Positions 1 through 64,000 of a stretch of 64,000 nucleotides of DNA are shown here, one piece after another. This DNA is from Methanoculleus marisnigri JR1 (GTDB taxonomy: Archaea > Halobacteriota > Methanomicrobia > Methanomicrobiales > Methanoculleaceae). A program made the position numbers and the translations under genes. Each line of letters begins with the position of its first letter. Positions within the stretch are counted from its first letter, which is position 1. The stretch covers positions 1,606,695 through 1,670,694 of the forward strand of contig NC_009051.1 of the NCBI RefSeq assembly GCF_000015825.1. Direction: 5' to 3'. The notes below the pieces were generated by a model, which was given only the letters and a program-made list of their open reading frames with translations, had not been told where the DNA came from and ran no database searches.

Positions 1-272
1 CCGTCCCGGTAGAACGGGCGACAGGAGAGTTCATCGGTATCTCGAAGATCGCCGGCAGGGATATCGGCGAAGCAAAAAGGCTGCTGAATGCCCTGGTTTC
101 GGGGGATCCGAATAACTACTACGACTTCATCTACCAGTCCCTTTCAGAGAGCGGGAACCTTGCATACTCGTTCACGAACGGACTGAAATGGACGGAAATC
201 GACGATATCCGGGACCTCAGGTATGCCGAGAGCATTGCAGGCATAGCCTGCGGTGCACGGGGGCGGTTTTGA
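1..272 (+). CDS. C-terminal part of a sugar/polyol-phosphate nucleotidyltransferase (5' truncated by window)
   Basis: An open frame runs from base 3 to a TGA at 270-272, giving about 89 residues with no start inside the window. Near its end it reads WTEIDDIRDL followed by RYAE, the closing motif of NTP-transferase-fold enzymes of the LicC / choline-phosphate or glycerol-phosphate cytidylyltransferase type. The stop overlaps the next start by one base (TGATG), so the two genes are probably co-translated. The family activates a small phosphorylated alcohol or sugar with CTP or UTP; the substrate cannot be read from the tail. The neighbouring GpsA-like enzyme makes a glycerol-phosphate-type substrate worth considering, which is inference. 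Confidence 0.6.
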   Translation, partial: VPVERATGEFIGISKIAGRDIGEAKRLLNALVSGDPNNYYDFIYQSLSESGNLAYSFTNGLKWTEIDDIRDLRYAESIAGIACGARGRF

Positions 273-1249
273 TGATATCGAAAGTCGGGGTCATCGGCGC
301 CGGAAGCATGGGCACCGCCGTCGCGCAGAGCATATCCAGAAGAGTCGGAGAAGTGATCGTGTTCGGGAGGAGACAGGAGATTGTCGATTCGATAAACACC
401 GACAATTGCAACAAACGTTATTTCCCGGGCCTGCGCCTGAACCCCAATATACATGCAAGATTGATGGGCGATAGACAGGGTCTCGCGGACTGCGAGGCTG
501 TAATCATCGCTGTGCCCTCAAGTGAAGTCCGGTTTATCGTTAACGCTACCCACGACGAACTCACAGGCAAGTTCCTCGTCACGGTAGCCAAAGGGCTGGA
601 ATATCCGTCGCTCAAAACGATGAGCGAAATTATCCGCGATGAAACGGGCAACCCGGACATAGCCTGTTTCTCAGGGCCGACCTTCGCCGATGAGGTTGCC
701 TACGGCCATATTGCCGGCGCTACGATAGGTGCCGGCGGGGATCCATCGCTGAGAGCAACGATCTCGAATCTTTTCGGTGAATTCATCCTGGATTTTTCGG
801 ATGATATCAGGGCAGTCGAGTTATGCGGCGTGCTGAAGAACGTATACGCCATCGGAACGGGGATGTGGGATTCGGTTTACGGCAACCATAACGAGCACTA
901 CACCTTCCTCAACATGTGCTACAAGGAGATGTGCATCTTTTTACGGGCGATCTCTCGCGATAAAGGGATATTCACAAAATTCTGCTGCTTTGGGGATTTC
1001 AACCTGACCGCCAACGTGGATAAAAGCCGCAACCGGACATTGGGGCTGATGGTCGGCAAAAAGATCGTAAAAACCCCCTATTTAGAGTCCGGCGTGACGT
1101 TCGAAGGCTCAAGATCTGTTAAAGGGATAATTGAACTGGCCGAGAACCACAGTATCGATATGCCCATTGCACGATTCGTCTACGATGTTTTGAGCGGGAA
1201 TAACAACGTGCGGGAATCGGTCGATGGGGTCATCAGGAAAGCGCCCTGA
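272..1249 (+). CDS. gpsA: GpsA-like NAD(P)-dependent glycerol-3-phosphate dehydrogenase
   Basis: 325 residues, the usual length for GpsA. The N-terminal Rossmann motif is GVIGAGSMGTAVA; further on come VAKGLE (invariant lysine), SGPTFADEVA, LKNVYAIGTG (catalytic lysine) and GDFNLTANVDKSRNRTLG, all in GpsA order. The start at 272 is chosen because it overlaps the upstream TGA and places the Rossmann strand at residue 4; a frame open to 188 would add 28 unrelated residues. GpsA interconverts dihydroxyacetone phosphate and sn-glycerol-3-phosphate. Archaeal lipids use the opposite enantiomer, sn-glycerol-1-phosphate, so here it more likely serves a surface polymer or an activated polyol together with the upstream nucleotidyltransferase. 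That role is inference; the family call is firm. Confidence 0.82.
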   Translation: MISKVGVIGAGSMGTAVAQSISRRVGEVIVFGRRQEIVDSINTDNCNKRYFPGLRLNPNIHARLMGDRQGLADCEAVIIAVPSSEVRFIVNATHDELTGKFLVTVAKGLEYPSLKTMSEIIRDETGNPDIACFSGPTFADEVAYGHIAGATIGAGGDPSLRATISNLFGEFILDFSDDIRAVELCGVLKNVYAIGTGMWDSVYGNHNEHYTFLNMCYKEMCIFLRAISRDKGIFTKFCCFGDFNLTANVDKSRNRTLGLMVGKKIVKTPYLESGVTFEGSRSVKGIIELAENHSIDMPIARFVYDVLSGNNNVRESVDGVIRKAP

Positions 1250-1343
1250 AACACCAAGAGCAGGAACCTGATCCCCATACGGTCGAGTAACCGCTCTCTT
1301 CATCGTGGAGAACAGTTCCGTCAAACCTCATCGAAACCCGGGA

Positions 1344-2351
1344 TTATACGGGTCTTTCCTCGATGATGTTCCGGATTTTTTGCATCCTCCCCTCAAGGGA
1401 GAACTCCTTCTCAACCCTGGCTCTTGCCGCCTTCCCCCTGTCGGACTGCAACGCCCCCAATATCCCCGCCGCCGTCGCTTCCGCATCCCCGTACGGCACT
1501 ACGAATCCCGTGTCCCCCACCACCTCCGGGAGGGCGCCCCTGTCCGTCACCACGGGGACGCACTCGCAGGCCATCGCTTCGGCAAGCGCAACACCGAACG
1601 ACTCCCGGTAAGAGAGCTGGCAGTAGACCTTTGCCCGGCGGTACCACTGCAGGAGTTCGCCCTGGGAAGTGGGTGAGATAATCTCGACGTTCGGCGGGGC
1701 ATCCCGTCTCAGGTCTTCGATGCTCCCGTCAAGGTCGCGGCCGATGACAGCGAAACGGAGGTCCGGAAAGTGTCTTGCAGTTTCGAGGAACGTATCAAGG
1801 CCCTTGAGCGCGATGTTGCTCTGGCTGATCTGGCATACCGTGATGACGAGATCGTCTTTTTCCTCTCCCGGGGAGAACTGCGCGCAGTCGATCCCGTTAT
1901 AGACGACTGCAACGTGACGGTGATCGCCCAGTTCCAGTATCTCCCGCCTGTTGAACTCCGATACCGCGAGGATGTGATCGGCGTTTTGGATGATGTAGTT
2001 CACCCTCTTTGCAAGTTTCTGGTTGAGGAGGGCGCCGTAGCCGATCTCCGGCTCTCTCGCGACCTCGTACCCACCGATGACGACGATGGTTCTCTTCCCG
2101 AGGAGATTTGCCAGCGTTACCGCAAGATACGAATGGTTGTGAGCGAACCAGGAGTAGGTGAGATCGGCCCAGAGGACTCCCCGGAGTATCTCAAACGTGA
2201 TCAGGAGTGACCGCTTCAGGCCGTTTCCCCCCCGGTAGTTGCTGATGACGGCCTCCCGAACGAGGTATTCCCGCCTGAGCGCCTCGAGATCGCGCTCGGT
2301 GAATGTGGAGGGGGAGGGAGATACCAGGAATATCTTCGTTTGCTCCTTCAC
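1344..2351 (-). CDS. GT4-family glycosyltransferase
   Basis: 335 residues with the two-domain GT-B layout. The C-terminal half has YRESFGVALAEAMACECVPV, which contains the EX7E signature (E...E spaced by seven) that binds the nucleotide-sugar donor, followed by TDRGALPEVVGD. A middle segment reads VVYNGIDCAQFSPGE, the usual glycine-rich NGID linker of GT4 enzymes. No signal peptide or membrane span is seen, so it acts at the cytoplasmic face. It lies in the surface-glycan cluster with wecB and the UDP-sugar dehydrogenase, and probably adds one sugar to a lipid-linked glycan. Donor and acceptor are unknown. Confidence 0.85.
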   Translation of the reverse strand: MKEQTKIFLVSPSPSTFTERDLEALRREYLVREAVISNYRGGNGLKRSLLITFEILRGVLWADLTYSWFAHNHSYLAVTLANLLGKRTIVVIGGYEVAREPEIGYGALLNQKLAKRVNYIIQNADHILAVSEFNRREILELGDHRHVAVVYNGIDCAQFSPGEEKDDLVITVCQISQSNIALKGLDTFLETARHFPDLRFAVIGRDLDGSIEDLRRDAPPNVEIISPTSQGELLQWYRRAKVYCQLSYRESFGVALAEAMACECVPVVTDRGALPEVVGDTGFVVPYGDAEATAAGILGALQSDRGKAARARVEKEFSLEGRMQKIRNIIEERPV

Positions 2352-2484
2352 TTGAGTTCCTCCAGACTTTGCTAAACGGGCTCATGCAACCCTGCAACAG
2401 GCGTGTCCATGCGGGGTGATGCTGTTCGTGGGATAAACCGGGTATCCCGTCTGCGCGAGATAGGAGCACCAGACGGGGCCGGAA

Positions 2485-3642
2485 TTATCGCGCTCTGCGG
2501 CCGCGGAACCGACCGCCCCTTCCCATCTCCTCAACCTGCCTGTATACCTCGAGCAGCCTCTTCTCCATCTCGCCCCAGTTGTACCGCTCAAGAACCGCCT
2601 TCCGCCCATTCTCCCCCATCCTCCGCGCCTCGCCCGGGTGCTCGAGCAGGTAGACAATCGCCTCCGCGATCGCATCCGGGTCTGTCGGGTCGACCAGCAT
2701 TCCGCACTCTGTCTCCCCCACCACCTTCCGGATCTCCGGAAAGTCGCTCGCAACGACCGGGAGACCGCAGAGCATGTAGTCGAAGAGCTTGTTCGGGAGG
2801 CCGATGTATGCATTGTAGTAGTCGGGCTGGAAGACGAGGAGGGCGATGCTGCCCTTACGGAGCGTTTCGTACATTTCCTGGTAAGGGAGGTAGCCAGTCA
2901 GAGTGATCTCCGGTCTCGGGTCCGTCTTCGCAACGATCGCACCGATATCTTCGCGGATGTTCCCGACGAGGGTCAGGGTGACCCCGGGAACCGTTGCAGC
3001 CACCTTCGACATCGCCTGGATGCACTCCCTGATGCCGTGGAACAACTGCATATTTCCGGCCATGTAGACCACGTTGCGGCTGCATCCTGCCTGCGGAGCC
3101 GGCGGCACCGAGCCGGCGACCGAATAGTTGGATATGATCACAGGCTCCGTTCCGTTCCGGCCGAACCGCTCTGCGACGCTCTCGCTGACGGCGATCTTTG
3201 CATCGGCAAACCGCGAGAGCAGGATCTCTCCCCGGGAGAGCATGGGTTCAAGGACCCTCGTGAGGACCGTCGCGTTCGGGATACCGAGATCGAACGGGAT
3301 CTCGCTCGGCCAGTGCTCGTGGATGTCGTAAATGACCCGCTTCCCTTTGAGAAACTTCGTAAGGACCCCGATGAGGAGGGCATCGGGCTCATGGCAGTGG
3401 ACGACGTCGCACTTCTGGTTCAGGCACGCCCGAAACGCCCTCCAGAGCGTCACCGGGTGAAGGAGGTTTGAAGGGGGTTTCCGGACGGCGACGATCTGCA
3501 CGCCTCCGTTCTCATCGATGCTCCCGTTCTCCGAAGGGGCGATGATCGTGACATCGTGCTCCTTTGCCAGGCTCTTCGCCTCTTTCTCGAATATCCGCCC
3601 GTCGTGGGGCAGGTGGGTCGTGGTGAGCATACAGATACGCAT
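2485..3642 (-). CDS. GT4-family glycosyltransferase, second copy
   Basis: About 385 residues from the ATG at 3642, which gives the typical opening MRICMLTTTHLPHDGRIFEK; the frame is open 19 codons further up, but those residues are unlike the family. Motifs in order: DVVHCHEPDALLIG (N-domain), IYDIHEHWPSE, then GLPNKLFDYMLCGLPVVASD in the C-domain, which is the nucleotide-sugar pocket of this subgroup. It resembles GT4 enzymes that extend polysaccharide or N-glycan chains on the cytoplasmic side. It is preceded by about 285 bases of non-coding DNA and faces the same way as its glycan-locus neighbours. Specificity cannot be predicted. Confidence 0.85.
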   Translation of the reverse strand: MRICMLTTTHLPHDGRIFEKEAKSLAKEHDVTIIAPSENGSIDENGGVQIVAVRKPPSNLLHPVTLWRAFRACLNQKCDVVHCHEPDALLIGVLTKFLKGKRVIYDIHEHWPSEIPFDLGIPNATVLTRVLEPMLSRGEILLSRFADAKIAVSESVAERFGRNGTEPVIISNYSVAGSVPPAPQAGCSRNVVYMAGNMQLFHGIRECIQAMSKVAATVPGVTLTLVGNIREDIGAIVAKTDPRPEITLTGYLPYQEMYETLRKGSIALLVFQPDYYNAYIGLPNKLFDYMLCGLPVVASDFPEIRKVVGETECGMLVDPTDPDAIAEAIVYLLEHPGEARRMGENGRKAVLERYNWGEMEKRLLEVYRQVEEMGRGGRFRGRRAR

Positions 3643-3927
3643 AATCCGGAGTTCGTTTGCGCCTCCCTGCCCGGGACCTTGCCTGATGTCACCGGGCACA
3701 AATGAGGGGGGTAAGCGACTCCAACTGTCTTTCGGGAGACTTATACTTTATCGTGGTGGGGCGGCACCGGGCAGATAAGGAGCATCCCGGATCGGAGGAG
3801 AACTCCAGTCAGCTGCAAAAACAGTGAATGCGCCGGGAAGAATCAAATGTTATGCAATGGTCGAAATTTCGAACGTAAGTTTACCAGCCTCAACGTTCAC
3901 TCGTGTCCCGGCACATGCCGGGCACTG
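3643..3927. other. Non-coding gap in the glycan locus, with a small inverted repeat
   Basis: No convincing gene. A short inverted repeat, CCCGGCA followed after two bases by TGCCGGG, lies at about 3906-3921 immediately after the wecB stop and may act as a transcript end. The A/T-rich stretch near 3740-3756 contains, on the minus strand, a TATA-like GATAAAGTATAAG that could be the promoter for the glycosyltransferase starting at 3642. Confidence 0.35.
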
Positions 3928-5007
3928 TTATCCAGATCGGGCATACTGAGACCGGGCAAGGATCTTCCCGATCAGAACACTGGCGTTTCCATTCCCAAAT
4001 ATCTCTTTCTGCCTCGATCCGGGTGAAAAATGCCGAATAGCATCGACAATCTTCTCCCGTCCCGCCCCCACGAGCACGTTCCACCCCGCCTCGACCGTCT
4101 CGACCCATTCGGTGTTCTCCCGGAGAGTGATGCAGGGGACGCCGAGCATGTAGGCCTCCTTCTGGACACCGCCCGAGTCGGTGAGAATCTTTTCCGCGTG
4201 CGCCATCAGGCGGATCATGTCGAGGTAGCCGAGCGGCTCGATGAGCCGGACGTTCTCCGGCATCTCCGCAAGGACCCCGTATTCGCCGAGGCACTTCCTC
4301 GTCCGGGGATGAACCGGGAAGACGGCCGGCTTTCCGGCCTCTGCGAGAGCACCGAGGATAGCGGCCATGTTTTCACGATCATCGGTGTTCGAGGGGCGGT
4401 GGACGGTGACGACGAGGTAGCCCCCGGGTTCGACCCCGACGTCCTCGAGGATCCGGGAGCGTTCTTCCGCGATCCCACGGTTGTAGTTCATCGCATCGAC
4501 CATCACGTCCCCGACGAGGTGGACGCCCTTCGTGATCCCCTCGGCCCCAAGGTTCCTAATGGCCGTCTCCGTCGGGCAGAAGAGGAGGTCCGATGCGTGA
4601 TCGGTGAGCACCCGGTTCACCTCCTCGGGCATCCCCCGGTCGAAACTCCGGAGCCCCGCCTCGATGTGCGCCACCGGCACGTGGAGTTTCGCGGCCGCAA
4701 GTGCGCCCGCGAGGGTGGAGTTCGTGTCGCCGTAGACCAGGACGACATCGGGCTTCTCCTTTTCGAGAACGTCCTCGATCGCCCCGAGCATCGCCCCGGT
4801 CTGGCGGCCGTGGGTCCCGGAGCCGATGCCGAGGTTGTAGTCGGGCTTCGGGATAGCGAGTTCCTCGAAGAAGACCTCCGACATGCCGTGGTCGTAGTGT
4901 TGGCCGGTGTGGATGAGGATCTCCTCGTGCTCGTTCCTGAGTTCCCGGGAGACGGGAGCGCACTTGATGAACTGGGGCCGGGCGCCGACGATCGATGCGA
5001 TTTTCAT
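3928..5007 (-). CDS. wecB: UDP-N-acetylglucosamine 2-epimerase (non-hydrolysing)
   Basis: 359 residues, normal for the family. The N-terminus MKIASIVGARPQFIKCAPVS is diagnostic, followed by HTGQHYDHGMSEVFF, VLVYGDTNSTLAG, HIEAGLRSFDRGMPEEVNR and, near residue 280, DSGGVQKEAYMLGVP with the conserved TLRENTEW. These form the GT-B active site that converts UDP-GlcNAc to UDP-ManNAc. It ends the run of minus-strand genes whose upstream member (stop three bases before this start) is a UDP-hexosamine dehydrogenase, so the pair most simply makes UDP-ManNAcA for S-layer or other surface glycans. The reaction is well supported; the final sugar is inference. Confidence 0.95.
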   Translation of the reverse strand: MKIASIVGARPQFIKCAPVSRELRNEHEEILIHTGQHYDHGMSEVFFEELAIPKPDYNLGIGSGTHGRQTGAMLGAIEDVLEKEKPDVVLVYGDTNSTLAGALAAAKLHVPVAHIEAGLRSFDRGMPEEVNRVLTDHASDLLFCPTETAIRNLGAEGITKGVHLVGDVMVDAMNYNRGIAEERSRILEDVGVEPGGYLVVTVHRPSNTDDRENMAAILGALAEAGKPAVFPVHPRTRKCLGEYGVLAEMPENVRLIEPLGYLDMIRLMAHAEKILTDSGGVQKEAYMLGVPCITLRENTEWVETVEAGWNVLVGAGREKIVDAIRHFSPGSRQKEIFGNGNASVLIGKILARSQYARSG

Positions 5008-5009
5008 GG

Positions 5010-6443
5010 TTACTCCCGGATCGGATGATTGTTCCTGTCGCCGCGACCGATGCCTTTGTAGACGAAGCCCGCCCGGATGAACGCATCCGGATCGACGGCG
5101 TTCCTGCCGTCGACGATCACCGGGTGCTCTTTCCCCGACAACTCCTTCACCCGCGCCGGATCGAGGGAAGCATAGTGGTGGTGGCCGGTGAAGATGGTGA
5201 CGACGTCCGCGCCTTCAAGAGCCGCGTCCAGGTCGTGCGAAACCTCTATCCCCGGATACCTTTCCACGAACGGGTCGTGGACCCGGACCTTCGCTCCGGC
5301 CTCTTCCATCGCCGCGAGGTAGGGCTCCGCGGGGGTGTTTCTGGTATCGTCGGAGTTCTGGATGAACGCCCATCCGAGGAGCGCGACCGTTGCACCCTCC
5401 GGGGACTTATCCGTCCGCTTGAGCCCCTCGAGGGTCAGGTGGACCATGTGCCGGGGCATGAACTCGTTGATCATCCGTGCGACGCCGAAGATCGACTCGG
5501 CCCCGTGTGGGTACCAGAGGTCGCCGCCGAGGACCTGTGCGCCCCGCTCGAGGTGCCAGGAGTCCTTCGTGAGACAGTGGCCGCCGACCCCGGCACCCGG
5601 CCAGAGGATTGCCCGGGTGATCCCCTCACCCTTGAGGGAGTCGATCCCGGCCCGGACGTCGTAGACGTTGACGCCCATTGCCTCGCAGTGCAGCGCCAGC
5701 TGGTTTGCGGCGGCGATCTGGAGGTCCCGGAAGGCATTCTCTGCGGTCTTCGTCACCTCGGCCGCGGTCGCGGTCATCGGGATGATCTTTCCCGTCGTGA
5801 GGACTGGGCGGTAGAGTTCGATCGCCCGCGCCGTCGAGACGTCGTCGATCCCACCGACGATCCGGTCGTGCTCCCGGATGTTTCTGAGCAGCCGCCCGAC
5901 CATCACCCGCTCGGGGGCGTGCGCGAGGCAGAACTCTTCGCCGGCGGTGAGCCCGGACTCTTCTTCCAGGATCTTGCGGGCCATCCCGGCAGTCGTGCCG
6001 GGAGTGACGGTCGACTCGAGCACCACGAGCGTGCCCTCCGAGAGGTTCCTTCCCGTCTGCCGGAGCCCCTCGGTCAGGGCCGAGAAATCGGGGATGAGGT
6101 CTTTTGGATCCTTAAACGGTGTCTGGATGGCGAGCGTCACCGCGTCGCACTCCGCAACCCCGGAGAAGTCCGGGGTGCACCGGAACTTACCCGCATCGAC
6201 GACCTTAGCGAGCAACTCTTCGAGCCCGGGCTCCTCGCCCTTGAGCGGCGACTCCCCCCGGTTCAGCATGGCTATCTTGTAGCCGGAGGACGGGGAGTCT
6301 CGCTGGAATCCGCGGACGAACTCGAATTCGGGGGCGTCCGCAAAGAGCGCCGCGGCGGGAATGCCGACGTAGCCCATGCCGACAACACCGACCTTCCTGA
6401 TCGGCCCAATTCCATCGATGATCGACTGTAACCTGCTGCTCAT
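5010..6443 (-). CDS. wecC: UDP-N-acetyl-D-mannosamine / nucleotide-sugar 6-dehydrogenase
   Basis: About 477 residues from ATG 6443; a GTG at 6455 is also open, but the purine-rich GAGGGGTGG sits at the right distance for the ATG. It has the N-terminal Rossmann fold GVVGMGYVGIPAAALFAD, a central helix with TAAEVTKTAENAFRDLQIAAANQLAL, and the catalytic-cysteine stretch GAGVGGHCLTKDSWHL, as in WecC/WbpA enzymes. They oxidise C6 of a UDP-hexosamine twice with NAD to give the uronic acid. Together with wecB directly downstream, UDP-ManNAc to UDP-ManNAcA is the likely step; UDP-GlcNAc as substrate is the alternative. Confidence 0.9.
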   Translation of the reverse strand: MSSRLQSIIDGIGPIRKVGVVGMGYVGIPAAALFADAPEFEFVRGFQRDSPSSGYKIAMLNRGESPLKGEEPGLEELLAKVVDAGKFRCTPDFSGVAECDAVTLAIQTPFKDPKDLIPDFSALTEGLRQTGRNLSEGTLVVLESTVTPGTTAGMARKILEEESGLTAGEEFCLAHAPERVMVGRLLRNIREHDRIVGGIDDVSTARAIELYRPVLTTGKIIPMTATAAEVTKTAENAFRDLQIAAANQLALHCEAMGVNVYDVRAGIDSLKGEGITRAILWPGAGVGGHCLTKDSWHLERGAQVLGGDLWYPHGAESIFGVARMINEFMPRHMVHLTLEGLKRTDKSPEGATVALLGWAFIQNSDDTRNTPAEPYLAAMEEAGAKVRVHDPFVERYPGIEVSHDLDAALEGADVVTIFTGHHHYASLDPARVKELSGKEHPVIVDGRNAVDPDAFIRAGFVYKGIGRGDRNNHPIRE

Positions 6444-6458
6444 TGCAAAAACCACCCC

Positions 6459-7385
6459 TCAGGCCGCAAAACACCGCGCGACATCCTCGCAGATCTCCAT
6501 ATTCAGCAGCGCCTGCGCGGGGCTGACCGGGAACTCCTTTTTCCGGGCAACGCAGTCGAGGAACGTCGAGAGCTCGAGTTTGAGTGGCTCCTGCTTGTTC
6601 ACAAGCACCTTCTCGATGATGTTCTCCTGCACATAGCGCTCGTCCTCGACCGCATACTGCCCGGGTTTTCTGTGGATGTAGATCTCCTGGGCCATAAAGT
6701 CGCCCTCGACGGTGAACTCCTCCTCCTCGATGTAGATCATACGGATCTTCTTCGAGGATTTCCTGCTTGCGGAGAGGTAGACCGGGGTCCCCCCAAAGGA
6801 GAATAGGGCGCTGCAGACATCCTCGTTCCCGCTTCCGGCGAGGTGATAGGCTCCGGCCGGGAGGAGAACGTTTCGCATGATGTCCACATCGTGGATCATC
6901 AGGTCCTCGACGACCGAGGAGCCGCTCACCCGGGAAGAGGCCGGATTATGCCGCTTCATCTCGATGTAGAGAGGGCGCTGGACGATCTTTTTGATCTCGG
7001 GAACGATCGGGTTGAACCTCTCGATGTGCCCGACGCCGGCGACGAGGCCACCGGGGATCTTCTCGATAAGCCGTCGGCTCTCTTCCGCCGTCGCGCAGAT
7101 GGGCTTTTCTATGAGCAGCGGCACCCCGGCCTCGATGACCGTCTCCGCAACAGAGAAGTGGTAGGGTGTCGGGACGCAGACGCTCACCGCGTCCACGCGT
7201 TCAAGCAGGCTCTCAAGTGTCGGAGAGGCCGTTGCCTCGAATGTCCCGGCAAGGTCGCGGGCCGCCTTCCCGTTGAGATCGAACAGGTGAAGCGAGTCCA
7301 CCGCTTTCAGTTCCGAGTATACGCGGGCGTGATTCCTGCCCATCATTCCAACACCGATAACCCCTATGTCCAAGTTTTTCACCAC
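6459..7385 (-). CDS. Gfo/Idh/MocA-family nucleotide-sugar dehydrogenase
   Basis: 308 residues. Rossmann motif GVIGVGMMGRNHARVYSEL near the N-terminus, then VDAVSVCVPTPYHFSVAETV and the hallmark LLIEKPICATAEESRRLI with the catalytic EKP lysine. GVGHIERFNP and a C-terminal alpha/beta domain follow. In polysaccharide loci this family oxidises C3 of UDP-GlcNAc or UDP-GlcNAcA (WbpB type) before transamination. No aminotransferase is visible in the window, so the partner genes may be elsewhere. It begins with tandem GTG codons (7385 and 7382) and is first in the wecC-wecB gene string, leaving 15 bases before the next start. Confidence 0.82.
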   Translation of the reverse strand: MVKNLDIGVIGVGMMGRNHARVYSELKAVDSLHLFDLNGKAARDLAGTFEATASPTLESLLERVDAVSVCVPTPYHFSVAETVIEAGVPLLIEKPICATAEESRRLIEKIPGGLVAGVGHIERFNPIVPEIKKIVQRPLYIEMKRHNPASSRVSGSSVVEDLMIHDVDIMRNVLLPAGAYHLAGSGNEDVCSALFSFGGTPVYLSASRKSSKKIRMIYIEEEEFTVEGDFMAQEIYIHRKPGQYAVEDERYVQENIIEKVLVNKQEPLKLELSTFLDCVARKKEFPVSPAQALLNMEICEDVARCFAA

Positions 7386-7421
7386 CGGTTAGTATTGTAA
7401 CCCTCTTCTGGAACACTCAAT

Positions 7422-7455
7422 AGTGCTACTGTACATCAGCGCTACTCTATACATT
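7422..7455. repeat. Two tandem 16-18 base direct repeats in a divergent promoter
   Basis: The gap between the divergent dehydrogenase (minus) and flippase (plus) genes holds two adjacent copies of an AGYGCTACT...TACAT sequence, at 7422-7437 and 7438-7455. They lie upstream of the minus-strand glycan genes where a regulator or TATA-binding protein could act. No partner regulator is seen nearby. Confidence 0.35.
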
Positions 7456-7618
7456 AGCACCGCTCCGCCATGACGTTATCGAGACTCCCGCTCCGGGACC
7501 AGCACATCCCCCTGCCGGATCACGGCCGCCTCCCCCGTTCTCCGGTTCAAAAGCAATAAGGCTTCTCACGGCGAAACCACTGCTTGTGTTCCGCCCCTCC
7601 GGGTATCTTGCCCGTGTC

Positions 7619-9064
7619 ATGCGCATCGATCCCGTCCAGCGCCAGAGTGTCATCAGCCTCGCTTCAACGCTGGGCCTCACCGCGGTCGGGTTCCTCTCCA
7701 CGATGTTCTTCACGCACACCGTTGGCCTATCGATAATGGGCGCATACTACCTCTTCGTTGCTTACTTCAGCGTCTTTAACCTGATCGGAGACGGCGGATT
7801 CGGGGGCGCCGCGGTGAAGCGCATCAGCGAGGGCAAGGACCAGAACGCGTACTTCACCGCGTTCCTCGTCCTCCGGGTGATGCTGCTGGCTGCCTCAATG
7901 GGCTTCCTCCTCATCGCGCGACCGTACCTCGTCGATCTCGTCGCATCGGGAGCCTTCCCCTGGCTGGTCCTCGCACTGATCGTCAGCGTCTTCACGAACA
8001 TCGCCTCAAACAGCGTCTACGGCACCGGAAAGGTCGGTGTCAACCAGATCGGCGGCCTGCTCGACACGCTGGTCAGGATAGTTGTCCAGGTCGCTGCGGT
8101 CGTCCTCGGCTACGGCGTCGCGGGGCTCGCCGGTGGGTTCGTCGCCGGGCTCCTCGTATCGGGACTCTTCAACTTCCGGTTCCTTGAACTCTCGCCGGCA
8201 CCGTTCCGCATCTCCCACGTCCAGAGCCTCTTTTCCTTCTCGGTCTGGACGTTCCTCAGCGCGAGCGGCTACCTGGTCTTCTCGTATGCCGACACCATCA
8301 TGATTGGTCACTTTCTGACCGACACCGACGTCGGCACCTACCGCGTGGCGCTCCAGCTCACATCGATCGCGACGTTTGCCACCTTAGCACTCCACACCAC
8401 CCTCTACCCGAAGGTCAGTTACCTGGGGAAGCAGAACGACCTTATTTCGGTGGAGAGAGCACTGGCCCGCGCCTTCACCTACTCGCTCCTGCTCGCGGTC
8501 CCGGTCGTTGCCGGGGGCTGGCTCCTCGGCGAACGGCTCCTTTACTTCTTCTACACGGCGTCAGCCACCGCCGGGGCGGCAGCTCTCGCGATACTCCTGC
8601 TCGTTCAGGTAGCCCACGTCTTCATGTTCCTCCAGACGATGTGCCTGAACGCCCTCGACCGGCCGAAGGACTCGTTTAAGGTAACGGCAATCGCGGTTAC
8701 CGTCAACATCGGCCTGAACATCCTCCTCATCCCGGCATACGGCATCGTCGGGGCGTCGGCGGCCACGCTCGTCACCATGGTGCTGAATGCGGCGCTTGCC
8801 CATCGCGCCCTCTCCCGGAGCATACGCGTGCGGATAGAGCCCCTGGCCGTGGGTCACATCGTCCTTGCCGCGCTCGTGATGAGCGTCGTCGTTGCGGCCT
8901 ACTCGTTCGTCATCCCGCTCACGAACGTCTTTGTCGTTCTCGGGGCGGTTGCACTCGGCGGGCTGGCCTATCTCCTGGTCCTCCTCAAGATCGACAGGGG
9001 CATCCACGACGAATTGAAGGAACTGGTCGGGAAACTCGGCATCCCCTGGCCCGGCGTGCTCTGA
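7619..9064 (+). CDS. Polysaccharide flippase (Wzx / MATE-like oligosaccharide translocase)
   Basis: About 481 residues starting at ATG 7619; a GTG at 7586 is open too, and neither has a clear ribosome-binding site. The protein is highly hydrophobic, with roughly 12-14 predicted membrane spans spread over its length, and shows family features such as SVISLASTLGL, YYLFVAYFSVFNLIGDGGFGGA and SYADTIMIGHFLTDTDVGTYRVA. Members of the MOP superfamily move lipid-linked oligosaccharides across the cytoplasmic membrane. It is divergent from the sugar-nucleotide genes and completes the glycan assembly locus. The family is clear; the cargo is unknown. Confidence 0.88.
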   Translation: MRIDPVQRQSVISLASTLGLTAVGFLSTMFFTHTVGLSIMGAYYLFVAYFSVFNLIGDGGFGGAAVKRISEGKDQNAYFTAFLVLRVMLLAASMGFLLIARPYLVDLVASGAFPWLVLALIVSVFTNIASNSVYGTGKVGVNQIGGLLDTLVRIVVQVAAVVLGYGVAGLAGGFVAGLLVSGLFNFRFLELSPAPFRISHVQSLFSFSVWTFLSASGYLVFSYADTIMIGHFLTDTDVGTYRVALQLTSIATFATLALHTTLYPKVSYLGKQNDLISVERALARAFTYSLLLAVPVVAGGWLLGERLLYFFYTASATAGAAALAILLLVQVAHVFMFLQTMCLNALDRPKDSFKVTAIAVTVNIGLNILLIPAYGIVGASAATLVTMVLNAALAHRALSRSIRVRIEPLAVGHIVLAALVMSVVVAAYSFVIPLTNVFVVLGAVALGGLAYLLVLLKIDRGIHDELKELVGKLGIPWPGVL

Positions 9065-9179
9065 ATCCGACGATATGCACACCCATTCACCTACCCCCTT
9101 ACCCCGAACACCGGAGATATCCTCTGCCCGTCCGGTTGAAATACCGGATGCTGCAATGTGTGTCCACACGAGGGAGACG

Positions 9180-9623
9180 ATGAAGAAAGAGGTTCGAGAA
9201 CTGGAGCCGGGAGAGTTTCCGCTTGCTGAGAGGATCTGGACGCACTACCGCGGCCAGAAGGCCGACCCGACGCGGGAGAGGGTCTTCGGCGTCTTTGTCG
9301 ACGGAGCCCTTGCGGCGACGGCCCGCTGCACCCTTCACTTGGGCGGCCTCGAGATGGACTGCGTCTTCACGCTGGACGAGCACCGCGGACACGGCTATGC
9401 AAAGGAGGCCGTGCAGATCCTCCTCGACGAATGCGGGTCCGAGACGATCTACATCCACTCGACCCTCCCCCTGATCGGGTTCTACGGGAGACTCGGGTTC
9501 GAACCCATCCCGGAGGCGAGGCTGCCGGCGAGTATCAAGGAGCGGTTCCTCTTCTGCTTCGGGGAGATGGCGGGGTGCAACGTCGCTCCCATGATGCGGA
9601 ATTCCGGGGATCGGGCACAGTAG
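9180..9623 (+). CDS. GNAT-family N-acetyltransferase
   Basis: 147 residues from ATG 9180, chosen because GAGGGAGA lies just upstream; the frame is open back to 9075. The core of a GNAT fold is visible: FGVFVDGALAATARCT, MDCVFTLDEHRGHGYAKEAV, where RGHGYAK is the acetyl-CoA pyrophosphate-binding R/Q-x-x-G-x-G/A loop, and IYIHSTLPLIGFYGRLGFEP, the usual C-terminal strand-helix. It transfers an acyl group to an amine of unknown identity. The closing PMMRNS is not family-typical. It is convergent with the DUF5814-like gene, 12 bases away. Confidence 0.85.
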   Translation: MKKEVRELEPGEFPLAERIWTHYRGQKADPTRERVFGVFVDGALAATARCTLHLGGLEMDCVFTLDEHRGHGYAKEAVQILLDECGSETIYIHSTLPLIGFYGRLGFEPIPEARLPASIKERFLFCFGEMAGCNVAPMMRNSGDRAQ

Positions 9624-9635
9624 CAAAAGAGAGGT

Positions 9636-10088
9636 TCAGTGCTCGATCTTCTTGATGTGCTCGATGGCGTTCTCCGCCAGTTTCTCCCGCCCCTGCAGTT
9701 CGGCGACGTCCCGTATCGCCTCGAGCATGTGGACGGAGTCTTCGAGGAAACTCAGGATGTCGGCGGGATAGAGATCGATCCCGTATTCGTCGAGGAGGTG
9801 AGCGCTGATCTGGCGGTGATCGAGCCCCAGCTCCCGAAACTCGATGATGGTGAGGGTGAACTTCCTCTCCGGGCACCCGCAGAAGGGTGCGTTCTTGCAC
9901 TTGCAGTCCATGAAGTCACGGAAGAAGGCCAGGAGCTGCTCGTGCGTCCGGCGATCGAGGTTCTCGAAGTCGATTGCCTTCCCGAGCGACTCCAGAAACG
10001 CGCCCGAGAAGACATGGTCGGGGAGCCGGAACCCTGCTGCCCGCTCAAGTTTCCGCGCCGCCCGGAACCGGGCCTTATTCGCAATCAC
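9636..10088 (-). CDS. DUF5814-like methanogen protein with a Cys cluster
   Basis: 150 residues starting at a GTG (10088-10086) that overlaps the upstream stop as GTGA; a longer in-frame start at 10163 would overlap the upstream gene by 79 bases. A cysteine cluster, CKCKNAPFCGCPERK, sits in the middle (C-x-C-x5-C-x-C) and could bind a metal or Fe-S cluster. The rest looks alpha-helical, with a C-terminal helix ending KLAENAIEHIKKIEH. I place it in the DUF5814 family found in methanogens, alone or attached to superfamily 2 helicases; that assignment is from memory of family features. Function unknown. Confidence 0.68.
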   Translation of the reverse strand: MIANKARFRAARKLERAAGFRLPDHVFSGAFLESLGKAIDFENLDRRTHEQLLAFFRDFMDCKCKNAPFCGCPERKFTLTIIEFRELGLDHRQISAHLLDEYGIDLYPADILSFLEDSVHMLEAIRDVAELQGREKLAENAIEHIKKIEH

Positions 10089-10708
10089 GACTCGCCGGGC
10101 TCCTCGTCGAACTTCGCGAGCGACTTCATGGCGTTGCTCATGGTCTCGATCTCGATGAGCCACTCGTCGAAGAGGCCCGGGTTCTCCACGTTGTCCTTGA
10201 TGTACTTCGCGCAGCAGGTGGCGCCGTCGACCACGGCGGCCCCGATATTCGCCGCAACCTCGAGCGCCTCCTCGAGATTCTCCTCGTCGATACCCTTGCC
10301 CTTCTTCACGAGGGTCTTGATGTCCGTCTCAAACCCGCCCTCGAGATACTTCCGGCAGGCGGTGAAGAGCACCAGCAGCGAGAGCTGGATCGACCCGATG
10401 ATATCCTCGAGTTCCCCCTCGGGAAGCCCGGTCATGACGATAATCTCCACGTCGTCGAGTTTCTCCGTAGCCTCCTCCTTCGTGAACCGGCCGTTCTGGT
10501 AGAGGCGGATGATCTTTAAGACCGAGAGGGTGATGTCTTCGGTGAAACTGAAGAGCATCTGCTCGCCTTCCGAGACCTCTTCGCCTTCGGCGGGCTCAAA
10601 ACTTGCTTCCTGCAACGTCTTGATCCAGTTGTCCCAGCGCTCCTGATTGTAAAAAATATAGAAGAGTTTCATGGGTTCTGCCTGCTTGGCACTCGCTTTC
10701 TTCGCCAT
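10085..10708 (-). CDS. DUF2150 family protein
   Basis: 207 residues from ATG 10708 (an earlier in-frame start at 10720 adds four). The sequence is acidic and largely helical: FYIFYNQERWDNWIKTLQEA near the start, KIIRLYQNGRFTKEEATEKL in the middle, and SLLVLFTACRKYLEGGFETD. This matches DUF2150, a family restricted to euryarchaeal methanogens and relatives and with no known function. It has no signal peptide, membrane span or catalytic motif that I recognise. It is translationally coupled to the Cys-cluster protein downstream through a GTGA overlap, implying a shared role. Confidence 0.75.
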   Translation of the reverse strand: MAKKASAKQAEPMKLFYIFYNQERWDNWIKTLQEASFEPAEGEEVSEGEQMLFSFTEDITLSVLKIIRLYQNGRFTKEEATEKLDDVEIIVMTGLPEGELEDIIGSIQLSLLVLFTACRKYLEGGFETDIKTLVKKGKGIDEENLEEALEVAANIGAAVVDGATCCAKYIKDNVENPGLFDEWLIEIETMSNAMKSLAKFDEEPGES

Positions 10709-10822
10709 ATCAGTACACATTCTGAGTGCCTCTGTTAAAAATCATTTGCTCTTCGTGCAGAAACCGGGAATTGGCGCGATTCGCGAACATTCATCTAGGA
10801 CGAGCGAGCATATGAAGAGCAG

Positions 10823-11596
10823 ATGACGAGAGCTCGCGGGCTTGATGCACTCCTGAAATCGTACGAACCTGTTGCGGTCGCGCTCTCCGGGGGAACGGAC
10901 AGTTCGGTTCTGCTGGCCCTCGCCCGGCATCACGGGATTCAGGTGATCGCGATCAGCGTCGATACCGGCCTTACACCGCCGGGGGAGCTCGCGGCGGCGC
11001 GCAAACTCTCGGAGCGTCTGGGTCTCCCACACGTCGTGATACCGCTCGATATGCTCGATATCCCCGCTGTCCGGGAGAACCGGCCGGACCGGTGCTACGT
11101 CTGCAAGCGGGCGATGATGGAGGCGATCGTGGCGGAGGCACGCCGGCAGGGGTGCCGGACGGTGGTCGATGGGACCCACGCCGACGATCGGCCTGCGGCG
11201 AGGCCCGGGATGCGGGTGCTCTCCGAACTCGGGATCAAAAGCCCGTTTGCCGAGTGCGGTATGGGGAAGGCGGATGTCGAGGCTCTTGCGAGGGAACTCG
11301 GGGTGCCCGTCCGCCCGCCGTCCGCGTGCCTCGCAACCCGCATCCCCACCGGCGAGGCGGTCACCCGGGAGTGCCTCGCGCTCGTCGCGGCGGCGGAAGC
11401 CCTCCTCGCGCGGGAGATCCCGGGGACGATACGGGTCCGGTGCAGTGGTGGTTGCCGGGCTTCCATCGAGGCCGACCCGGCGTACCGCCGGAGGCTTGAG
11501 GAACTGCTCGGTGCGGTGAAGGTACTCGGGTTTGCGGATGTAACGATTGCCTCCGGTGGCTACCGGGAAGGAGGTGCGGATTCATGGAAGCGGTGA
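10823..11596 (+). CDS. larE: LarE-type ATP-dependent sulfur transferase (PP-loop)
   Basis: 257 residues. The PP-loop VAVALSGGTDSSVLLALA lies at residues 17-34, followed by RCYVCKRAMMEAI and DGTHADDRPAARPGMR, and then PPSACLATRIPTGEAVT, whose cysteine corresponds to the residue LarE sacrifices as sulfur donor. LarE adenylates a substrate carboxylate and inserts sulfur, classically into the nickel-pincer nucleotide precursor for lactate racemase. No larB or larC is nearby, so the substrate here may be different. Its stop overlaps the next gene, thiI, another sulfur-transfer PP-loop enzyme. Confidence 0.88.
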   Translation: MTRARGLDALLKSYEPVAVALSGGTDSSVLLALARHHGIQVIAISVDTGLTPPGELAAARKLSERLGLPHVVIPLDMLDIPAVRENRPDRCYVCKRAMMEAIVAEARRQGCRTVVDGTHADDRPAARPGMRVLSELGIKSPFAECGMGKADVEALARELGVPVRPPSACLATRIPTGEAVTRECLALVAAAEALLAREIPGTIRVRCSGGCRASIEADPAYRRRLEELLGAVKVLGFADVTIASGGYREGGADSWKR

Positions 11597-12762
11597 TGGT
11601 CAGGTACGGCGAGATCTTCCTCAAGAGCGAGACGGTGAAGCGGCGGTACATATCGATAATGACGGGGAATATCGGTCTTGCGCTGGAGACTGAGGGACTT
11701 ACTCACCGTATCGAGACTCACCGGGGCCGGATCATGATCTACGGCGACGAACCCCGGCGGATCGCCGTAGTGGCCGCAAAGACCTTTGGGGTGGTGGGCA
11801 CCAGCGTCTGCACGGTGACCTCGGCAGATATCGAGGAGCTCGCGGCCACGGCGGTCGAGCACGCAGAGAGGCACCTCCGACCGGGGATGTCGTTTGGGGT
11901 CAGGGCGCGGCGTTCGGGTGTCGAGGGGTTCAGCAGCCAGGAACTCGCGGCGGCGGTCGGTTCGGCCGTCCTCGACCGGATCCCGGAGGCGAGGGTCGAC
12001 CTGACGACGCCCGACTACGAGATCTTCGTGGAAGCCCGGGAGTACGGCGGCCTCGTCTACGACGAGAGGATCCCGGGGCCGGGCGGGCTCCCCTACGGGA
12101 CGCAGGGCGAGGTGATGGCCCTGCTCTCGGAAGGAATAGACTCGCCGGTCGCGTCGTGGCTGATGATGCGCCGGGGATGCCTGGTGGTGCATGTCAACAT
12201 GCACGGCGGGCGGTTCGGGGGTGCCGATGCGGAGAAGAACGTCCTCGCAAACCACGCCCGGCTCTCTCTCTGGGTTCCGGGGCACGCTCTCGATCTCCTG
12301 GTCGTGGAGATGGAGCCGTTCTTTACGGCGATCACGGGACTGAAAGAGCCGCGCTACCGGTGCGTCCTCTGCAAGCGGTTCATGCTCAGGGTGGCGAGCC
12401 TCCTTGCAACGGAGCGGGGAGCCGCCGCCCTGGTCAGCGGCGACAACCTGGGGCAGGTGGCGTCCCAGACGCTCGCGAACATGGCGGTGATCGCTCCTGC
12501 GGCGACCGTTCCGGTGCTCCGGCCGCTGATCGGGTTCGACAAGGAAGAGGTCGTCGACCGCGCACGCGCCATCGGGACGTTTCAGGCGCGGCCGGGAGAC
12601 GTCGGGTGCACGGTCGCCCCCCGCTACCCCTCGACGGCAGCGCCCGCGGAGACGATCGTGAAACTCGAAGAGAAGATCGATGCGGCGGGTCTCGCGGAAC
12701 GGGCAGCGGCGACGGTGCGGCGGTATCGGGCGAGGAACGGGGTGGTTGAGGAGGTTGGGTGA
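11584..12762 (+). CDS. thiI: tRNA 4-thiouridine synthase ThiI
   Basis: 392 residues from ATG 11584, or 388 from ATG 11596, which forms a TGATG junction with the larE stop; I cannot decide between them. N-terminal MVRYGEIFLKSETVKRRY opens the ferredoxin-like and THUMP domains, ending near residue 170. The PP-loop ALLSEGIDSPVASWLMMRRG follows, and then YRCVLCKRFMLRVA with a CxxC, the cysteine pair that in methanogen ThiI binds an Fe-S cluster. There is no rhodanese domain, as is usual in archaea. It thiolates U8 of tRNA; a thiamine role is possible but less likely without the rhodanese part. Confidence 0.92.
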   Translation: MEAVMVRYGEIFLKSETVKRRYISIMTGNIGLALETEGLTHRIETHRGRIMIYGDEPRRIAVVAAKTFGVVGTSVCTVTSADIEELAATAVEHAERHLRPGMSFGVRARRSGVEGFSSQELAAAVGSAVLDRIPEARVDLTTPDYEIFVEAREYGGLVYDERIPGPGGLPYGTQGEVMALLSEGIDSPVASWLMMRRGCLVVHVNMHGGRFGGADAEKNVLANHARLSLWVPGHALDLLVVEMEPFFTAITGLKEPRYRCVLCKRFMLRVASLLATERGAAALVSGDNLGQVASQTLANMAVIAPAATVPVLRPLIGFDKEEVVDRARAIGTFQARPGDVGCTVAPRYPSTAAPAETIVKLEEKIDAAGLAERAAATVRRYRARNGVVEEVG

Positions 12763-12827
12763 AGGGATTCCTCACGTTTCATGACCTTTTTCCCTACCTT
12801 CTATTACACACGCCCATACACGGCTTC

Positions 12828-12934
12828 CTTGGGGATATCGCGTTTGGGGGAGGGGTTGCAGGGGAGGGGGGTCTCCCCCCTCCCCTGTCCCCACCCCCCG
12901 TGGCGATACTCCCACGGTCCAGTGTACTGGGTTT
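12828..12934. repeat. GC-rich palindromic intergenic element, copy 1
   Basis: The 373-base gap between thiI and the SepCysS gene has no convincing ORF. It contains a perfect 11-bp stem with a three-base loop (G-rich arm 12861-12871, C-rich arm 12875-12885), framed by GGATATCGCG at about 12833 and GGCGATACT at about 12902. A 23-base end block at 12912-12934, starting CCACGGTCCA, is repeated with two differences at 59857-59879. The block therefore belongs to a dispersed element present twice in this window. The rest of the gap (12935-13104) shows nothing I can name. Confidence 0.6.
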
Positions 12935-13103
12935 TGCCCCCGTTCTTATCTGTTTAACAGGTGTAGTGACACAGCCAGAACGCTTAATTTTCGTCATCTC
13001 TAACTTGATGGGCATTTACTTGGTTCCAGACCTGAAGCCTGGTTGCTACCCCAAAAAATCTCTGGGAATGATAACTGCGATAGACGCCCCGGCCCGCACG
13101 CAC

Positions 13104-13135
13104 CCGCTCAAAAAAAAGAATTCCGAGGATATCCC
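13104..13135 (-). terminator. U-tract terminator after SepCysS
   Basis: Just past the SepCysS stop the minus-strand transcript reads into a run of eight U residues (A-run at 13110-13117 on the plus strand), the normal archaeal transcription end signal. Confidence 0.55.
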
Positions 13136-14314
13136 TCAGACGATATTCAACCCGTTCTCCCGCGCAATCTCGACAAACGACTCCCCCACATGCCGGATCT
13201 GCTTCTCGGTCAGCCCAAAGGTGTTGAACTTCCAGACCCTGGTGGAGCCGGGGATGACGCCGGTGATCCCCCGCTTCTTTAAGTCGCTCGAGAGGAAGAA
13301 GCCGCGTTTCTTGTGCTGCTGCGCCACCTTATCGAACGACTCGCGGGTATCTATCCGGGTCAGGGTGTGCTGCCGCGGGTAGTCGGAGAGAACCTTCGTC
13401 CCCTCGATGGAGAGGAGGGCGTCCACGACCGCCTGCGAGTGCGCAACCTCGGTATCCCAGTGCTTCACCCGCTCCTTGACATGGGGGAACGAGGCCATCA
13501 TCCCGACGACGGTGACCCCCATCAGGGTGCAGCCCATCATCTCGACCTCCTTGATCCCGAACGTCCGGCCGGTCACGTCGCCCTTCGCCTGTGTCGTCCT
13601 GAAAACCCGCTCCGCGTGCTCGTTCGTCGTCGCGAGGACGCCCGAGGGTGCCGGGGCCGCCATGCTCTTGTGGCCCGACCCGACCACGAAGTCGGCACCG
13701 AGCGCTTTGCCGTCGACGGGCATGATCCCGACCGAGTAGGCCCCGTTGACGAGGACGGGGATGTCGTATTGGTGGGCGACCTTTGTGATGGCCGCGACGT
13801 CGTGGACGTTCCCGAACTGGTAATCGACGTGGTCGATGAAGAGCAGGGGCGGCGTCTTCGAGAACTCCAGGATCACCGCCTCGATCTTCTCTGCCGCAGC
13901 GTCGGGGGTGATGTGGTTCTTCTCATCCTTCGGAACCTCGAGCGGAATCCCGCCTGCTTCCTCGACCGCCACGAACTCAGTGTAGTGGGCGAGCGACGTC
14001 ACGATGACCGGGTCGCCTTTCTCCACGTATGTGCTCGCGACCGCCTGGAATCCCCGGCGCGCTCCCGGCACCACCCGCGCGGTGTCCATATTCAGCCACG
14101 CGGCGAGGTCGGCGTGGAACTGCGCGATAGGGGGTTTCTGGATGTAGTCGAGCCTGAAGGGGCTTCGACAGTTGTCGCAGACCGAGTAGCCGTCCGCAAA
14201 GGATATCGCCGCCTTCATGGCGTCGACGGTGAGCCGTCCGCCCGCCTGGATGGGATCGATGTTGATGTACATCTCCTCGACGTCGCGGGACTCGATATCG
14301 ACCGCGCACTTCAC
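13136..14314 (-). CDS. pscS: O-phosphoseryl-tRNA(Cys):Cys-tRNA synthase (SepCysS)
   Basis: 392 residues beginning with GTG at 14314, which overlaps the upstream stop as GTGA. This PLP enzyme converts Sep-tRNA(Cys), made by SepRS, to Cys-tRNA(Cys). The PLP lysine is K216 in GSGHKSMAA, with IDHVDYQFGNVHD binding the cofactor ring. Three conserved cysteines that carry the Fe-S or persulfide chemistry are visible: C46 and C49 (VCDNC) and C262 (MMGCTLMG). Length and motif order fit the family throughout. No sepS or cysS is in the window. A 65-residue protein is encoded immediately upstream and probably co-translated. Confidence 0.95.
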   Translation of the reverse strand: MKCAVDIESRDVEEMYINIDPIQAGGRLTVDAMKAAISFADGYSVCDNCRSPFRLDYIQKPPIAQFHADLAAWLNMDTARVVPGARRGFQAVASTYVEKGDPVIVTSLAHYTEFVAVEEAGGIPLEVPKDEKNHITPDAAAEKIEAVILEFSKTPPLLFIDHVDYQFGNVHDVAAITKVAHQYDIPVLVNGAYSVGIMPVDGKALGADFVVGSGHKSMAAPAPSGVLATTNEHAERVFRTTQAKGDVTGRTFGIKEVEMMGCTLMGVTVVGMMASFPHVKERVKHWDTEVAHSQAVVDALLSIEGTKVLSDYPRQHTLTRIDTRESFDKVAQQHKKRGFFLSSDLKKRGITGVIPGSTRVWKFNTFGLTEKQIRHVGESFVEIARENGLNIV

Positions 14315-14508
14315 CTTACCAACTCCTCTTCAAGGATTGCAATCTGCCGTTTCACCTTTTCGAGGGTTGTTGCGGCGCGCTCCTTCTGGCCTTCGTCGAG
14401 GTCATGCCCGGGAGCAGTCTCCCGGAGCAGGAACCGGACGTCGGAGAGGAGGAATAGTGCCTGAAAAACTGCATCAACGGCTCTTTTTGACACGAGATCA
14501 CCATACAA
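14311..14508 (-). CDS. Small helical protein coupled to SepCysS
   Basis: 65 residues, predicted wholly alpha-helical: an N-terminal amphipathic segment KRAVDAVFQALFLLSDVRFL, then a short loop (ETAPGHDLDEG) and a heptad-like C-terminal helix ATTLEKVKRQIAILEEEL. It has no cysteines and no signal peptide. Its TGA overlaps the SepCysS GTG by four bases, so the two are very likely co-translated, and it would be the first gene of that operon. I do not recognise a family. In class I methanogens a separate protein, SepCysE, bridges SepRS and SepCysS; a small helical equivalent here is possible but unproven. Confidence 0.62.
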   Translation of the reverse strand: MYGDLVSKRAVDAVFQALFLLSDVRFLLRETAPGHDLDEGQKERAATTLEKVKRQIAILEEELVR

Positions 14509-14590
14509 ATATCAGTGGAGATATATTAGATTACGTGTATTCCGGACACCGGTTCGGTGCCGGCCACTTTCGCGCCACGCAGATCAGGCA

Positions 14591-14598
14591 TTTATACT
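14591..14598 (+). promoter_or_regulatory. TATA box for the mre11 operon
   Basis: TTTATACT at 14591-14598 lies 26-33 bases before the mre11 ATG at 14624, the spacing expected for a leaderless or nearly leaderless archaeal transcript. Confidence 0.55.
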
Positions 14599-14623
14599 CA
14601 AGGGACACGGAGACTAATTGGGC

Positions 14624-15784
14624 ATGAAGATCGTTCATCTTGCAGACACACATCTCGGATTATCGGCTTTTAACCGGGTTGATCCGGATACCGGGATGAA
14701 CCTGCGCGAACAGCTCATCTACGACAACTTTCTTGCCGCCGTCGACCGGGTCGTTGCCTTACGGCCCGATGCGCTCGTCCATGCGGGCGACCTCTTCCAC
14801 CAGGTCAAGCCGAAGACCCGCGCCTACACGACGGCGCTCGACGCCCTCTCCCGCCTGCACGATGCGGGGATCCCGGTGCTCGTGGTCGCGGGCAACCACA
14901 GCATGGCCAAGACGCGGTACACGGCATCGCCGTTCGAGGTGCTCGAGCGGGGCGGCTACCGTGCAAACAGCCTCTACGTCGCCCACCACAACCGTTACCG
15001 CCGGGTCGAACTCGGGGATACGGTCTTTCACCTGATACCGAATATGCTCGAGGCGGAAGGCTACCGGAGGGCGTTCGAGGGGCTCGAGTTCTCCGGCGGC
15101 ACGAATGTGCTCGTCACCCACGGCCTTGCGAGCATCTTAAAGGACAAACGGCTGCACACCGTCGCCGAGCACGAACTGGACGCGACCATCCTCTCCGACC
15201 GGTTCGACTACATCGCGCTCGGCCACTTCCACGGCCAGGTGCAGGTCGCCGACAACGCCTGGTACAGCGGTTCGCTCGAACACTGCAATTACGGGGAGAT
15301 CGCGGAGGAGAAGGGCGGGCTCGCCGTGGACCTCGCGTCAGGAGAGGTCGAGCATATCGACCTCCCGCGCACGCCGATGTTCAGCCTCGGCCGGATCAAC
15401 TGCGACGGGCTTTCGGCCAGGGAGGTCGTTGATGCCATCCTCGATGCTGCCGATAACCACGAGCAGAAAATCCACCACGCGATCTGCCAGGTCACGCTCG
15501 ACGGGATACGCCGCGATACGCTCCGCGCGCTCGACCAGAAGGCGCTCCAGGATGTCCGGAACCGTGCGCTCGACCTCAAGCTGCAGGTTCTGGCCGTCGA
15601 CGACCCGTCCCGGATTTTCTACGAGGACTCGCTCGTCGGCCTCGACTACGTTGCCGAGTTCGAACAGTTCGTGGAGAAGGAGCATCTCGCTCCCGGCGAC
15701 GAGACGTTCGTGAAGAAGACCGGGACGGAGGTTCTCCGGTCGGTCATCGCACGCCATAAAGAGGGAGAGCGTGCTGCTGAATAA
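14624..15784 (+). CDS. mre11: DNA double-strand break repair nuclease Mre11
   Basis: 386 residues from ATG 14624; the open frame reaches a TTG at 14618, but MKIVHLADTHLG is the standard start. Phosphoesterase motifs appear in order: HLADTHLG (metal Asp and His), VHAGDLFH, VVAGNHSMA, NVLVTHGLAS and DYIALGHFHGQV. These bind two manganese ions and give Mre11 its endonuclease and 3'-5' exonuclease activity. The C-terminal third is the Rad50-binding cap region. It heads the classic archaeal order mre11-rad50-nurA-herA for end resection, and its last 14 bases overlap rad50. Confidence 0.96.
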   Translation: MKIVHLADTHLGLSAFNRVDPDTGMNLREQLIYDNFLAAVDRVVALRPDALVHAGDLFHQVKPKTRAYTTALDALSRLHDAGIPVLVVAGNHSMAKTRYTASPFEVLERGGYRANSLYVAHHNRYRRVELGDTVFHLIPNMLEAEGYRRAFEGLEFSGGTNVLVTHGLASILKDKRLHTVAEHELDATILSDRFDYIALGHFHGQVQVADNAWYSGSLEHCNYGEIAEEKGGLAVDLASGEVEHIDLPRTPMFSLGRINCDGLSAREVVDAILDAADNHEQKIHHAICQVTLDGIRRDTLRALDQKALQDVRNRALDLKLQVLAVDDPSRIFYEDSLVGLDYVAEFEQFVEKEHLAPGDETFVKKTGTEVLRSVIARHKEGERAAE

Positions 15785-18700
15785 ACTCTGGATGCGCAAC
15801 TTCAAGCGCTTCCGCGACCAGGAGATCGTGTTTCAGGACGGTATCACGGGGATCGTCGGGAACAACGGGACCGGTAAGAGCAGCATCGTCTCCGCCGTCC
15901 TCTTCGCCCTCTACGGCCTGCAGGGGACCGGTCTCGACGGGGATTACATCGTCAGTTCCTTTGCGGGACCGCAGGACGTCTGCGAGGTTCGCCTGGACTT
16001 CTCGGTCGGCGGCAACGAGTACGCCGTCGTCCGCAAATTCAAACGCCGCCCCTCATCGACCCTCCACGAGGCAAACCTCTACCTGAACCAGAAACTCCTC
16101 GCAAACAGCGTCCAGAAGGTGGGAGAGGAGGTGCAGCGGATCGTCGGCATGGCCCCGGGCGACTTCCGGAACACCATCTACGCCGGGCAGAAGGAACTCC
16201 TTGCCCTGCTCGAGACCCGGGCCGGGTCCCGGAAGGACTGGTTCATGCAGGTGCTGGGTATCGATTACCTCAAGAAGGACAGCATGGAGCACCTCAAATC
16301 GATCATCGATGCCCGGGAAGGAAGCTGCCGCGAGCTCTCCGGCCGGCTCCAGGAACTGGATGCCGGCGGGGTTCGCGGTCGTCTTGCGGCGCTCCGCACA
16401 GATCTCGCCGGGGCGGAGGAAGAGGCGGAGGAGGCCCTGGGGAGAGAGAAGGCTGCCGCGGAGGAACTTGAGCATGCACGCACGGAGCGCGACCGGCTGC
16501 TCTCCGTCCGCGAGCGTTACCTGCACCTTGCACGGGAAGAGGAAGTGCTCGCAGCCGAGATCGAGCGGCTCCGCACCGAGTGCCGGGAGACGGAAGGGGA
16601 GATCGCCGAACGGGAGCAGGTGCAGGCCGAACTCGAAGGACTCGCTCTCCTCGCCGACCGCTACGAGGCCCTGAAAGCCGAGACGACCGCGATGGCCGAG
16701 GAGAAGGAGCTCGCCGACCGCCTGAGCCTCGAAGCGAACGCTGCGGAGGAGCGGGTCAGGGAGTACGGCGAGCGCCGCACAAAGGTCGAGGCAGAACTCG
16801 CCGCGCTTGCAGAGGACGAAAAAGCAGTTGCCGGCCTTACCCGCGAAGTCGCGGAGTGGCAGGCCCTCCGCGATCGCATCGCTGCGATGAAAGAACTCCA
16901 GCCGGAGTATGACTCACTCCGCGAAGACCTCACGCGCATGGACGAGCGGTTCGCCCAGATCGAGCGGCGAGTCGGGGAGAACCGGACGGAGATCGAAGGG
17001 ATCGAGGAGAAGGTCGGGCGTCTCCGCGCGCTCGAAGAGGAGATCGGGGAGTACGATGCCCTCCTGGCCCGGGAAGAGGTCTTTCTCCGGGCGCAGGAAC
17101 TCGCCCGGCAGGAGGAGCGGTGCCTGCGCGAGGTCGACGCGGCCTCCGAAGAGATGAGTCTCCTCGAGAGCGAGATTGCCGGGCTTGCCCGGCAGCTTGC
17201 CGGGATGGGCTCTATCGAAGACGAGATAGAATCCACGGAGAGCCGGAAAGAGTACCTGACCTCGCGGATCAGCGCGTGCGCGGAGCGGCAGGAGGCGCTC
17301 CGCGAGGAGATCCGGAGGCTTGCCGAACACCGGGCGGAGATTCTTGCCGCCGGCCCGGAGGGATCGTGCCCGACGTGCCACCAGGGCCTCGGCGACCACT
17401 ACGAGGAACTGGTCGGCGATCTTGCAGCCGCTACGAACTCGATGCAGAAGACGCTCGCCGAACTCGAGGGCGAGCATGCGAGAGCGACCGCCGAACGAGA
17501 GAGCCTCGTCGCCGTGCTGAAAGATCTTTACGGGCAGCGCACCGCCTGTCAACGCTTAAAAGAGCAGCACGCGCTGTATTCTTCCCGGTACGAGCAGAGC
17601 GCGAGCGTCGGAGAGCGATGGCGGGCCGAGGCGGAGGGGCACCGTGCGGCGATGCGGGCGCTCGGGGTGGAGGGGTACGACCCGGAGGCGCACGCCGCGC
17701 TCAAGGAAGAGATCCGCGCTCTTGCGGAGAAGCGGGCGGCGGCCGATACCCTCCGGGGCGAATGCAGTCGCCTCCCCGCCCTCCAGGAGGAGCGCCAGCA
17801 ACTCATCGCCGACGTCGAGAACTACCTCAGCCGCAAAGAGGAACTTGAAGCGAAGATCTCCCGGCTCGGGTTCGATCCGGTGATCCGGCAGCGGCTGGAG
17901 GCGGAGGCGCAGGCACTCGAGCCGTCCTACCGGGCATATACGGAAGCGCAGGCCCGGCTCGCGCGGCGGCCGGCGCTGGAAGAGGAACTGCAGGGCATCT
18001 CTGCACGAGTCAACGGCCTCGCGGAGAGGCTGCAGGCTATCCAGGCTGAACTCATCCGCCTCGCGTTCGACCCCGACCGGTTCGCACGCCAGAGCGAGGA
18101 ATGCAACCGAGCTGATACGGCGCACCGGAGAGCGTTCGAACTCCGCGTCCGCCTTGAAGCAGTCCCGAGGCTGATCGAGGCGCTGGAGGCGAAGCAGACC
18201 CTCCTCGCCAACAGGGAGGCCGAACGGCTCCGGGTCGGGGAGGCCGTCAAGGAACTCGGGTTTACCGAAGAGACGGTCACGGCGGCAGAGGAGCGGGTCG
18301 CGAACTGCGAACGGGACCTCGCGGCGGCGCGGGAGCAGAGATCCGCCGTTGCTTTCCGGATAAACAGCCTTAAGATGGATATCGAGAAAGAGACCGGGAG
18401 ACTCTCGCGTGCGGCCGACCTCGTCAGGCATCGGGAGACGCTCACCGAGGAGATCGGGCGGCTGAAACTGACCCGGTCGCTGATCAAAGAGTATACCGAT
18501 TACCTCCTCCAGGTGGTCAGGGACCGGATCGAGGAGGAGGCGGGGTGGGTGCTTGCGGAGATCACCGACGGGCGCTACGGGACGGTGATGCTGGACGACG
18601 ACTTCACCGTCCTCGTCCACGACATGGGCGACGACTACCCGGCCGACCGGTTCAGCGGCGGCGAGCAGGACGATATCGCCATCGCTCTCCGGGTGGCGCT

Positions 18701-18944
18701 CTCCCGGTTCCTCGCCGAGGTGAACGAGGTGCACGACTCCACGTTCCTGATCTTCGACGAGATCTTCGGGAGCCAGGATGAGGGACGGCGGAATAACCTT
18801 CTCCGGGCGCTCCGGACTCAGGAAGCCCACTTCCCCCAGATCCTCCTGATATCCCACATCACCGAGGTTCAGGACGAGTTCTCGACGACGCTGATGGTCG
18901 AGATGGGCACAGATCAGGCGAGCCAGGTCAGGGAGTTCGAATGA
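15771..18944 (+). CDS. rad50: DNA repair ATPase Rad50
   Basis: 1057 residues, starting with GTG 15771 inside the end of mre11. Walker A is GIVGNNGTGKSSIVSAVLFA near residue 30; two long glutamate/arginine-rich coiled-coil arms flank the zinc hook, GSCPTCHQG, whose CxxC is at residues 533-536; the C-terminal half has the ABC signature FSGGEQDDIAIALRVALSRF and Walker B TFLIFDEIFGSQDE. Rad50 dimerises through the hook and drives Mre11 on DNA ends by ATP binding. The arms are of typical archaeal length. The stop overlaps nurA by four bases (ATGA). Confidence 0.96.
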   Translation: MLLNKLWMRNFKRFRDQEIVFQDGITGIVGNNGTGKSSIVSAVLFALYGLQGTGLDGDYIVSSFAGPQDVCEVRLDFSVGGNEYAVVRKFKRRPSSTLHEANLYLNQKLLANSVQKVGEEVQRIVGMAPGDFRNTIYAGQKELLALLETRAGSRKDWFMQVLGIDYLKKDSMEHLKSIIDAREGSCRELSGRLQELDAGGVRGRLAALRTDLAGAEEEAEEALGREKAAAEELEHARTERDRLLSVRERYLHLAREEEVLAAEIERLRTECRETEGEIAEREQVQAELEGLALLADRYEALKAETTAMAEEKELADRLSLEANAAEERVREYGERRTKVEAELAALAEDEKAVAGLTREVAEWQALRDRIAAMKELQPEYDSLREDLTRMDERFAQIERRVGENRTEIEGIEEKVGRLRALEEEIGEYDALLAREEVFLRAQELARQEERCLREVDAASEEMSLLESEIAGLARQLAGMGSIEDEIESTESRKEYLTSRISACAERQEALREEIRRLAEHRAEILAAGPEGSCPTCHQGLGDHYEELVGDLAAATNSMQKTLAELEGEHARATAERESLVAVLKDLYGQRTACQRLKEQHALYSSRYEQSASVGERWRAEAEGHRAAMRALGVEGYDPEAHAALKEEIRALAEKRAAADTLRGECSRLPALQEERQQLIADVENYLSRKEELEAKISRLGFDPVIRQRLEAEAQALEPSYRAYTEAQARLARRPALEEELQGISARVNGLAERLQAIQAELIRLAFDPDRFARQSEECNRADTAHRRAFELRVRLEAVPRLIEALEAKQTLLANREAERLRVGEAVKELGFTEETVTAAEERVANCERDLAAAREQRSAVAFRINSLKMDIEKETGRLSRAADLVRHRETLTEEIGRLKLTRSLIKEYTDYLLQVVRDRIEEEAGWVLAEITDGRYGTVMLDDDFTVLVHDMGDDYPADRFSGGEQDDIAIALRVALSRFLAEVNEVHDSTFLIFDEIFGSQDEGRRNNLLRALRTQEAHFPQILLISHITEVQDEFSTTLMVEMGTDQASQVREFE

Positions 18945-19981
18945 CCGATCCGAATATCGTTTACCGGGACGCGATCCGGCGGATCGCAGGGCGGATCCGC
19001 GAGTGCGCCCCATCCGACCTTGCCGGACGGTTCGCGGCCGCCGGCGGGTTCGATGCCTCGTCCTACCGCCGCTGCCCGTCCCGGTTCGACGGGGCGGTCT
19101 GCGCGGTGGACGGGAGCAACACCGTCATCCTCGATGCAGGGAGTTTCGCCGTTGCCGCCGTCCGGGCATCGGTCAGTTCGTACGCGGATGGTTCGCGCCT
19201 CCACCACCGGACGACGCCTCTCCAGATCGTCACGGTCAACCCCGGGAAGGGGAACGAGGACTTCGACGAGATCTATCACGACTGTTTCCACTGCACCCCG
19301 AAGGTGCACCTCGACCACGACGACCCTGTCCGGAACACCGCCGTCATACGGGATACCCTTGAGTTCTGGGCGGCGACGGAGATGGCTGCGGAACTCGATG
19401 CCGGGGACCTCATCGTCCTCGACGGCACGCTCCAGGTCCGCCACGCGAGCCACGACGAGGTCGTCGAGAAACTCCTGAACCTCTGCAACCTCCGTGGCGT
19501 GCTCATCGCCGCGGTGACGAAACGGACGTCGCTCACCTGGGGCGGCGGACACCCGATCGTCCCGGCGGCAGAAGGGCTTGCACGCGACCTCGGCGTCCCC
19601 GGACCCTGGTACCTCTGCGTCTCCGCCGCCGACGGCCTGATCGACCGCCTGGAGACACACTCCTGGAAGCAGCGGGGCGAGCAGTATGTCGCCCGGCTGC
19701 ACCCGCGGGCAGAGCGGGCGTTCAAGGTGGAGATCCCCGCGTTCTACAGCGCGGAGATGGTCGAACGGGTCTTCTCGGCGCTCGCGGCCTACGCCGACGA
19801 CGGGAGGGTCACGGGCTACCCGTACCCGCTTCTCGACGCCCACCTCACCACCAAGATCGGGAAGGATGCGGTCGAGCAGGTCCGCCAGGACATCATCCGG
19901 GACATGGACCGGCTCGGCATGAGCCTTGTCGACTACACCGGCATCTTTGGTGACTATCATGACGAGTTTGACCGATATTGA
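18941..19981 (+). CDS. nurA: 5'-3' end-resection nuclease NurA
   Basis: 346 residues. The RNase H-like NurA core starts around residue 50 with VCAVDGSNTVILDAGSFAVA, where the aspartate of VDGSN is the first metal ligand. Later acidic motifs include DLIVLDGTLQVRH near residue 150 and VDYTGIFGDYHDEFDRY at the end. NurA forms a dimer that docks on the HerA hexamer, and together they extend 3' overhangs begun by Mre11-Rad50. It overlaps rad50 upstream (ATGA) and herA downstream by about 23 bases, consistent with fixed stoichiometry in one operon. Confidence 0.92.
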   Translation: MTDPNIVYRDAIRRIAGRIRECAPSDLAGRFAAAGGFDASSYRRCPSRFDGAVCAVDGSNTVILDAGSFAVAAVRASVSSYADGSRLHHRTTPLQIVTVNPGKGNEDFDEIYHDCFHCTPKVHLDHDDPVRNTAVIRDTLEFWAATEMAAELDAGDLIVLDGTLQVRHASHDEVVEKLLNLCNLRGVLIAAVTKRTSLTWGGGHPIVPAAEGLARDLGVPGPWYLCVSAADGLIDRLETHSWKQRGEQYVARLHPRAERAFKVEIPAFYSAEMVERVFSALAAYADDGRVTGYPYPLLDAHLTTKIGKDAVEQVRQDIIRDMDRLGMSLVDYTGIFGDYHDEFDRY

Positions 19982-21557
19982 CGGCGACGACGCCTCGAAA
20001 TACCGGCTGATCGGTGACCGGGTGCTCGGTTACCGGTTTGCCGTCCCCCACAATGCGGAACTCTATCTCGGGGACGTGTTGAAGATCACGGACAGTGTCA
20101 AAGGGCTGACGTTCTTTGCGAAGGTGAACGACCTCCTCCACGACTGCAACTTCTCCGACCCGAAGTGGGACACACGCCCTCATACGGAGCACTTCTACGG
20201 GATCGGGGAGAACGTCTTCATCCTCGTCGAGGCAACGCCCCTCGGGTACGTCGGGGAAGACGGCACCTTCAGGAAACCCCGGACGATCCCCGCGAAGTTC
20301 TCCCGCGTAGAACGTCCGGAGTCGCGCGATTTCGCGTTCCTCGCGCAGGTTATGGGCGAGATCGAGGTCGGCGTGATGAAGACCGGCCAGGGCGTCTTGA
20401 AGGACGTCAGGGTGGCGCTCCACGCGCAGGTGATGCGCCAGCACATGGGCGTCTTTGCGACGACCGGGATGGGGAAGAGCAACTTCATGAAGGTCTTCTG
20501 CGCCTCCTGCATGCGGGCACGCGAGTTCGGGCTCCTCATCGTCGACCCGCACGGCGAGTACGTGGCGGGAGGGCGGTCGTCGAGCGGAGAGGCCACCATG
20601 GGGCTCCTGCACTACCAGGCCGGCCGTGACGGGCTCGCGGTCTTCTCCACCCGGCCGGAGGAGAACAGGCGGAAGTACCACCTGGACCAGCTCTACCTGG
20701 ACCACGACGACTTCAGGGCGCCCGACCTCCTCCTCCTCTACGAGCACTCGCCGCCCCAGCGCGAGGTCGTGGAGATGCTCGAGAGCACGCCCGGTTCCGA
20801 CGTGATCGACTTCTTCCAGAGCACCGATTTCGCAACCTTCGACGCCGAGACCTACACCGGTCGGCACCCCCGGATTGCAAGGGACTTGAAGAACTTCTCG
20901 CCGAGCACGCTCTCGGTGATGCAACGGCGCATCACGGGCATGATGAACCGGAACAGCAGATTCCTCCGCTCGAAGGGCTCTTCAATCCCCGACATCATGA
21001 AAGCGCTCCACGAGAACAAGGTCGTCCTGATCGACATCCCGGGGATGAGCGAACAGAGCGAACTCTTCGTCCTCTCGATCATAACGCGGAAGATCATGCG
21101 CAGCCACCAGGGCGAGGAGGCCGGGGGCGAGGGGGAGCCCAGGCAGGTGCTGATCACCATCGAGGAGGCGCAGCGGGTGCTGGGCTCGGGGCTCGGGAAT
21201 ACCAGGACGTTCCGCGAGGCGGCGATGGAGGGGCGGAAGTTTGGCGTGGGGCTCTGCGTGGTCACCCAGCAGCCGAAGAACATCGACGCCCGGGTCCTTG
21301 CGCAGCTGAACACCTTCGTGGTGATGGGGCTCTCCGACCGGGGGGATCGCGACACCATCGCAAGCAGCGCAAAACAGGATCTCTCGCGCCTCGATACCGA
21401 GATTCAGACACTTGAGGCGGGAGAAGCGGTCATCAGCACCATCGGGATTCCCTTCCCGGTGAGCACCCGGATCCATCTCTTCGAGGACTACATCGAGGAT
21501 CTCAACAGAAGACCGGGGACAAAGCCGATAGACGACGGGCTTGAAAATATCTTTTAA
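19959..21557 (+). CDS. herA: Bipolar DNA helicase/translocase HerA
   Basis: 532 residues from ATG 19959, which has GGTGA six bases upstream; the frame stays open to 19926. The N-terminal HAS-barrel (residues 1-150) is followed by Walker A GVFATTGMGKSNFMKVF near 165-180, LIVDPHGEYV, Walker B QVLITIEEAQRVLG and FGVGLCVVTQQPKNIDARVL, where the arginine finger and sensor lie. It ends in a typical tail that wraps the neighbouring subunit. HerA is a hexameric FtsK/VirB4-like motor working with NurA. Last gene of the resection operon; the following 89 bases are non-coding before a convergent gene. Confidence 0.95.
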   Translation: MTSLTDIDGDDASKYRLIGDRVLGYRFAVPHNAELYLGDVLKITDSVKGLTFFAKVNDLLHDCNFSDPKWDTRPHTEHFYGIGENVFILVEATPLGYVGEDGTFRKPRTIPAKFSRVERPESRDFAFLAQVMGEIEVGVMKTGQGVLKDVRVALHAQVMRQHMGVFATTGMGKSNFMKVFCASCMRAREFGLLIVDPHGEYVAGGRSSSGEATMGLLHYQAGRDGLAVFSTRPEENRRKYHLDQLYLDHDDFRAPDLLLLYEHSPPQREVVEMLESTPGSDVIDFFQSTDFATFDAETYTGRHPRIARDLKNFSPSTLSVMQRRITGMMNRNSRFLRSKGSSIPDIMKALHENKVVLIDIPGMSEQSELFVLSIITRKIMRSHQGEEAGGEGEPRQVLITIEEAQRVLGSGLGNTRTFREAAMEGRKFGVGLCVVTQQPKNIDARVLAQLNTFVVMGLSDRGDRDTIASSAKQDLSRLDTEIQTLEAGEAVISTIGIPFPVSTRIHLFEDYIEDLNRRPGTKPIDDGLENIF

Positions 21558-21646
21558 CGGCAACGCACGAAGGAAATTCGGGCAGGAAACCTTACCGTTT
21601 CCGCCGTCCCTTCACTGAATTGCTTGGCGCCCTCCGGGCGTCAGAA

Positions 21647-22150
21647 TTACTGATCGTTCTTGATTTTCCGTATGGAGACGCAGTTGACGACCGCATCTCC
21701 GGTCATGATGTAGCGTTTGACGACGGTTCCGAGCACCTCGACCACATCCCCCTTCTGCACGTCTTCTGCCGGCGAGGTGAACATCTTGACCGATATCTCA
21801 CCTGTCCGGTCGGCGACGAGGTACTGTGGCCGGTTGAGGAACTGGATGTAGACCCGCTCGACGACACCCTTTATGCGCACCGGTTCGCCGAGTTTATTCA
21901 AATTGATCTCCCGTATCCGGGCGTTCTTTGCTTCCGCTTCATACATCGGTACCAGCGACGCGTACTGCTTCTGACTCATGTAGTTGAGTGCCATGGGTAT
22001 GAGAAGCAGCATGACCGCCGACGGAACCGCCCAATACAGCGCGTATACATTCCCGGTTGTGAAGACATACGCGGCGATCAGGGCAATAAAAAAGAGGAAG
22101 ACGACCACGGTAACGGCCGTCACCCTCACTTTGACATCTCCGATTTGCAT
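21647..22150 (-). CDS. Membrane-anchored OB-fold protein
   Basis: 167 residues from ATG 22150 (an in-frame TTG at 22156 is less likely). Two hydrophobic spans, VTVVVFLFFIALIAAYVF and ALYWAVPSAVMLLLIPMAL, cover residues 12-55, leaving a soluble C-terminal domain of about 110 residues. That domain reads GEPVRIKGVVERVYIQFLNR, YLVADRTGEISVKMF and KGDVVEVLGTVVKRYI, a tRNA_anti-like OB-fold barrel with the DxTG turn. Such anchored OB domains occur in methanogens without known function. It starts 12 bases after the fdhC stop on the same strand, so it could share that transcript. Confidence 0.62.
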   Translation of the reverse strand: MQIGDVKVRVTAVTVVVFLFFIALIAAYVFTTGNVYALYWAVPSAVMLLLIPMALNYMSQKQYASLVPMYEAEAKNARIREINLNKLGEPVRIKGVVERVYIQFLNRPQYLVADRTGEISVKMFTSPAEDVQKGDVVEVLGTVVKRYIMTGDAVVNCVSIRKIKNDQ

Positions 22151-22162
22151 CGTCAATCAGGT

Positions 22163-23035
22163 TTACTTAAGGGCTGCAATTTCCTTTCTGAACGCGACCC
22201 AGTAGAGAACACCGACGAAGAACAGACCGCCGACGATGTTGCCGAGTGTGACCGGGATGATGTTGTTGGTCCACATGGTCACCCAGTTCAGCGTATCGAC
22301 TGCCTTTGTGGGGTCGATGCCCGTGCAGAAGATGCCTGCGGGGATGAAGTACATGTTCGCAACGCTGTGCTCGAACCCGCTGGCAACGAAAGCGAAGATC
22401 GGGAACCAGATACCGACGATCTTGCCGATCGCGTCATCGGCGCAGATACCGAGCAGGACAGCAAGGTTGACGAGCCAGTTACAGGCGATTCCCTTGAGGA
22501 AGACCGACCACAACGCCGCAGCGCCGACGTAACCCGTCTTTGCGGTCGCTATGCTTACTGCTCTCGCGCCGAACGCCGTGAGCGTCGCGGCTCCTGTGGC
22601 GTCGAAGCTGGCATACGGGCCGTATGCCACGATATACGCGAAGATAATCGACCCAACTAGGTTGCCGATATATACCCAGAGCCAGAGGTTGAGCACGCTT
22701 GCCCAGCTGACCTTGTGGACGAACGCTGCCATGGGGGCGAGCATCGCGTCGCCGGTGAAGAGCTCGGCACCGGTCATGATCGTGATGATAAGCCCAACAG
22801 GGAAGACAGCACCCAGAATGAGCTGGGAGACACCGGGACTCGCGGCACCAAACCGCATCGCAACGTCGGTTGCCTGGATACCGGTCGAACAGATCGTTGC
22901 CAGGGCTGCGCCCATCGCGATGAACGCTCCGGACAGGATACCACGCAGGAACATGTTCCAGGCAGGCAGTCCGACCTTGTACTTCCCGGCATCACCTGCT
23001 TTTGCTACGATAGCAACTGGAGGATGGAATACCAT
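22163..23035 (-). CDS. fdhC: Formate/nitrite-family transporter FdhC
   Basis: 290 residues with six membrane spans of the FNT fold. Conserved helix segments include RGILSGAFIAMGAALATICS near residue 35, GAELFTGDAMLAPMAAFVHK (the LFTGD/N motif), and LKGIACNWLVNLAVLLGI, which holds the K-x3-N-W-L-V signature. FdhC pentamers carry formate across the membrane. The ATG at 23035 is preceded by GAGAGGTG at good spacing. It lies about 2.8 kb from fdhB-fdhA, with a divergent ClC gene between, so formate uptake and oxidation are neighbours but not one operon here. Confidence 0.94.
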   Translation of the reverse strand: MVFHPPVAIVAKAGDAGKYKVGLPAWNMFLRGILSGAFIAMGAALATICSTGIQATDVAMRFGAASPGVSQLILGAVFPVGLIITIMTGAELFTGDAMLAPMAAFVHKVSWASVLNLWLWVYIGNLVGSIIFAYIVAYGPYASFDATGAATLTAFGARAVSIATAKTGYVGAAALWSVFLKGIACNWLVNLAVLLGICADDAIGKIVGIWFPIFAFVASGFEHSVANMYFIPAGIFCTGIDPTKAVDTLNWVTMWTNNIIPVTLGNIVGGLFFVGVLYWVAFRKEIAALK

Positions 23036-23969
23036 TTTTCATACACCTCTCTAAACGTCCTACCTATACCATCAAGTAATTCGAATGGATAGGTCTAGTT
23101 AATCAGTAATTTAAGAGTGCTATTAATAGGTTTCGAAATGATCGCTGTGCGCGGCGAAGATAACCAAAATTCAGGCGTTTATCCACGCTTTAAGTTAATT
23201 CCAGTCGTTAAACACTAAATATCAATAAACGATGCTTTTACTATTACATACGCGCCCACGCGGAATATATGGGGTTTGAAGCGAGTTTTTGGGCAGGTGT
23301 GCAGAGGCGGGCGCGCAGATCCCGCATTTTCCACGCGTGTTTATGCCGGGGTACCGGACGTGCGGCAAAATCGCCATAGATGTATGCGCGTCGGGATATG
23401 CTTCAAGAATGGGCGTGGAAATGGATTTTAAAGCGTTTTTTTGAGAAAATAGTTTATTTATCCGGTTTAACAGGCCACCCCTCTCCGGATCGTGCTTCCT
23501 TTTGAACAGCTCTGAAGATGCCGCGGCACCCATCCCCACCCGTGTGTGCGCTCCGTCTCTCCGGGGTCTGTCCCGATAGCCGCCACCGGGAATGGCGGAC
23601 ACGGGATCTTGTACTGACAGCCCTCAAGAACGGGACGAGCATCTGCCTCTCCCGGAGATGGGTACCTCCGATTATCCATCCGATGTCACGCTTCTCCCGG
23701 CGATACGGATATACCGGGCCTCCGCCGATTGTGGGTGCAGTCTGGGACCCCTCGCCCCGGACATCGCGTCTTATAGGGTCACTGTCGGGCTTCTGGTGGC
23801 AACCGGTACCCGGACACCCTCGCGGGAGGCCATCGGGCTGTCCGGGAGCGATGCCGATGAAGCAGGCGCACCGGGAAATCCGGCGGACGCACATAACGCT
23901 TTCCCATATACTATCGCACTAAGTCAATCAAATCACATAAATGTTGGGCTAACGTATTCACTGTATTCC
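23036..23969. other. Long divergent intergenic region between fdhC and the ClC gene
   Basis: About 930 bases without a convincing gene. The part next to fdhC (about 23060-23260) is AT-rich and on the minus strand has several TATA-like stretches, including one around 23120-23130 (CCTATTAATAG), fitting a regulated fdhC promoter with a leader. The part from 23460 to 23900 is GC-richer and unassigned. Before the ClC start, CCATATACTATCG at about 23909-23921 could be its TATA box. The frame of the ClC gene is open upstream to 23592, but those residues are not transporter-like. Confidence 0.5.
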
Positions 23970-25856
23970 ATGCAGGTCGAGGAAACCGTCACTCCCTACA
24001 GGAGAGTTATACTTATCGCCGTCATCGTCGGGCTCATTGCCGGCCTCGGCGCTCTGTTCTTTTTCGAAGGGTTGAAACTGGGAACTGCATTCTTCATGGA
24101 AGGGATCGTAGGGTTTCAAATCCCTAAGGAAGGGCAGAACCTCCAGGATATTGCTCAATGGGCTCCTCCCGATAACCTCTGGATGATCCTCCCCGTCATC
24201 TGTTTCGGAGGGCTTCTCTCCGGTCTCCTGGTCTACACCTTCGCCCCGGAGGCGGAGGGGCACGGGACGGATGCAGCAATAAAGGCGTTTCATGGAGAGG
24301 GACGGGTACGCTGGCGCGTTCCCCTCGTCAAAGCAGTCACCGCCGTCCTGACCATCTCGACGGGAGGAAGCGCGGGGCGTGAAGGGCCGACCGCACAGAT
24401 GTCGGCCGGCTTCGGCTCGATCGCCGCCGATCTTCTGGGCCTCTCCGCACGTGAGCGGAGGCTTGCTATCGCCACCGGTGTCGGCGCCGGAATCGGCACG
24501 ATCTTTATGGCGCCTCTCGGGGGGGCGATCCTCGCTGCGGAGATCCTCTACAGGCAGGATTTCGAGACCGAAGCGATCGTTCCTGCGTTTCTGGCTTCTG
24601 TCATCGGTTACGCCATCTTCGGCCTGGTTGAAGGCTTTGAACCAGTCTTCGGCCCCGGGGTGACTTCCTGGAACGTTTCCCAGATCCCGTTCTTCATCCT
24701 CCTCGGCGTGGTCTCGACTGCAATAGGTCTGATCTACATAAACACATTCTATGGGACAAACAGGATTTTCAAAAAGGTATTCAGCCGCCTGAAGATCCCG
24801 AATCATTTCAAACCCCTCGCCGGGGCATTCCTCACCGGCACGTTCGTCCTCGCTCTTGCCGCCCTCTCTCCCGAAGCGGCAATCGTCGGGCTCGGGAGCC
24901 TCGGTACCGGATACGGCTTTGCGCAACTCGCGCTCTATAACATGCTCCCTGTCGGGGTGCTGCTCTTCCTCCCGTTTGCAAAGATCCTGACTACGTCGCT
25001 CACCATCGGTTCCGGGGGGAGCGGCGGCGTCTTTGCACCGGGGCTGGTGATCGGGGGGGCGACGGGAGGCGCCTTCGGTTCCCTGCTGCACCTCGCCCTT
25101 CCTGGGATCATACCCGCCGAATCAGTGCCGGTCTTCTTCATCGTCGGGATGATCGCTCTCTTCGGTGCGATCTCCCATGCACCCATCGCGGTCATGATCA
25201 TGGTCGTGGAGATGACCGGCGACTTCTCCCTGCTCGTGCCGGCGATGGGCGCCGTATCTGTGGCGGTCATTCTCATCGGCCAGTCCACCATCTTCCGCGA
25301 ACAGGTGTTGAACCGTTCACAGTCGCCCGCTCACCGCGACGAGTATATGATTGAGATCCTTCAGGATATTCACGTGGGCGATGTTATGGTGCCCCGTGAC
25401 CGGATTGTGGCCGTTTCGCCCGATGATACCGCCGGACGGGTGCTTCACCTGATTGACAGGACGCTGCACACCGGATTTCCGGTGCTCGATAAGAAAGGGA
25501 GCCTCGTCGGCATGATCGCTCTCGACGATGTCAGAGACAACCGGATAAATGGCGAACATGACGAGCTGGTGGAGGATGCCATGAGTTCACGTGTATTCAC
25601 CGTGCATCACGCCTGTACGCTCCGCGAGGCCCTGGATCTGATGACCGAGCGCGACATTCATCACCTGCCCGTCGTCCCGGCAGACGACCCAAGAGAACTC
25701 TCCGGGTTCATCACCCGGACGGATATTATGAAGGCCTATACCCAGAAGGCATCGCGGTCGGCAGGAAGGCGCCACCGTACCGGTTCCGTTACCCTGATCG
25801 AATCGGATACGGCAGCAGGAAAGAGTTCCGGCGGCAAAAAAAGGACGGAGGGTTGA
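23970..25856 (+). CDS. ClC-family chloride channel/antiporter with C-terminal CBS pair
   Basis: 628 residues from ATG 23970, which begins MQVEETVTPYRRVILIAVIV immediately before the first membrane span. ClC signatures are in place: EGHGTDAAIKAFH (position of GSGIP), GGSAGREGPTAQMSAG with the gating glutamate E139, APLGGAILAAEILYRQDFE, and GSGGSGGVFAPGLVIGGATG (GxFxP). Two CBS domains follow from about residue 455 to 600 and may sense adenine nucleotides. It moves chloride, probably coupled to protons since the gating glutamate is kept. It is divergent from fdhC and convergent with fdhB. Confidence 0.93.
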   Translation: MQVEETVTPYRRVILIAVIVGLIAGLGALFFFEGLKLGTAFFMEGIVGFQIPKEGQNLQDIAQWAPPDNLWMILPVICFGGLLSGLLVYTFAPEAEGHGTDAAIKAFHGEGRVRWRVPLVKAVTAVLTISTGGSAGREGPTAQMSAGFGSIAADLLGLSARERRLAIATGVGAGIGTIFMAPLGGAILAAEILYRQDFETEAIVPAFLASVIGYAIFGLVEGFEPVFGPGVTSWNVSQIPFFILLGVVSTAIGLIYINTFYGTNRIFKKVFSRLKIPNHFKPLAGAFLTGTFVLALAALSPEAAIVGLGSLGTGYGFAQLALYNMLPVGVLLFLPFAKILTTSLTIGSGGSGGVFAPGLVIGGATGGAFGSLLHLALPGIIPAESVPVFFIVGMIALFGAISHAPIAVMIMVVEMTGDFSLLVPAMGAVSVAVILIGQSTIFREQVLNRSQSPAHRDEYMIEILQDIHVGDVMVPRDRIVAVSPDDTAGRVLHLIDRTLHTGFPVLDKKGSLVGMIALDDVRDNRINGEHDELVEDAMSSRVFTVHHACTLREALDLMTERDIHHLPVVPADDPRELSGFITRTDIMKAYTQKASRSAGRRHRTGSVTLIESDTAAGKSSGGKKRTEG

Positions 25857-25870
25857 GATTTCAGCCCGGG

Positions 25871-27136
25871 TCATCTGAAGATGTCGAAGATCTGGTCGCT
25901 TCCCGTCGCCTCGAGGCGCTTTCTCTCCGCGCTCTCCTCGACCAGAGCCAGCACCGGCGGGGTCATGTCCTCGCCCGGGTGGAACCCGAAGAGTTCCTCG
26001 AGATCGGTCTGGATGGCGTGCATGAAGACCGAGTTCGAGATCTCCACGGGGCAGAGTTCCTCGCACTGGCCGCAGTTGACGCAGGAGTCGGAGATGTGCG
26101 CGAACCGGATGAGGTGGAACATGAACGGCGGCGGGATCACGCCGGGTTCGACCAGGTAGTCTTTCCTCGTGCTGCACTCGACGCAGTAGCAGATCGGGCA
26201 GTTCTCGATGCAGGAGTAGCACTTGATGCACCGGCTCGTCTGCTCCCTGATCTTGTTCAGGCGTTCCGTTCCCTCGCCGAGCGCCCCGAAGTAGCGTGCC
26301 CGCCATTTGTCGCCGAGTTTCAGCATCGCGTTCTCGACCTTGCCGCGGATATCGATTCCTTTCGGGTTCGCGGGCTCGGTGGCGACCGCCCCGGTCTTCA
26401 CGGCAGCGTTGAGGAGGTTTGCGCCCTTCTCGGAACAGACCTCGACGAAGGTGGCGTTCCCGGCTTTCTCCCCGATGACGCCCCAGTTGCCGCAGGCGAG
26501 ATCCGCCTGGCGCGGGATCTTGATCTTGCACCGGCGGCAGTTGCTCCGGCGGCCGAGGCCCGGGTCCCCGAGGAGATCCTCCGCCCCCTCTTCGAGTTCG
26601 TCGATCGAGACGGAGGCGTGCTCGCCGTCTTTTGTGACGACGATGAACTTTCCTTTGTCGATCTCTTCCTTGACGACCGAATCGGGGTCAAGGCCGAGTT
26701 TCTCCCGAACGATGATCCGGGCCGTCTCCGGCCGGATGGTGCCGCCGCAGTTGAGGCCGATGATGATGATGTTGTCCAGGTTGACCTGGTTGCGCTTCGC
26801 CATCTCGTAGATTGCCTTGACGTCGCAGCCTTTAAGGACGGTTGCGATCCGCATATTCGGCTCGGTGGCAAGAAGGCACCGCCGCATCTGTTTGGGGAGG
26901 AGCAGGGTGCCGCAGTGAAGCGACCCGGCAATCCCCCCGATCTCGGCGGGGTCGGTGATGAGGGCCGGCAGCGCATCGTAGACGTCCGCGCCTTTCCTGA
27001 CCGCAAAGACCGCGTCGACCATGCCGCTCTCGAGGGCGTGACGCAGCAGCGCGGTGACGGCTCCGCCGGTCTCCGCCTTCTCGCGAAGTTCGTCGTCCAT
27101 CGTCCACGCATAGAGTAAATCGCCTTTTCCTGCCAT
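25871..27136 (-). CDS. fdhB: F420-reducing formate dehydrogenase, beta subunit
   Basis: 421 residues. The N-terminal half is the FrhB/FdhB F420- and FAD-binding domain: ETGGAVTALLRHALESGMVD, AGSLHCGTLLLPKQMRR, FIVVTKDGEHASVSIDELEE. The C-terminal part has ferredoxin-type clusters: CIKCYSCIENCPICYC near residue 288 and CVNCGQCEELCPVEISNSVF near 345. It passes electrons from the FdhA active site to coenzyme F420 in the cytoplasm. It follows fdhA with two bases between, so the two are one transcript. It ends 14 bases from the convergent ClC stop. Confidence 0.95.
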   Translation of the reverse strand: MAGKGDLLYAWTMDDELREKAETGGAVTALLRHALESGMVDAVFAVRKGADVYDALPALITDPAEIGGIAGSLHCGTLLLPKQMRRCLLATEPNMRIATVLKGCDVKAIYEMAKRNQVNLDNIIIIGLNCGGTIRPETARIIVREKLGLDPDSVVKEEIDKGKFIVVTKDGEHASVSIDELEEGAEDLLGDPGLGRRSNCRRCKIKIPRQADLACGNWGVIGEKAGNATFVEVCSEKGANLLNAAVKTGAVATEPANPKGIDIRGKVENAMLKLGDKWRARYFGALGEGTERLNKIREQTSRCIKCYSCIENCPICYCVECSTRKDYLVEPGVIPPPFMFHLIRFAHISDSCVNCGQCEELCPVEISNSVFMHAIQTDLEELFGFHPGEDMTPPVLALVEESAERKRLEATGSDQIFDIFR

Positions 27137-27138
27137 CT

Positions 27139-29205
27139 TCAGGCCTCCTCGGTGATCTTCTCAACCTTCACGGCACAGGCCTTGTACTCGGGGATCTTCG
27201 CTACGGGGTCAAGCGCATTGTGGGTCAGCCTGTTCGCCGGGTGCTCCTTGTAATGGAACGGTATGAACATGACGCCTTTGATGATCTCGGGGGTGACCCG
27301 TGCGGGGATCTCGACCGAGCCCCGCCGGGTGCTCGCCCGGACGACCTCTTCATCCTCGATCCCGAGTTCCTTTGCGTCCTCGGGGTTGATCTCGATCCAG
27401 CCGATGGGCGCCTCTTTCTCGAGGCTCCACGACCGGCGGGTCATGGTGCCAGTGTGCCATTGCCAGAGTGTGCGGCCGGTCGTGAGCACGTAGGGGTACT
27501 CGGCGTCCGGCACCTCGGCAGGTGGCTTCCACTCGATCGGACTGAAGACCCCGAGCCCGTCGGGCATGGCGAACCTCTCCCTATGAAGGATCGGCGTTCC
27601 CGGGTGCTCCTCGGTCGGGCAGGGCCAGTGCAGACCGTCGGGGTCGAGGCGGGCGTAGGACATGCCGTGGTAGGACGGCGTGACGGCGGCGACCTCGTTG
27701 AAGATCGCTTCGGGACTTTCGAACGCAAACTGCTCGGGATAACCCATTTTGCTCCCGAGTTCGCAGATGATCTTCCAGTCTTCCTTCGCCTCCCCTGGCG
27801 GGTCCTGGGCCTTCTTCCAGCGCTGGACACGCCGCTCGGTGTTCGTCTGGGTGCCGTCCTTCTCGGCGTAGCAGGCGGCGGGGAGCACCACGTCGGCGAA
27901 GTTGCCCGTCTCGGTCAGGAAGATGTCCTGGACGACCAGGAACTCGAGGTTCTTGAGCCCTTCCTCGACGTGGTGGAGGTCGGGGTCGGAGAGCATCGGG
28001 TTCTCGCCCATGATGTACATCGCTTTGAGTTTGCCGGATTCGTCGGCGAGGACGTTGACCATCTCGGTGACGGTGTAGCCGACTCTGCCCTCGGCAAGCT
28101 CGTCGACGCCCCACATCTCCTTCATCTTCTTCTGCGCCGCCTCGTCGGTGACCTTCTGGTAGCCGGAGAAGACGTTCGGGAGGGCTCCCATGTCACAGGC
28201 GCCCTGGACGTTGTTCTGGCCGCGGAGCGGGTTGACGCCGCCACCGGGCCTGCCCATGTTGCCGGTGAGCATCATCAGGTTGGCGGTCGATTTGACATTG
28301 TCGACGCCGACGGTGTGCTGGGTGATGCCCATCGAGTAGATGAGCGTGGCGACGTCGGCGGTTGCGATCCACTCGGCCGCGGTCCTGAGACTCTCGACGG
28401 GGATACCGGAGGTCTTCGAGACGTTCTCAAGGCTGTAGTCGTCCTTCATGACGACCTCCTTGAGGTTCTCGAAGTCCTTCGTGCGGCTCGCGATGAACTC
28501 CTTATCCTCCCGGCCGTTTCTGATGATCTCCTGCATCAGGCCGTTTAAGATCGCGACGTCGGTGCCCGATATGAACGGCATGTAGAGGTCGGCCTGCTTC
28601 GCGGTGGGGGTGAGGCGCGGGTCGGCGACGATCACCTTCCCGCCGCCCTCTCTCGCACGGATGATGCTCCGCGCTATGAGCGGGTGCTGCTCGAATGTGT
28701 TGGACCCGAGGACGAAGACGCACTTCGACTCGGCGATGTCCGTGATCGAGTTGGTCATTGCCCCTGACCCGAAGACCGCCGCGAGGCCCGCGACGGTGGA
28801 TGCATGGCAGAGCCGGGCGCAGTGGTCGATGTGCGGGGTCTTGAGAACCACCCGGGCGAACTTCTGCATCAGGTAGTTCTCCTCGTTCGATGTCCGGGCG
28901 GAGGAGAGGCAGGCTACCTCGTCGGGTTTGTAGGAACCGATCTTCTCCGCGATCAGGTCGTAGGCTTCGTCCCAGGTCGCCTCGACAAACCCGCCGTCCT
29001 TCTTGATCAGCGGTTTCGTGAGGCGGTCGGGGCTGTTTATGAATTCATGGGCATAGCGTCCTTTGGGGCAGAGTTTGCCCCCGTTGACGGGTGCGCGCTG
29101 CCAGTGCGCCACGTCAAAGACCTTGCCGTCCCGGACGACAAGGTTGAACCCGCACCCGGTGCCGCAGTACGGGCATGTCGTCGATACGTACTTGATTTCC
29201 ATCAT
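27139..29205 (-). CDS. fdhA: Formate dehydrogenase, alpha (molybdopterin) subunit
   Basis: 688 residues (or 687 from the second of two tandem ATGs). The N-terminal [4Fe-4S] motif has cysteines at 11, 14, 18 and 46, beginning TCPYCGTGCGFN. The catalytic site is DHCARLCHAST with C133 and H134, so this is the cysteine rather than selenocysteine form. GVNPLRGQNNVQGACDMG and the C-terminal molydopterin-guanine-dinucleotide domain (YVLTTGRTLWQWHTGTMTRR) follow. It oxidises formate to CO2 and feeds FdhB. AGAGGGAGA sits right before the start, and a TATA box lies about 35 bases up. Confidence 0.96.
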   Translation of the reverse strand: MMEIKYVSTTCPYCGTGCGFNLVVRDGKVFDVAHWQRAPVNGGKLCPKGRYAHEFINSPDRLTKPLIKKDGGFVEATWDEAYDLIAEKIGSYKPDEVACLSSARTSNEENYLMQKFARVVLKTPHIDHCARLCHASTVAGLAAVFGSGAMTNSITDIAESKCVFVLGSNTFEQHPLIARSIIRAREGGGKVIVADPRLTPTAKQADLYMPFISGTDVAILNGLMQEIIRNGREDKEFIASRTKDFENLKEVVMKDDYSLENVSKTSGIPVESLRTAAEWIATADVATLIYSMGITQHTVGVDNVKSTANLMMLTGNMGRPGGGVNPLRGQNNVQGACDMGALPNVFSGYQKVTDEAAQKKMKEMWGVDELAEGRVGYTVTEMVNVLADESGKLKAMYIMGENPMLSDPDLHHVEEGLKNLEFLVVQDIFLTETGNFADVVLPAACYAEKDGTQTNTERRVQRWKKAQDPPGEAKEDWKIICELGSKMGYPEQFAFESPEAIFNEVAAVTPSYHGMSYARLDPDGLHWPCPTEEHPGTPILHRERFAMPDGLGVFSPIEWKPPAEVPDAEYPYVLTTGRTLWQWHTGTMTRRSWSLEKEAPIGWIEINPEDAKELGIEDEEVVRASTRRGSVEIPARVTPEIIKGVMFIPFHYKEHPANRLTHNALDPVAKIPEYKACAVKVEKITEEA

Positions 29206-29238
29206 TCTCCCTCTGGCGGGGACTACATACCGCCTGGA

Positions 29239-29247
29239 TTATATAAT
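29239..29247 (-). promoter_or_regulatory. TATA box of fdhAB
   Basis: TTATATAAT at 29239-29247 reads as a TATA element on the minus strand (ATTATATAA), placing the transcription start roughly 10 bases before the fdhA start region. Confidence 0.6.
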
Positions 29248-29305
29248 ACGCATGGTCGTGGCCAATTTTTTGATGAATATCGGTGGCAGAATATAGGAGA
29301 TCCCG

Positions 29306-30541
29306 TCATAAAACTGCCTGGACGACCAGCGCCGCCGCGAGCGTGACGAGCCCCGCCGCCGAGAGCGGAAGGGTGTAGTTTCGCACGACAGCGGAGAATT
29401 CGTCGCCGGTCGTCCGTTTGAGCAGCCAGAAGAAGGGGTCGCTGACGTAGGAGAACATGAACGCCCCCGCGGAGACCATGAGCACCAGGGCGAGCGGGTT
29501 TATCGCCGTGACGGCCGGGATCGTGGCAAGAATACTGCCGGTGACGGCCGCGGTCACGACCCTCGATCCCTGTGCCGCCTGCACCAGGGCGGCGATGACG
29601 AACGGGAGTATGGTTATGGGAAGGGTGCCGAGTACCAGCGCGGCCACGTCCGCGGGGAAGGTGCTTGCGGCGATGACGCCGCCGAGCGCCCCGGCACCGG
29701 CGAGGTCGAAGATGATGATCCCGGCGTTCTTGGTCCCCCGATGAAGCGCCCGCTCCCGGACGTCGCCCGGAACGGTGGCAAGGGCGGCGAAGAGCCCGGC
29801 AAGGAGCGCCAGGTTGATGTTCGCGAGGGCGTGGAGGTACGGGATTAACGACCCGATCGCGAGCATCCCGACGATGACGAGGAACGGCAGCCAGGGACGA
29901 ACGTCCCGCCCGGCCGCCGGCTCTTCCGGAGGTTCGGCCGGGCGGGTGCGGCCCCGCAGGGCGAGGAGGAGTCCGGCGAGGAGAAGGAGGGAGAGGGGGA
30001 GGGCGACGAGGTCGATGTCCCAGGGCCGGCCGGAAAGAAGGTCGAGCGTCGTTATGGTGGAGTAGACGACGGGAGCGGGGTAGAGGAGCACGTAGGATAT
30101 CATCCCGGCGACGCCGGCGCAGTAGAGGAGGGTCTTCGATGCCCGCCCATCGCGCTGGAGGTGCGTGAGGATGGGGGCGAGGATGACGAACGAGGTGATG
30201 CCGCACATCAGCGGGACGGAGAGGAGGTAGCCGGCCGTTCCCGCCGTGGCGAGGGGGCGGCGCACCAGTCCCCGGATGTCGGCGACGATATCCGCGATCC
30301 AGCCGCTCTCCCGGAGGATCTGGGCGATGCCGACCCCGCAGAAGATGACGACCGCGAGGATGGAGAATATTCTCCCGGCACCGCCGGTGATTGCCGCAAT
30401 AACCGTCTCCGCAGGCATGCCGGCAAGGAAGCCGAAGAGGACGGATGCCCCGACCAGGGTGAGGAACGGGGGGAGGCGGTACCTGAGCGAGGCGACGGTG
30501 ATCGCTGTGAGGGTGACGGCGAAGGCGATGAGGGTCTCCAT
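29306..30541 (-). CDS. DUF401 family membrane transporter
   Basis: 411 residues with about 10-11 hydrophobic spans. It starts METLIAFAVTLTAITVASLR and contains GGAGRIFSILAVVIFCGVGI, GITSFVILAPILTHLQRDG and YVSDPFFWLLKRTTGDEFSA, features of the DUF401 family (first defined on an Archaeoglobus protein) and reminiscent of GntP/anion permeases. The substrate is unknown. It is read on the same strand as fdhAB, with 100 bases and the fdhA promoter between them, so it is transcribed separately or reads into it. Confidence 0.75.
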   Translation of the reverse strand: METLIAFAVTLTAITVASLRYRLPPFLTLVGASVLFGFLAGMPAETVIAAITGGAGRIFSILAVVIFCGVGIAQILRESGWIADIVADIRGLVRRPLATAGTAGYLLSVPLMCGITSFVILAPILTHLQRDGRASKTLLYCAGVAGMISYVLLYPAPVVYSTITTLDLLSGRPWDIDLVALPLSLLLLAGLLLALRGRTRPAEPPEEPAAGRDVRPWLPFLVIVGMLAIGSLIPYLHALANINLALLAGLFAALATVPGDVRERALHRGTKNAGIIIFDLAGAGALGGVIAASTFPADVAALVLGTLPITILPFVIAALVQAAQGSRVVTAAVTGSILATIPAVTAINPLALVLMVSAGAFMFSYVSDPFFWLLKRTTGDEFSAVVRNYTLPLSAAGLVTLAAALVVQAVL

Positions 30542-30577
30542 CGGTCTCTCGTTGGGGGTTTGGGGATATAATATCCG

Positions 30578-31432
30578 TCAGTTCTGTTCTTTCTCGCGGC
30601 GCGCTCCGGCGATCCGGCTCTCCGCAATCTCCCGGTATTCCGGGTCGATCTCAAAGCCGATGTAGTCCGCACCGAGGGCGATCGCCGCAAGCGCCGTGCT
30701 CCCGATGCCCATGAAGGGGTCGAGGACGAGCATCCCGGGCCGGCAGCCGTGGAGCCGGATGCACATCTCGGGAAGTTTCTCCGGGAAACTGGTCGGGTGC
30801 GGCCGCGAGGAGCGGATCGTCCGGTAGGGGATGAACCAGGTGTTCCCCCGGTCGCGGAGGTCGCGCTCCGCCGCTTTCCAGCGGCCGATGTTGCTCTTGT
30901 CCTGGTAGGGCACGCCGACGCCGAGTTTGTCGAGCGCGACGTCGCCCCCTTTCGTGAAGTGGAAGATGTGCTCGTGGCACTGGCTCAGGTAGCGGGCGCT
31001 GTTCACCGGCTGGTAGTGACCGACGGCGATATCCCCGGTGATGTTCTCGTAGCCGCCCATGTCCGCCTTCTCGATCGCGATCGACTTGACCCAGTGAATG
31101 ACGTTCTGCAGTTCGAAGTGGGGGCGGAACCGCTGGACGGCGTCGAAGGGGATCCAGGGGTCCCGGGGTTTGCCGCCGATGTTGAGGAAGAACGAGCCGT
31201 CGTCGGCGAGGACCCGCGCCGCTCCGGCGGCGAACTCCGCGAGCCAGCCGAGGTAGTCCTCGCGGGGCTTTCTGTCGTCGTAGGAGTTGTAGTCCTTCCC
31301 GATGTTGTAGGGCGGCGACGTGACGATGACGTCGACGGAGCCCGCCGGGAGGCGCCGCATGCCCTCGATGCAGTCCATGGTATGGATGGTGTTGACGGCA
31401 AGCCCGCCCACCCCTCTCTGCTGTTTTGTCAC
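30578..31432 (-). CDS. Solitary beta-class DNA N4-cytosine/N6-adenine methyltransferase
   Basis: About 284 residues from GTG 31432; starts at TTG 31465 or GTG 31411 are also possible, and no ribosome site decides. The catalytic motif [19 protein letters not shown] comes first and the SAM-binding motif [20 protein letters not shown] near the end, the beta-class order. Between them is a short target-recognition region ([19 protein letters not shown]). SPPY favours N4-cytosine, though this is not decisive. No restriction endonuclease gene lies next to it, so it may be an orphan methylase for regulation or genome marking. Confidence 0.85.
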
Positions 31433-31486
31433 TCCGATCACGTATCGGTTCGCGGTCCAGGGCAAAAAGGTGAACGAAACATGCTG

Positions 31487-31819
31487 TCAGGCGCTGTCGT
31501 CGGCGAGAGCCTTCTGCCGCATCCGCTCGAGCGCGTCGACGAAGTCCTCGACCTCGTAGGGGTTGAGCCCCTCCGAGCCTTCGGGCTCGAGGCGTATGAC
31601 CTCGAGGAGCGCGTCCTTGAGGATCTCGAGGCGGCTATCGGGAGGGAGGACGATCTCGAACCGGCGGAAGATGCGGTCGGGGATGCAGACGAAGTTCCCG
31701 TGGACGGAGGCGAACGAGAGGATCTCGTCTGCGGCAGGAACGTCGGCCTGGTCGACCTCGACCTCCAGAACCGTATCGGCACTCTCCTCTCCAAAACAGC
31801 GGCTGACCCTGATCTTCGT
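31487..31819 (-). CDS. 110-codon frame with no canonical start; small acidic protein of unknown function
   Basis: The minus strand from 31819 to the TGA at 31489-31487 is a single open frame with strong coding character: TKIRVSRCFGEESADTVLEV, ILSFASVHGNFVCIPDRIFR, RFEIVLPPDSRLEILKDALL, and a charged tail. Yet it holds no ATG, GTG or TTG before codon 102. The first plausible initiation point is an ACG at 31819-31817, seven bases after the purine tract GGGGGAGGGG; with ATG there the protein would begin MKIRVSRCFG. A minus-strand TATA-like element lies at about 31863-31877. Either ACG (or an upstream ATA) is used, or the start codon has mutated. No family recognised. Confidence 0.62.
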   Translation of the reverse strand, partial: TKIRVSRCFGEESADTVLEVEVDQADVPAADEILSFASVHGNFVCIPDRIFRRFEIVLPPDSRLEILKDALLEVIRLEPEGSEGLNPYEVEDFVDALERMRQKALADDSA

Positions 31820-31862
31820 GGCTGCCCCTCCCCCGGTTTGGGCCGATATTCTCCCAGGGGAA

Positions 31863-31877
31863 TGATATAGTTTTATG
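31863..31877 (-). promoter_or_regulatory. TATA-like element before the start-codon-less frame
   Basis: On the minus strand 31877-31863 reads CATAAAACTATATCA, an A/T-rich block in GC-rich surroundings, about 45 bases before the ACG codon at 31819. Confidence 0.45.
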
Positions 31878-31940
31878 CCGGGGAAGGGGAGGTCTCCGTC
31901 GCGAGTGGAGTTCCGCCCTCCCCCTAAACATCGGGGATGC

Positions 31941-32750
31941 TTATTTGAAGGAATCGACGATGTTGCGGAAGAACCGCATGTTCATCGATTCGGTGGGCAG
32001 GGGTTTTTTCTCGCGCTTCAGCCGCTCTTTTCTCACCGGCCAGTCGTAGAGGTTCACGAACTCCATCGCCCGCTCGGGGTGCGGCATCAGCCCGAGAACC
32101 TTGCCGTCCGCCGACGTTACGCCGGCGATGTCCGCGAGCGCCCCGTTCGGGTTGTAGGGGTACTCCCCTCCCGCGGGGGAGAGGTCGTCACGGGAGTAGC
32201 GGAACGCGACCATCCCCTCCCGCTCGATCCGCTTTAAGGTCTCCTCCGAACAATAGAAGTTCCCCTCACCGTGGGAGACGGGGCAGTAGAGGTGCGAGAT
32301 GCCCTTCGTCCAGAGGTTATCCGCAGCAGGCTTCAGGGTGACGAACCGGCACTCCAGCACGCCCTTCCTGTTCGGCATCAGGGCGATCTCGCGGGGACGG
32401 TCCCGGTCGAAGGCCGGAACCAGGCCGAGGTTCGCGAGGATCTGGAACCCGTTGCAGATCCCGAGGACGAGGTTGTCGCCCGCGAGGAACTCTTTTACGT
32501 CGCTCCAGAGGTTGTTTCGGACGCGGTTTGCGTAGGCGTTGCCGGCACCCGTGTCGTCGCCGTAGGAGAAACCGCCGGGGAAGACCATCAGCCGGTAGTC
32601 GGAGAGGGTCTTCTCCCCCGCGATGAGGTCGTTGATGTGGACGATATCGGACGCCATGCCCGCCCGCATCAGGGCTTCCTGCGTCTCCATCTCGGAGTTG
32701 ATCCCGTAGCCGCTCATGATGAGGGCTCTTGGATTGTTTGCGCGAGCCAT
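31941..32750 (-). CDS. purQ: Phosphoribosylformylglycinamidine synthase, glutaminase subunit PurQ
   Basis: 269 residues. Class I glutamine amidotransferase with the nucleophilic cysteine in LVLGICNGFQILANLG, the GGFSYGDDTGAG oxyanion-side motif and the catalytic histidine in LGLMPHPERAMEF. It supplies ammonia to PurL in the fourth step of purine synthesis. It is longer than the roughly 225-residue bacterial PurQ because of extra loops (around 100-190), matching the archaeal form. It starts two bases after the purL stop, so purL and purQ are one operon. Confidence 0.95.
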   Translation of the reverse strand: MARANNPRALIMSGYGINSEMETQEALMRAGMASDIVHINDLIAGEKTLSDYRLMVFPGGFSYGDDTGAGNAYANRVRNNLWSDVKEFLAGDNLVLGICNGFQILANLGLVPAFDRDRPREIALMPNRKGVLECRFVTLKPAADNLWTKGISHLYCPVSHGEGNFYCSEETLKRIEREGMVAFRYSRDDLSPAGGEYPYNPNGALADIAGVTSADGKVLGLMPHPERAMEFVNLYDWPVRKERLKREKKPLPTESMNMRFFRNIVDSFK

Positions 32751-32752
32751 GC

Positions 32753-35692
32753 TCAGTACCCCCCGAAAGGCGCTTTATATGCAGTTTCCATTGCCGTCAC
32801 CGGCTGTTCTATGAGCGTTTTTCCTGCCGACACCCGGAACGTTTCGCCGCCGACGCTGCCGAGGAGGTGCGCGTCGCCGCCGAAGATCTCCTCGAAGGCT
32901 TCGCGATCGCCGGGGGCGACCGTGACAATGAGCCGCCCGAGCGACTCCGAGAAGAGGTAGGTGTCCGGGCGCATCCCGCCGGTGATTGTCAGATCCATGC
33001 CGGCTCTCCCGGCGATCGCGACCTTTGCAAGGGCGACGAGGAGCCCCCCGTGGGTGACGGGGAAGGCGGAGGCGAGAAGGTTTTTCTCAATCGCGCCGGT
33101 CATCCGGCCGTAGCGCACCTTCGCCGTCTCGATATCGAGGGACGGAACCGTGCCCCCCTCGACACCGAGGTGCGCGAGGTACTCCGACCCGCCGAGTTCT
33201 TCCCCGGTCTCCCCCACGACGTAGACGAGGTCGCCGTCGAACTTCGCGTCCATCGATACCGCGGTCGTGACGTCGGGGTGGACGCCGATCGAGGTGATGA
33301 GGAGCGTCGGCGGCACGGAGACCTTCACGGGGTTCGAGTCGGCGTCATAGCCGGAGAAGTCGTTGAACATGCTGTCTTTCCCGGAGATATACGGCGTTGC
33401 GAACTCTACCGCGCCGTCATAGCACCCGAACGCGGCGCGCTTGAGCTGCCAGAGCCTCGCCGGTTCGTCGGAGGAGCACCAGCAGAAGTTGTCGAGGAGC
33501 GCGATGGTATCGAGCGGGACGCCGATTGCGATCAAACCCCGGACCGCCGCGTCGATCGCGGCGAGCGCCATCCGGTAGGGGTCGAGCTCGGAGTAGGACG
33601 GAAAGAGGCCCTGCGAGAGCCCGACGCCCTTCATCGAGCCGGGGACGACCTTCGTCAGGGTGGCCGTGGTCTGGACCCGCCCGGCTCCCTGCACCGGCCC
33701 GAGGACGTGCCCGCCCTGGACGGTATGGTCGTACCGGGTCGAGATGAACTCTTTGGAGCAGATGTTCTTTCGTGCGAGCATCGCGAGGAGGAGGTCGTCG
33801 AGCCGGTCGGGGCACGGGAAGTCTGGCTCGGGATACGCCGTCTCCACGGGCTCTGTCCGGAGGTGCTTCTTCGGGAGGCCGTCGTGGAGGAAGTCGAGGT
33901 CGACGTCCATGACGGTCTCTCCGCCGTACTCCACGACGCATCTCCCCGTATCGGTGAACGTCCCGATGACGGTGGCCTCGACCTCCCTCCTCTTCATCAG
34001 GTCCATGAACGCCTCGATCTTCTCTTCCGGGACGGCGAGGGTCATCCGCTCCTGCGACTCGGAGATCCAGATCTCCCACGGCGCCATGCCGGGGTACTTC
34101 AGCGGAACGCGGTCGAGGAGGACGTGGCACCCGCCCGACTCCCTCGCCATCTCGGCGACGGAGCAGGAGATTCCTCCCGCCCCGTTGTCGGTGATGCTCC
34201 GGTAGAGGTCGAGGTCGCGGGCCTCCTTGACGATGACGTCGGAGAACTTCTTCTGGGTGATCGGGTCGCCGATCTGGACCGCGGTCACGGGGCTCGCGGG
34301 GTCGAGGGCTTCTGAAGAGAAGGTGGCGCCGTGGATCCCGTCCTTGCCGACCCTGCCGCCGACCATGACGACGAGGTCGCCGGGCAGGGCCTGCTTCTCG
34401 TGGAGCAGTCTCCCGTTGTTGGCGCGCGGCATCACGCCGACGGTGCCGGCGAAGACGAGTGGTTTACCGACGTAGCGGTCGTGGAAGTAGCACCACCCCT
34501 GCGGCGTCGGGATGCCCGAGCAGTTGCCGCCGACGTCGATGCCGCGGACGACGCCCTCGAAGATCCGCCGGGGAGGGAGGATGGGGTTCGTCCGGTTCTT
34601 GCCGCGGAAGAGGGCCGGTTCTGTGTCGGGGTCGCCGACGCAGTAGCCGTAGATGTTGATGCAGGGCTTGGCGCCGAGGCCGAACCCGATGGTGTCGCGG
34701 TTCACCCCGACGATCCCGGTGAGGGCGCCGCCGAAGGGGTCGAGGGCCGAGGGGGAGTTGTGCGTCTCGACCTTGCAGGTCACCAGGTGCTCGTCGTCGA
34801 AGATGATGGCGCCGGAGTTGTCGGTGAAGACCGAGACGCAGATGTCGTCATCGCCCTTTGCCTCGCGGACGGTGTTGGTGGCCGCCTGGATGCAGGTCTT
34901 ATAAAGCCCCCGGGGGACGTCGTCCATCGCCGAGGCAAAGATCGTGTGCTTGCAGTGCTCGCTCCAGGTCTGGGCGAGCGACTCGAGCTCGACGTCCGTC
35001 GGCTTCCGCCCGAGCCCCCGGAAGTAGTCGCGGATCGCGTGGAGCTGGGCGAGGTCGAGGGCGAGCGGCCCGCGCCGCTCCCCTGTTGCGGGGTCGAGGA
35101 TACCCTCTTTTCCGATACGTGCGAGTTCCGCGTCGGGGAGGTCGAGGTCGACAGTCCCGGCGGCCTGCAGGTCGTGGAGGTGGACGAAGGGGGTGATTGC
35201 GTCCATTCCCTTCCCGGCGTACTCCTCGCGGCTCCTGACGTGCACCCGGTTGACGAGCGGGTTTGCGAGGGCGACGGTGAGCCGCTCCAGGGATTCGGGC
35301 GTGAGGTCGCCGGAGACGAGGTAGAGCTGCGACGAGAAGACCGCCTCCCCTTCGCCGAACCGGAACCCGAAGTAGTCCTCGATGGTCTGCTTTGCCGTCG
35401 TCCCGGCGTTGTCGGTGACCCCGGGCAGGAACCCGACCTCGATCGCGTAGTCGAACCCGGCCTCGGTCGGCCGGTCTACGGAGTACCGCTGGACGACGGG
35501 GTTGCTGAGCTGCGCGCCGATCTGCGAGAGCTCATCGGGGGAGAAGTCCCTCCGGGCGGTCGCTATGGTATAGACGTCGACGAGGTGCAGCTCGCGCAGG
35601 GGGAAACCCAGCGAGCGGAACCTCTCGGTACGCGTCGGCAGCCGTGGATCGCGGGTATATTGTACCTCTATCCGGTGGACGTACGAGGCCAT
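32753..35692 (-). CDS. purL: PurS-PurL fusion: phosphoribosylformylglycinamidine synthase
   Basis: 979 residues, much longer than the roughly 720-residue PurL. Residues 1-170 hold two PurS-like halves (RIEVQYTRDPRLPTRTERFR and YAIEVGFLPGVTDNAGTTAK), standing in for the separate PurS dimer. The ATP-binding PurL body starts near 190 with LHAIRDYFRGLGRKPTDVEL and WSEHCKHTIF, the conserved histidine motif; KVETHNSPSALDPFGGALTG and YISGKDSMFNDF follow. It converts FGAR to FGAM with ammonia from PurQ. The ATG at 35692 is directly preceded by an A/T-rich block (CATATTTATAC on the minus strand). Confidence 0.94.
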   Translation of the reverse strand: MASYVHRIEVQYTRDPRLPTRTERFRSLGFPLRELHLVDVYTIATARRDFSPDELSQIGAQLSNPVVQRYSVDRPTEAGFDYAIEVGFLPGVTDNAGTTAKQTIEDYFGFRFGEGEAVFSSQLYLVSGDLTPESLERLTVALANPLVNRVHVRSREEYAGKGMDAITPFVHLHDLQAAGTVDLDLPDAELARIGKEGILDPATGERRGPLALDLAQLHAIRDYFRGLGRKPTDVELESLAQTWSEHCKHTIFASAMDDVPRGLYKTCIQAATNTVREAKGDDDICVSVFTDNSGAIIFDDEHLVTCKVETHNSPSALDPFGGALTGIVGVNRDTIGFGLGAKPCINIYGYCVGDPDTEPALFRGKNRTNPILPPRRIFEGVVRGIDVGGNCSGIPTPQGWCYFHDRYVGKPLVFAGTVGVMPRANNGRLLHEKQALPGDLVVMVGGRVGKDGIHGATFSSEALDPASPVTAVQIGDPITQKKFSDVIVKEARDLDLYRSITDNGAGGISCSVAEMARESGGCHVLLDRVPLKYPGMAPWEIWISESQERMTLAVPEEKIEAFMDLMKRREVEATVIGTFTDTGRCVVEYGGETVMDVDLDFLHDGLPKKHLRTEPVETAYPEPDFPCPDRLDDLLLAMLARKNICSKEFISTRYDHTVQGGHVLGPVQGAGRVQTTATLTKVVPGSMKGVGLSQGLFPSYSELDPYRMALAAIDAAVRGLIAIGVPLDTIALLDNFCWCSSDEPARLWQLKRAAFGCYDGAVEFATPYISGKDSMFNDFSGYDADSNPVKVSVPPTLLITSIGVHPDVTTAVSMDAKFDGDLVYVVGETGEELGGSEYLAHLGVEGGTVPSLDIETAKVRYGRMTGAIEKNLLASAFPVTHGGLLVALAKVAIAGRAGMDLTITGGMRPDTYLFSESLGRLIVTVAPGDREAFEEIFGGDAHLLGSVGGETFRVSAGKTLIEQPVTAMETAYKAPFGGY

Positions 35693-35910
35693 GTATAAAT
35701 ATGGGTTGGATCTGGTGAAAAGGACTGCGATGGGGTGGGGGGTGTGGTCAGAGGATCTAAGTTGAGATCTTCATGGTGGCCCTTAGTGAAGCTAATTTGA
35801 CCCGGTTGCAATAGATTGAGAGTGGATGTGGCATATGATGGGCTTTACTACGCTTATAGCCAGAATTTTTGATACTTCGTTATTTTCGACTGCAATCTCT
35901 TTTAAAAAAG

Positions 35911-35920
35911 TATATAAATT
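35911..35920 (+). promoter_or_regulatory. Strong TATA box for a leaderless small gene
   Basis: TATATAAATT at 35911-35920, preceded by AAAAAAG, lies 22-31 bases before the ATG at 35942, the classic archaeal promoter spacing for a leaderless mRNA. Confidence 0.6.
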
Positions 35921-35941
35921 CTCTTGTGATAATGTGGAACA

Positions 35942-36100
35942 ATGGCCCTACTAAGCTCTATGAAATCAGTCTATCAGCGTATCCTCAATAGACAATGTCC
36001 TGTTTGCAAAGGGCGCTATCCTTGGCTGAACAACGTTAAACATGGGCTTGTTCCTACAGCGGAGCATGGACAAATTCACAGGTCTACTTCGAGCCTCTAG
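35942..36100 (+). CDS. 52-residue basic peptide with one CPVC motif
   Basis: ATG 35942 to TAG 36100, beginning MALLSSMKSVYQRILNRQCP and carrying a single CPVCKGRYPW knuckle, like half of a zinc ribbon. It is preceded by a good TATA box at leaderless spacing and has codon and base use like the AT-rich gene downstream rather than the GC-rich neighbours. It may be a genuine small protein or the intact 5' end of a truncated zinc-ribbon gene. No family assigned. The 140 bases to the next start hold nothing obvious. Confidence 0.42.
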   Translation: MALLSSMKSVYQRILNRQCPVCKGRYPWLNNVKHGLVPTAEHGQIHRSTSSL

Positions 36101-36232
36101 CGGATCAGCGAAAACAGGAAAAGTGCTCTCAACAGGAAAGAGTAGTGCAAAACACTCCTCATCAAAATAGGGCTGTTATTCACAAGAAGTTTCTCATTTA
36201 CACCGACAAAAACTCAATCAGGGAGAGTATGC

Positions 36233-36883
36233 ATGGGAATATTTGACAAGTTATTCCGTACCGGGAATGCCTTTGGGGTGAAAGGAGTTAAGGTTCCCAA
36301 GGAACTTATCGATGTGGCGAACACGCATGACTTTTGTCACTACACAATAAACACACGGAATGCGGTGACCTCTCCACCTAACCTTGTAAGCACAGAGATC
36401 ATTCAAAAGTTGCTACCCTTCCCAGATGACGAAGGGCACTTCCGTTTGAACATTCCTCAGTTCAATATGTTTGAGTTGCACTTGACACCGGATAATGATG
36501 TGATATTCTGTACGGTATATTCCCTTGACAAAGAAAAGGTTCCAGTGGTGACATTTGCCTCAATGTTGAGCGTGGCTGGCATGGATTATAGTGCGAAGAT
36601 GATCGTCGATATGATCGCCAGTATGGCTCAAGATCCCGTTCTCGATGACTTCCTCGATGAGTGGATCACGAAGTATAAGTTAGACGAGGTAGACAACCTT
36701 TTCCAGGGAGTAAGTCCTCCTGCGTGCCTTGTGTGCCTTCATCCATTCATCACCTGCATCAATCGTGAAACAATGTTACAACTTGTTGATATAGAAAGGA
36801 CGATCACAAGAGCTTGGTTCACACACTATGCCCTTCTCCATTGCAACCAGTATCAGATGATAGAAGAAATGGGTTTGGGTTGA
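36233..36883 (+). CDS. Unknown AT-rich accessory protein
   Basis: 216 residues with GGGAGAG just before the ATG. The sequence has no membrane span and no motif I recognise; it contains ten or so mid-protein hydrophobic segments typical of a globular fold (FELHLTPDNDVIFCTVYSLD, VTFASMLSVAGMDYSAKMIV) and a cysteine-rich stretch PPACLVCLHPFITCINRE. Base composition and codon choice (TTT, AAA, ACA) differ from the GC-rich genes around it, suggesting recent acquisition. It stands alone between purL and tRNA-Thr with the CPVC peptide upstream. Confidence 0.6.
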   Translation: MGIFDKLFRTGNAFGVKGVKVPKELIDVANTHDFCHYTINTRNAVTSPPNLVSTEIIQKLLPFPDDEGHFRLNIPQFNMFELHLTPDNDVIFCTVYSLDKEKVPVVTFASMLSVAGMDYSAKMIVDMIASMAQDPVLDDFLDEWITKYKLDEVDNLFQGVSPPACLVCLHPFITCINRETMLQLVDIERTITRAWFTHYALLHCNQYQMIEEMGLG

Positions 36884-36955
36884 GTGTATCCTTTCCCCTC
36901 ACTTACCGAGGTCATCCCAATATTCTTCTGATCATGATACTACATGCCAAGTGAA

Positions 36956-37138
36956 TCAATCCCATGAATGAGTGCTCATATCGCTCATATCAACAGGGAA
37001 CGGGGGTGCAAGACATCCCTCACATAAGAGGTGATCAGCCCTCAACAAAACCCATGCTGCTTCTCTAAGTTCGTTGTCGGTGAACCATAGATGATGCACA
37101 CCGAGAGCGCGGGCAGACAATCTCCAATTCCTTGACAT
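36956..37138 (-). CDS. Doubtful 60-residue ORF next to tRNA-Thr
   Basis: Reads MSRNWRLSARALGVHHLWFT then a tail with CEGC. It has no ribosome site and lies just after the tRNA-Thr transcript end. It may be a gene fragment left by the AT-rich insertion; no family was recognised. Confidence 0.2.
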   Translation of the reverse strand: MSRNWRLSARALGVHHLWFTDNELREAAWVLLRADHLLCEGCLAPPFPVDMSDMSTHSWD

Positions 37139-37172
37139 ATTTTAAAATTAGATTAAGAACCTAGGATCTTCA

Positions 37173-37245
37173 AGCCCCAGCCGAGATTTGAACTCGGGAC
37201 CTGCTGATTACAAGTCAGCCGCTCTGCCAGCTAAGCCACTGGGGC
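37173..37245 (-). tRNA. tRNA-Thr (anticodon TGT)
   Basis: A complete cloverleaf folds on the minus strand: acceptor GCCCCAG with CTGGGGC, anticodon stem GCTGA with TCAGC around loop CTTGTAA (anticodon TGT), T arm CCGAG-TTCAAAT-CTCGG, discriminator U. CCA is not encoded. An AATATAAG element about 10-15 bases upstream on the minus strand fits a TATA box. Confidence 0.95.
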
Positions 37246-37289
37246 ATACCTTATATTGTAGGCGGTCTGCGGTAAAAAAGGTGGCGCCG

Positions 37290-37523
37290 GTTCTCCTCAC
37301 GCTCCGCTCCTCGAAGACCTTCGGTCTTCTCAAACTCCTGTCCTGCGGACAGTCGTTCCTACCGGAGCGTCGTCACTCGCACCTAGCGGTGCTCGCGCTC
37401 CTGCCGCTCGTAGTCGCACCTTGCGGTGCTCAAACTCCGGACGTGCCGTCCGTCGCACTCCGCTCGCGCCAGTCGCGACTCGCACCTAGCGGTGCTCACG
37501 CTCCTGCCCTTACGGCCAGTCGC
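37290..37523. repeat. Array of short hairpins with conserved linkers (copy 1)
   Basis: A run of perfect short stems separated by near-constant linkers. Examples: GAAGACC-TTC-GGTCTTC (37313-37329), linker TCAAACTC, CTGTCC-TGC-GGACAG (37338-37352), linker TCG; GCACC-TAGC-GGTGC at 37379-37392 and 37482-37495, a TTGC-loop version at 37416-37429; and CGGACG-TGC-CGTCCG near 37438-37452 followed by TCGCACTC. Related modules occur at 59.5-60.0 kb. The last hairpin overlaps the final codons of the DUF504 gene. No ORF is credible here. Confidence 0.75.
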
Positions 37524-37761
37524 GTTCCCAAACAATTTCCCCATCATACAGTATCCTCCTGACCCGGTGATACGGAATACACGCCACGTGCGTCCCGGCG
37601 TCCACCTCCAGGTACTGCGCATCGAGCGCGACGACCCGGTCGCCGTGAACCGTCGAGCGGTCGCCGGGCGCCCCCCGGTCGGCATACTCGACCTCGATTC
37701 GGGAGAAGTCGTAGCCGGGGTCGTGATAGAACCGGAGCAGCAGCCGGTGGCTCGTCCGCAT
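37510..37761 (-). CDS. DUF504 family protein
   Basis: 83 residues from ATG 37761, with GGAGGAGAGGGT directly before it; the frame is open to 37869, but those residues are not family-like. It reads MRTSHRLLLRFYHDPGYDFS, then VEYADRGAPGDRS, VVALDAQYLEVDAGTHV and IPYHRVRRILYDGEIVWERD, the DUF504 core (MJ0149-like) common in archaea. Its function is unknown; the small beta-rich fold suggests RNA or protein binding. Its last residues come from within the hairpin array, so the array edge forms part of the coding sequence. It is divergent from mmp10. Confidence 0.85.
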   Translation of the reverse strand: MRTSHRLLLRFYHDPGYDFSRIEVEYADRGAPGDRSTVHGDRVVALDAQYLEVDAGTHVACIPYHRVRRILYDGEIVWERDWP

Positions 37762-37904
37762 ACCCTCTCCTCCACTGCAGCCTCGCGCCGTAGAATCATA
37801 AAGGTGCGGGATGCGCCGCCGGCCGGCCCGCCGGAGCGAATCGCAGGACGACGGGAACCGGGTCTGCAACGTTCATAACAGAAGAGCACAGAAGTACCAT
37901 CAGA

Positions 37905-39131
37905 ATGTCGCATCTCACCGTCGATCTCGGAGGCCGGCCCGGTCTCGACTGCCGGGGATTCTGTTCGTACTGCTACTTCAAACACGTCAAAGGAACGACG
38001 GCGTTCGGCTGCAGATACTGCCTCCCCTTCCAGAAGGGCTGCGACTACTGCACCCGGGGGGTGCGGGAAGGGTATGAGGCGTTCAAGAGCCTCCGGACGG
38101 TCGCCGACGAGACGCTCGCAAACCTCCAGGTGATGAGCGAGGACGTCGACCGGATCACCATCAGCGGCGGCGGCGACCCGAGCTGCTACCCGGAGTTCGC
38201 CGACCTCGTCGAACTGCTCGGCAGCATGGAGGTGCCGCTCCATATCGGCTACACCAGTGGGAAGGGGTTCGACGACCCTGCCATCGCCGACCACCTCATC
38301 GAGAACGGCCTTGCCGAGGTCTCCTACACGGTCTTCGCCGCCGACCCCGAACTCCGGCGGCAGTGGATGCACGACCCGACGCCGGAAGCCTCGCTCGCGG
38401 TCCTCGACCGGCTCTGCGGCGCAATCGACGTCTACGCCGCAACAGTCGTTCTTCCCGGCGTCAACGACGGCAAAGCTCTCGAAGATACCTGCGCCTGGCT
38501 GGAGGAGCGCGGCGCAAAAGGGCTGATCCTGATGCGGTTCGCGAACCGGACCGACCAGGGGCTCATCCTCGGCAACGCGCCCATCCTCGAGGGGCAGCGG
38601 GTTCACGCCGTCGACGAGTTCCACGAGATGGTGACGGACTTGAACGACCGGTTCTCGATGAAGATCAGCGGGACGCCGCTCGGCGACCCCTCGATCGGCT
38701 CGCCGTTCGCAATCCTCCACGAGCCCGACCTCCTCAAAAAACTCCCCCGCGTCCGGAAGCGTGCAACGGTGATCACCGGGAGCATCGCGGCCCCATTCCT
38801 CCAGCGGCTCCTCTCGATCCGCGGCTCGACCTCGAGGGTCGTCGCGGTCAAAAAGGAGATCGCCTGCCTCATCACCGCCGACGACCTCGCCGGGGTGAAC
38901 CTATCGAAACTCGAAGACGTCGTAATCCTCCCCGGCAGGGCGTTCGTCCACGATGCCGAGGCTCAAAAGATCCTCTCCGCCGACGGCGTCGACCGCGAGG
39001 TGGTGCGCGGCCCCGAGTCGTTGACCGCCGACGCGGAGACGAGCATGGGCATGACCCGGATGGAAGTCCTCGATAAAGAGATGGAAGGGTTCGCGGCCCT
39101 GATCAACACGATCAACCGCTACGGGCTCTGA
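37905..39131 (+). CDS. mmp10: Methanogenesis marker protein 10: radical SAM McrA arginine C-methyltransferase
   Basis: 408 residues. The N-terminus carries the radical-SAM triad C16-x3-C20-x2-C23 (LDCRGFCSYCYFKH), followed by a second set of four cysteines, C36, C39, C46 and C49, the iron loop characteristic of Mmp10. ISGGGDPSCYPEFADLVELL is the SAM-binding GGE-like region. Mmp10 uses cobalamin and SAM to make 5-(S)-methylarginine in the active-site subunit of methyl-coenzyme M reductase. No mcr genes are in this window. The start is divergent from DUF504, and the 3' end overlaps the convergent GATase gene by 13 bases. Confidence 0.94.
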   Translation: MSHLTVDLGGRPGLDCRGFCSYCYFKHVKGTTAFGCRYCLPFQKGCDYCTRGVREGYEAFKSLRTVADETLANLQVMSEDVDRITISGGGDPSCYPEFADLVELLGSMEVPLHIGYTSGKGFDDPAIADHLIENGLAEVSYTVFAADPELRRQWMHDPTPEASLAVLDRLCGAIDVYAATVVLPGVNDGKALEDTCAWLEERGAKGLILMRFANRTDQGLILGNAPILEGQRVHAVDEFHEMVTDLNDRFSMKISGTPLGDPSIGSPFAILHEPDLLKKLPRVRKRATVITGSIAAPFLQRLLSIRGSTSRVVAVKKEIACLITADDLAGVNLSKLEDVVILPGRAFVHDAEAQKILSADGVDREVVRGPESLTADAETSMGMTRMEVLDKEMEGFAALINTINRYGL

Positions 39132-39688
39132 CGGCCGGCCAGCCTAGAGAACCGCTCGACGATCCACTCGTTCCTGACCTCGGGGTGGAAGAGGAGCCCG
39201 TAGAGGGGGAGGGAACGGTGCCGGATCGCCTGGACGCACCGGTCCGAGGCGGCGAGCGCTACGAACTCCCCGGGAACCTGCACGGCGTAATCGTGCACCG
39301 TGTAGGCGGGAAAGCTCTCCTGCCCGGCAAAGAGGGGGTCGGGCGCGAGCATTTTTACGTCGGTCATGCCGATCTCGCGGCACGGCCCGGTGCCGCCGCC
39401 GGACGCCGCCGCGAGCGCCAGCATGCCGGAGGAGATCCCGAGCACCGGGCGCTCGAACGTAAGAAGCCACCGGAACAGTTCCGGGTGCTCCGTATAGCCG
39501 GTATCCATCAGCGCCGTGCCGCAGAGGATCGCCGCATCCGCGCTATCGAGGTCCGGTGCGCCGATTGCGGTGTAGTGGCGGGTGAGGAACGCCATCCCGA
39601 TCCGGCAGAGGAGCCGTTCGACCGGCGCGACGAACTCGTCCCGGGAGAGCGAGCCGTCCCGGTAGCAGAGGTCGACGACCAGGATCAT
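39119..39688 (-). CDS. Class I glutamine amidotransferase-like protein
   Basis: 189 residues from ATG 39688, overlapping the dph6 stop as ATGA. The fold is GATase1-like: AAILCGTALMDTGYTEHPEL, then RPVLGISSGMLALAAASGGG, where the nucleophile position reads SGM instead of CAG, and LYGLLFHPEVRNEWIVERFS, which keeps the His-x-Glu pair. The nucleophilic cysteine is thus replaced by serine, so normal glutaminase activity is unlikely. It is coupled to dph6 and could deliver or control ammonia for diphthamide amidation, which is inference. Confidence 0.72.
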   Translation of the reverse strand: MILVVDLCYRDGSLSRDEFVAPVERLLCRIGMAFLTRHYTAIGAPDLDSADAAILCGTALMDTGYTEHPELFRWLLTFERPVLGISSGMLALAAASGGGTGPCREIGMTDVKMLAPDPLFAGQESFPAYTVHDYAVQVPGEFVALAASDRCVQAIRHRSLPLYGLLFHPEVRNEWIVERFSRLAGRQSP

Positions 39689-40365
39689 TTCGCCACCAGC
39701 CCCGCCCGCTCGATCCGCAGAACGCCGTTGTAGTTCCGGTAGACCTTCGAAGCTTCCTCGATCGCGATCTTCTGAGCGAAGAAGGGGGCGTCGACGACGA
39801 ACGTCTCGAGTTCGCCCCCTTCGCCGGTGAGGGTGACCTGGTATTTTTGGGCGATCGCCCGGAGTTCGTCGAGGGTGCGGCGGTCGATCTCCCGCCCGAG
39901 CCAGGACTCGTCGAAGGGGGAGGAGAAGACGCCCGCGATGACGACCCTGAAGCCGGCATCGAGGAGTTCTTCCATGTATGCCTCCTGGTCGGCGAGCCAG
40001 AGCGGGTTGAACGACCAGAGGCCCAGCTCCCGGCAGACCCGCTGCACCCTCGTTGCCTGGTAGACGGAGAGGATCGCCCCGGTGACGACCCCCTCGATCC
40101 CGTACTGTTCCCTGGCGGCGAGGAGAGCCCGTTTCAGGTCGCGGAGTTCTTCCTCCTTCTCCCCCGCCGTCTCCACCTCCACGAGAGGGAGCCCCGCCGC
40201 TTCGGCCTGCAGTGCGGCGAGGCGGATGTTCGGGGTGTGGAACATGTAACTCTCGGGGTTTTGGGAGACGACCGTGATCAGGCAGACCACCTCCTCTTTC
40301 TGCATCGCCTTCCAGCAGGCGAAGAGGGAGTCTTTCCCACCGGAGAAGAGCACGCCGAGTCTCAT
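39685..40365 (-). CDS. dph6: Diphthine-ammonia ligase (Dph6 / ATP-PPase)
   Basis: 226 residues from ATG 40365, which gives MRLGVLFSGGKDSLFACWKA; the longer open frame to 40569 is non-family. The PP-loop SGGKDS is at residues 8-13, and EGVVTGAILSVYQATRVQRV, GLWSFNPLWLADQEAYMEEL and NPLW motifs are those of the TIGR00289/Dph6 group. The C-terminus ELETFVVDAPFF is also conserved. Dph6 performs the final amidation of diphthine on elongation factor aEF2, using ATP and ammonia. The GATase-like gene overlaps its end. Confidence 0.9.
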   Translation of the reverse strand: MRLGVLFSGGKDSLFACWKAMQKEEVVCLITVVSQNPESYMFHTPNIRLAALQAEAAGLPLVEVETAGEKEEELRDLKRALLAAREQYGIEGVVTGAILSVYQATRVQRVCRELGLWSFNPLWLADQEAYMEELLDAGFRVVIAGVFSSPFDESWLGREIDRRTLDELRAIAQKYQVTLTGEGGELETFVVDAPFFAQKIAIEEASKVYRNYNGVLRIERAGLVAK

Positions 40366-40570
40366 GAGTGTTCCCGTACTCTTCTCCCCGGTGCACGATA
40401 ACCCCTGCGGCGGCGGCACCGGAAGCGCCCGGGCGGCAAATGGCCGGATCCGGCATACCGTCCGGGCAAATCGGAGGATTTGCGGCCGCCTTCGCCGGAG
40501 GAGGATCAGAATTATATGCTGTCGAATCTCCATCCGGTGTGAGCACCGGAGTGTATCAGGAGGGCTCACT

Positions 40571-40762
40571 ATGGCAGAAGTCGCCCAGCATCAGGAAGAA
40601 CAGATCGAAGTGGTGGTTGATTGCGTCCTGGTAAACTACCGGGGTGATCCCGAGTTACGGGGCCGGATTGTCCACGCGATCCTCGAGTGGGCAGAGGAGC
40701 ACCCCGAGGAGTGGGACAAACTGCAGGAGCGCTGCCAGCAATGTCACGAAGTCTTTGCGTAA
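40571..40762 (+). CDS. Small conserved-looking protein with CxxC
   Basis: 63 residues from ATG 40571, preceded by AGGAGGG. It is short, acidic and helical: IEVVVDCVLVNYRGDPELRG, then EHPEEWDKLQERCQQCHEV, ending with a C-x2-C that could bind zinc. The frame is open further upstream to 40274, but the ribosome site supports this start. It stands alone between dph6 (divergent) and tRNA-Leu. No family assigned. Confidence 0.6.
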   Translation: MAEVAQHQEEQIEVVVDCVLVNYRGDPELRGRIVHAILEWAEEHPEEWDKLQERCQQCHEVFA

Positions 40763-40884
40763 ACCCCCTGGACAGGGCATAGAATCTCTTTTCTCCCCCG
40801 ATCTCCGGGGGCAACGACCGCTGCATATACTGCCTGAATTGACGGCAATAGAGGACGTAAATAAATTAATTCCGTAAAACCGAA

Positions 40885-40969
40885 TGCGAGGGGTGAGATT
40901 CGAACTCACGAACTCCTACGAGACCAGGCCCTCAACCTGGCGCCTTTGACCTGGCTTGGCAACCCTCGC
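40885..40969 (-). tRNA. tRNA-Leu (anticodon GAG)
   Basis: An 85-base tRNA with a long class II variable arm on the minus strand: acceptor GCGAGGG with CCCTCGC, anticodon arm CCAGG-TTGAGGG-CCTGG (anticodon GAG), variable arm TCTCGTAGGAGTTC, T arm GTGAG-TTCGAAT-CTCAC, discriminator A. CCA not encoded. Confidence 0.94.
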
Positions 40970-41216
40970 CCGAACGGAGACGGTAGACGCATCGATTGCG
41001 TTTTCATGCCCCGTTTACCTCATTTAATCTGTTGTCATACATAAAATACCTTTGTGCGGAGAGTGCGATGGGGGAGGGGCGGATGGTTGCACGCGACGTC
41101 GTTTCTGCAGGACGGCGGAGATCACGGGAGCAGAGCGGCGCCTCTTCTTCGGTGTTGATTCCGGGGTGGGAACCGTTGCCGTCACTCCTCATCCTTTTGT
41201 AAGACCAAGAACGTGT

Positions 41217-41492
41217 TTACGGCCGTATGACCGGGCACCTTACGCTGAAGTAACCATGGATCAGTCTGTCCCGCATCCTCGCCATGCCGTTCCAGGGGAC
41301 ATCGGGATACCGTGCCCTGACCCCGGGTGAGAGGTTCTTCGACGCCTCCCCGATGATCTCAAGGCTCCGGAGAACCGATCACTTCATCATCTCATCCTGG
41401 ACGATCTCCTCGAAGGAACGGTCAGAGAAGTAGGTCTGGAGAAACTCCATCTCTTCAAGGATGTGGGCGAGGTACACGGAGTCACGCTTCAC
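41217..41492 (-). pseudogene. HEPN (DUF86) toxin broken by an in-frame TGA
   Basis: From GTG 41492 the frame reads VKRDSVYLAHILEEMEFLQT...VQDEMMK and meets TGA at codon 38 (41381-41379). Beyond it the same frame goes on without interruption as SVLRSLEIIGEASKNLS, YPDVPWNGMARMRDRLIHGY, which is the C-terminal half of a DUF86/HEPN RNase including the catalytic R-x4-H (RDRLIH). A TAA at 41217-41219 ends it a little short of family length. The TGA most simply is a CGA-to-TGA change (Arg is usual here). Its start overlaps the MNT gene by 11 bases. Confidence 0.78.
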
Positions 41493-41802
41493 ACCAGACC
41501 ACCTCGCCCTCCACATCCTGCTGGATGAGTGGGTCGAGCCCGCCGACGGTGAGCAGGTCGACCTTCCGCCCGTAGAGTTCCTCCAGGAAATCTGCGAGCG
41601 CCATGAAGTTCCGGAACGTGAGGTGGTCCGGCGACAACTCGACCAGCACGTCCACATCGCTCTCCGGCCAGTCATCGCCCCGGGCGGTAGACCCGAAGAT
41701 GCCGATCTTCGTCACACCGAACCGCTCCCGGAGCAGCGGGAGCACTGCCTCGAGCCGGGTGACAAAGATGCTCTTCTCCTCACACTGTGTCCGGGCCGCC
41801 AT
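41482..41802 (-). CDS. MNT-family minimal nucleotidyltransferase (antitoxin of MNT-HEPN module)
   Basis: 106 residues from ATG 41802 (open to 41901). GIFGSTARGDDWPESDVDVLVEL carries the G-S-x10-D-x-D catalytic signature of MNT enzymes, followed by FMALADFLEELYGRKVDLLT, whose third aspartate completes the triad. In MntA-HepT systems this protein adds AMP to the HEPN toxin and silences it. The matching HEPN gene overlaps its 3' end but is interrupted by a stop codon, so the module is probably no longer a working toxin system although the antitoxin gene is intact. Confidence 0.85.
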   Translation of the reverse strand: MAARTQCEEKSIFVTRLEAVLPLLRERFGVTKIGIFGSTARGDDWPESDVDVLVELSPDHLTFRNFMALADFLEELYGRKVDLLTVGGLDPLIQQDVEGEVVWCEA

Positions 41803-41942
41803 ACGGGTTCTGCTCGCCTCCTGATCGTACCTGAGGGTGAGGAGATGATGAATGTTGCCGTTCCCGGGATGGATAGCTACGCGGTCGCCACCCCGGTACA
41901 CTGGTCAACGGATACTCCGAAACATTCTCCAGGGAGTTGCGC

Positions 41943-42275
41943 TCAGTACCCGAACCGGCGATCGTAGCCGGTATGGTCCAGCCACTCGATGACGACCGCA
42001 ATGATGTCACCGTCGCTGGTCACGGTATACATCAATCTCCAGGATCGAGATAGGTTGTATTTCCAGAGGTTCTTTACCGGAGGATCTCGCTGTCGATATA
42101 CATCGGGGATCTGCCTCTTTGGAACCTGAACGCCGCAAAAAGCGTTGGCGGATATCGCCTCGAAGGCCCTGTTCAGGAGAGCGACCAGTTCCCGATCTTC
42201 TGTTCGGGTTGATGCCGACAGAGCCTCGAAGGCTTCTTTCACCTTCGTGTCGGCAAAGAAGATTGCCGCCCTCAT
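41943..42275 (-). CDS. RelE/ParE-superfamily-like toxin candidate
   Basis: 110 residues from ATG 42275, overlapping the preceding gene's stop as ATGA. RAAIFFADTKVKEAFEALSA at the N-terminus, PKRQIPDVYR in the middle, then NLWKYNLSRSWRLMYTVTSD and VVIEWLDHTGYDRRFGY at the end fit the compact RelE-like fold (helix pair then beta sheet, with the closing YDRRFGY typical of archaeal members). Such proteins cleave mRNA on the ribosome. The upstream partner with a winged-helix look would be the antitoxin. Confidence 0.68.
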   Translation of the reverse strand: MRAAIFFADTKVKEAFEALSASTRTEDRELVALLNRAFEAISANAFCGVQVPKRQIPDVYRQRDPPVKNLWKYNLSRSWRLMYTVTSDGDIIAVVIEWLDHTGYDRRFGY

Positions 42276-42544
42276 CGGATCCGCAGGTCTTCGCGGGCCA
42301 GGTACCACCGGGTAAACTCCGGATCGTAGATCCAGCAGACCTTGCCCTGTGCATCGATGGCGATCTTACCCGACTCCAGGAGGTACTCGATGATCGTCTT
42401 GAACGTCTGGTACATAACCTTCCGCGGCAGGCGTTCCCAGAGCGCCCGACGGCGGTATTCGCCGCTGTGCTCCCGAATGAAGTCTTCGACCATTTTGATC
42501 GTGTCGAGTGTGGGAGAGTGAGCGGATCCGGCGCTTGCTGACAT
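42272..42544 (-). CDS. Winged-helix-like antitoxin candidate
   Basis: 90 residues from ATG 42544 (frame open to 42919). Helical start LDTIKMVEDFIREHSGEYRR is followed by LWERLPRKVMYQTFKTIIEY and a beta hairpin GKIAIDAQGKVCWIYDPEFT, the outline of a winged helix. It is translationally coupled (ATGA) to the RelE-like gene, in the usual antitoxin-then-toxin order. The call as antitoxin rests on context and fold outline only. Confidence 0.6.
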   Translation of the reverse strand: MSASAGSAHSPTLDTIKMVEDFIREHSGEYRRRALWERLPRKVMYQTFKTIIEYLLESGKIAIDAQGKVCWIYDPEFTRWYLAREDLRIR

Positions 42545-42711
42545 GATCTCAGGGTTGTTGTATGAATATATATAACAAGTTGATCCGGGTGTGGCTGAAC
42601 GGCTGCGGCTGCCACGGGAACGGAGCGGTTCTTCCCGGCGACGATTCTCTCCCGTCCGTGATATTTCCAGCTTGAAAAAAAGTGTTTCCGGAGCGGGAAC
42701 AACAACGAACC

Positions 42712-42987
42712 GTGGCTGAAGACAGACCCAGAGGACGGTATCACGTCGAGAGGAACGTCCTTTTCGGATCGTATGCCCGCGGGGGACAGGAGTAGGGCAG
42801 CGATATCGACGTGCTTGTCGAGTTCTGTTCCGGTGAGGACCCCTTCGACTTCTTCGGGCTGTCGCAGTACCTCGAGGAAAAACCCGGTTCCGGCGTGGAT
42901 GTCGTGCCGGCAGCGGCACTCCGGCCCGAGATTCGCGGGCGGGTCACCGAGCAGCATAAGGTATTTCCGTTGCGCTTCATATTTTGA
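42712..42987 (+). pseudogene. Second MNT nucleotidyltransferase, broken by an in-frame TAG
   Basis: From a GTG at 42712 the frame reads AEDRPRGRYHVERNVLFGSY then ARGGQE, TAG, and without any shift GSDIDVLVEFCSGEDPFDFF, ending FPLRFIF at TGA 42985-42987. The catalytic GSYARG and SDID motifs bracket the amber codon at about 42757. Length after the stop fits an MNT protein. No HEPN gene follows; the next frame three bases later is an unrelated AT-rich ORF. Confidence 0.75.
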
Positions 42988-42990
42988 TAC

Positions 42991-43389
42991 ATGGAGATAT
43001 CAGAAGATGAAAGATTAGAGAGTATAAAGAAGAAAGAAGAGATTGCTGAGTTAACCGCTGAGATTTTTAAAATATATCGTCAACCCGAAAATGTAGCTGA
43101 ACTTAAAGGCAAAATCCACACGATTTTATCAAAAGTTGCCGTAATATTGAGTTATTCAAGTTCGAAGAATGCAGGCGCTATCACTAGTTCCCTTACCAAG
43201 CGTGCAGTTATGATAGACCTGCTTATCGAAAGGGAAGGATGGGGGTGGGATATCGTAACAGGCGAGGTAAATCGGTTTTGCGCTGTAGCAAACGGGATTA
43301 GATTTGATTTTACTAAAAGCGGTTTGAATATACAATTACCAAGTATATCAAAGGTTGAAATCTCGCCATTTAAAACTGAATTTTCATGA
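42991..43389 (+). CDS. Unknown AT-rich accessory protein
   Basis: 132 residues. The first half is charged and helical (RLESIKKKEEIAELTAEIFK, then VAELKGKIHTILSKVAVILS), the second half more mixed (REGWGWDIVTGEVNRFCAVA). No membrane span, no signal peptide and no recognised family. It is clearly AT-richer than its surroundings. It occupies the place where a HEPN partner of the broken nucleotidyltransferase would be expected. Confidence 0.5.
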   Translation: MEISEDERLESIKKKEEIAELTAEIFKIYRQPENVAELKGKIHTILSKVAVILSYSSSKNAGAITSSLTKRAVMIDLLIEREGWGWDIVTGEVNRFCAVANGIRFDFTKSGLNIQLPSISKVEISPFKTEFS

Positions 43390-43513
43390 ACTATTTTCCT
43401 ATAATCTGCACGGAACACACTACAACTGATCCTTTTTTCATGTAGTATGCGATGGTGTAATCTCAAAGAAAAACGTTTCTTTTCAAAATTGGAACACCAA
43501 CCAACTGTAAGGA

Positions 43514-43623
43514 TGCTGCGGGTGGGATCCGAACCCACGATTTCCAGATGTCCCAGGCTTGGACGCACCGTCTTCTCAAAAACCCTATGAGTCTGGCGCC
43601 CTAACCGACTAGGCCACCGCAGC
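43514..43623 (-). tRNA. tRNA-Met (anticodon CAT) with a 36-base intron
   Basis: Exons fold into a cloverleaf on the minus strand: acceptor GCTGCGG with CCGCAGC, anticodon stem CCAGA with TCTGG around CTCATA plus A (anticodon CAT), T arm GTGGG-TTCGGAT-CCCAC, discriminator A. The insertion at 43550-43585 lies between positions 37 and 38, the canonical archaeal intron site cut by the splicing endonuclease. D and variable regions resemble elongator tRNA-Met; an Ile2 identity with modified C34 is the less likely alternative. Confidence 0.88.
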
Positions 43624-43696
43624 GCACAAAGTGCAGTATAACAATGTTGTATTGCCAAATAAACCTTATGGCTCCCCGGAAAAATTGGATAAAGGG

Positions 43697-45172
43697 TTAC
43701 TTCGAGTTTTTCCGGATATAGACGTCGACCGCCGCCGTGATCGCCGCCACGTGCTTCCCCTGGCGGAGCGAGGCGGCCAGCGTCTGCATACGCGCCTCCT
43801 CCTCGTGGAGATAGCGGCGCAGGCTCGTCGCGATGTGCTCCTCCTGCAGGAAGTGCGTGTGGGTGTCGCCGGCGATGAAGTGGGCGTTGTGCATGATCGC
43901 GTAGTGGAGCGGGAGCGTCGTCTTCACGCCCAGGATGACGTACTCGTAGATCGCCCGGCGCATCCGCTGGATCGCCTCCTCGCGGTCGGAGCCGAGCGCG
44001 CAGAGCTTCGAGATCATCGAGTCGTAGTGCGCCGGGATGGTGTAGCCCATGTGGATGCCGGAGTCGACCCGGATTCCCGGCCCGCCCGGGGAGCGGTAGC
44101 GGACGATCTTGCCCGGATCGGCGGCGAAGTTGTTCAGCGGGTCCTCCGCGTTGATCCGGCACTCGATCGCGTGCCCCCGGATGCCGATGTCGTCCTGGTC
44201 CATCGCGAGGTCTTCGCCCGCCGCGATCGCGATCTGCTGTTTCACCATATCGATCCCGGTGACGAACTCCGTGACCGTGTGCTCCACCTGCAGCCGGGTG
44301 TTCACCTCCATGAAGTAGTAGTTCCCGTTCGCGTAGAGGAACTCCACCGTGCCGGCGTTCTTGTAGTTCGCCGCCTTTGCCGCGGCGATGGCCGACACCG
44401 TCATCTGCTCCCGGAGGGCGGGCGTCATGATCGGGCAGGGCGCCTCCTCGAGCAGTTTCTGGTGCCGGCGCTGGATCGAGCACTCGCGGTCGTAGAGGTG
44501 GACGGTGTGCCCCTTCGCGTCGGCAAGAACCTGGATCTCGATGTGGCGCGGCTTCGTGAGGTACTTCTCCACGAAGATCGTCGGATCGCCGAAAGCGGAC
44601 TGGGCAATCCGCATACCCGCATCGAGCGCCTCCTCGAGCTCGCCCTCGTTCTCGGCGATGTGCATCCCGATACCGCCGCCGCCCGCGCTCGCCTTCACGA
44701 TCACCGGGTAGCCGATCTCGGCGGCGACCTTCTTCGCCTCCTCGACGCTCGTCACGCCCTCCGGCGTGCCCGGAAGGACCGGGACTCCGGCCTCGCGCAT
44801 CATCTTCTTCGACCCGATCTTCGAGCCCAGCGCCTCGATCGTCTTCCACGACGGCCCGATGAACGTCAGGCCCTCCTCCTCGACCAGTTTTGCGAACCCG
44901 GCGTTCTCCGCGAGGAACCCGTAGCCCGGGTGGATCGCCTCGGCCCCGGTCTTCCTCGCCACGTCGCAGATCCGCTCCTTGTTGAGGTAACTCTTCGACG
45001 GGTGCGCCTCGCCGACACAGAACGCCTCGTCGGCGTACTTGACGTGGAGCGCATTACTGTCCGGCTCGGAGTAGATCGCGACCGTGTCGATGCCCAGTTC
45101 CCGGCAGGCACGCATGACCCGGATGGCAATCTCGCCGCGGTTGGCAATCAGGATCTTGTCAAAGTATTTCAT
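43697..45172 (-). CDS. pycA: Pyruvate carboxylase subunit A (biotin carboxylase)
   Basis: 491 residues from ATG 45172; a TTG at 45196 is open too. [20 protein letters not shown] is the standard biotin-carboxylase start. The ATP-grasp motifs [20 protein letters not shown] and the conserved [27 protein letters not shown] and [20 protein letters not shown] follow in order. It carboxylates the biotin carried on PycB. The order here is pycB then pycA, separated by 16 bases. The frame ends after a C-terminal extension of about 40 residues. Confidence 0.95.
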
Positions 45173-45188
45173 CGCGCCAGCCAGCCTC

Positions 45189-46937
45189 TCACTCAATGAC
45201 CATCAGCACGTCGCCGTTCTGCACGACGTCCCCGGCGTCCACGAAGATCTCCGAGACCGTGCCGTCGCGGGGGCTCGGGATGGGGTTCTCCATCTTCATC
45301 GCCTCGAGGACGATGAGCGTGTCGCCCTTCCTGACGGTGCTCCCGCGCTGGGCCATCACCTTCAGGACCATGCCCTGCATGTTGCTCTTGACACCGCCGG
45401 CGACATCCCCGCGGGGGGCCCCCGCCGACGCGGCGGCGGCCGACGCAGCCGCGACCGAGCCTCCCTCGACGGTGACGATCCTAACGGAGAAGATCTCGCC
45501 GTCCACCTCGACCTCCATGGAACGGGGGATCTCCGCAACCCCCGCCGGTCCGGCTGCCGCCTTCTCGGGGATCGCCTCGGGCTGGCGCTCGCCCCTGAGG
45601 AACGACGGCGCGACGCTCGGGTAGAGGATGTAGGTGAGGACGTCCTCATCCCGGGTAACCAGACCCTGCTCCTCCGCCTCCTTCTTCATCTGCTCGTAGA
45701 TGGGTTCGAGGAGGTCCGCCGGGCGAACCGTGACCGGCTCCTCGTCGCCGATGATCGTTCTGCGGATCTCGGGGCTGATCGGGGCGGGAGAGCGTCCGTA
45801 GAGGCCGCGGACGTAGTCCTTCACCTCTTTCGTCACGTTCCGGTAGCGCTCCCCGTCCATCAGGACGTTGAAAACCGCCTGGGTGCCCACGATCTGGCTC
45901 GTCGGCGTAACGAGCGGCGGGTAGCCGAGATCCTCTCTCACACGGGGGATCTCGCGGAGCACCTCGTCCAGGCGGTCGAGCGCATCCTGCTCCTTGAGCT
46001 GCGAGACGAGGTTCGAGATCATCCCGCCCGGGAGCTGGTAGATCAGCACGTCCGAGTCGACCCGGTCGGCGATTGAGTTGAAGAGCGGCTCGTACTTACC
46101 CCGCATATCGCGGCAGATGTTCCTGACCTTCCGGAGCGGGAGAAGATCGATCCCGGTGTCGCGCGCCGTCCCGGCAACGCTGGCAACGACGCTCTCCGTC
46201 GGAGGCTGGGAGGTGCCGAGGGCGAACGGCGACATCGCCGTATCCAGGATATCCACGCCCGCATCGATCGCCGCCTGATAACTCAGGGGCGCGACGCCGC
46301 TCGTGCAGTGGGAGTGGAGGCAGACCCTGACGTCCGCCGTCTTCTTGATCCCCGTGATGAGGTCGCGGGCATCGTGCGGCATGATCAGGCCGGCCATGTC
46401 CTTGATGCAGATCGAGTCGCAGCCGAGCGTATAGAGTTCTTCCGCCATCTCGACAAACGTCGCGACGGAATGAACAGGGCTCGTCGTGTAGGAGATCGCG
46501 CCCTGCAGGTGCGCCCCGACGTTCTTGACCTCCTCCATCGCTTTCTTCATGTTCCGGATATCGTTCAACGCATCGAAGACCCGGAAGATGTCGACCCCGT
46601 TTCGCGCCGACGCCTCTACGAACTTCTCCACCACGTCATCGGGGTAGTGCCGGTAGCCCACGAGGTTCTGGCCCCGCAGGAGCATCTGGATAGGCGTGCG
46701 CCGGAGCTCTGCCTTCAGCACCCGGAGACGTTCCCAGGGATCGTCGTTGAGGAACCTGATGCAGCTGTCAAAGGTCGCCCCGCCCCAGGCCTCGACGGAG
46801 AAGAAACCCACGTCGTCGATGGCACGGGCAAGAGGGAGCATGTCCTCAGTCCGGAGGCGGGTGGCGATGAGCGACTGATGCGCGTCCCTAAGCGTGGTAT
46901 CGGTGATATTGAGTGAATCTAATTTGGCAGCACACAT
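45189..46937 (-). CDS. pycB: Pyruvate carboxylase subunit B (carboxyltransferase + biotinyl carrier)
   Basis: 582 residues from ATG 46937, ten bases after GAGGTG. Carboxyltransferase domain: [74 protein letters not shown] and LHSHCTSGV (metal histidines). An Ala/Pro-rich linker follows, then the biotinyl domain with [20 protein letters not shown]; the lysine of AMKM takes biotin from BirA. It makes oxaloacetate from pyruvate for biosynthesis. Biotin import and ligation genes follow upstream on the same strand. Confidence 0.96.
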
Positions 46938-46967
46938 CGAATTGTACACCTCGAAGGGCTGAGAAGA

Positions 46968-46980
46968 TATCGATAAAGCC
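46968..46980 (-). promoter_or_regulatory. TATA box of pycBA
   Basis: On the minus strand GGCTTTATCGATA lies about 32-43 bases before the pycB ATG, between the end of ecfT and pycB, so pycBA is likely transcribed on its own. Confidence 0.5.
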
Positions 46981-46990
46981 TCTCAAAAAT

Positions 46991-47644
46991 TCATCCTACT
47001 AATATAAAAACGTCGCGAAGGGGGAGAGTCGATAAAAGGGCGGGTATTATAGCCATTATTGCGGCCGGGACGTCCAGGGGATCCGCCCTGAACCGGGGAC
47101 AGATCCGCCCTCCGATCGTGTACCCCCGTACCACGAGCAGGCGCGCAACCTCGTCGGCCCGCCGGATCTCCGTGACGATGAGGGTGACGGCGAGCGGAAC
47201 GATCGAGCGGATACCGGGCCGGATACCCTTCAGCGCCATCGCGATTCGCACCTGCTCGATCTCCCCGCGGAGCACGGAAATGCCGGAAATTCCCATCTCG
47301 GCGACGAGCCCGACCTCGAACCCCACCCGGTTCCCGAGAGCCCAGACCGCCACGGCAAGTACTTCTCCATCCTCCGTCTCAGCATACGCCCACGCGGCGA
47401 GGAGGAGGATCACGGTCATCCGGAAGAAGTAGGAGAGCCCCGCGCCGCCGCCCCATGCGGAGACGAGCGCCGTTGCGGCGACCATCGCAACGAGGGGCAG
47501 AAGCACCCCCGGCCGCGGGAGCGATCGTGTGCGCGGCGTAAACAGCAGCCACCAGACGAGGGCGGCGGCGGCTCCCGCGATGCTCGCAAACGCCGCGAGC
47601 GAGAGGACGGCGACGGAAAGAAGCCTCAGCCGCGGATCCTGCAT
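46991..47644 (-). CDS. ecfT: ECF transporter transmembrane subunit EcfT
   Basis: 217 residues with about five membrane spans (LLSVAVLSLAAFASIAGAAA, VLLPLVAMVAATALVSAW and others) and a cytoplasmic loop with EIRRADEVARLLVVRGYTIG. The A/V-R-G coupling motif of EcfT is seen as VVRGYT; EIEQVRIAMALKGIRPG supplies another coupling segment. EcfT links the two ATPases to the substrate-binding BioY. It overlaps ecfA2 by 19 bases, last gene of the bioY operon. Confidence 0.82.
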   Translation of the reverse strand: MQDPRLRLLSVAVLSLAAFASIAGAAAALVWWLLFTPRTRSLPRPGVLLPLVAMVAATALVSAWGGGAGLSYFFRMTVILLLAAWAYAETEDGEVLAVAVWALGNRVGFEVGLVAEMGISGISVLRGEIEQVRIAMALKGIRPGIRSIVPLAVTLIVTEIRRADEVARLLVVRGYTIGGRICPRFRADPLDVPAAIMAIIPALLSTLPLRDVFILVG

Positions 47645-48324
47645 AGCGCCTCCCGGGCGTCGGAGAGCCTGATGTTCGCAGGACGGGCCCCCTGGTCCAG
47701 TGCATACCGGAGATACGGCGGGGCGTGCCGCCAGGAGGGGATCGCATCGGGCACGCTGCCGCGGGCGGTCATGTCTCCGGCCTCCATTTCCCAGATTGCG
47801 TCCACCCGGGGAAGAACCGCGCGCTCGTGCGAGAAGACGATCGTGATGCCGGAATCGCGCTCCTCGAGCATCCCGCAGGCCTTCCTCTTCGCGGTGCAGT
47901 CAAGAGAACTGAACGGTTCGTCCAGCAGCAGCAGGTCAGGATCTCTCAGGAGCGCGCAGGCGAGGGTCAGCCGCTTGAGTTCGCCGCGGGAGAGGTGGAA
48001 CGGGTCGTCGTCCGCACGCGCCGACAACTCCGCCAGCGCGAGCGCGTCCTCCGGCACAAGTCCCCAGGAAGCCGCCTCCCCGGCGATCGTCGGGGAGGTG
48101 ATGTGGTGCTCGGGGAACTGCAGCAGGAGCTGCGTCGTCAGAACGCCGTGCCGCCGGACGGCCCCGCGTTCGGGCCGGAGGAGCCCCGCAAGCAGAAGAG
48201 CCAGCGTCGACTTCCCGCTCCCCACCGGCCCGCTGACCAGGTGCACGCCTTCGTCGAACGTGCCGCTACCCCGGAGGGTGAACGAATCCTGCGAAAAGAC
48301 GAGATCCGCAAGTTCGACTCTCAC
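47626..48324 (-). CDS. ecfA2: ECF transporter ATPase EcfA2
   Basis: 232 residues from GTG 48324, overlapping the previous stop as GTGA; a frame to 48471 is open but not family-like. Walker A HLVSGPVGSGKSTLALLLAG, Q-loop LLLQFPEHHITSPT, signature FHLSRGELKRLTLACALL and Walker B DLLLLDEPFSSLD are present. It pairs with EcfA1 to power biotin uptake. The C-terminal 50 residues (after GSVPDAIPSWRHAPPYLR) form the ECF-specific tail. Confidence 0.88.
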   Translation of the reverse strand: MRVELADLVFSQDSFTLRGSGTFDEGVHLVSGPVGSGKSTLALLLAGLLRPERGAVRRHGVLTTQLLLQFPEHHITSPTIAGEAASWGLVPEDALALAELSARADDDPFHLSRGELKRLTLACALLRDPDLLLLDEPFSSLDCTAKRKACGMLEERDSGITIVFSHERAVLPRVDAIWEMEAGDMTARGSVPDAIPSWRHAPPYLRYALDQGARPANIRLSDAREALCRIRG

Positions 48325-48992
48325 CGGGACACCCTCCAGAGCGTGGGGTAAAAGCACGTCTCCTCGAGCGCGGAGAAGACCTCCTCCGGCGTGCCGTGGT
48401 GCCTGACGCGGCCGTTCTCCATAAAGAGAACGCAGTCCGCGGTAGCCGCAACGTCCATCGACTGCGTGCACCAGAGCACGTGGGCTGCGGCGCTCTCCCG
48501 CACCACGCGCTGGACGCGCTCCGCGGTCACGCCGTCCAGGTGCGAATCAGCCTCGTCCAGGACGAGCACCTCGGGGTCGCCGGCGCAGGCGGCGGCCAGC
48601 GCAACGAGCGCCTTCTCCCCCCCGGAGAGGGCCGCGACCTTCTTGCCGAGGAGGTGGCGGATGCCGACAACCTCCGCAACCGCCCGGACCGCCCTGTCCG
48701 TCTCGGGGCAGGGGCGGTGGCGGAACCGGGGCGTCGATGCGATCTCGTCGTAGACCCGGGAGAAGAGGAGCGTCCGGTCGGGGAACTCCCCCACCCACCC
48801 GACCTTCACGGCCGACGGCGGACGGTCGAGGAGCAGGACAGATCCTGCTTCGGGCTCCTCGATCCCGGAGCAGACCGAGAGCAACGTCGTCTTGCCGCTC
48901 CCGTTCGGCCCGATAACGGCGATATGGCGCGCGTCCACCGCAAGGCCGGGGATGTCGAGCAGCCGGTGCCGGAGATCGGCGATACGGATCAT
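48321..48992 (-). CDS. ecfA1: ECF transporter ATPase EcfA1
   Basis: 223 residues from ATG 48992, overlapping the bioY stop as ATGA. Walker A IAVIGPNGSGKTTLLSVCSG, signature VAALSGGEKALVALAAACAG and Walker B PEVLVLDEADSHLDGVTAER are visible. Between strands is VGWVGEFPDRTLLFSRVYDE, the ECF Q-loop. DEAD in place of the usual DEP(T/F) after Walker B is a mild variation. Second ATPase of the BioY module. Confidence 0.88.
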   Translation of the reverse strand: MIRIADLRHRLLDIPGLAVDARHIAVIGPNGSGKTTLLSVCSGIEEPEAGSVLLLDRPPSAVKVGWVGEFPDRTLLFSRVYDEIASTPRFRHRPCPETDRAVRAVAEVVGIRHLLGKKVAALSGGEKALVALAAACAGDPEVLVLDEADSHLDGVTAERVQRVVRESAAAHVLWCTQSMDVAATADCVLFMENGRVRHHGTPEEVFSALEETCFYPTLWRVSR

Positions 48993-49498
48993 GCCACCCG
49001 CTTCCCTATGGCGTATGCGGCTGCAGCCTTCACGGCATCGCCGATGATAAACGGGGCGACGCCGAGCAGGACCGCCTGAAGAAGCGGGATCGAAGCCGAA
49101 TATGAAAGCCATACGGCGCCAGCCAGGAGATAGATTGCACAGGCCGCGATCAGCCCTGTGATCCGCGATGCCGGCGATTCGTGTTCGTAGGCGATCCCGG
49201 CGACGAGGGCGGCGGGGATGAAGCCGATCAGGAACCCGCCCGTGGGGCCGAGAAGCACCCCGAGGCCCGCCGTGCCGTTGTGATAGACCGGGAGGCCCGC
49301 CGCCCCGAGGAGGACGTAGAGGGCGACGGGGATCGCCCCGTAGCGCTTCATGACGATCCCGGATAACAGGACGAAAAGCGTCTGGAGCGTGAGCGGTACC
49401 GGGGGGAGTGGGATGGAGATCCAGCTCCCGGCGGCGATCAGCGCGATGAACGTACCGCTGTAGGCGAGGATCCGGGCTCGGTGCATCATGTCAACCAT
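48989..49498 (-). CDS. bioY: Biotin substrate-binding component BioY
   Basis: 169 residues from ATG 49498; in-frame ATGs at 49489 and 49486 are alternatives, and the first lies inside the operator, so a later start is quite possible. Six membrane spans; ISIPLPPVPLTLQTLFVLLSG and GLGVLLGPTGGFLIGFIPAA are the BioY signatures, and GDAVKAAAAYAIG ends the protein. It captures biotin with high affinity. First gene of bioY-ecfA1-ecfA2-ecfT, downstream of birA. Confidence 0.93.
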   Translation of the reverse strand: MVDMMHRARILAYSGTFIALIAAGSWISIPLPPVPLTLQTLFVLLSGIVMKRYGAIPVALYVLLGAAGLPVYHNGTAGLGVLLGPTGGFLIGFIPAALVAGIAYEHESPASRITGLIAACAIYLLAGAVWLSYSASIPLLQAVLLGVAPFIIGDAVKAAAAYAIGKRVA

Positions 49499-49519
49499 TT
49501 TATTTTGGATGGTTGACAA
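49489..49519. promoter_or_regulatory. BirA-type biotin operator at the bioY start
   Basis: On the minus strand TTGTCAACC, 14 bases, GGTTGACA: an inverted repeat whose central 10 bp arms are perfect (TGTCAACCAT / ATGGTTGACA). This closely resembles the known BirA box (TTGTAAACC-N15-GGTTTACAA). The BirA encoded upstream keeps a DNA-binding domain, so repression of bioY by biotin-loaded BirA is likely. Confidence 0.72.
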
Positions 49520-49631
49520 GAAAAATCCTGCTGATGCCTGACGAACTGCATCACATAACCCCGGGAGATTTCCGTTCCGATGGGGAGACCTTCTCGCCGA
49601 TCCAAAAAGTGTATGGGTGTTGACCGGCAGG

Positions 49632-50618
49632 TCAGAGCTGGAAACAGTCGCCGGCGATGACCCGCTCTATCTTTCCGTTGTCTTTCCGGATGATCAGGGC
49701 ACCGTGCTCGTCGATATCGATGGCCTCTCCCGAGAAGGTCTTGTTGACGGTCTTGATGGCCACCCGGTGATCGAGCGTCCGGGAGAGGCTCTTCCACTCG
49801 CGGATGATGGAGTCGTACTCGCCGTCCTCGAGCTGCTGGTAGCGCAGTTCGAACTCCCGCAGAACCCGGGCAAGGAGCGCCACCCGGTCGACCTCGCGGC
49901 CGACCTCGGCCTGGAGCGTGGTCACGGTCTCCCGCAGGTTCGAGGAGAGGTCGTCGAGAGAGACGTTCGCATCGATCCCAAGCCCCAGGAGGGCGTAGTG
50001 CACGGTATCCGCCTCGGCAGCGAGTTCCAGGAGCAGACCGGCGACCTTCTTGTCTCCGATAAAGATGTCGTTGGGCCACTTGATGAGCGCACTGATGTCG
50101 TACTCCTTGCGGATGGCACGGGCAATCGCGACCGACCCGGCCATGGTGATCATGAAAAGGTGGTCGAGCGGGATCTTCGGTTTCAAAAGGATGGTGGCCC
50201 AGATGCCGCCGGCAGGAGAGACCCAGGCGCGTCCGAGCCGTCCCACCCCCCCGGTCTGCTCCTCGGCGATGATCACCATGCCGTGCAGGTTTTCAGGATC
50301 GGTCTCGGCGGCAAGCTTCTTCGCGACCCAGCCCGTGGAGGCGGTGCTGTCGAACTGACGGATCTGCCGCCCGATGACCCGGGTACGGAGCATCTTGTTG
50401 ATCTCGTAGGGGAGGAGCCGGTCGGTCTTCGTCTCGAGGTGGTAACCTTCCACCCGGGACGACGATATCCCGTATCCCAGCCTCCGGAGTTCGCGTATCT
50501 GCTTCCAGACGGCCGACCGGGTGATGCCCAGCTGCTCCGCAATCCGTTCCCCTGATACCGGGCCGGGCGATTCTTCGAGAATCTTCAATACGTTGATTGC
50601 CGTATCCTTCATGTCCAT
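49632..50618 (-). CDS. birA: Bifunctional biotin-protein ligase and repressor BirA
   Basis: 328 residues from ATG 50618, which forms TAATG with the DUF2111 stop. Residues 5-65 are a winged helix (VSGERIAEQLGITRSAVWKQ, RRLGYGISSSRVEGYHL), and the catalytic domain follows with VGRLGRAWVSPAGGIWATIL (biotin and AMP loop), IKWPNDIFIGDKKVAGLLLE and LGLGIDANVS. The C-terminal SH3-like domain ends IERVIAGDCFQL. It biotinylates PycB and, through the winged helix, should bind the operator at 49489-49519. Confidence 0.94.
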   Translation of the reverse strand: MDMKDTAINVLKILEESPGPVSGERIAEQLGITRSAVWKQIRELRRLGYGISSSRVEGYHLETKTDRLLPYEINKMLRTRVIGRQIRQFDSTASTGWVAKKLAAETDPENLHGMVIIAEEQTGGVGRLGRAWVSPAGGIWATILLKPKIPLDHLFMITMAGSVAIARAIRKEYDISALIKWPNDIFIGDKKVAGLLLELAAEADTVHYALLGLGIDANVSLDDLSSNLRETVTTLQAEVGREVDRVALLARVLREFELRYQQLEDGEYDSIIREWKSLSRTLDHRVAIKTVNKTFSGEAIDIDEHGALIIRKDNGKIERVIAGDCFQL

Positions 50619-51061
50619 TACCTTTTCGCTGCAGGCGACTCGCTCGGGAGCGGACACGGGTCCTCGCCGCAGACCTGCCTCCGGATCACCGTGTTCTGCT
50701 CCATGAAACCCGCGAGATCAAAGATGCCGGTCACATCGACGATGCCGATTGCGCCGATGGCTCTGCCTTCTTCGTCCCTTACCGGCGCCACCACCACCGG
50801 GATCCCTTTGTACGGGCCACTCGGGGGCCTGACCCTCAACGTAGCGTTCTCCTCGAGGACTTCCTCGAGGATGGGGCCCGTATAGCCCTCGTCGACGACC
50901 TTCCCGTCCTCGACCCTGACTCCGGGGTGGTCGCGGGACCGTGCCGTAACGGGCAACCGACCAAGCAGATCGTGGATACATACCACGATCGGGGCGAGAT
51001 CGCGCGCGCTCGAAGACGCAGAGACGATATATTGATCCATGGCCGTATCCATACTGTTCAT
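50618..51061 (-). CDS. DUF2111 family protein
   Basis: About 147 residues from ATG 51061 (a GTG lies one codon before). SSARDLAPIVVCIHDLLGRL leads into a PAS-like body: GVRVEDGKVVDEGYTGPILE, PYKGIPVVVAPVRDEEGRAI and GAIGIVDVTGIFDLAGFMEQ, the DUF2111 features known from methanogens. The GAIG-IVDVT segment resembles ligand sensors. Function unknown. It overlaps birA (TAATG) and follows the GATase-like gene by about ten bases, so it sits inside the rtcB-birA gene string. Confidence 0.8.
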   Translation of the reverse strand: MNSMDTAMDQYIVSASSSARDLAPIVVCIHDLLGRLPVTARSRDHPGVRVEDGKVVDEGYTGPILEEVLEENATLRVRPPSGPYKGIPVVVAPVRDEEGRAIGAIGIVDVTGIFDLAGFMEQNTVIRRQVCGEDPCPLPSESPAAKR

Positions 51062-51071
51062 CACGGTTTAT

Positions 51072-51650
51072 CTAAAATAATGTTTCCCTATCACCGCAGG
51101 AGAATTTCTTCAGGAATTCGCGCGACGGGTACTCATGGATGCTGGTCACCAGGATCATCCCGTCGCCGAGCGGCTTCCCGACGAGGAGCGCCTCCCCCCC
51201 GGGCGTGGCGGCAAGCGTCTCGCCGCCGTGTGACGGGAACGAGCCGTCGCACTCGACGGCGTCGAGATCATACCCCGAAAAAAGGGAGTTGAAGGTGCTC
51301 TCCCCGGCGAACCGGACGGCACGCGGCCCGTAGGCAAACGAGTAGGTCACCGGGAACGGGAGCCAGTCGTAGGCGTCCTCGCGCGAGCCTCCCGCGCCGA
51401 AGACCAGCAGCCGGCCGCCGTTCTCGACGAAACGCCGGATACGGCCCTCTGCAGCCCGGAGAGCGGGGAGAAGGTTCGAGTAGGCCGGGTTCGCAAACCC
51501 CGTCGGCACGATGACCGAGACGAACCTCCCGCGCCAGAAGGGAGACGCAAGCATGTTCGGGTTGACCGATTCGCAAGCGGCGCCGCAGTCCTCGATGAGC
51601 CGCGAGAACATGAGGGGGTTGTCCCAGAACAGCCCTATCCTGCCGGTCAC
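51072..51650 (-). CDS. GATase1-like protein without nucleophile (BPL_N-like)
   Basis: 192 residues beginning with GTG 51650, overlapping the rtcB stop as GTGA. VSVIVPTGFANPAYSNLLPA, EGRIRRFVENGGRLLVFGAG and GDGMILVTSIHEYPSREFL have the spacing of GATase1-fold, biotin-ligase N-terminal-like (BPL_N) proteins, but the nucleophile cysteine position reads FGAGGS and no catalytic Cys is seen. A binding or scaffold role is therefore more likely than hydrolysis. Its position between rtcB and birA is noteworthy. Family call tentative. Confidence 0.55.
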   Translation of the reverse strand: MTGRIGLFWDNPLMFSRLIEDCGAACESVNPNMLASPFWRGRFVSVIVPTGFANPAYSNLLPALRAAEGRIRRFVENGGRLLVFGAGGSREDAYDWLPFPVTYSFAYGPRAVRFAGESTFNSLFSGYDLDAVECDGSFPSHGGETLAATPGGEALLVGKPLGDGMILVTSIHEYPSREFLKKFSCGDRETLF

Positions 51651-53083
51651 CCCTTGATCACCCCGAGCGGCTCCAGCCGGGCGACGATATCCGAGAGGCC
51701 CGCTTCGTGCACCACACGCACCACTTCCCGGCTCGGCTTGTAGACTGCCGGAGCCTCCTCCGCGAGGGCGTTGTCACTGTGGGCACGCACCAGGATACCC
51801 TCTCCCGCGAGGCGTTCCCGGAGTTCCTTCCCGCGGACCTCTTTCTTCGCCTTCGACCGGCTGAGCACCCTCCCCGCCCCGTGGCAGGTGCTCCCCCACG
51901 TCTTCTCCATCGCGGTCGACGTGCCGTGGAGGAGGTAGGACGACGTCCCCATGCTCCCGGGGATGATCACCGGCTGCCCGATCCCGGCATACTCCCGGGG
52001 GACGCCCTCCGCTCCCGGGCCGAACGCTCGCGTCGCTCCTTTGCGGTGGACGCAGACCTCCGTCGAGACCCCGTCGACGTCGTGGCGCTCGAACTTGGCG
52101 ACGTTATGCGCGACGTCGTAGACGAGCCGCATCTCGTCGTAATCGATCCCGAAGAGGTCCACGAAGACCTTCCTCGCTTCGTGCATGATGACCTGCCGGT
52201 TCGTCCAAGCGTAGTTCGCGGCCGAGACCATGCCACCGTAGTAGGCACGGCCTTCCGGAGAGTCGATCGGAGCGCAGGCGAGCTGCCGGTCGGGGAGGCG
52301 TATCCCGTACTTCGGAAGCGCGCCCTCGAGCGTCCGCAAATGATCGGTCGCGACCTGGTGGCCGAGGCCGCGTGAGCCGCAGTGGACCATGAAGCAGACC
52401 TGCCCTTCGGCGATCCCGAAGGCCTTTGCCGCTTCGGGGTCGACGATCTCCCTCGCCACCTGGACCTCCAGGAAGTGGTTTCCGGCGCCGAGCGTCCCGA
52501 TCTGCGGCACGCCCCGCTGCCGCGCTTTGGCGCTGACCGCGTCGGGGTCGGCGCCCGGCATCGCCCCCTCGCCCTCGCACCGGACGAGGTCGGCTTCGGT
52601 GCCGAGCCCGCGCTCGACCGCCCACCGGGCGCCGTCGACCATGACCGCGGAGAGATCCTTGTTCGAGACCCGCAGGGAACTCTTCGCACCCACACCGGTC
52701 GGAACGGCGTCGAAGAGCCGCTCGATCAGTTCCCGTTTCCGGCGGGCGAGATCGGCCTCGGTCAGGGGCGTCGTGATCAGCCGGACGCCACAGTTGATGT
52801 CGAACCCGACCCCGCCGGGAGAGATGACCCCTTCGGTCATGTCGAACGCGGCGACGCCGCCGATGGGAAACCCGTATCCCCAGTGGATATCGGGCATGGC
52901 AAGCGAGTGTTTCACGATCCCCGGGAGCGTCGCGACGTTCGCGAGCTGGCGGACGGCTCCTTCTTCGAGCGTCTCCGCCAGTGTCCCGGAGAGGAAAAAG
53001 CGCCCCGGCACCCGCATATCGGGGACGTATCCGATAGGAACCTCCCATTCGAGGTCTCCGATCTTATTGATTCCGGCAAGCAT
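51647..53083 (-). CDS. rtcB: tRNA-splicing ligase RtcB
   Basis: 478 residues. VKHSLAMPDIHWGYGFPIGG, GGVGFDINCGVRLITTPL, GTLGAGNHFLEVQVAREIV, MVHCGSRGLGHQVATDHLR and STCHGAGRVLSRSKAKKEV appear in order; the histidine of STCHGAG forms the covalent GMP intermediate and DxxC/HxxxH residues bind manganese. RtcB joins tRNA exons after intron removal using GTP; the window itself contains an intron-bearing tRNA-Met. Archease lies nine bases upstream. No intein is present. Confidence 0.96.
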   Translation of the reverse strand: MLAGINKIGDLEWEVPIGYVPDMRVPGRFFLSGTLAETLEEGAVRQLANVATLPGIVKHSLAMPDIHWGYGFPIGGVAAFDMTEGVISPGGVGFDINCGVRLITTPLTEADLARRKRELIERLFDAVPTGVGAKSSLRVSNKDLSAVMVDGARWAVERGLGTEADLVRCEGEGAMPGADPDAVSAKARQRGVPQIGTLGAGNHFLEVQVAREIVDPEAAKAFGIAEGQVCFMVHCGSRGLGHQVATDHLRTLEGALPKYGIRLPDRQLACAPIDSPEGRAYYGGMVSAANYAWTNRQVIMHEARKVFVDLFGIDYDEMRLVYDVAHNVAKFERHDVDGVSTEVCVHRKGATRAFGPGAEGVPREYAGIGQPVIIPGSMGTSSYLLHGTSTAMEKTWGSTCHGAGRVLSRSKAKKEVRGKELRERLAGEGILVRAHSDNALAEEAPAVYKPSREVVRVVHEAGLSDIVARLEPLGVIKG

Positions 53084-53092
53084 GGCAACCTC

Positions 53093-53500
53093 TCAGATAT
53101 CGAAGATGATCTCCACCACGTAACCCTCTTCTTCTTTAACGATTTCGAGCCCGAAGTAGGATATACCTTTGACAAGCGATCCCGCCGAGTGCCGTGCGGG
53201 TTCGAACGGCTCGCCCCTGAGGACGGCGGAGAGCCGGGTGCCCCGGAGATCGACGTTGAAGGTGCAGAAGACGGTGTTCTCGACCTCGGTGACGAAGAGC
53301 AGTTCAGAGAGGTAGTCGATCAGAAGCGATTCGAGGTTCTCCGCCTCGATCTCGATCTTCCGCTCGACTCCCCTCTCCTCGCAGGGCCCGTACATCACGT
53401 GGAACATCGCCCGGCCCGCCTCGCCAAAGAGCTCGTTCAAGGTCGCGCCCCGCACCCGCATGAGGACGTCGGCGGTGTGCTCCAGTTCTTCGAAACTCAT
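53093..53500 (-). CDS. Archease, RtcB activator
   Basis: 135 residues. Starts MSFEELEHTADVLMRVRGAT, where HTAD is the metal-binding motif; NLESLLIDYLSELLFVTEVE is the conserved helix, and KGISYFGLEIVKEEEGYVVE ends the ferredoxin-like fold. Archease speeds RtcB guanylylation and allows multiple turnovers. Encoded nine bases before rtcB, the usual pairing. Confidence 0.94.
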   Translation of the reverse strand: MSFEELEHTADVLMRVRGATLNELFGEAGRAMFHVMYGPCEERGVERKIEIEAENLESLLIDYLSELLFVTEVENTVFCTFNVDLRGTRLSAVLRGEPFEPARHSAGSLVKGISYFGLEIVKEEEGYVVEIIFDI

Positions 53501-53503
53501 GAT

Positions 53504-53773
53504 CTAGAAGTCTTCATAGAATATAGGAATCATTCCCCTGTGGATGGAATCGATGTAGCGGGCCTGGTATTTCGAGATATAGACGGTGTAATCGCCGACC
53601 GGAACCTGCAGGTCGGTCGCCTTCGGCGGTTTGACCGATACCGGCAGGAGGATGGGTCCGCTACAGGATGTGCTCACTCGAAAGTCGCGTTTCCTCTGGA
53701 GGACATACGATCGGACGTCCTCCGTAACATAGATGCCCCGTGATCGACCTGGCTCCCCAACGTCGCTCTGCAT
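53504..53773 (-). CDS. Small uncharacterised protein upstream of archease
   Basis: 89 residues. Beta-rich with a basic patch: YVTEDVRSYVLQRKRDFRVS, then GPILLPVSVKPPKATDLQVP, VGDYTVYISKYQARYIDSI. The segment PVSVKPPKATDL followed by VGDYTVYIS suggests a small single-domain fold. It stops three bases before the archease start and probably belongs to that operon. TATA-like CAATATAGG lies on the minus strand about 14 bases up. No family named. Confidence 0.7.
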   Translation of the reverse strand: MQSDVGEPGRSRGIYVTEDVRSYVLQRKRDFRVSTSCSGPILLPVSVKPPKATDLQVPVGDYTVYISKYQARYIDSIHRGMIPIFYEDF

Positions 53774-53793
53774 AATAATCCCCTATATTGGTG

Positions 53794-53812
53794 CTGGGGC
53801 TAAAAAAAGAGG
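53794..53812 (-). terminator. U-tract after DUF2551
   Basis: The minus strand reads CTCTTTTTTTAGC about 15 bases after the DUF2551 stop (A-run 53802-53808), a typical archaeal terminator. Confidence 0.5.
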
Positions 53813-53827
53813 TATGGTTGGCGGGAA

Positions 53828-54142
53828 CTATGTCGTCCCGAGGATCTTTGCCACCACGTCCACGTACTGGTCCTTCAGCTCGTAGATGGAGTTTGTCCCC
53901 TCCGCGTTCCGCCTCACGTGCAGGATGCCGATACGGGATGCGATGATGCCTACCATGGACGCAATGGAGTGGTAACTGATCGAGAACTGTTTTTGCAGCT
54001 TCTCGTAGATCTGGGGTATGGTGAAAGATTTTACCTTGACGAACAGGTTCAGCAGCTCATGCCGGATTCCATCCCGGTCACGTGAGAGATAACCTTTAAG
54101 TCGAGCTTCTATCTCTTTTTTGAGCTCACCGGGCGATCTCAT
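53828..54142 (-). CDS. DUF2551 family protein (winged-helix-like)
   Basis: 104 residues. MRSPGELKKEIEARLKGYLS, then ELLNLFVKVKSFTIPQIYEK and SISYHSIASMVGIIASRIGI, a helix-turn-helix outline with a winged end (LHVRRNAEGTNSIYEL). The family is archaeal and its function unknown; DNA binding is a reasonable guess. A strong TATA box at 54163-54174 drives it. It is divergent from secF across a 460-base gap. Confidence 0.8.
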   Translation of the reverse strand: MRSPGELKKEIEARLKGYLSRDRDGIRHELLNLFVKVKSFTIPQIYEKLQKQFSISYHSIASMVGIIASRIGILHVRRNAEGTNSIYELKDQYVDVVAKILGTT

Positions 54143-54162
54143 ATGTGCTTGTGATTCGGTAT

Positions 54163-54174
54163 TTTATATATATC
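54163..54174 (-). promoter_or_regulatory. TATA box of the DUF2551 gene
   Basis: On the minus strand GATATATATAAAATA lies 20-32 bases before the ATG at 54142, expected for a leaderless transcript. Confidence 0.6.
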
Positions 54175-54272
54175 TTTTCTTTTCATTCATTTAATCGGGT
54201 ATTCTGCCAGGAGGACGACAATTGTCTGACGAAATGCAATCATGCCGGATATGACGACACCGTTCTCCCAAA

Positions 54273-54312
54273 AAACGGACATTATAACCCTGATAAGGTT
54301 TTAAACGGACAT
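54273..54312. repeat. Direct repeat in the DUF2551-secF divergent region
   Basis: AAACGGACAT occurs at 54273-54282 and again at 54303-54312, exactly 30 bases apart, in an otherwise unassigned 460-base gap (54143-54601). The spacing of about three helical turns suggests two binding sites for one regulator. The rest of the gap (about 54320-54600) shows no gene; several short G/C hairpins are present. Confidence 0.4.
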
Positions 54313-54601
54313 AATCGCGATTCCGTGGCACACACGTTTCACATGCATCTCCACGGCGCGCATATGGATGGACGAGACGCCGAGAGCGTGAACACCGTCA
54401 GTGCGACCGCCGGGTGAGCATGCGCCGGAGCGAATCGCATGAGAGAACGCCCCGGGGAAGGAACCCCCTGCCGGCCCCGGACGGAACTCCTCCACACCGG
54501 GCAATTCCCGGGGTAGTTCAGCAATATCCGGGCGGATTCCGGGTTCAACCACACATCCATGAGCAACCCTTTAACCTTTCACCATCGTACACTAATACAG
54601 C

Positions 54602-55456
54602 ATGGAATTTGCCAGATACGACGTCAACAAATACTCTCCGCGGCAGATGGTAGCGCTGCCCCTCGTTCTCCTCCTCCTTGCCGGGTTGCTGCTGGGCTAC
54701 ACCACGCTCGCCACCGGCCTGCCCATAACCCCGGGCATCGACTTTGCGGGAGGTACGGCGGTCACCGTCTTCACATCCGACAGCAGAGAGACGGTAGAGG
54801 CGACCTTTGCCGGGTATCCGGTGTTGTCGGTGGGTGAAGGGATCGGCAATGGAAAGTACATCCAGTTCGGCCCGATGGAAGACGCCCGGTACCAGAGTCT
54901 TGTTGGGCTCATCAACGAGAGGTATCCCGATGCGAAGATAGACCAGATCGGCGAGACGTTCGGAAAGACGCTCCAGGGTCAGGCCTTCCTCGCCCTGATC
55001 TTCTCGTTCATCGGCATGGCCGTCGTGGTCATGATTGCGTTCCGCAATCTCGTGCCGGCGGGTGCGGTCGTCCTCTCCGCCTTCGCCGACATCGCCATCA
55101 CCGCCGGGATCATGCAGATCATCGGTATTCCGCTCTCCCTCGGGACGACGGCGGCCCTGCTGATGCTGATCGGTTACTCCGTCGACAGTGACATCCTGCT
55201 GACCACGCGCCTCCTGAAGCGCAAGGGGAAACTCGAAGAAAAACTCTCCGGTGCGTTCAGGACCGGGATCATCATGACGACCACGACGCTCATGGCCATC
55301 GCCGCGATGTGGGTCGTCGCTACGGCGGGACAGATTCAGATCATCGCCGAGATTGCAAGCGTCCTCATCATCGGCCTCTTTGTGGACATAATGAACACCT
55401 GGATGCTGAACGCCGGCATTCTGAAGGAGTACGTCCTCCGGGGGAACAAGAAATGA
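54602..55456 (+). CDS. secF: Protein-export membrane protein SecF
   Basis: 284 residues with six membrane spans. PITPGIDFAGGTAVTVFTSD is the periplasmic-domain entry motif (G-x-D-F-x-GGT), ALIFSFIGMAVVVMIAFRNL opens the second half, and GYSVDSDILLTTRLLKRKGK is the conserved SecF signature between spans 4 and 5. With SecD it drives late steps of translocation using the ion gradient. In archaea secF precedes secD, as here. The stop overlaps secD (ATGA). Confidence 0.95.
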   Translation: MEFARYDVNKYSPRQMVALPLVLLLLAGLLLGYTTLATGLPITPGIDFAGGTAVTVFTSDSRETVEATFAGYPVLSVGEGIGNGKYIQFGPMEDARYQSLVGLINERYPDAKIDQIGETFGKTLQGQAFLALIFSFIGMAVVVMIAFRNLVPAGAVVLSAFADIAITAGIMQIIGIPLSLGTTAALLMLIGYSVDSDILLTTRLLKRKGKLEEKLSGAFRTGIIMTTTTLMAIAAMWVVATAGQIQIIAEIASVLIIGLFVDIMNTWMLNAGILKEYVLRGNKK

Positions 55457-56910
55457 ACGGCGAAACCATCAAGAATCTCGTCAAAGACTGGCGGATCGCC
55501 CTGGTGCTCCTGCTGGTCGTCGGCTCCCTTGTCGGTATCTACCTCGCTCCCCCGAGCCCGGAGAAGGGTATCGAGGGGAACCTCCAGTTCGGCCTCGATC
55601 TCGAGGGCGGTTCGTGGCTGCAGATGGAGTTCCAGTCCGTGGTCGTGGCATTCTCGACCGACGGATCGGTCGGAGACCTCATGGACGACCTGCGGACGGA
55701 TCTCGAGACCGAGGTCATCCGCATCGACGAGAACCACCTCGAGATCCGAAAGAGCGTCACCCGTGCCGACCTCGAACCGATCTTTGCGGAATCGGGCGCC
55801 TCGATCGTAACCCACCAGAAGGGCGTATCCGCGTTCACCGCAGACGAGGTGAAGAGGATCCTGAACGAGAAGGTGAACGCTCTCGGGATGCAGGACGCGA
55901 GGATCAACCTGCTCACCCCGACCGGAAGCGAGTTCCCGCAGTACGTGCGGATAGAACTCGCCGGCGTGGATATGGCGACGGCGCAGGATATCGTCGGCCA
56001 GCAGGGCCTGTTCGAGATACGGGTCCAGACCACAGGGAACGAGACCGAGCACGTCCTCTACGGTGACCAGATCACCAGCGTCGGCGTGCCGCAGAGGGAT
56101 TCCGACGGCACATGGAGCGTCGGGTTCTCGTTCACCGAGACGGGCGCAGAGGCCTTCCGTGAGGCCGCCATCGAATCCGGAGCGGTCGACAACCCGGACG
56201 CCCACCACCTCGTGATGATCCTCGACAACGAGACCGTCTACAGCGCCCCCCTCGCCGGAAACCTTGTGAGCGAGCTCCGGGCGGGCCCGGTCAGGTCGCT
56301 CTCCGCAAGCACCGGCACCGGCGACGCCGGGCTCGAGGATGCGATGACGCTCCAGATCCACCTGCGGGCCGGCGCACTGCCGGTGCAGGTGGATATCGTC
56401 GGGTCCGGTTCCGTCCCGGCGGCGCTTGGCGAACAGTTCAAGATGACGGTCGCCATCGCCGGGCTGCTCGCGCTGCTCACCGTAGCGGTCGTCGTCTACT
56501 ACCGTTACCGCGAGCCCTCGATCGTGATCCCGATGGTCGCGATCAACCTTGCAGAGATCATCATCCTGCTCGGGATTGCCCGGTTCATCATCCAGCTCGA
56601 CCTCGCCACCATCGCCGGTCTGATAGCGGTGGTGGGTACCGGCATCGACCAGCTCGTCATCATCACGGACGAGGTTCTCCACGAGGGGCGTGTCCCGTCG
56701 CCGAACCTCTACATGAAACGCTACGGGCGGGCGCTCGGTATCATCGCCGTCGCCGCCGCGACGGTCTTCATCGCCATGCTCCCGCTGGCGCTGATGGATC
56801 TCTCCACTCTTCGGGGCTTTGCAATCATCACCATACTCGGTGTCCTGATCGGCATCCTGGTCACGAGGCCCGCGTACGGAAAGATAATCATGGCGATCCT
56901 CTCAAAATAA
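55453..56910 (+). CDS. secD: Protein-export membrane protein SecD
   Basis: 485 residues from ATG 55453, overlapping the secF stop. GNLQFGLDLEGGSWLQMEFQ is the SecD D1 motif, a long extracellular domain runs from about 50 to 300, and the C-terminal six-span region holds NLAEIIILLGIARFIIQLDL, AVVGTGIDQLVIITDEVLHE (the D-x-x-V/I-I proton or ion motif) and FIAMLPLALMDLSTLRGFAI. Complete in length. Confidence 0.95.
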   Translation: MNGETIKNLVKDWRIALVLLLVVGSLVGIYLAPPSPEKGIEGNLQFGLDLEGGSWLQMEFQSVVVAFSTDGSVGDLMDDLRTDLETEVIRIDENHLEIRKSVTRADLEPIFAESGASIVTHQKGVSAFTADEVKRILNEKVNALGMQDARINLLTPTGSEFPQYVRIELAGVDMATAQDIVGQQGLFEIRVQTTGNETEHVLYGDQITSVGVPQRDSDGTWSVGFSFTETGAEAFREAAIESGAVDNPDAHHLVMILDNETVYSAPLAGNLVSELRAGPVRSLSASTGTGDAGLEDAMTLQIHLRAGALPVQVDIVGSGSVPAALGEQFKMTVAIAGLLALLTVAVVVYYRYREPSIVIPMVAINLAEIIILLGIARFIIQLDLATIAGLIAVVGTGIDQLVIITDEVLHEGRVPSPNLYMKRYGRALGIIAVAAATVFIAMLPLALMDLSTLRGFAIITILGVLIGILVTRPAYGKIIMAILSK

Positions 56911-57289
56911 CATTTTTAGAACCCCATTCTTCGGGTTGTACCTCCCGATGGAGCAACTCTAATCCCGCGAAGCCCAGGATTACTTCTATTCCAATGACGT
57001 GAGCAATAATACAGTACTATTGTACCAATCCTGAGAGTGAGATAAAATTCCGCTCAATTGGATTATATAATAGTATCGCAAAAGAGAGCATGCGGCTGGG
57101 CTGCCTTTGAACCTATTGCTTCATTGCGAGGTTCCAAAGTGGTGCGGTCGCTCGAACCTGAAGATTTCATCAGATCCTCCACGATGCGATGAAATCTCCA
57201 GTACCCGTAGGCAGAATGAGCTTTGTACTTATTGGTAATTAACGTACTCCCTCTTCTGCCTCCTGAAACACTATTCGGAGGAATAGAGA
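56911..57289. other. Intergenic region with a possible gene remnant
   Basis: No intact gene. On the minus strand a 99-codon frame at 57063-57362 contains NKYKAHSAYGYWRFHRIVED and similar residues, which could be a leftover of a transposase-type or other mobile gene, but it overlaps the next gene's start and is not recognised. GGAGGAATAGAG at 57274-57285 is the ribosome site of the following gene. Confidence 0.3.
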
Positions 57290-57820
57290 ATGAACCTAAA
57301 CGTTGGAACACGAGCATGTCTCGTTCTTTTTGCAGCACTGCTTGCATTTGCAGCATGTGCATCGCCGGTGAGCGCCGCCTGGGTATATAAAGGCCAGTAC
57401 ACCGACACTTCCGGGGATAGTTATGGTGACTATGTGATTGTGATACAACAGACCACTAAATACTGGTATGACGCCGATCAGGATCTCTGGAAAGAAGAAA
57501 TTACTGCCGTTGGTGAAGCCAAATATTACAACAACCTGTTTGATACCTGGCAGCCGGCATGGGGGTCGTATGGAGTATACGGTTATGAAGAGGGGTATTT
57601 TACGGTGTGGAGTCAATACGGTGACGAGAGTGTCACCTACACAAGTCCGATTGTCGAAAAGAAACAGATGTACGGATCTGGCACAATTTATTCTGGCATC
57701 AGGTACACAGAGACTAACGGAGACGGAGACGTAGGCGGGGATTATGTTGCCGTCGGTGTTGCCGGATCAGTTACTTCCTCTGTGGGTGCCCAGTGCTGGA
57801 CAAGCTGTGGCACCTACTGA
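57290..57820 (+). CDS. Secreted aromatic- and glycine-rich protein of unknown function
   Basis: 176 residues with GGAGG at good spacing before the ATG. A signal peptide covers about residues 1-29 (VLFAALLAFAACASPVSAAW, cleavage after the ASA/AAW region). The mature part is rich in Tyr, Trp, Gly and Asp and probably beta-structured: KGQYTDTSGDSYGDYVIVIQ, KYWYDADQDLWKEEITAVGE, SYGVYGYEEGYFTVWSQYGD; it ends with two cysteines in CWTSC. Base use is less GC-rich than the core genes. No family recognised; probably displayed or released outside the cell. Confidence 0.65.
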   Translation: MNLNVGTRACLVLFAALLAFAACASPVSAAWVYKGQYTDTSGDSYGDYVIVIQQTTKYWYDADQDLWKEEITAVGEAKYYNNLFDTWQPAWGSYGVYGYEEGYFTVWSQYGDESVTYTSPIVEKKQMYGSGTIYSGIRYTETNGDGDVGGDYVAVGVAGSVTSSVGAQCWTSCGTY

Positions 57821-58442
57821 TGAGTTGGTTGCTTCATCATCTGCTACCAATCACACTTTGGGTGCCGGGTTGCCGGACATGGACTTCGGAGTGAGGATAG
57901 AAACCTGATTTTCCGGAGCCATTCAACCCTCTCCTTTTTATCTTTACAGCAAATGTGCTGTGTTGCAGCATTTCCGGCCAGGGAGAATGATACCAAAGAT
58001 ATTGGTGAAACTAAATTATCATGCCATATTGGGTGCAGTGGCGAAATGAACGGAATGTGTATCGCAAAGTTTGGCAACGAAGCTCAGGCGGTGGCCCGCA
58101 CCGCTTCCCCAAGAATGCATTTGTTGCCGGAAAAAGGACCTCCGATTTTCCAAATGTCAGCCCGTAGCCGGTTAACGGTGACCGTGTCTGCTAATCTCCA
58201 TTCCACTCATTCTCTAACGCATTCGGCACGACTTGGTGATTCAGTGGGCCCGGCGAAACATCGTCCAGTGTCTTGATGCCGGGAGTATGAGCACGATCAT
58301 GGGAACTGTCAGGACACGTCCAAACCAATAACCTCTTATCACAGTGATGCGTGTAATCCACATCGAAAACACGCCCTCTGAAGCCGGATTTCGAAATACA
58401 GCTGTTATGCCACGGTCGTCTGGTGGACAACAACCTTTATTG
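57821..58442. other. Intergenic stretch without a recognised gene
   Basis: About 620 bases. All frames are short or broken. The last part (58434-58441, ACCTTTATTG) may be the TATA region of the thioredoxin operon. Confidence 0.4.
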
Positions 58443-58471
58443 CCCCGTTCACACACAATGTTTGAACGGGG
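58443..58471. promoter_or_regulatory. Perfect 9-bp inverted repeat before thioredoxin-npdG
   Basis: CCCCGTTCA (58443-58451) and TGAACGGGG (58463-58471) are exact inverted repeats separated by 11 bases, ending 9 bases before the thioredoxin ATG. Just upstream is the TATA-like CTTTATTG. The site spans the expected transcription start, so it could be an operator or an mRNA hairpin that covers the ribosome site. Confidence 0.6.
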
Positions 58472-58480
58472 TACAGCCTT

Positions 58481-58768
58481 ATGGGAAAACCGGTTTTAAT
58501 GGACTTTTTCGCCGAGTGGTGCGGTCCGTGCCACCAGCAGACACCGATCATCGATGAGCTCAAAGCAAAGATGGGCGATCAGGTTGATATCCAGAAGATC
58601 GACGTCGGTGTCGACTCCGAAGAGACACGGCAATATGCCGCCAAATACGACATCCAGTTCGTACCTACGCTCGTCATCGAGAAAGACGGGCAACTCGTCC
58701 AGAAGCTGGTAGGCGTCCAGGACCTCGGCACGCTTGAAAGCATCTTAAAACCGCTGGTGGAGCAGTGA
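58481..58768 (+). CDS. Thioredoxin
   Basis: 95 residues. The redox motif is FFAEWCGPCHQQTPIIDELK with C14 and C17 in the classic WCGPC; QFVPTLVIEKDGQLVQKLVG keeps the cis-proline and lysine. Length is near the thioredoxin minimum. Its stop overlaps the npdG GTG (GTGA), so thioredoxin and the F420H2:NADP oxidoreductase are made together. It likely reduces protein disulfides in the cytoplasm. Confidence 0.94.
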   Translation: MGKPVLMDFFAEWCGPCHQQTPIIDELKAKMGDQVDIQKIDVGVDSEETRQYAAKYDIQFVPTLVIEKDGQLVQKLVGVQDLGTLESILKPLVEQ

Positions 58769-59415
58769 AGATCGGGATCGTCGGGGGAACCGGCGACATC
58801 GGGGAAGGCATGGCGCTCCGGCTCTCGCCGAAGTACGACGTGATCGTGGGATCTCGCGAGGAAGTAAAGGCGGTCGCAACCTGCGAGACCTGCCGGGAGA
58901 CCCTGGAGGTGCAGGGAATGGAGTGCAGCCTCGCAGGCGTCACCAACCAGCGTGCGGTCGATGAGGCGGACGTCGTCGTCCTCGCGATACCCTTCAAGCA
59001 CGTGACTCCCACCCTGAACACCCTGACCGGGTTCGAGGACAAGATCGTCGTCAGCCCCGTCAACCCGATCGAGCGGACGAACTACTTCTACTACGCCCCT
59101 CCGCCGGAGGGCTCGGCGGCGATGATGATCAAGGGGATGCTCCCCGAGAGCGCGACCGTATGTGCCGCGTTCAACAACATCGCCGCGAACAAGTGGAAGA
59201 TGCTCGAAGAGGAACTGGACTACTCGGTCGCGGTCTGCTGCGACGACGACGGTGCGAAGCAGAAGGTCATGGAGATCGTCAACAACGTCTCGAACCTCCG
59301 CGCCTATGACGGGGGACCGCTTGCGGCCGCATCCATCGTCGAGAGCGTGACGCCCCTCCTCCTCAACATCGCCCGGTTCAATAAGATGCGGGACGTCGGC
59401 GTGAAGTTTGTATAA
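58765..59415 (+). CDS. npdG: F420H2:NADP oxidoreductase
   Basis: 216 residues starting with GTG 58765. MKIGIVGGTGDIGEGMALRL is the NADP-binding Rossmann start, VIVGSREEVKAVATCETCRE follows with the conserved SRE that binds the 2'-phosphate, and VLAIPFKHVTPTLNTLTGFE, VVSPVNPIERTNYFYYAPPP and AAFNNIAANKWKML are NpdG features. It exchanges hydride between F420H2 and NADP. Coupled to thioredoxin. Confidence 0.93.
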   Translation: MKIGIVGGTGDIGEGMALRLSPKYDVIVGSREEVKAVATCETCRETLEVQGMECSLAGVTNQRAVDEADVVVLAIPFKHVTPTLNTLTGFEDKIVVSPVNPIERTNYFYYAPPPEGSAAMMIKGMLPESATVCAAFNNIAANKWKMLEEELDYSVAVCCDDDGAKQKVMEIVNNVSNLRAYDGGPLAAASIVESVTPLLLNIARFNKMRDVGVKFV

Positions 59416-59454
59416 TTTTTCCTTTTTTGCCCTAGGAGAGGGTTGGTGGCTCGG

Positions 59455-59960
59455 GATCCGTGCCTAACCCCAGAAGCCGAAGATCTTCGGCACTCGTATT
59501 CATTCTACGAAGATCATCTTAGAACTCGGGAGTTCTGTTTATCACGTTCCCGGGCACAGTTTTCCGGTAGACTGCGCACCTAGCGGTGCTCGAACACCTA
59601 CCCTTGACCTAGAGGCTCACGCCCGTACACCGACTTCCAGTGGATATCGCCGAGAGGGGGGTGGGGACAGGGGAGTGCGAGCGCAGCGAGCTTGAGAAAC
59701 CCGAAGGGTTTCGAGGGGGGAATACTCCCCCCTCCCCACCTGACGGTGGTCGAGCTCCGTTCCTCCGGAACGTCGCACTCCCCGTCAGCCCCTCCCCCAG
59801 GGGCGATATGCGACTGGCCGAAGGGCGGGAGCACGAGCACCGAAGGTGCGCAGCCACCACGGTCCACTGTACCGGGTTTGCTGCGTAAATACTTGGAGCG
59901 GAGTTCGAGTGCCGAAGGCTGCGAGTTGTGCAGTGCGACTGGCCAGAGGCCAGGAGTTCG
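59455..59960. repeat. Hairpin array with conserved linkers (copy 2, both orientations)
   Basis: Same modules as at 37.3-37.5 kb. On the minus strand GAAACCC-TTC-GGGTTTC is flanked by CTC and TCAAGCTC (59688-59715); CTGGCC-TCT-GGCCAG with TCGCAC follows (59939-59953). On the plus strand GCACC-TAGC-GGTGC is at 59576-59589, GCACC-GAA-GGTGC near 59838-59850 and GTTCC-TCC-GGAAC near 59760-59772 with GTCGCACTC. An element end block at 59857-59879 repeats 12912-12934. No gene is credible in 59416-60123; the stretch 59961-60123 shows nothing further. Confidence 0.75.
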
Positions 59961-60123
59961 AGTGCCGAGAACGATGCCTCCCAGGTTTGGCATTTCTACA
60001 ACCCTTTCTTGATTCATACCTGACCGTCCAAACCCATACCGCCACCCCCCCCTCACCGTGCCCCAAGCGGCATGCACATATCCCCGAGCACGCCAAACCA
60101 TTCTGTACGAAAGGGTGCCGAAA

Positions 60124-60666
60124 ATGCTGGATCGGGAGTTCGAACGGATTGGAAAGAGGCTCTTTATGGAAGGGCTCGTCGGAGCGAATTTCGGGAACAT
60201 GAGCGTTCGGGGCGAGGGCGGCTTTAACATCACCCGGTCCGGCGCGTACCTCGACGCGAGGGAGATGCCGGTCTTCGTGCCGGATGCGGGCGACGCCCCG
60301 CGCGAGGCCTCGAGCGAGTACCGGGTCCACCGGGCGGTCTACCGGGAGACGCCCCACTCTACGATCGTCCACGCCCACCCGGTCCACACCGTCGCCGCCT
60401 CGCTCGATACCGACCTCGTCCGGCCGGCCGACAGCGAGGGAGGGGTGCTCTGCCCCGAGATCCCGGTCGTCACCGGGGATCCGGGGACCGACGAGATCGC
60501 AGAGAACGTCGCCCGGGCGCTCCGGGACGGCCATATCGTCATCGTCCGGGGGCACGGGACGTTTGCCGCCGGAAAAACGCTCGACGAGGCGTACATCTAC
60601 ACCTCGATCGCCGAGTACGCCTGCCGGATCCTCTTCTTATCGGGGAGGCTTCGGGGGGTTCTGTAA
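60124..60666 (+). CDS. Class II aldolase (fuculose-1-phosphate aldolase-like)
   Basis: 180 residues from ATG 60124, with GGGTG just before; the frame is open to 60058. GLVGANFGNMSVRGEGGFNI is the substrate-phosphate loop, STIVHAHPVHTVAASLDTDL holds two zinc histidines, and VIVRGHGTFAAGKTLDEAYI the third. Small archaeal homologues (MJ1418 type) cleave fuculose-1-phosphate and supply lactaldehyde for F420 synthesis. That F420 link is plausible here but not shown by context. The 3' end overlaps the convergent GT2 gene by 30 bases. Confidence 0.88.
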   Translation: MLDREFERIGKRLFMEGLVGANFGNMSVRGEGGFNITRSGAYLDAREMPVFVPDAGDAPREASSEYRVHRAVYRETPHSTIVHAHPVHTVAASLDTDLVRPADSEGGVLCPEIPVVTGDPGTDEIAENVARALRDGHIVIVRGHGTFAAGKTLDEAYIYTSIAEYACRILFLSGRLRGVL

Positions 60667-61563
60667 CTGCTCGATCTGGCGGGTTGTCTCGCGGTGAAAC
60701 CCGAGCAGCATGTCGCTGATCACGCCGAACATGAAGATCTGAAAACCCATCGTGATCAAAAGGACCGTGAGGATGGTGAGCGGCAGGTGCTCGATGTTCT
60801 TGAGCCACTCGAGGACGACGTAGACGCCGATGGCGCCCCCCAGAAGCGATATGAAGAGACCGATGATCCCGAAGTAAAAGATCGGGTTGTTCATCTTCGC
60901 GAGCCGGTATATAGTCGAGAAGATTCTGAGGCCGTCCTGGAACGGGTTTAGTTTCGTGACGGTCCCGGGCCTCGCCAGGTACCGGACCGGGACGACCGTG
61001 ACCCGCTGTCCGTTCCTCACCGCCTCGACCGCCATCTCCGTCTCGATCTCGAACCCCGCCTCTTTAAGCGTCATCTGCCGGATCGACTGGAGAGTGAAGG
61101 CGCGGTAGCCGGAGAGGATATCGCTGAGGGCTTTTCCGTGCGCTATCCGAAACATCACGTTGAGGAGCTGGTTGCCGAGGAGGTTCAACCGCGTGAACGC
61201 TCCCGCCTCGGGATTGACGAGGCGATCGCCGATGACGTGATCGAATCCCCGGCCGAGGGGTTCGAGCATCTTCTCCGCGTCGTCCGGCGAGTAGGTGCCG
61301 TCGCCGTCGAGCATGAGCACGTAGGGCTGGTCGATGATATCCACGGCCTCGATGATGGCGTTGCCCTTTCCCTTCCCCGTCTGGCTCCGGACGACCGCTC
61401 CCGCGGCCCGCGCGATATCGGGCGTCCCGTCGGTACTGTTCCCGTCCATGACAAGGATGTGGAGAAAACCGCGCTGCCGGAACCCCTCGACCAGTTCACC
61501 GATCGTCGGGGCCTCGTTTAACGTTGGGATGAAGATACAGACCTCATCTCGCTCGACGCTCAT
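60637..61563 (-). CDS. GT2 glycosyltransferase, dolichol-phosphate-hexose synthase type
   Basis: 308 residues from ATG 61563. CIFIPTLNEAPTIGELVEGF starts the GT-A fold, VLMLDGDGTYSPDDAEKMLE has the metal-binding DGD, and DILSGYRAFTLQSIRQM is the acceptor site of Dpm1/AglJ-like enzymes. Two membrane spans near the C-terminus (YFGIIGLFISLLGGAIGVYV, LPLTILTVLLITMGFQIFMF) anchor it. It likely transfers a sugar to dolichol phosphate for N-glycosylation. Overlaps the aldolase gene tail-to-tail. Confidence 0.9.
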   Translation of the reverse strand: MSVERDEVCIFIPTLNEAPTIGELVEGFRQRGFLHILVMDGNSTDGTPDIARAAGAVVRSQTGKGKGNAIIEAVDIIDQPYVLMLDGDGTYSPDDAEKMLEPLGRGFDHVIGDRLVNPEAGAFTRLNLLGNQLLNVMFRIAHGKALSDILSGYRAFTLQSIRQMTLKEAGFEIETEMAVEAVRNGQRVTVVPVRYLARPGTVTKLNPFQDGLRIFSTIYRLAKMNNPIFYFGIIGLFISLLGGAIGVYVVLEWLKNIEHLPLTILTVLLITMGFQIFMFGVISDMLLGFHRETTRQIEQLQNPPKPPR

Positions 61564-61602
61564 TGGTGTACTATATCCGATTGAGCAACATAAGGACTTC
61601 GC

Positions 61603-62196
61603 ATGCACGTAGCCAAATCGGGGCTCCGTGCTCTCGGTATCGCCGAGAGTTATTCAGGGCGGGAGGAGTCCACCCTTGCCGGCGTCGTCATGCGAAAGGA
61701 CCTCCGGATCGACGGAGCGGCCTTCGCCCGGGTGACCGTCGGCGGATCGGATGCCACCGATGCGGTCGTCCGGCTCTTCACCCGTCTCGCCCGGCGGGAC
61801 ATCAACCTCCTGATGATCGGCGGGAGCGTCATCGCCTGGTATAACATCATCGACCCGGCGGCGGTGCATGCCGCGACCGGTCTTCCCGTCATCGTCGCCA
61901 CCTACGAGGAGTCGGAGGGGCTCGACGAGGATATCCGACGCCACTTCCCGGGCGACGTCAAGAGGCTCGCGGCATACCGGAGGCTCGGCGCCCGGCTCCC
62001 CGTCCGGCTGCGGTCGGGGTATACGCTTTTTGTCCGCTCATGCGGCATCTCCCCGGAAGACGCCGCACGGCTCTGCAACGACTTCACATACGAAGGAAGG
62101 GTGCCCGAACCCATCCGGGTGGCGCGGCTCGTCGCCCGCGGCGTCGTCCGGTCGTCAGGATGCGTCGGGTTCGCCCCTGACGACCATGACCGTTGA
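61603..62196 (+). CDS. DUF99 family protein
   Basis: 197 residues. SGLRALGIAESYSGREESTL, DATDAVVRLFTRLARRDINL, IGGSVIAWYNIIDPAAVHAA and PVIVATYEESEGLDEDIRRH are the DUF99/UPF0215 signatures, a group with an endonuclease V-like fold. Acidic residues of the nuclease centre are not all obvious, so activity is uncertain. The 3' end overlaps the convergent stress-protein gene by 42 bases. Start: ATG 61603 with an IGIAES-type family start soon after. Confidence 0.85.
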   Translation: MHVAKSGLRALGIAESYSGREESTLAGVVMRKDLRIDGAAFARVTVGGSDATDAVVRLFTRLARRDINLLMIGGSVIAWYNIIDPAAVHAATGLPVIVATYEESEGLDEDIRRHFPGDVKRLAAYRRLGARLPVRLRSGYTLFVRSCGISPEDAARLCNDFTYEGRVPEPIRVARLVARGVVRSSGCVGFAPDDHDR

Positions 62197-62625
62197 CGCC
62201 GCGTGGTCGACGGCGTAGGAACTGGTGCTCCCGAGGAAGAAGCGGCCGAGCCGGCCCTTGCCGTGCGACCCGACCACGGTCAGGTCGGCGCCGAGTTCCC
62301 GCGCCAGCGCGATGATCTCCGCTCCCGGGTGTCCCCAGCGTTTGTGGACGGTGAGCGGGACACCGATGGCGGCAGCCTCTTGCTCCACGTCGGCGAGGAT
62401 CTCGTCGGCCTCCCGGTCGAGCGCATCGAGAAGCGCCTGCTGGGCGATATCGGGAGGTTCGAGCTGGTTGAGGGTCAGCGAGGGATACGTGGCGGTCTGG
62501 ACGACGTGTACGGCATGCACGGAGGCCTCCATGGCGCGGGCGACGGCCAGGGCCTCTTCGAGCGCCCGGTGACCGATCTCCGATCCGTCGACCGCCACGA
62601 GAACTGATTTGAACATAACAGTCAT
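62155..62625 (-). CDS. Universal stress protein (UspA domain)
   Basis: 156 residues (or 153 from ATG 62616). FKSVLVAVDGSEIGHRALEE is the UspA start; the ATP-binding G-x2-G-x9-G-S/T motif appears in VVGSHGKGRLGRFFLGSTSS. One domain, alpha/beta Rossmann-like, cytoplasmic. Likely nucleotide-dependent stress signalling; target unknown. Confidence 0.92.
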   Translation of the reverse strand: MTVMFKSVLVAVDGSEIGHRALEEALAVARAMEASVHAVHVVQTATYPSLTLNQLEPPDIAQQALLDALDREADEILADVEQEAAAIGVPLTVHKRWGHPGAEIIALARELGADLTVVGSHGKGRLGRFFLGSTSSYAVDHAASTVMVVRGEPDAS

Positions 62626-62671
62626 TAGAAGCGTTCCGGTACAAAAACATGGTCTTTGAGAACGATGCGCC

Positions 62672-63190
62672 TCAGGCCCGCACCGTGTGTTTCGAGATCA
62701 CCTTCCCGCTACGTTTATCCACCACCTGCAGAGTGACCTCTGCGCCCGGGTAGAAGGTTCCGTCGGTGAGATCCGCCGTCATCGTCTCGCCCGGGTTCCA
62801 GAAGGGGGTGCAGCAGCCCTCGCCGCTGAGAGTCTTTACCCCGTAGTGGTGCGACGGGATGAGGAGATGGCCGTTCAAGGTATGGACGATGCAGGCCCTG
62901 TAGCCGTTCACGTAGAAGACCGCCCTCAGGCAATCGTTCTCGTATGTCGTGCTCCCGTTGTTCTTGAGGGTGACCCTGCTCGCATACGTCAGTGCTCCGG
63001 CACCTGTGTTGACGTGGGAGATCTCGGTGATGATGATCGATGGCTGCGGCGGTTCGTCCCACGAACCGGTGGGGAACATCGAAAGCAGCAATAACAGGAG
63101 AATAGCGGCGAGAATGACGGTGACCGCAACCATCAGGAACACGCCGTGCGTGTCCGAAAGAGCGGTCTCGCCCTTAGCGATCCGCCTCAC
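62672..63190 (-). CDS. Archaeal type IV pilin-like protein
   Basis: About 172 residues from GTG 63190 (open to 63268). RRIAKGETALSDTHGVFLMV, a short basic and polar leader, precedes a hydrophobic helix MVAVTVILAAILLLLLLSMF at about residues 20-40, the arrangement of class III signal peptides and archaeal pilins. The ectodomain is beta-rich, with ITEISHVNTGAGALTYASRV, FYVNGYRACIVHTLNGHLL and a cysteine pair GCC. Probably a surface filament subunit or minor pilin. Confidence 0.72.
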   Translation of the reverse strand: MRRIAKGETALSDTHGVFLMVAVTVILAAILLLLLLSMFPTGSWDEPPQPSIIITEISHVNTGAGALTYASRVTLKNNGSTTYENDCLRAVFYVNGYRACIVHTLNGHLLIPSHHYGVKTLSGEGCCTPFWNPGETMTADLTDGTFYPGAEVTLQVVDKRSGKVISKHTVRA

Positions 63191-63251
63191 CGGGGCTGCC
63201 GGTGAGCCGGAGGGATGCTCTCCCCTCCGCGCAGCACCTGATGATCGGCCC

Positions 63252-64000
63252 CTAATACGGCATTCCATATGTCTGAGCTAGATTCCGGTAACGCCCGTAG
63301 GAATATGAGTCCAGTTTGGGTCCCTCGCTCTGTACCTTGTCCCGTATCTTGTTCCACTCGACGGCATCGGTGTGCTCGCGCCAGATGCTCTCGAAGGAGT
63401 CTCCTTCGGCTATGACGAAGACTTTCGGCTTCGACGTCAGTTTCTTCCCGGAATCTCCGTACTCCCCACCGGCATCGGTCGGGATGGCCGGCACCGTGGT
63501 CTCGATGAACGCGTACCCCGTGTCCCGGTAGCAGTACTGGTCGGGTGCCCTGATGCCCACGGCCATATGGCTCTCCTGCTCGAACTCGAAGAGCGCGACG
63601 CCGTACCCCAGGTCACGAAGGATGTACGCAAGCAGGAGCGACTTCTCGTCGCAGTCCCCGTCCTGGTGGTAGAGCACGTGGTACGGGTACTTGGCCGCCG
63701 TATCGAACGAGTAATCGGCGTAAGGGATCTGCTGCACCATGCTGATCGCGGTACGCACCTGGTTGTCGGGCTCGGACTCGGCAGCCCGGATGTTGCCGGC
63801 AAGCTGGTGCAGGTATCGGTCCTGGACGCTCTCATTGATAAACTGGAGCCAGTATTCACGTTCGATACGGAACGGGGTAGGATGCCTCGTGGACAGATAG
63901 TCGTTGACACCCCGGTAGGCATCGAACCGGATCGAACCCGGCTTGCCGCGGAGAACATACGGATAGTTGATGGTCTTTGGTCCTTTCTCCAGGGTCTCGT
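63252..64000 (-). CDS. Transglutaminase-like cysteine peptidase-fold protein (truncated by window edge)
   Basis: The minus-strand frame is open to the end of the window (through TLEKGPKTINYPYVLRGKPG) and stops at 63252, giving at least 249 residues. YHQDGDCDEKSLLLAYILRD has the nucleophile cysteine of transglutaminase-like domains, and FEFEQESHMAVGIRAP the histidine; the aspartate lies downstream of it. An AMP-type repeat of LysM-like EGDSFESIWREHTDAVEWNK follows. The ORF probably starts beyond base 64000 and may include a signal or membrane anchor. It is 62 bases before the pilin-like gene on the same strand. Confidence 0.72.
   Translation of the reverse strand, partial: ETLEKGPKTINYPYVLRGKPGSIRFDAYRGVNDYLSTRHPTPFRIEREYWLQFINESVQDRYLHQLAGNIRAAESEPDNQVRTAISMVQQIPYADYSFDTAAKYPYHVLYHQDGDCDEKSLLLAYILRDLGYGVALFEFEQESHMAVGIRAPDQYCYRDTGYAFIETTVPAIPTDAGGEYGDSGKKLTSKPKVFVIAEGDSFESIWREHTDAVEWNKIRDKVQSEGPKLDSYSYGRYRNLAQTYGMPY

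What the first reader, a model, noticed from the sequence alone, without database searches (positions are those of the whole stretch)
58443..59415. Thioredoxin-npdG operon behind a perfect palindrome
Seen: CCCCGTTCA-N11-TGAACGGGG spanning the probable transcription start, then thioredoxin and F420H2:NADP oxidoreductase overlapping by GTGA. Known: archaeal thioredoxin systems use NADPH- or F420-dependent reductases. Inference: NpdG supplies NADPH (or the pair interacts directly) for thioredoxin reduction, under one redox-responsive control site.
Basis: partly seen in the sequence, partly recalled or inferred. Interest (0 to 1): 0.52.

Follow-up and report, generated by a model that had tools for sequence, protein, structure and literature searches.

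The report
Thioredoxin promoter hairpin in Methanoculleus
In Methanoculleus methane-producing archaea, the thioredoxin and F420:NADP reductase gene pair carries a conserved mirror-image DNA element between its promoter and start codon that probably hides the ribosome-binding site in run-in RNA, or else binds a repressor.

Summary
In detail: CCCCGTTCA-N11-TGAACGGGG lies at 58443-58471, directly after a TATA-like CTTTATTG and 9 nt before thioredoxin (58481-58768), which overlaps npdG (58765-59415) by 4 nt. By length alone such repeats are not rare in this window; conservation makes it real. All 34 trx loci found in 35 genomes of the genus keep it, 3.5 times less diverged than fourfold sites of trx, and no other exact copy exists in those genomes. 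It is absent from 40 sampled loci of five other families, 29 of which have the trx-npdG pair. The arms really are 13 nt with a 3-nt loop, and the 3' arm carries the Shine-Dalgarno. Pairing is kept by G-U and a few double changes. Best reading (0.42): an RNA hairpin present only in transcripts running in from upstream (secDF), which masks the trx ribosome site; the gene's own transcript should start inside the 3' arm and escape. This is the anatomy of phage T4 gene e. The rival, a DNA operator (0.33), stays open: the element is intact where secD is no longer upstream. A redox regulator is not shown, and MsvR is unlikely. NpdG feeding thioredoxin is plausible but untested.

The parts
58430..58442 (+). 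BRE/TATA-like element ACAACCTTTATTG; TTTAT is followed by the palindrome with fixed spacing in the genus
   Evidence: a TTTAT box at a similar distance also precedes trx in most loci of other families
58443..58455 (+). 5' arm CCCCGTTCACACA
58456..58458 (+). 3-nt loop (CAA here; CAT or CAG in relatives; L022 has a shorter dyad with a 4-nt loop)
58459..58471 (+). 3' arm TGTTTGAACGGGG
58463..58467 (+). predicted transcription start, about 27 nt after the TATA centre, inside the 3' arm (inference)
   Evidence: distance taken from the mapped msvR start of Methanosarcina acetivorans (passage of PMC3729527)
58468..58473 (+). Shine-Dalgarno-like GGGGTA, sequestered when the hairpin forms
58481..58768 (+). 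thioredoxin, 95 aa, WCGPC, lacking the usual first ~14 residues
58765..59415 (+). npdG / Fno, F420H2:NADP oxidoreductase, GTG start overlapping the trx stop
   Evidence: 1jax/1jay E=8.3e-43
55453..56910 (+). secD, directly upstream of trx in most relatives; 1.57 kb away here
56913..58426 (+). insertion between secD and the trx promoter, absent from the closest relative (L005)

Best explanation
The palindrome works mainly as RNA. RNA polymerase that runs in from an upstream gene (ancestrally secDF) transcribes both arms; they fold into a 13-bp hairpin that buries the trx Shine-Dalgarno, so trx is not translated from run-in RNA. Polymerase that starts at the gene's own TATA box begins inside the 3' arm, so its mRNA lacks the 5' arm, has an open Shine-Dalgarno and is translated. 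The pair is thereby uncoupled from its upstream neighbour and answers only to its own promoter. Shown: conserved inverted repeat, its place, the Shine-Dalgarno in its arm, predicted folding. Inferred: start site, run-in transcription, translational effect.
For: Pairing reaches to a 3-nt loop and is kept in 96.3% of cells over 27 distinct rows. Over 11 distinct 29-nt palindromes, G-U pairs 7, A-C pairs 1, other mismatches 6. Double changes: U-A to C-G in 2 rows and C-G to A-U in 1; one pair is G-U, G-C or A-U. A 1-nt deletion near the centre leaves the pairing intact (L022), and the neighbouring genus g3 keeps a hairpin with a different inner stem and loop (L039, L040). Mean unpaired probability of the Shine-Dalgarno over 34 loci: 0.04 with run-in RNA, 0.40 with own-promoter RNA. 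secD lies on the same strand 58-62 nt before trx in 28 of the 34 loci, and 158 nt before it in one. The arrangement TTTATNNCCCC-N17-27-GGGG-N7-12-ATG occurs once in this genome and, over 35 genomes, at 33 trx genes and one other place, so no regulon is seen. In other families a T-run of 5 or more sits at this place in 19 of 28 loci with secD within 1 kb and in 2 of 11 without, as if another device ends run-in RNA there. T4 gene e and I-TevI work this way (passages of PMC3014915 and PMC2988022).
Against: In the window, L013, L015 and L016 secD is not within 1.5 kb upstream, yet the element is intact; the nearest clear upstream gene in L015 is divergent (Ltp lipoprotein) and probably also in L013. 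These losses may be recent, as sister species still have secD. Sequence as well as pairing is conserved: 6 of 13 pairs never vary. The covariation is weak: pairs with double changes were matched by 40 of 500 shuffles, pair types by 405 of 500. The T-run association is confounded by family. No RNA data were available; own-promoter accessibility rests on an assumed start site.
Confidence: 0.42

Rival explanations
1. DNA operator: a dimeric repressor binds the dyad, which covers about -22 to +7 of the predicted start, and keeps polymerase off the trx-npdG promoter; thiol or F420/NADPH state might release it.
For: Dyad centred on the promoter with fixed spacing from the TATA box; strong sequence conservation, 0.085 against 0.299 differences at fourfold sites; kept where the upstream gene differs.
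Against: No second exact copy in 35 genomes; relaxed core found 10 times against 8 for the reversed control; no regulator gene seen beside it in the window; MsvR box absent; symmetry runs to the centre and the inner stem differs in g3, unusual for an operator.
Confidence: 0.33
2. Constitutive leader hairpin: transcription starts upstream of 58443, so every trx mRNA carries the hairpin, which a protein, small RNA or temperature opens.
For: Hairpin of -20 kcal/mol over the Shine-Dalgarno; four genomes share a further 18-nt match just upstream.
Against: The only upstream sequence shared by all is the TATA-like stretch that abuts the arm; no Rfam match.
Confidence: 0.1
3. Hairpin-dependent transcription terminator for the upstream gene.
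For: Follows secD in most relatives.
Against: No T-run after the stem; terminator scan finds none; it lies inside the trx promoter.
Confidence: 0.05
4. By-product: a GGGG Shine-Dalgarno and a C-rich promoter spacer that pair by chance, fixed by shared descent.
For: Inverted repeats of 9 nt are common in this window.
Against: Arms change 3.5 times more slowly than fourfold sites while pairing is retained.
Confidence: 0.1

Closest known systems
Phage T4 gene e, soc and I-TevI hairpins (PMC3014915, PMC2988022, passages read)
   Same: Shine-Dalgarno held in a stem in transcripts from upstream promoters; own promoter lies against the 5' arm so its transcripts lack that arm.
   Different: Phage genes with timing by late promoters and experimental proof; here an archaeal housekeeping gene pair, TATA promoter, no experiment.
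Fold-back protection of transposase genes such as IS10 (recalled; search listing only)
   Same: Run-in transcripts fold and mask the ribosome site.
   Different: Mobile elements in bacteria; the stem comes from the element end.
MsvR boxes of methanogens (PMC3729527, passages read)
   Same: Inverted repeat at promoters of redox genes, redox-sensitive repressor.
   Different: TTCG-N8-CGAA; the trx repeat has TTCA-N11-TGAA and no such box.
Fno/NpdG of Archaeoglobus fulgidus (1jax, 1jay)
   Same: Same family, full-length match.
   Different: Here overlapped by a thioredoxin gene.

Membership tests
NpdG / Fno (TIGR01915) | score over the curated cut-off, full length | tested here: met
   218.7 against 149.8 bits, 1-215 of 216
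Thioredoxin (PF00085) | score over the gathering cut-off and a WCGPC active site | tested here: met
   70.6 against 23.5 bits; WCGPC in the translation
Thioredoxin equivalog TIGR01068 | score over the curated cut-off | tested here: not met
   86.3 against 96.8 bits; profile positions 1-14 missing
Run-in-RNA Shine-Dalgarno hairpin (T4 gene e type) | Shine-Dalgarno inside the 3' arm of a stable stem | tested here: met
Run-in-RNA Shine-Dalgarno hairpin (T4 gene e type) | own transcript starts inside the stem | tested here: inconclusive
   TATA position predicts it; no mapped start
Run-in-RNA Shine-Dalgarno hairpin (T4 gene e type) | transcription enters from upstream | tested here: inconclusive
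   secD 58-62 nt upstream in 28 of 34 loci, not in the window itself
Run-in-RNA Shine-Dalgarno hairpin (T4 gene e type) | translation reduced in long transcripts | not testable with these tools
   needs reporters
MsvR operator | TTCG-N8-CGAA inverted repeat | tested here: not met
   present before msvR (TTCGATACATTACGAA), absent before trx
Known Rfam RNA family | covariance-model match | tested here: not met
   no match with E up to 1 in 57000-60200

The most novel reading that the evidence does not exclude
Methanoculleus carries a chromosomal, archaeal version of the T4 gene e device: a promoter-embedded hairpin, arisen within this family where other Methanomicrobiales have an oligo-T tract, that silences a redox gene pair in run-in transcripts and frees it in its own; the same dyad may double as a DNA operator.
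Probability: 0.38. Interest if true: 0.55.

Novelty: new variant of a known kind. Interest (0 to 1): 0.38.

Why it matters
Archaea pack genes tightly; how neighbouring units are kept apart is poorly known. A short stem that is present in run-in RNA but absent from the gene's own RNA would be a protein-free insulator, testable with a few reporters. It also ties thioredoxin to F420H2:NADP oxidoreductase in a unit kept across much of the order, which bears on which cofactor reduces thioredoxin in these methanogens.

Tried and rejected
MsvR as regulator: rejected on its box. A regulon: strict, relaxed and architecture patterns found no convincing further site. Terminator: none by scan. Rfam: nothing. 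Stability trade-off: G20/T25 and T20/C25 go together in 30 of 32 genus rows on a trx-npdG tree, with 6 changes each, but independent pairs give p = 0.25 and recombination would explain it, so it is not used. Rows dropped: L033 and L037 from that tree as truncated or poor CDS, L053 from the T-run count for short upstream sequence, L022 from the diversity count because of its deletion. The own-promoter accessibility figures for some outgroup loci are unreliable because the script took the wrong TATA (for example L066, L078, L079, L082); only the genus figures are used. Paper searches for Methanoculleus transcription starts and for an archaeal thioredoxin Shine-Dalgarno hairpin returned none; for M. 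marisnigri with thioredoxin 8 listings, none opened.

Full report
WHERE IT IS. The window lies in a 2,478,101-base single-contig genome; this size is that of Methanoculleus marisnigri JR1 as I recall it. Named relatives of the thioredoxin are Methanoculleus, e.g. 98% identity in Methanoculleus sp. MH98A.

THE OBSERVATION. The inverted repeat is at 58443-58471, directly after CTTTATTG and 9 nt before the ATG of a 95-aa thioredoxin. It has 13-nt arms and a 3-nt loop. Thioredoxin and npdG overlap by GTGA and are confirmed by families and solved relatives. Inverted repeats of this size are not rare in the window, so conservation decides.

CONSERVATION OF THE ELEMENT. An orthologue of this thioredoxin was found in 39 of 40 genomes of the family at E up to 1e-10. 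In the 34 loci of the genus, the inverted repeat follows TTTATTG or TTTATTA in every one. Over 35 genus genomes the pattern CCCCRYTCA-N11-TGARYGGGG is matched exactly at the trx gene in 31, with 2 mismatches at trx in 2 (G011, G031), not at all in G029 (one base shorter near the centre, pairing kept), and in G020 only at an unrelated place, where trx was not found. No exact match lies elsewhere; 12 places elsewhere have 2 mismatches. Palindromes differ by 0.085 per site between species, fourfold sites of trx by 0.299 (33 rows, L022 left out). In the rest of the family the two genomes of g3 (one named Methanoculleus sp. FWC-SCC1 by its record) have a stem with a different inner part; L038, L041 and L042 have no comparable stem there. 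Of 40 loci from five other families, which I chose from the 159 genomes searched outside the family so as to span genera, none shows it: leader energies -4.2 to -16.7 kcal/mol against -18.4 to -31.1 in the genus.

CONSERVATION OF THE GENE PAIR. npdG follows trx within 400 nt in 33 of 34 genus loci, 5 of 5 other loci of the family, 20 of 20 in f5, 7 of 7 in f3, 2 of 6 in f2, 0 of 3 in f4 and 0 of 4 in f6. Order-wide, the thioredoxin is found in 177 of 199 genomes and npdG in 190 of 199. Methanoperedens loci with a related thioredoxin show no npdG next to it.

RNA OR DNA. Over 27 distinct rows 96.3% of cells pair; one pair occurs as G-U 17, G-C 9, A-U 1; another as U-A 24, C-G 2 with 1 unpaired; another as C-G 18, A-U 1 with 8 unpaired. 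Counted once per distinct 29-mer, G-U appears 7 times and A-C once, with 6 other mismatches; a DNA dyad has no reason to prefer G-U over A-C. But shuffles match several of the covariation measures, so this is suggestive only. The 3' arm holds GGGGTA, the best match to the 16S tail in the scan; its mean unpaired probability is 0.04 in run-in RNA and 0.40 in RNA from the predicted start (34 loci). The predicted start rests on a TATA centre 27 nt upstream, as mapped for msvR of M. acetivorans (passage).

SURROUNDINGS. secD ends 58-62 nt before trx in 28 of 34 genus loci and 158 nt before it in L028; it was not found in L004, L013, L015, L016 (1.5 kb searched) and L033 (contig end). The window's own gap is an insertion at 56913-58426 relative to L005, which leaves the 54 nt before trx identical up to one substitution. 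In L015 the upstream gene is a divergent Ltp lipoprotein; in L013 the longest upstream ORF is also divergent, without a family. The element is intact in all of these, which favours a DNA site or a more general shield, unless the losses are too recent to matter. In other families a run of 5 or more T follows the TATA box in 19 of 28 loci with secD within 1 kb and 2 of 11 without, p = 0.011 by Fisher, not corrected for descent.

ELECTRON ROUTE. The genome encodes a thioredoxin-reductase-like protein of 315.7 bits, below the curated cut-off of 343.45, with an N-terminal glutaredoxin-like stretch and CAIC (the glutaredoxin likeness is my reading of the sequence), and two ferredoxin:thioredoxin reductase catalytic-chain homologues. 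A review lists NADPH-, F420- and ferredoxin-dependent reductases in archaea and bacteria (passages of PMC7278568), and another lists the F420-dependent type for Methanococcales (passages of PMC8498797). NpdG as source of NADPH for thioredoxin is therefore plausible, not shown.

VERDICT. A real, genus-level cis element on an otherwise ordinary gene pair. It works most like the T4 gene e hairpin; whether it is one depends on start mapping and reporters.

Noticed in passing
window 49487-49520: Palindrome TGTCAACCAT-N10-ATGGTTGACA between a BirA-type biotin ligase/repressor (49632-50657 -) and bioY (about 48989-49519 -); it resembles the BirA operator as I recall it (TTGTAAACC-N14/15-GGTTTACAA).
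   Followed up: partly
window 56913-58426: Insertion between secD and the trx promoter relative to the closest relative; it holds a 176-aa probably secreted protein (57290-57820 +) without a Pfam family.
   Followed up: partly
L092 (G000:C1:150500-160500), about 3732-5012: Thioredoxin-reductase-like flavoprotein with an N-terminal glutaredoxin-like stretch.
   Followed up: no
L013, L015, L016, L028 upstream of trx: Four genomes share a similar stretch just upstream of the trx TATA box (AAAACRCTCWGTYRGCHG), found exactly nowhere else in 35 genomes, although their further upstream context differs.
   Followed up: partly
L004-L036, palindrome positions 20 and 25: Two 3'-arm alleles (T20/C25 and G20/T25) alternate between species with about 6 changes each; epistasis or recombination.
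   Followed up: partly
window 59640-59990: GC-rich intergenic stretch with repeated-looking segments between npdG and a class II aldolase gene.
   Followed up: no
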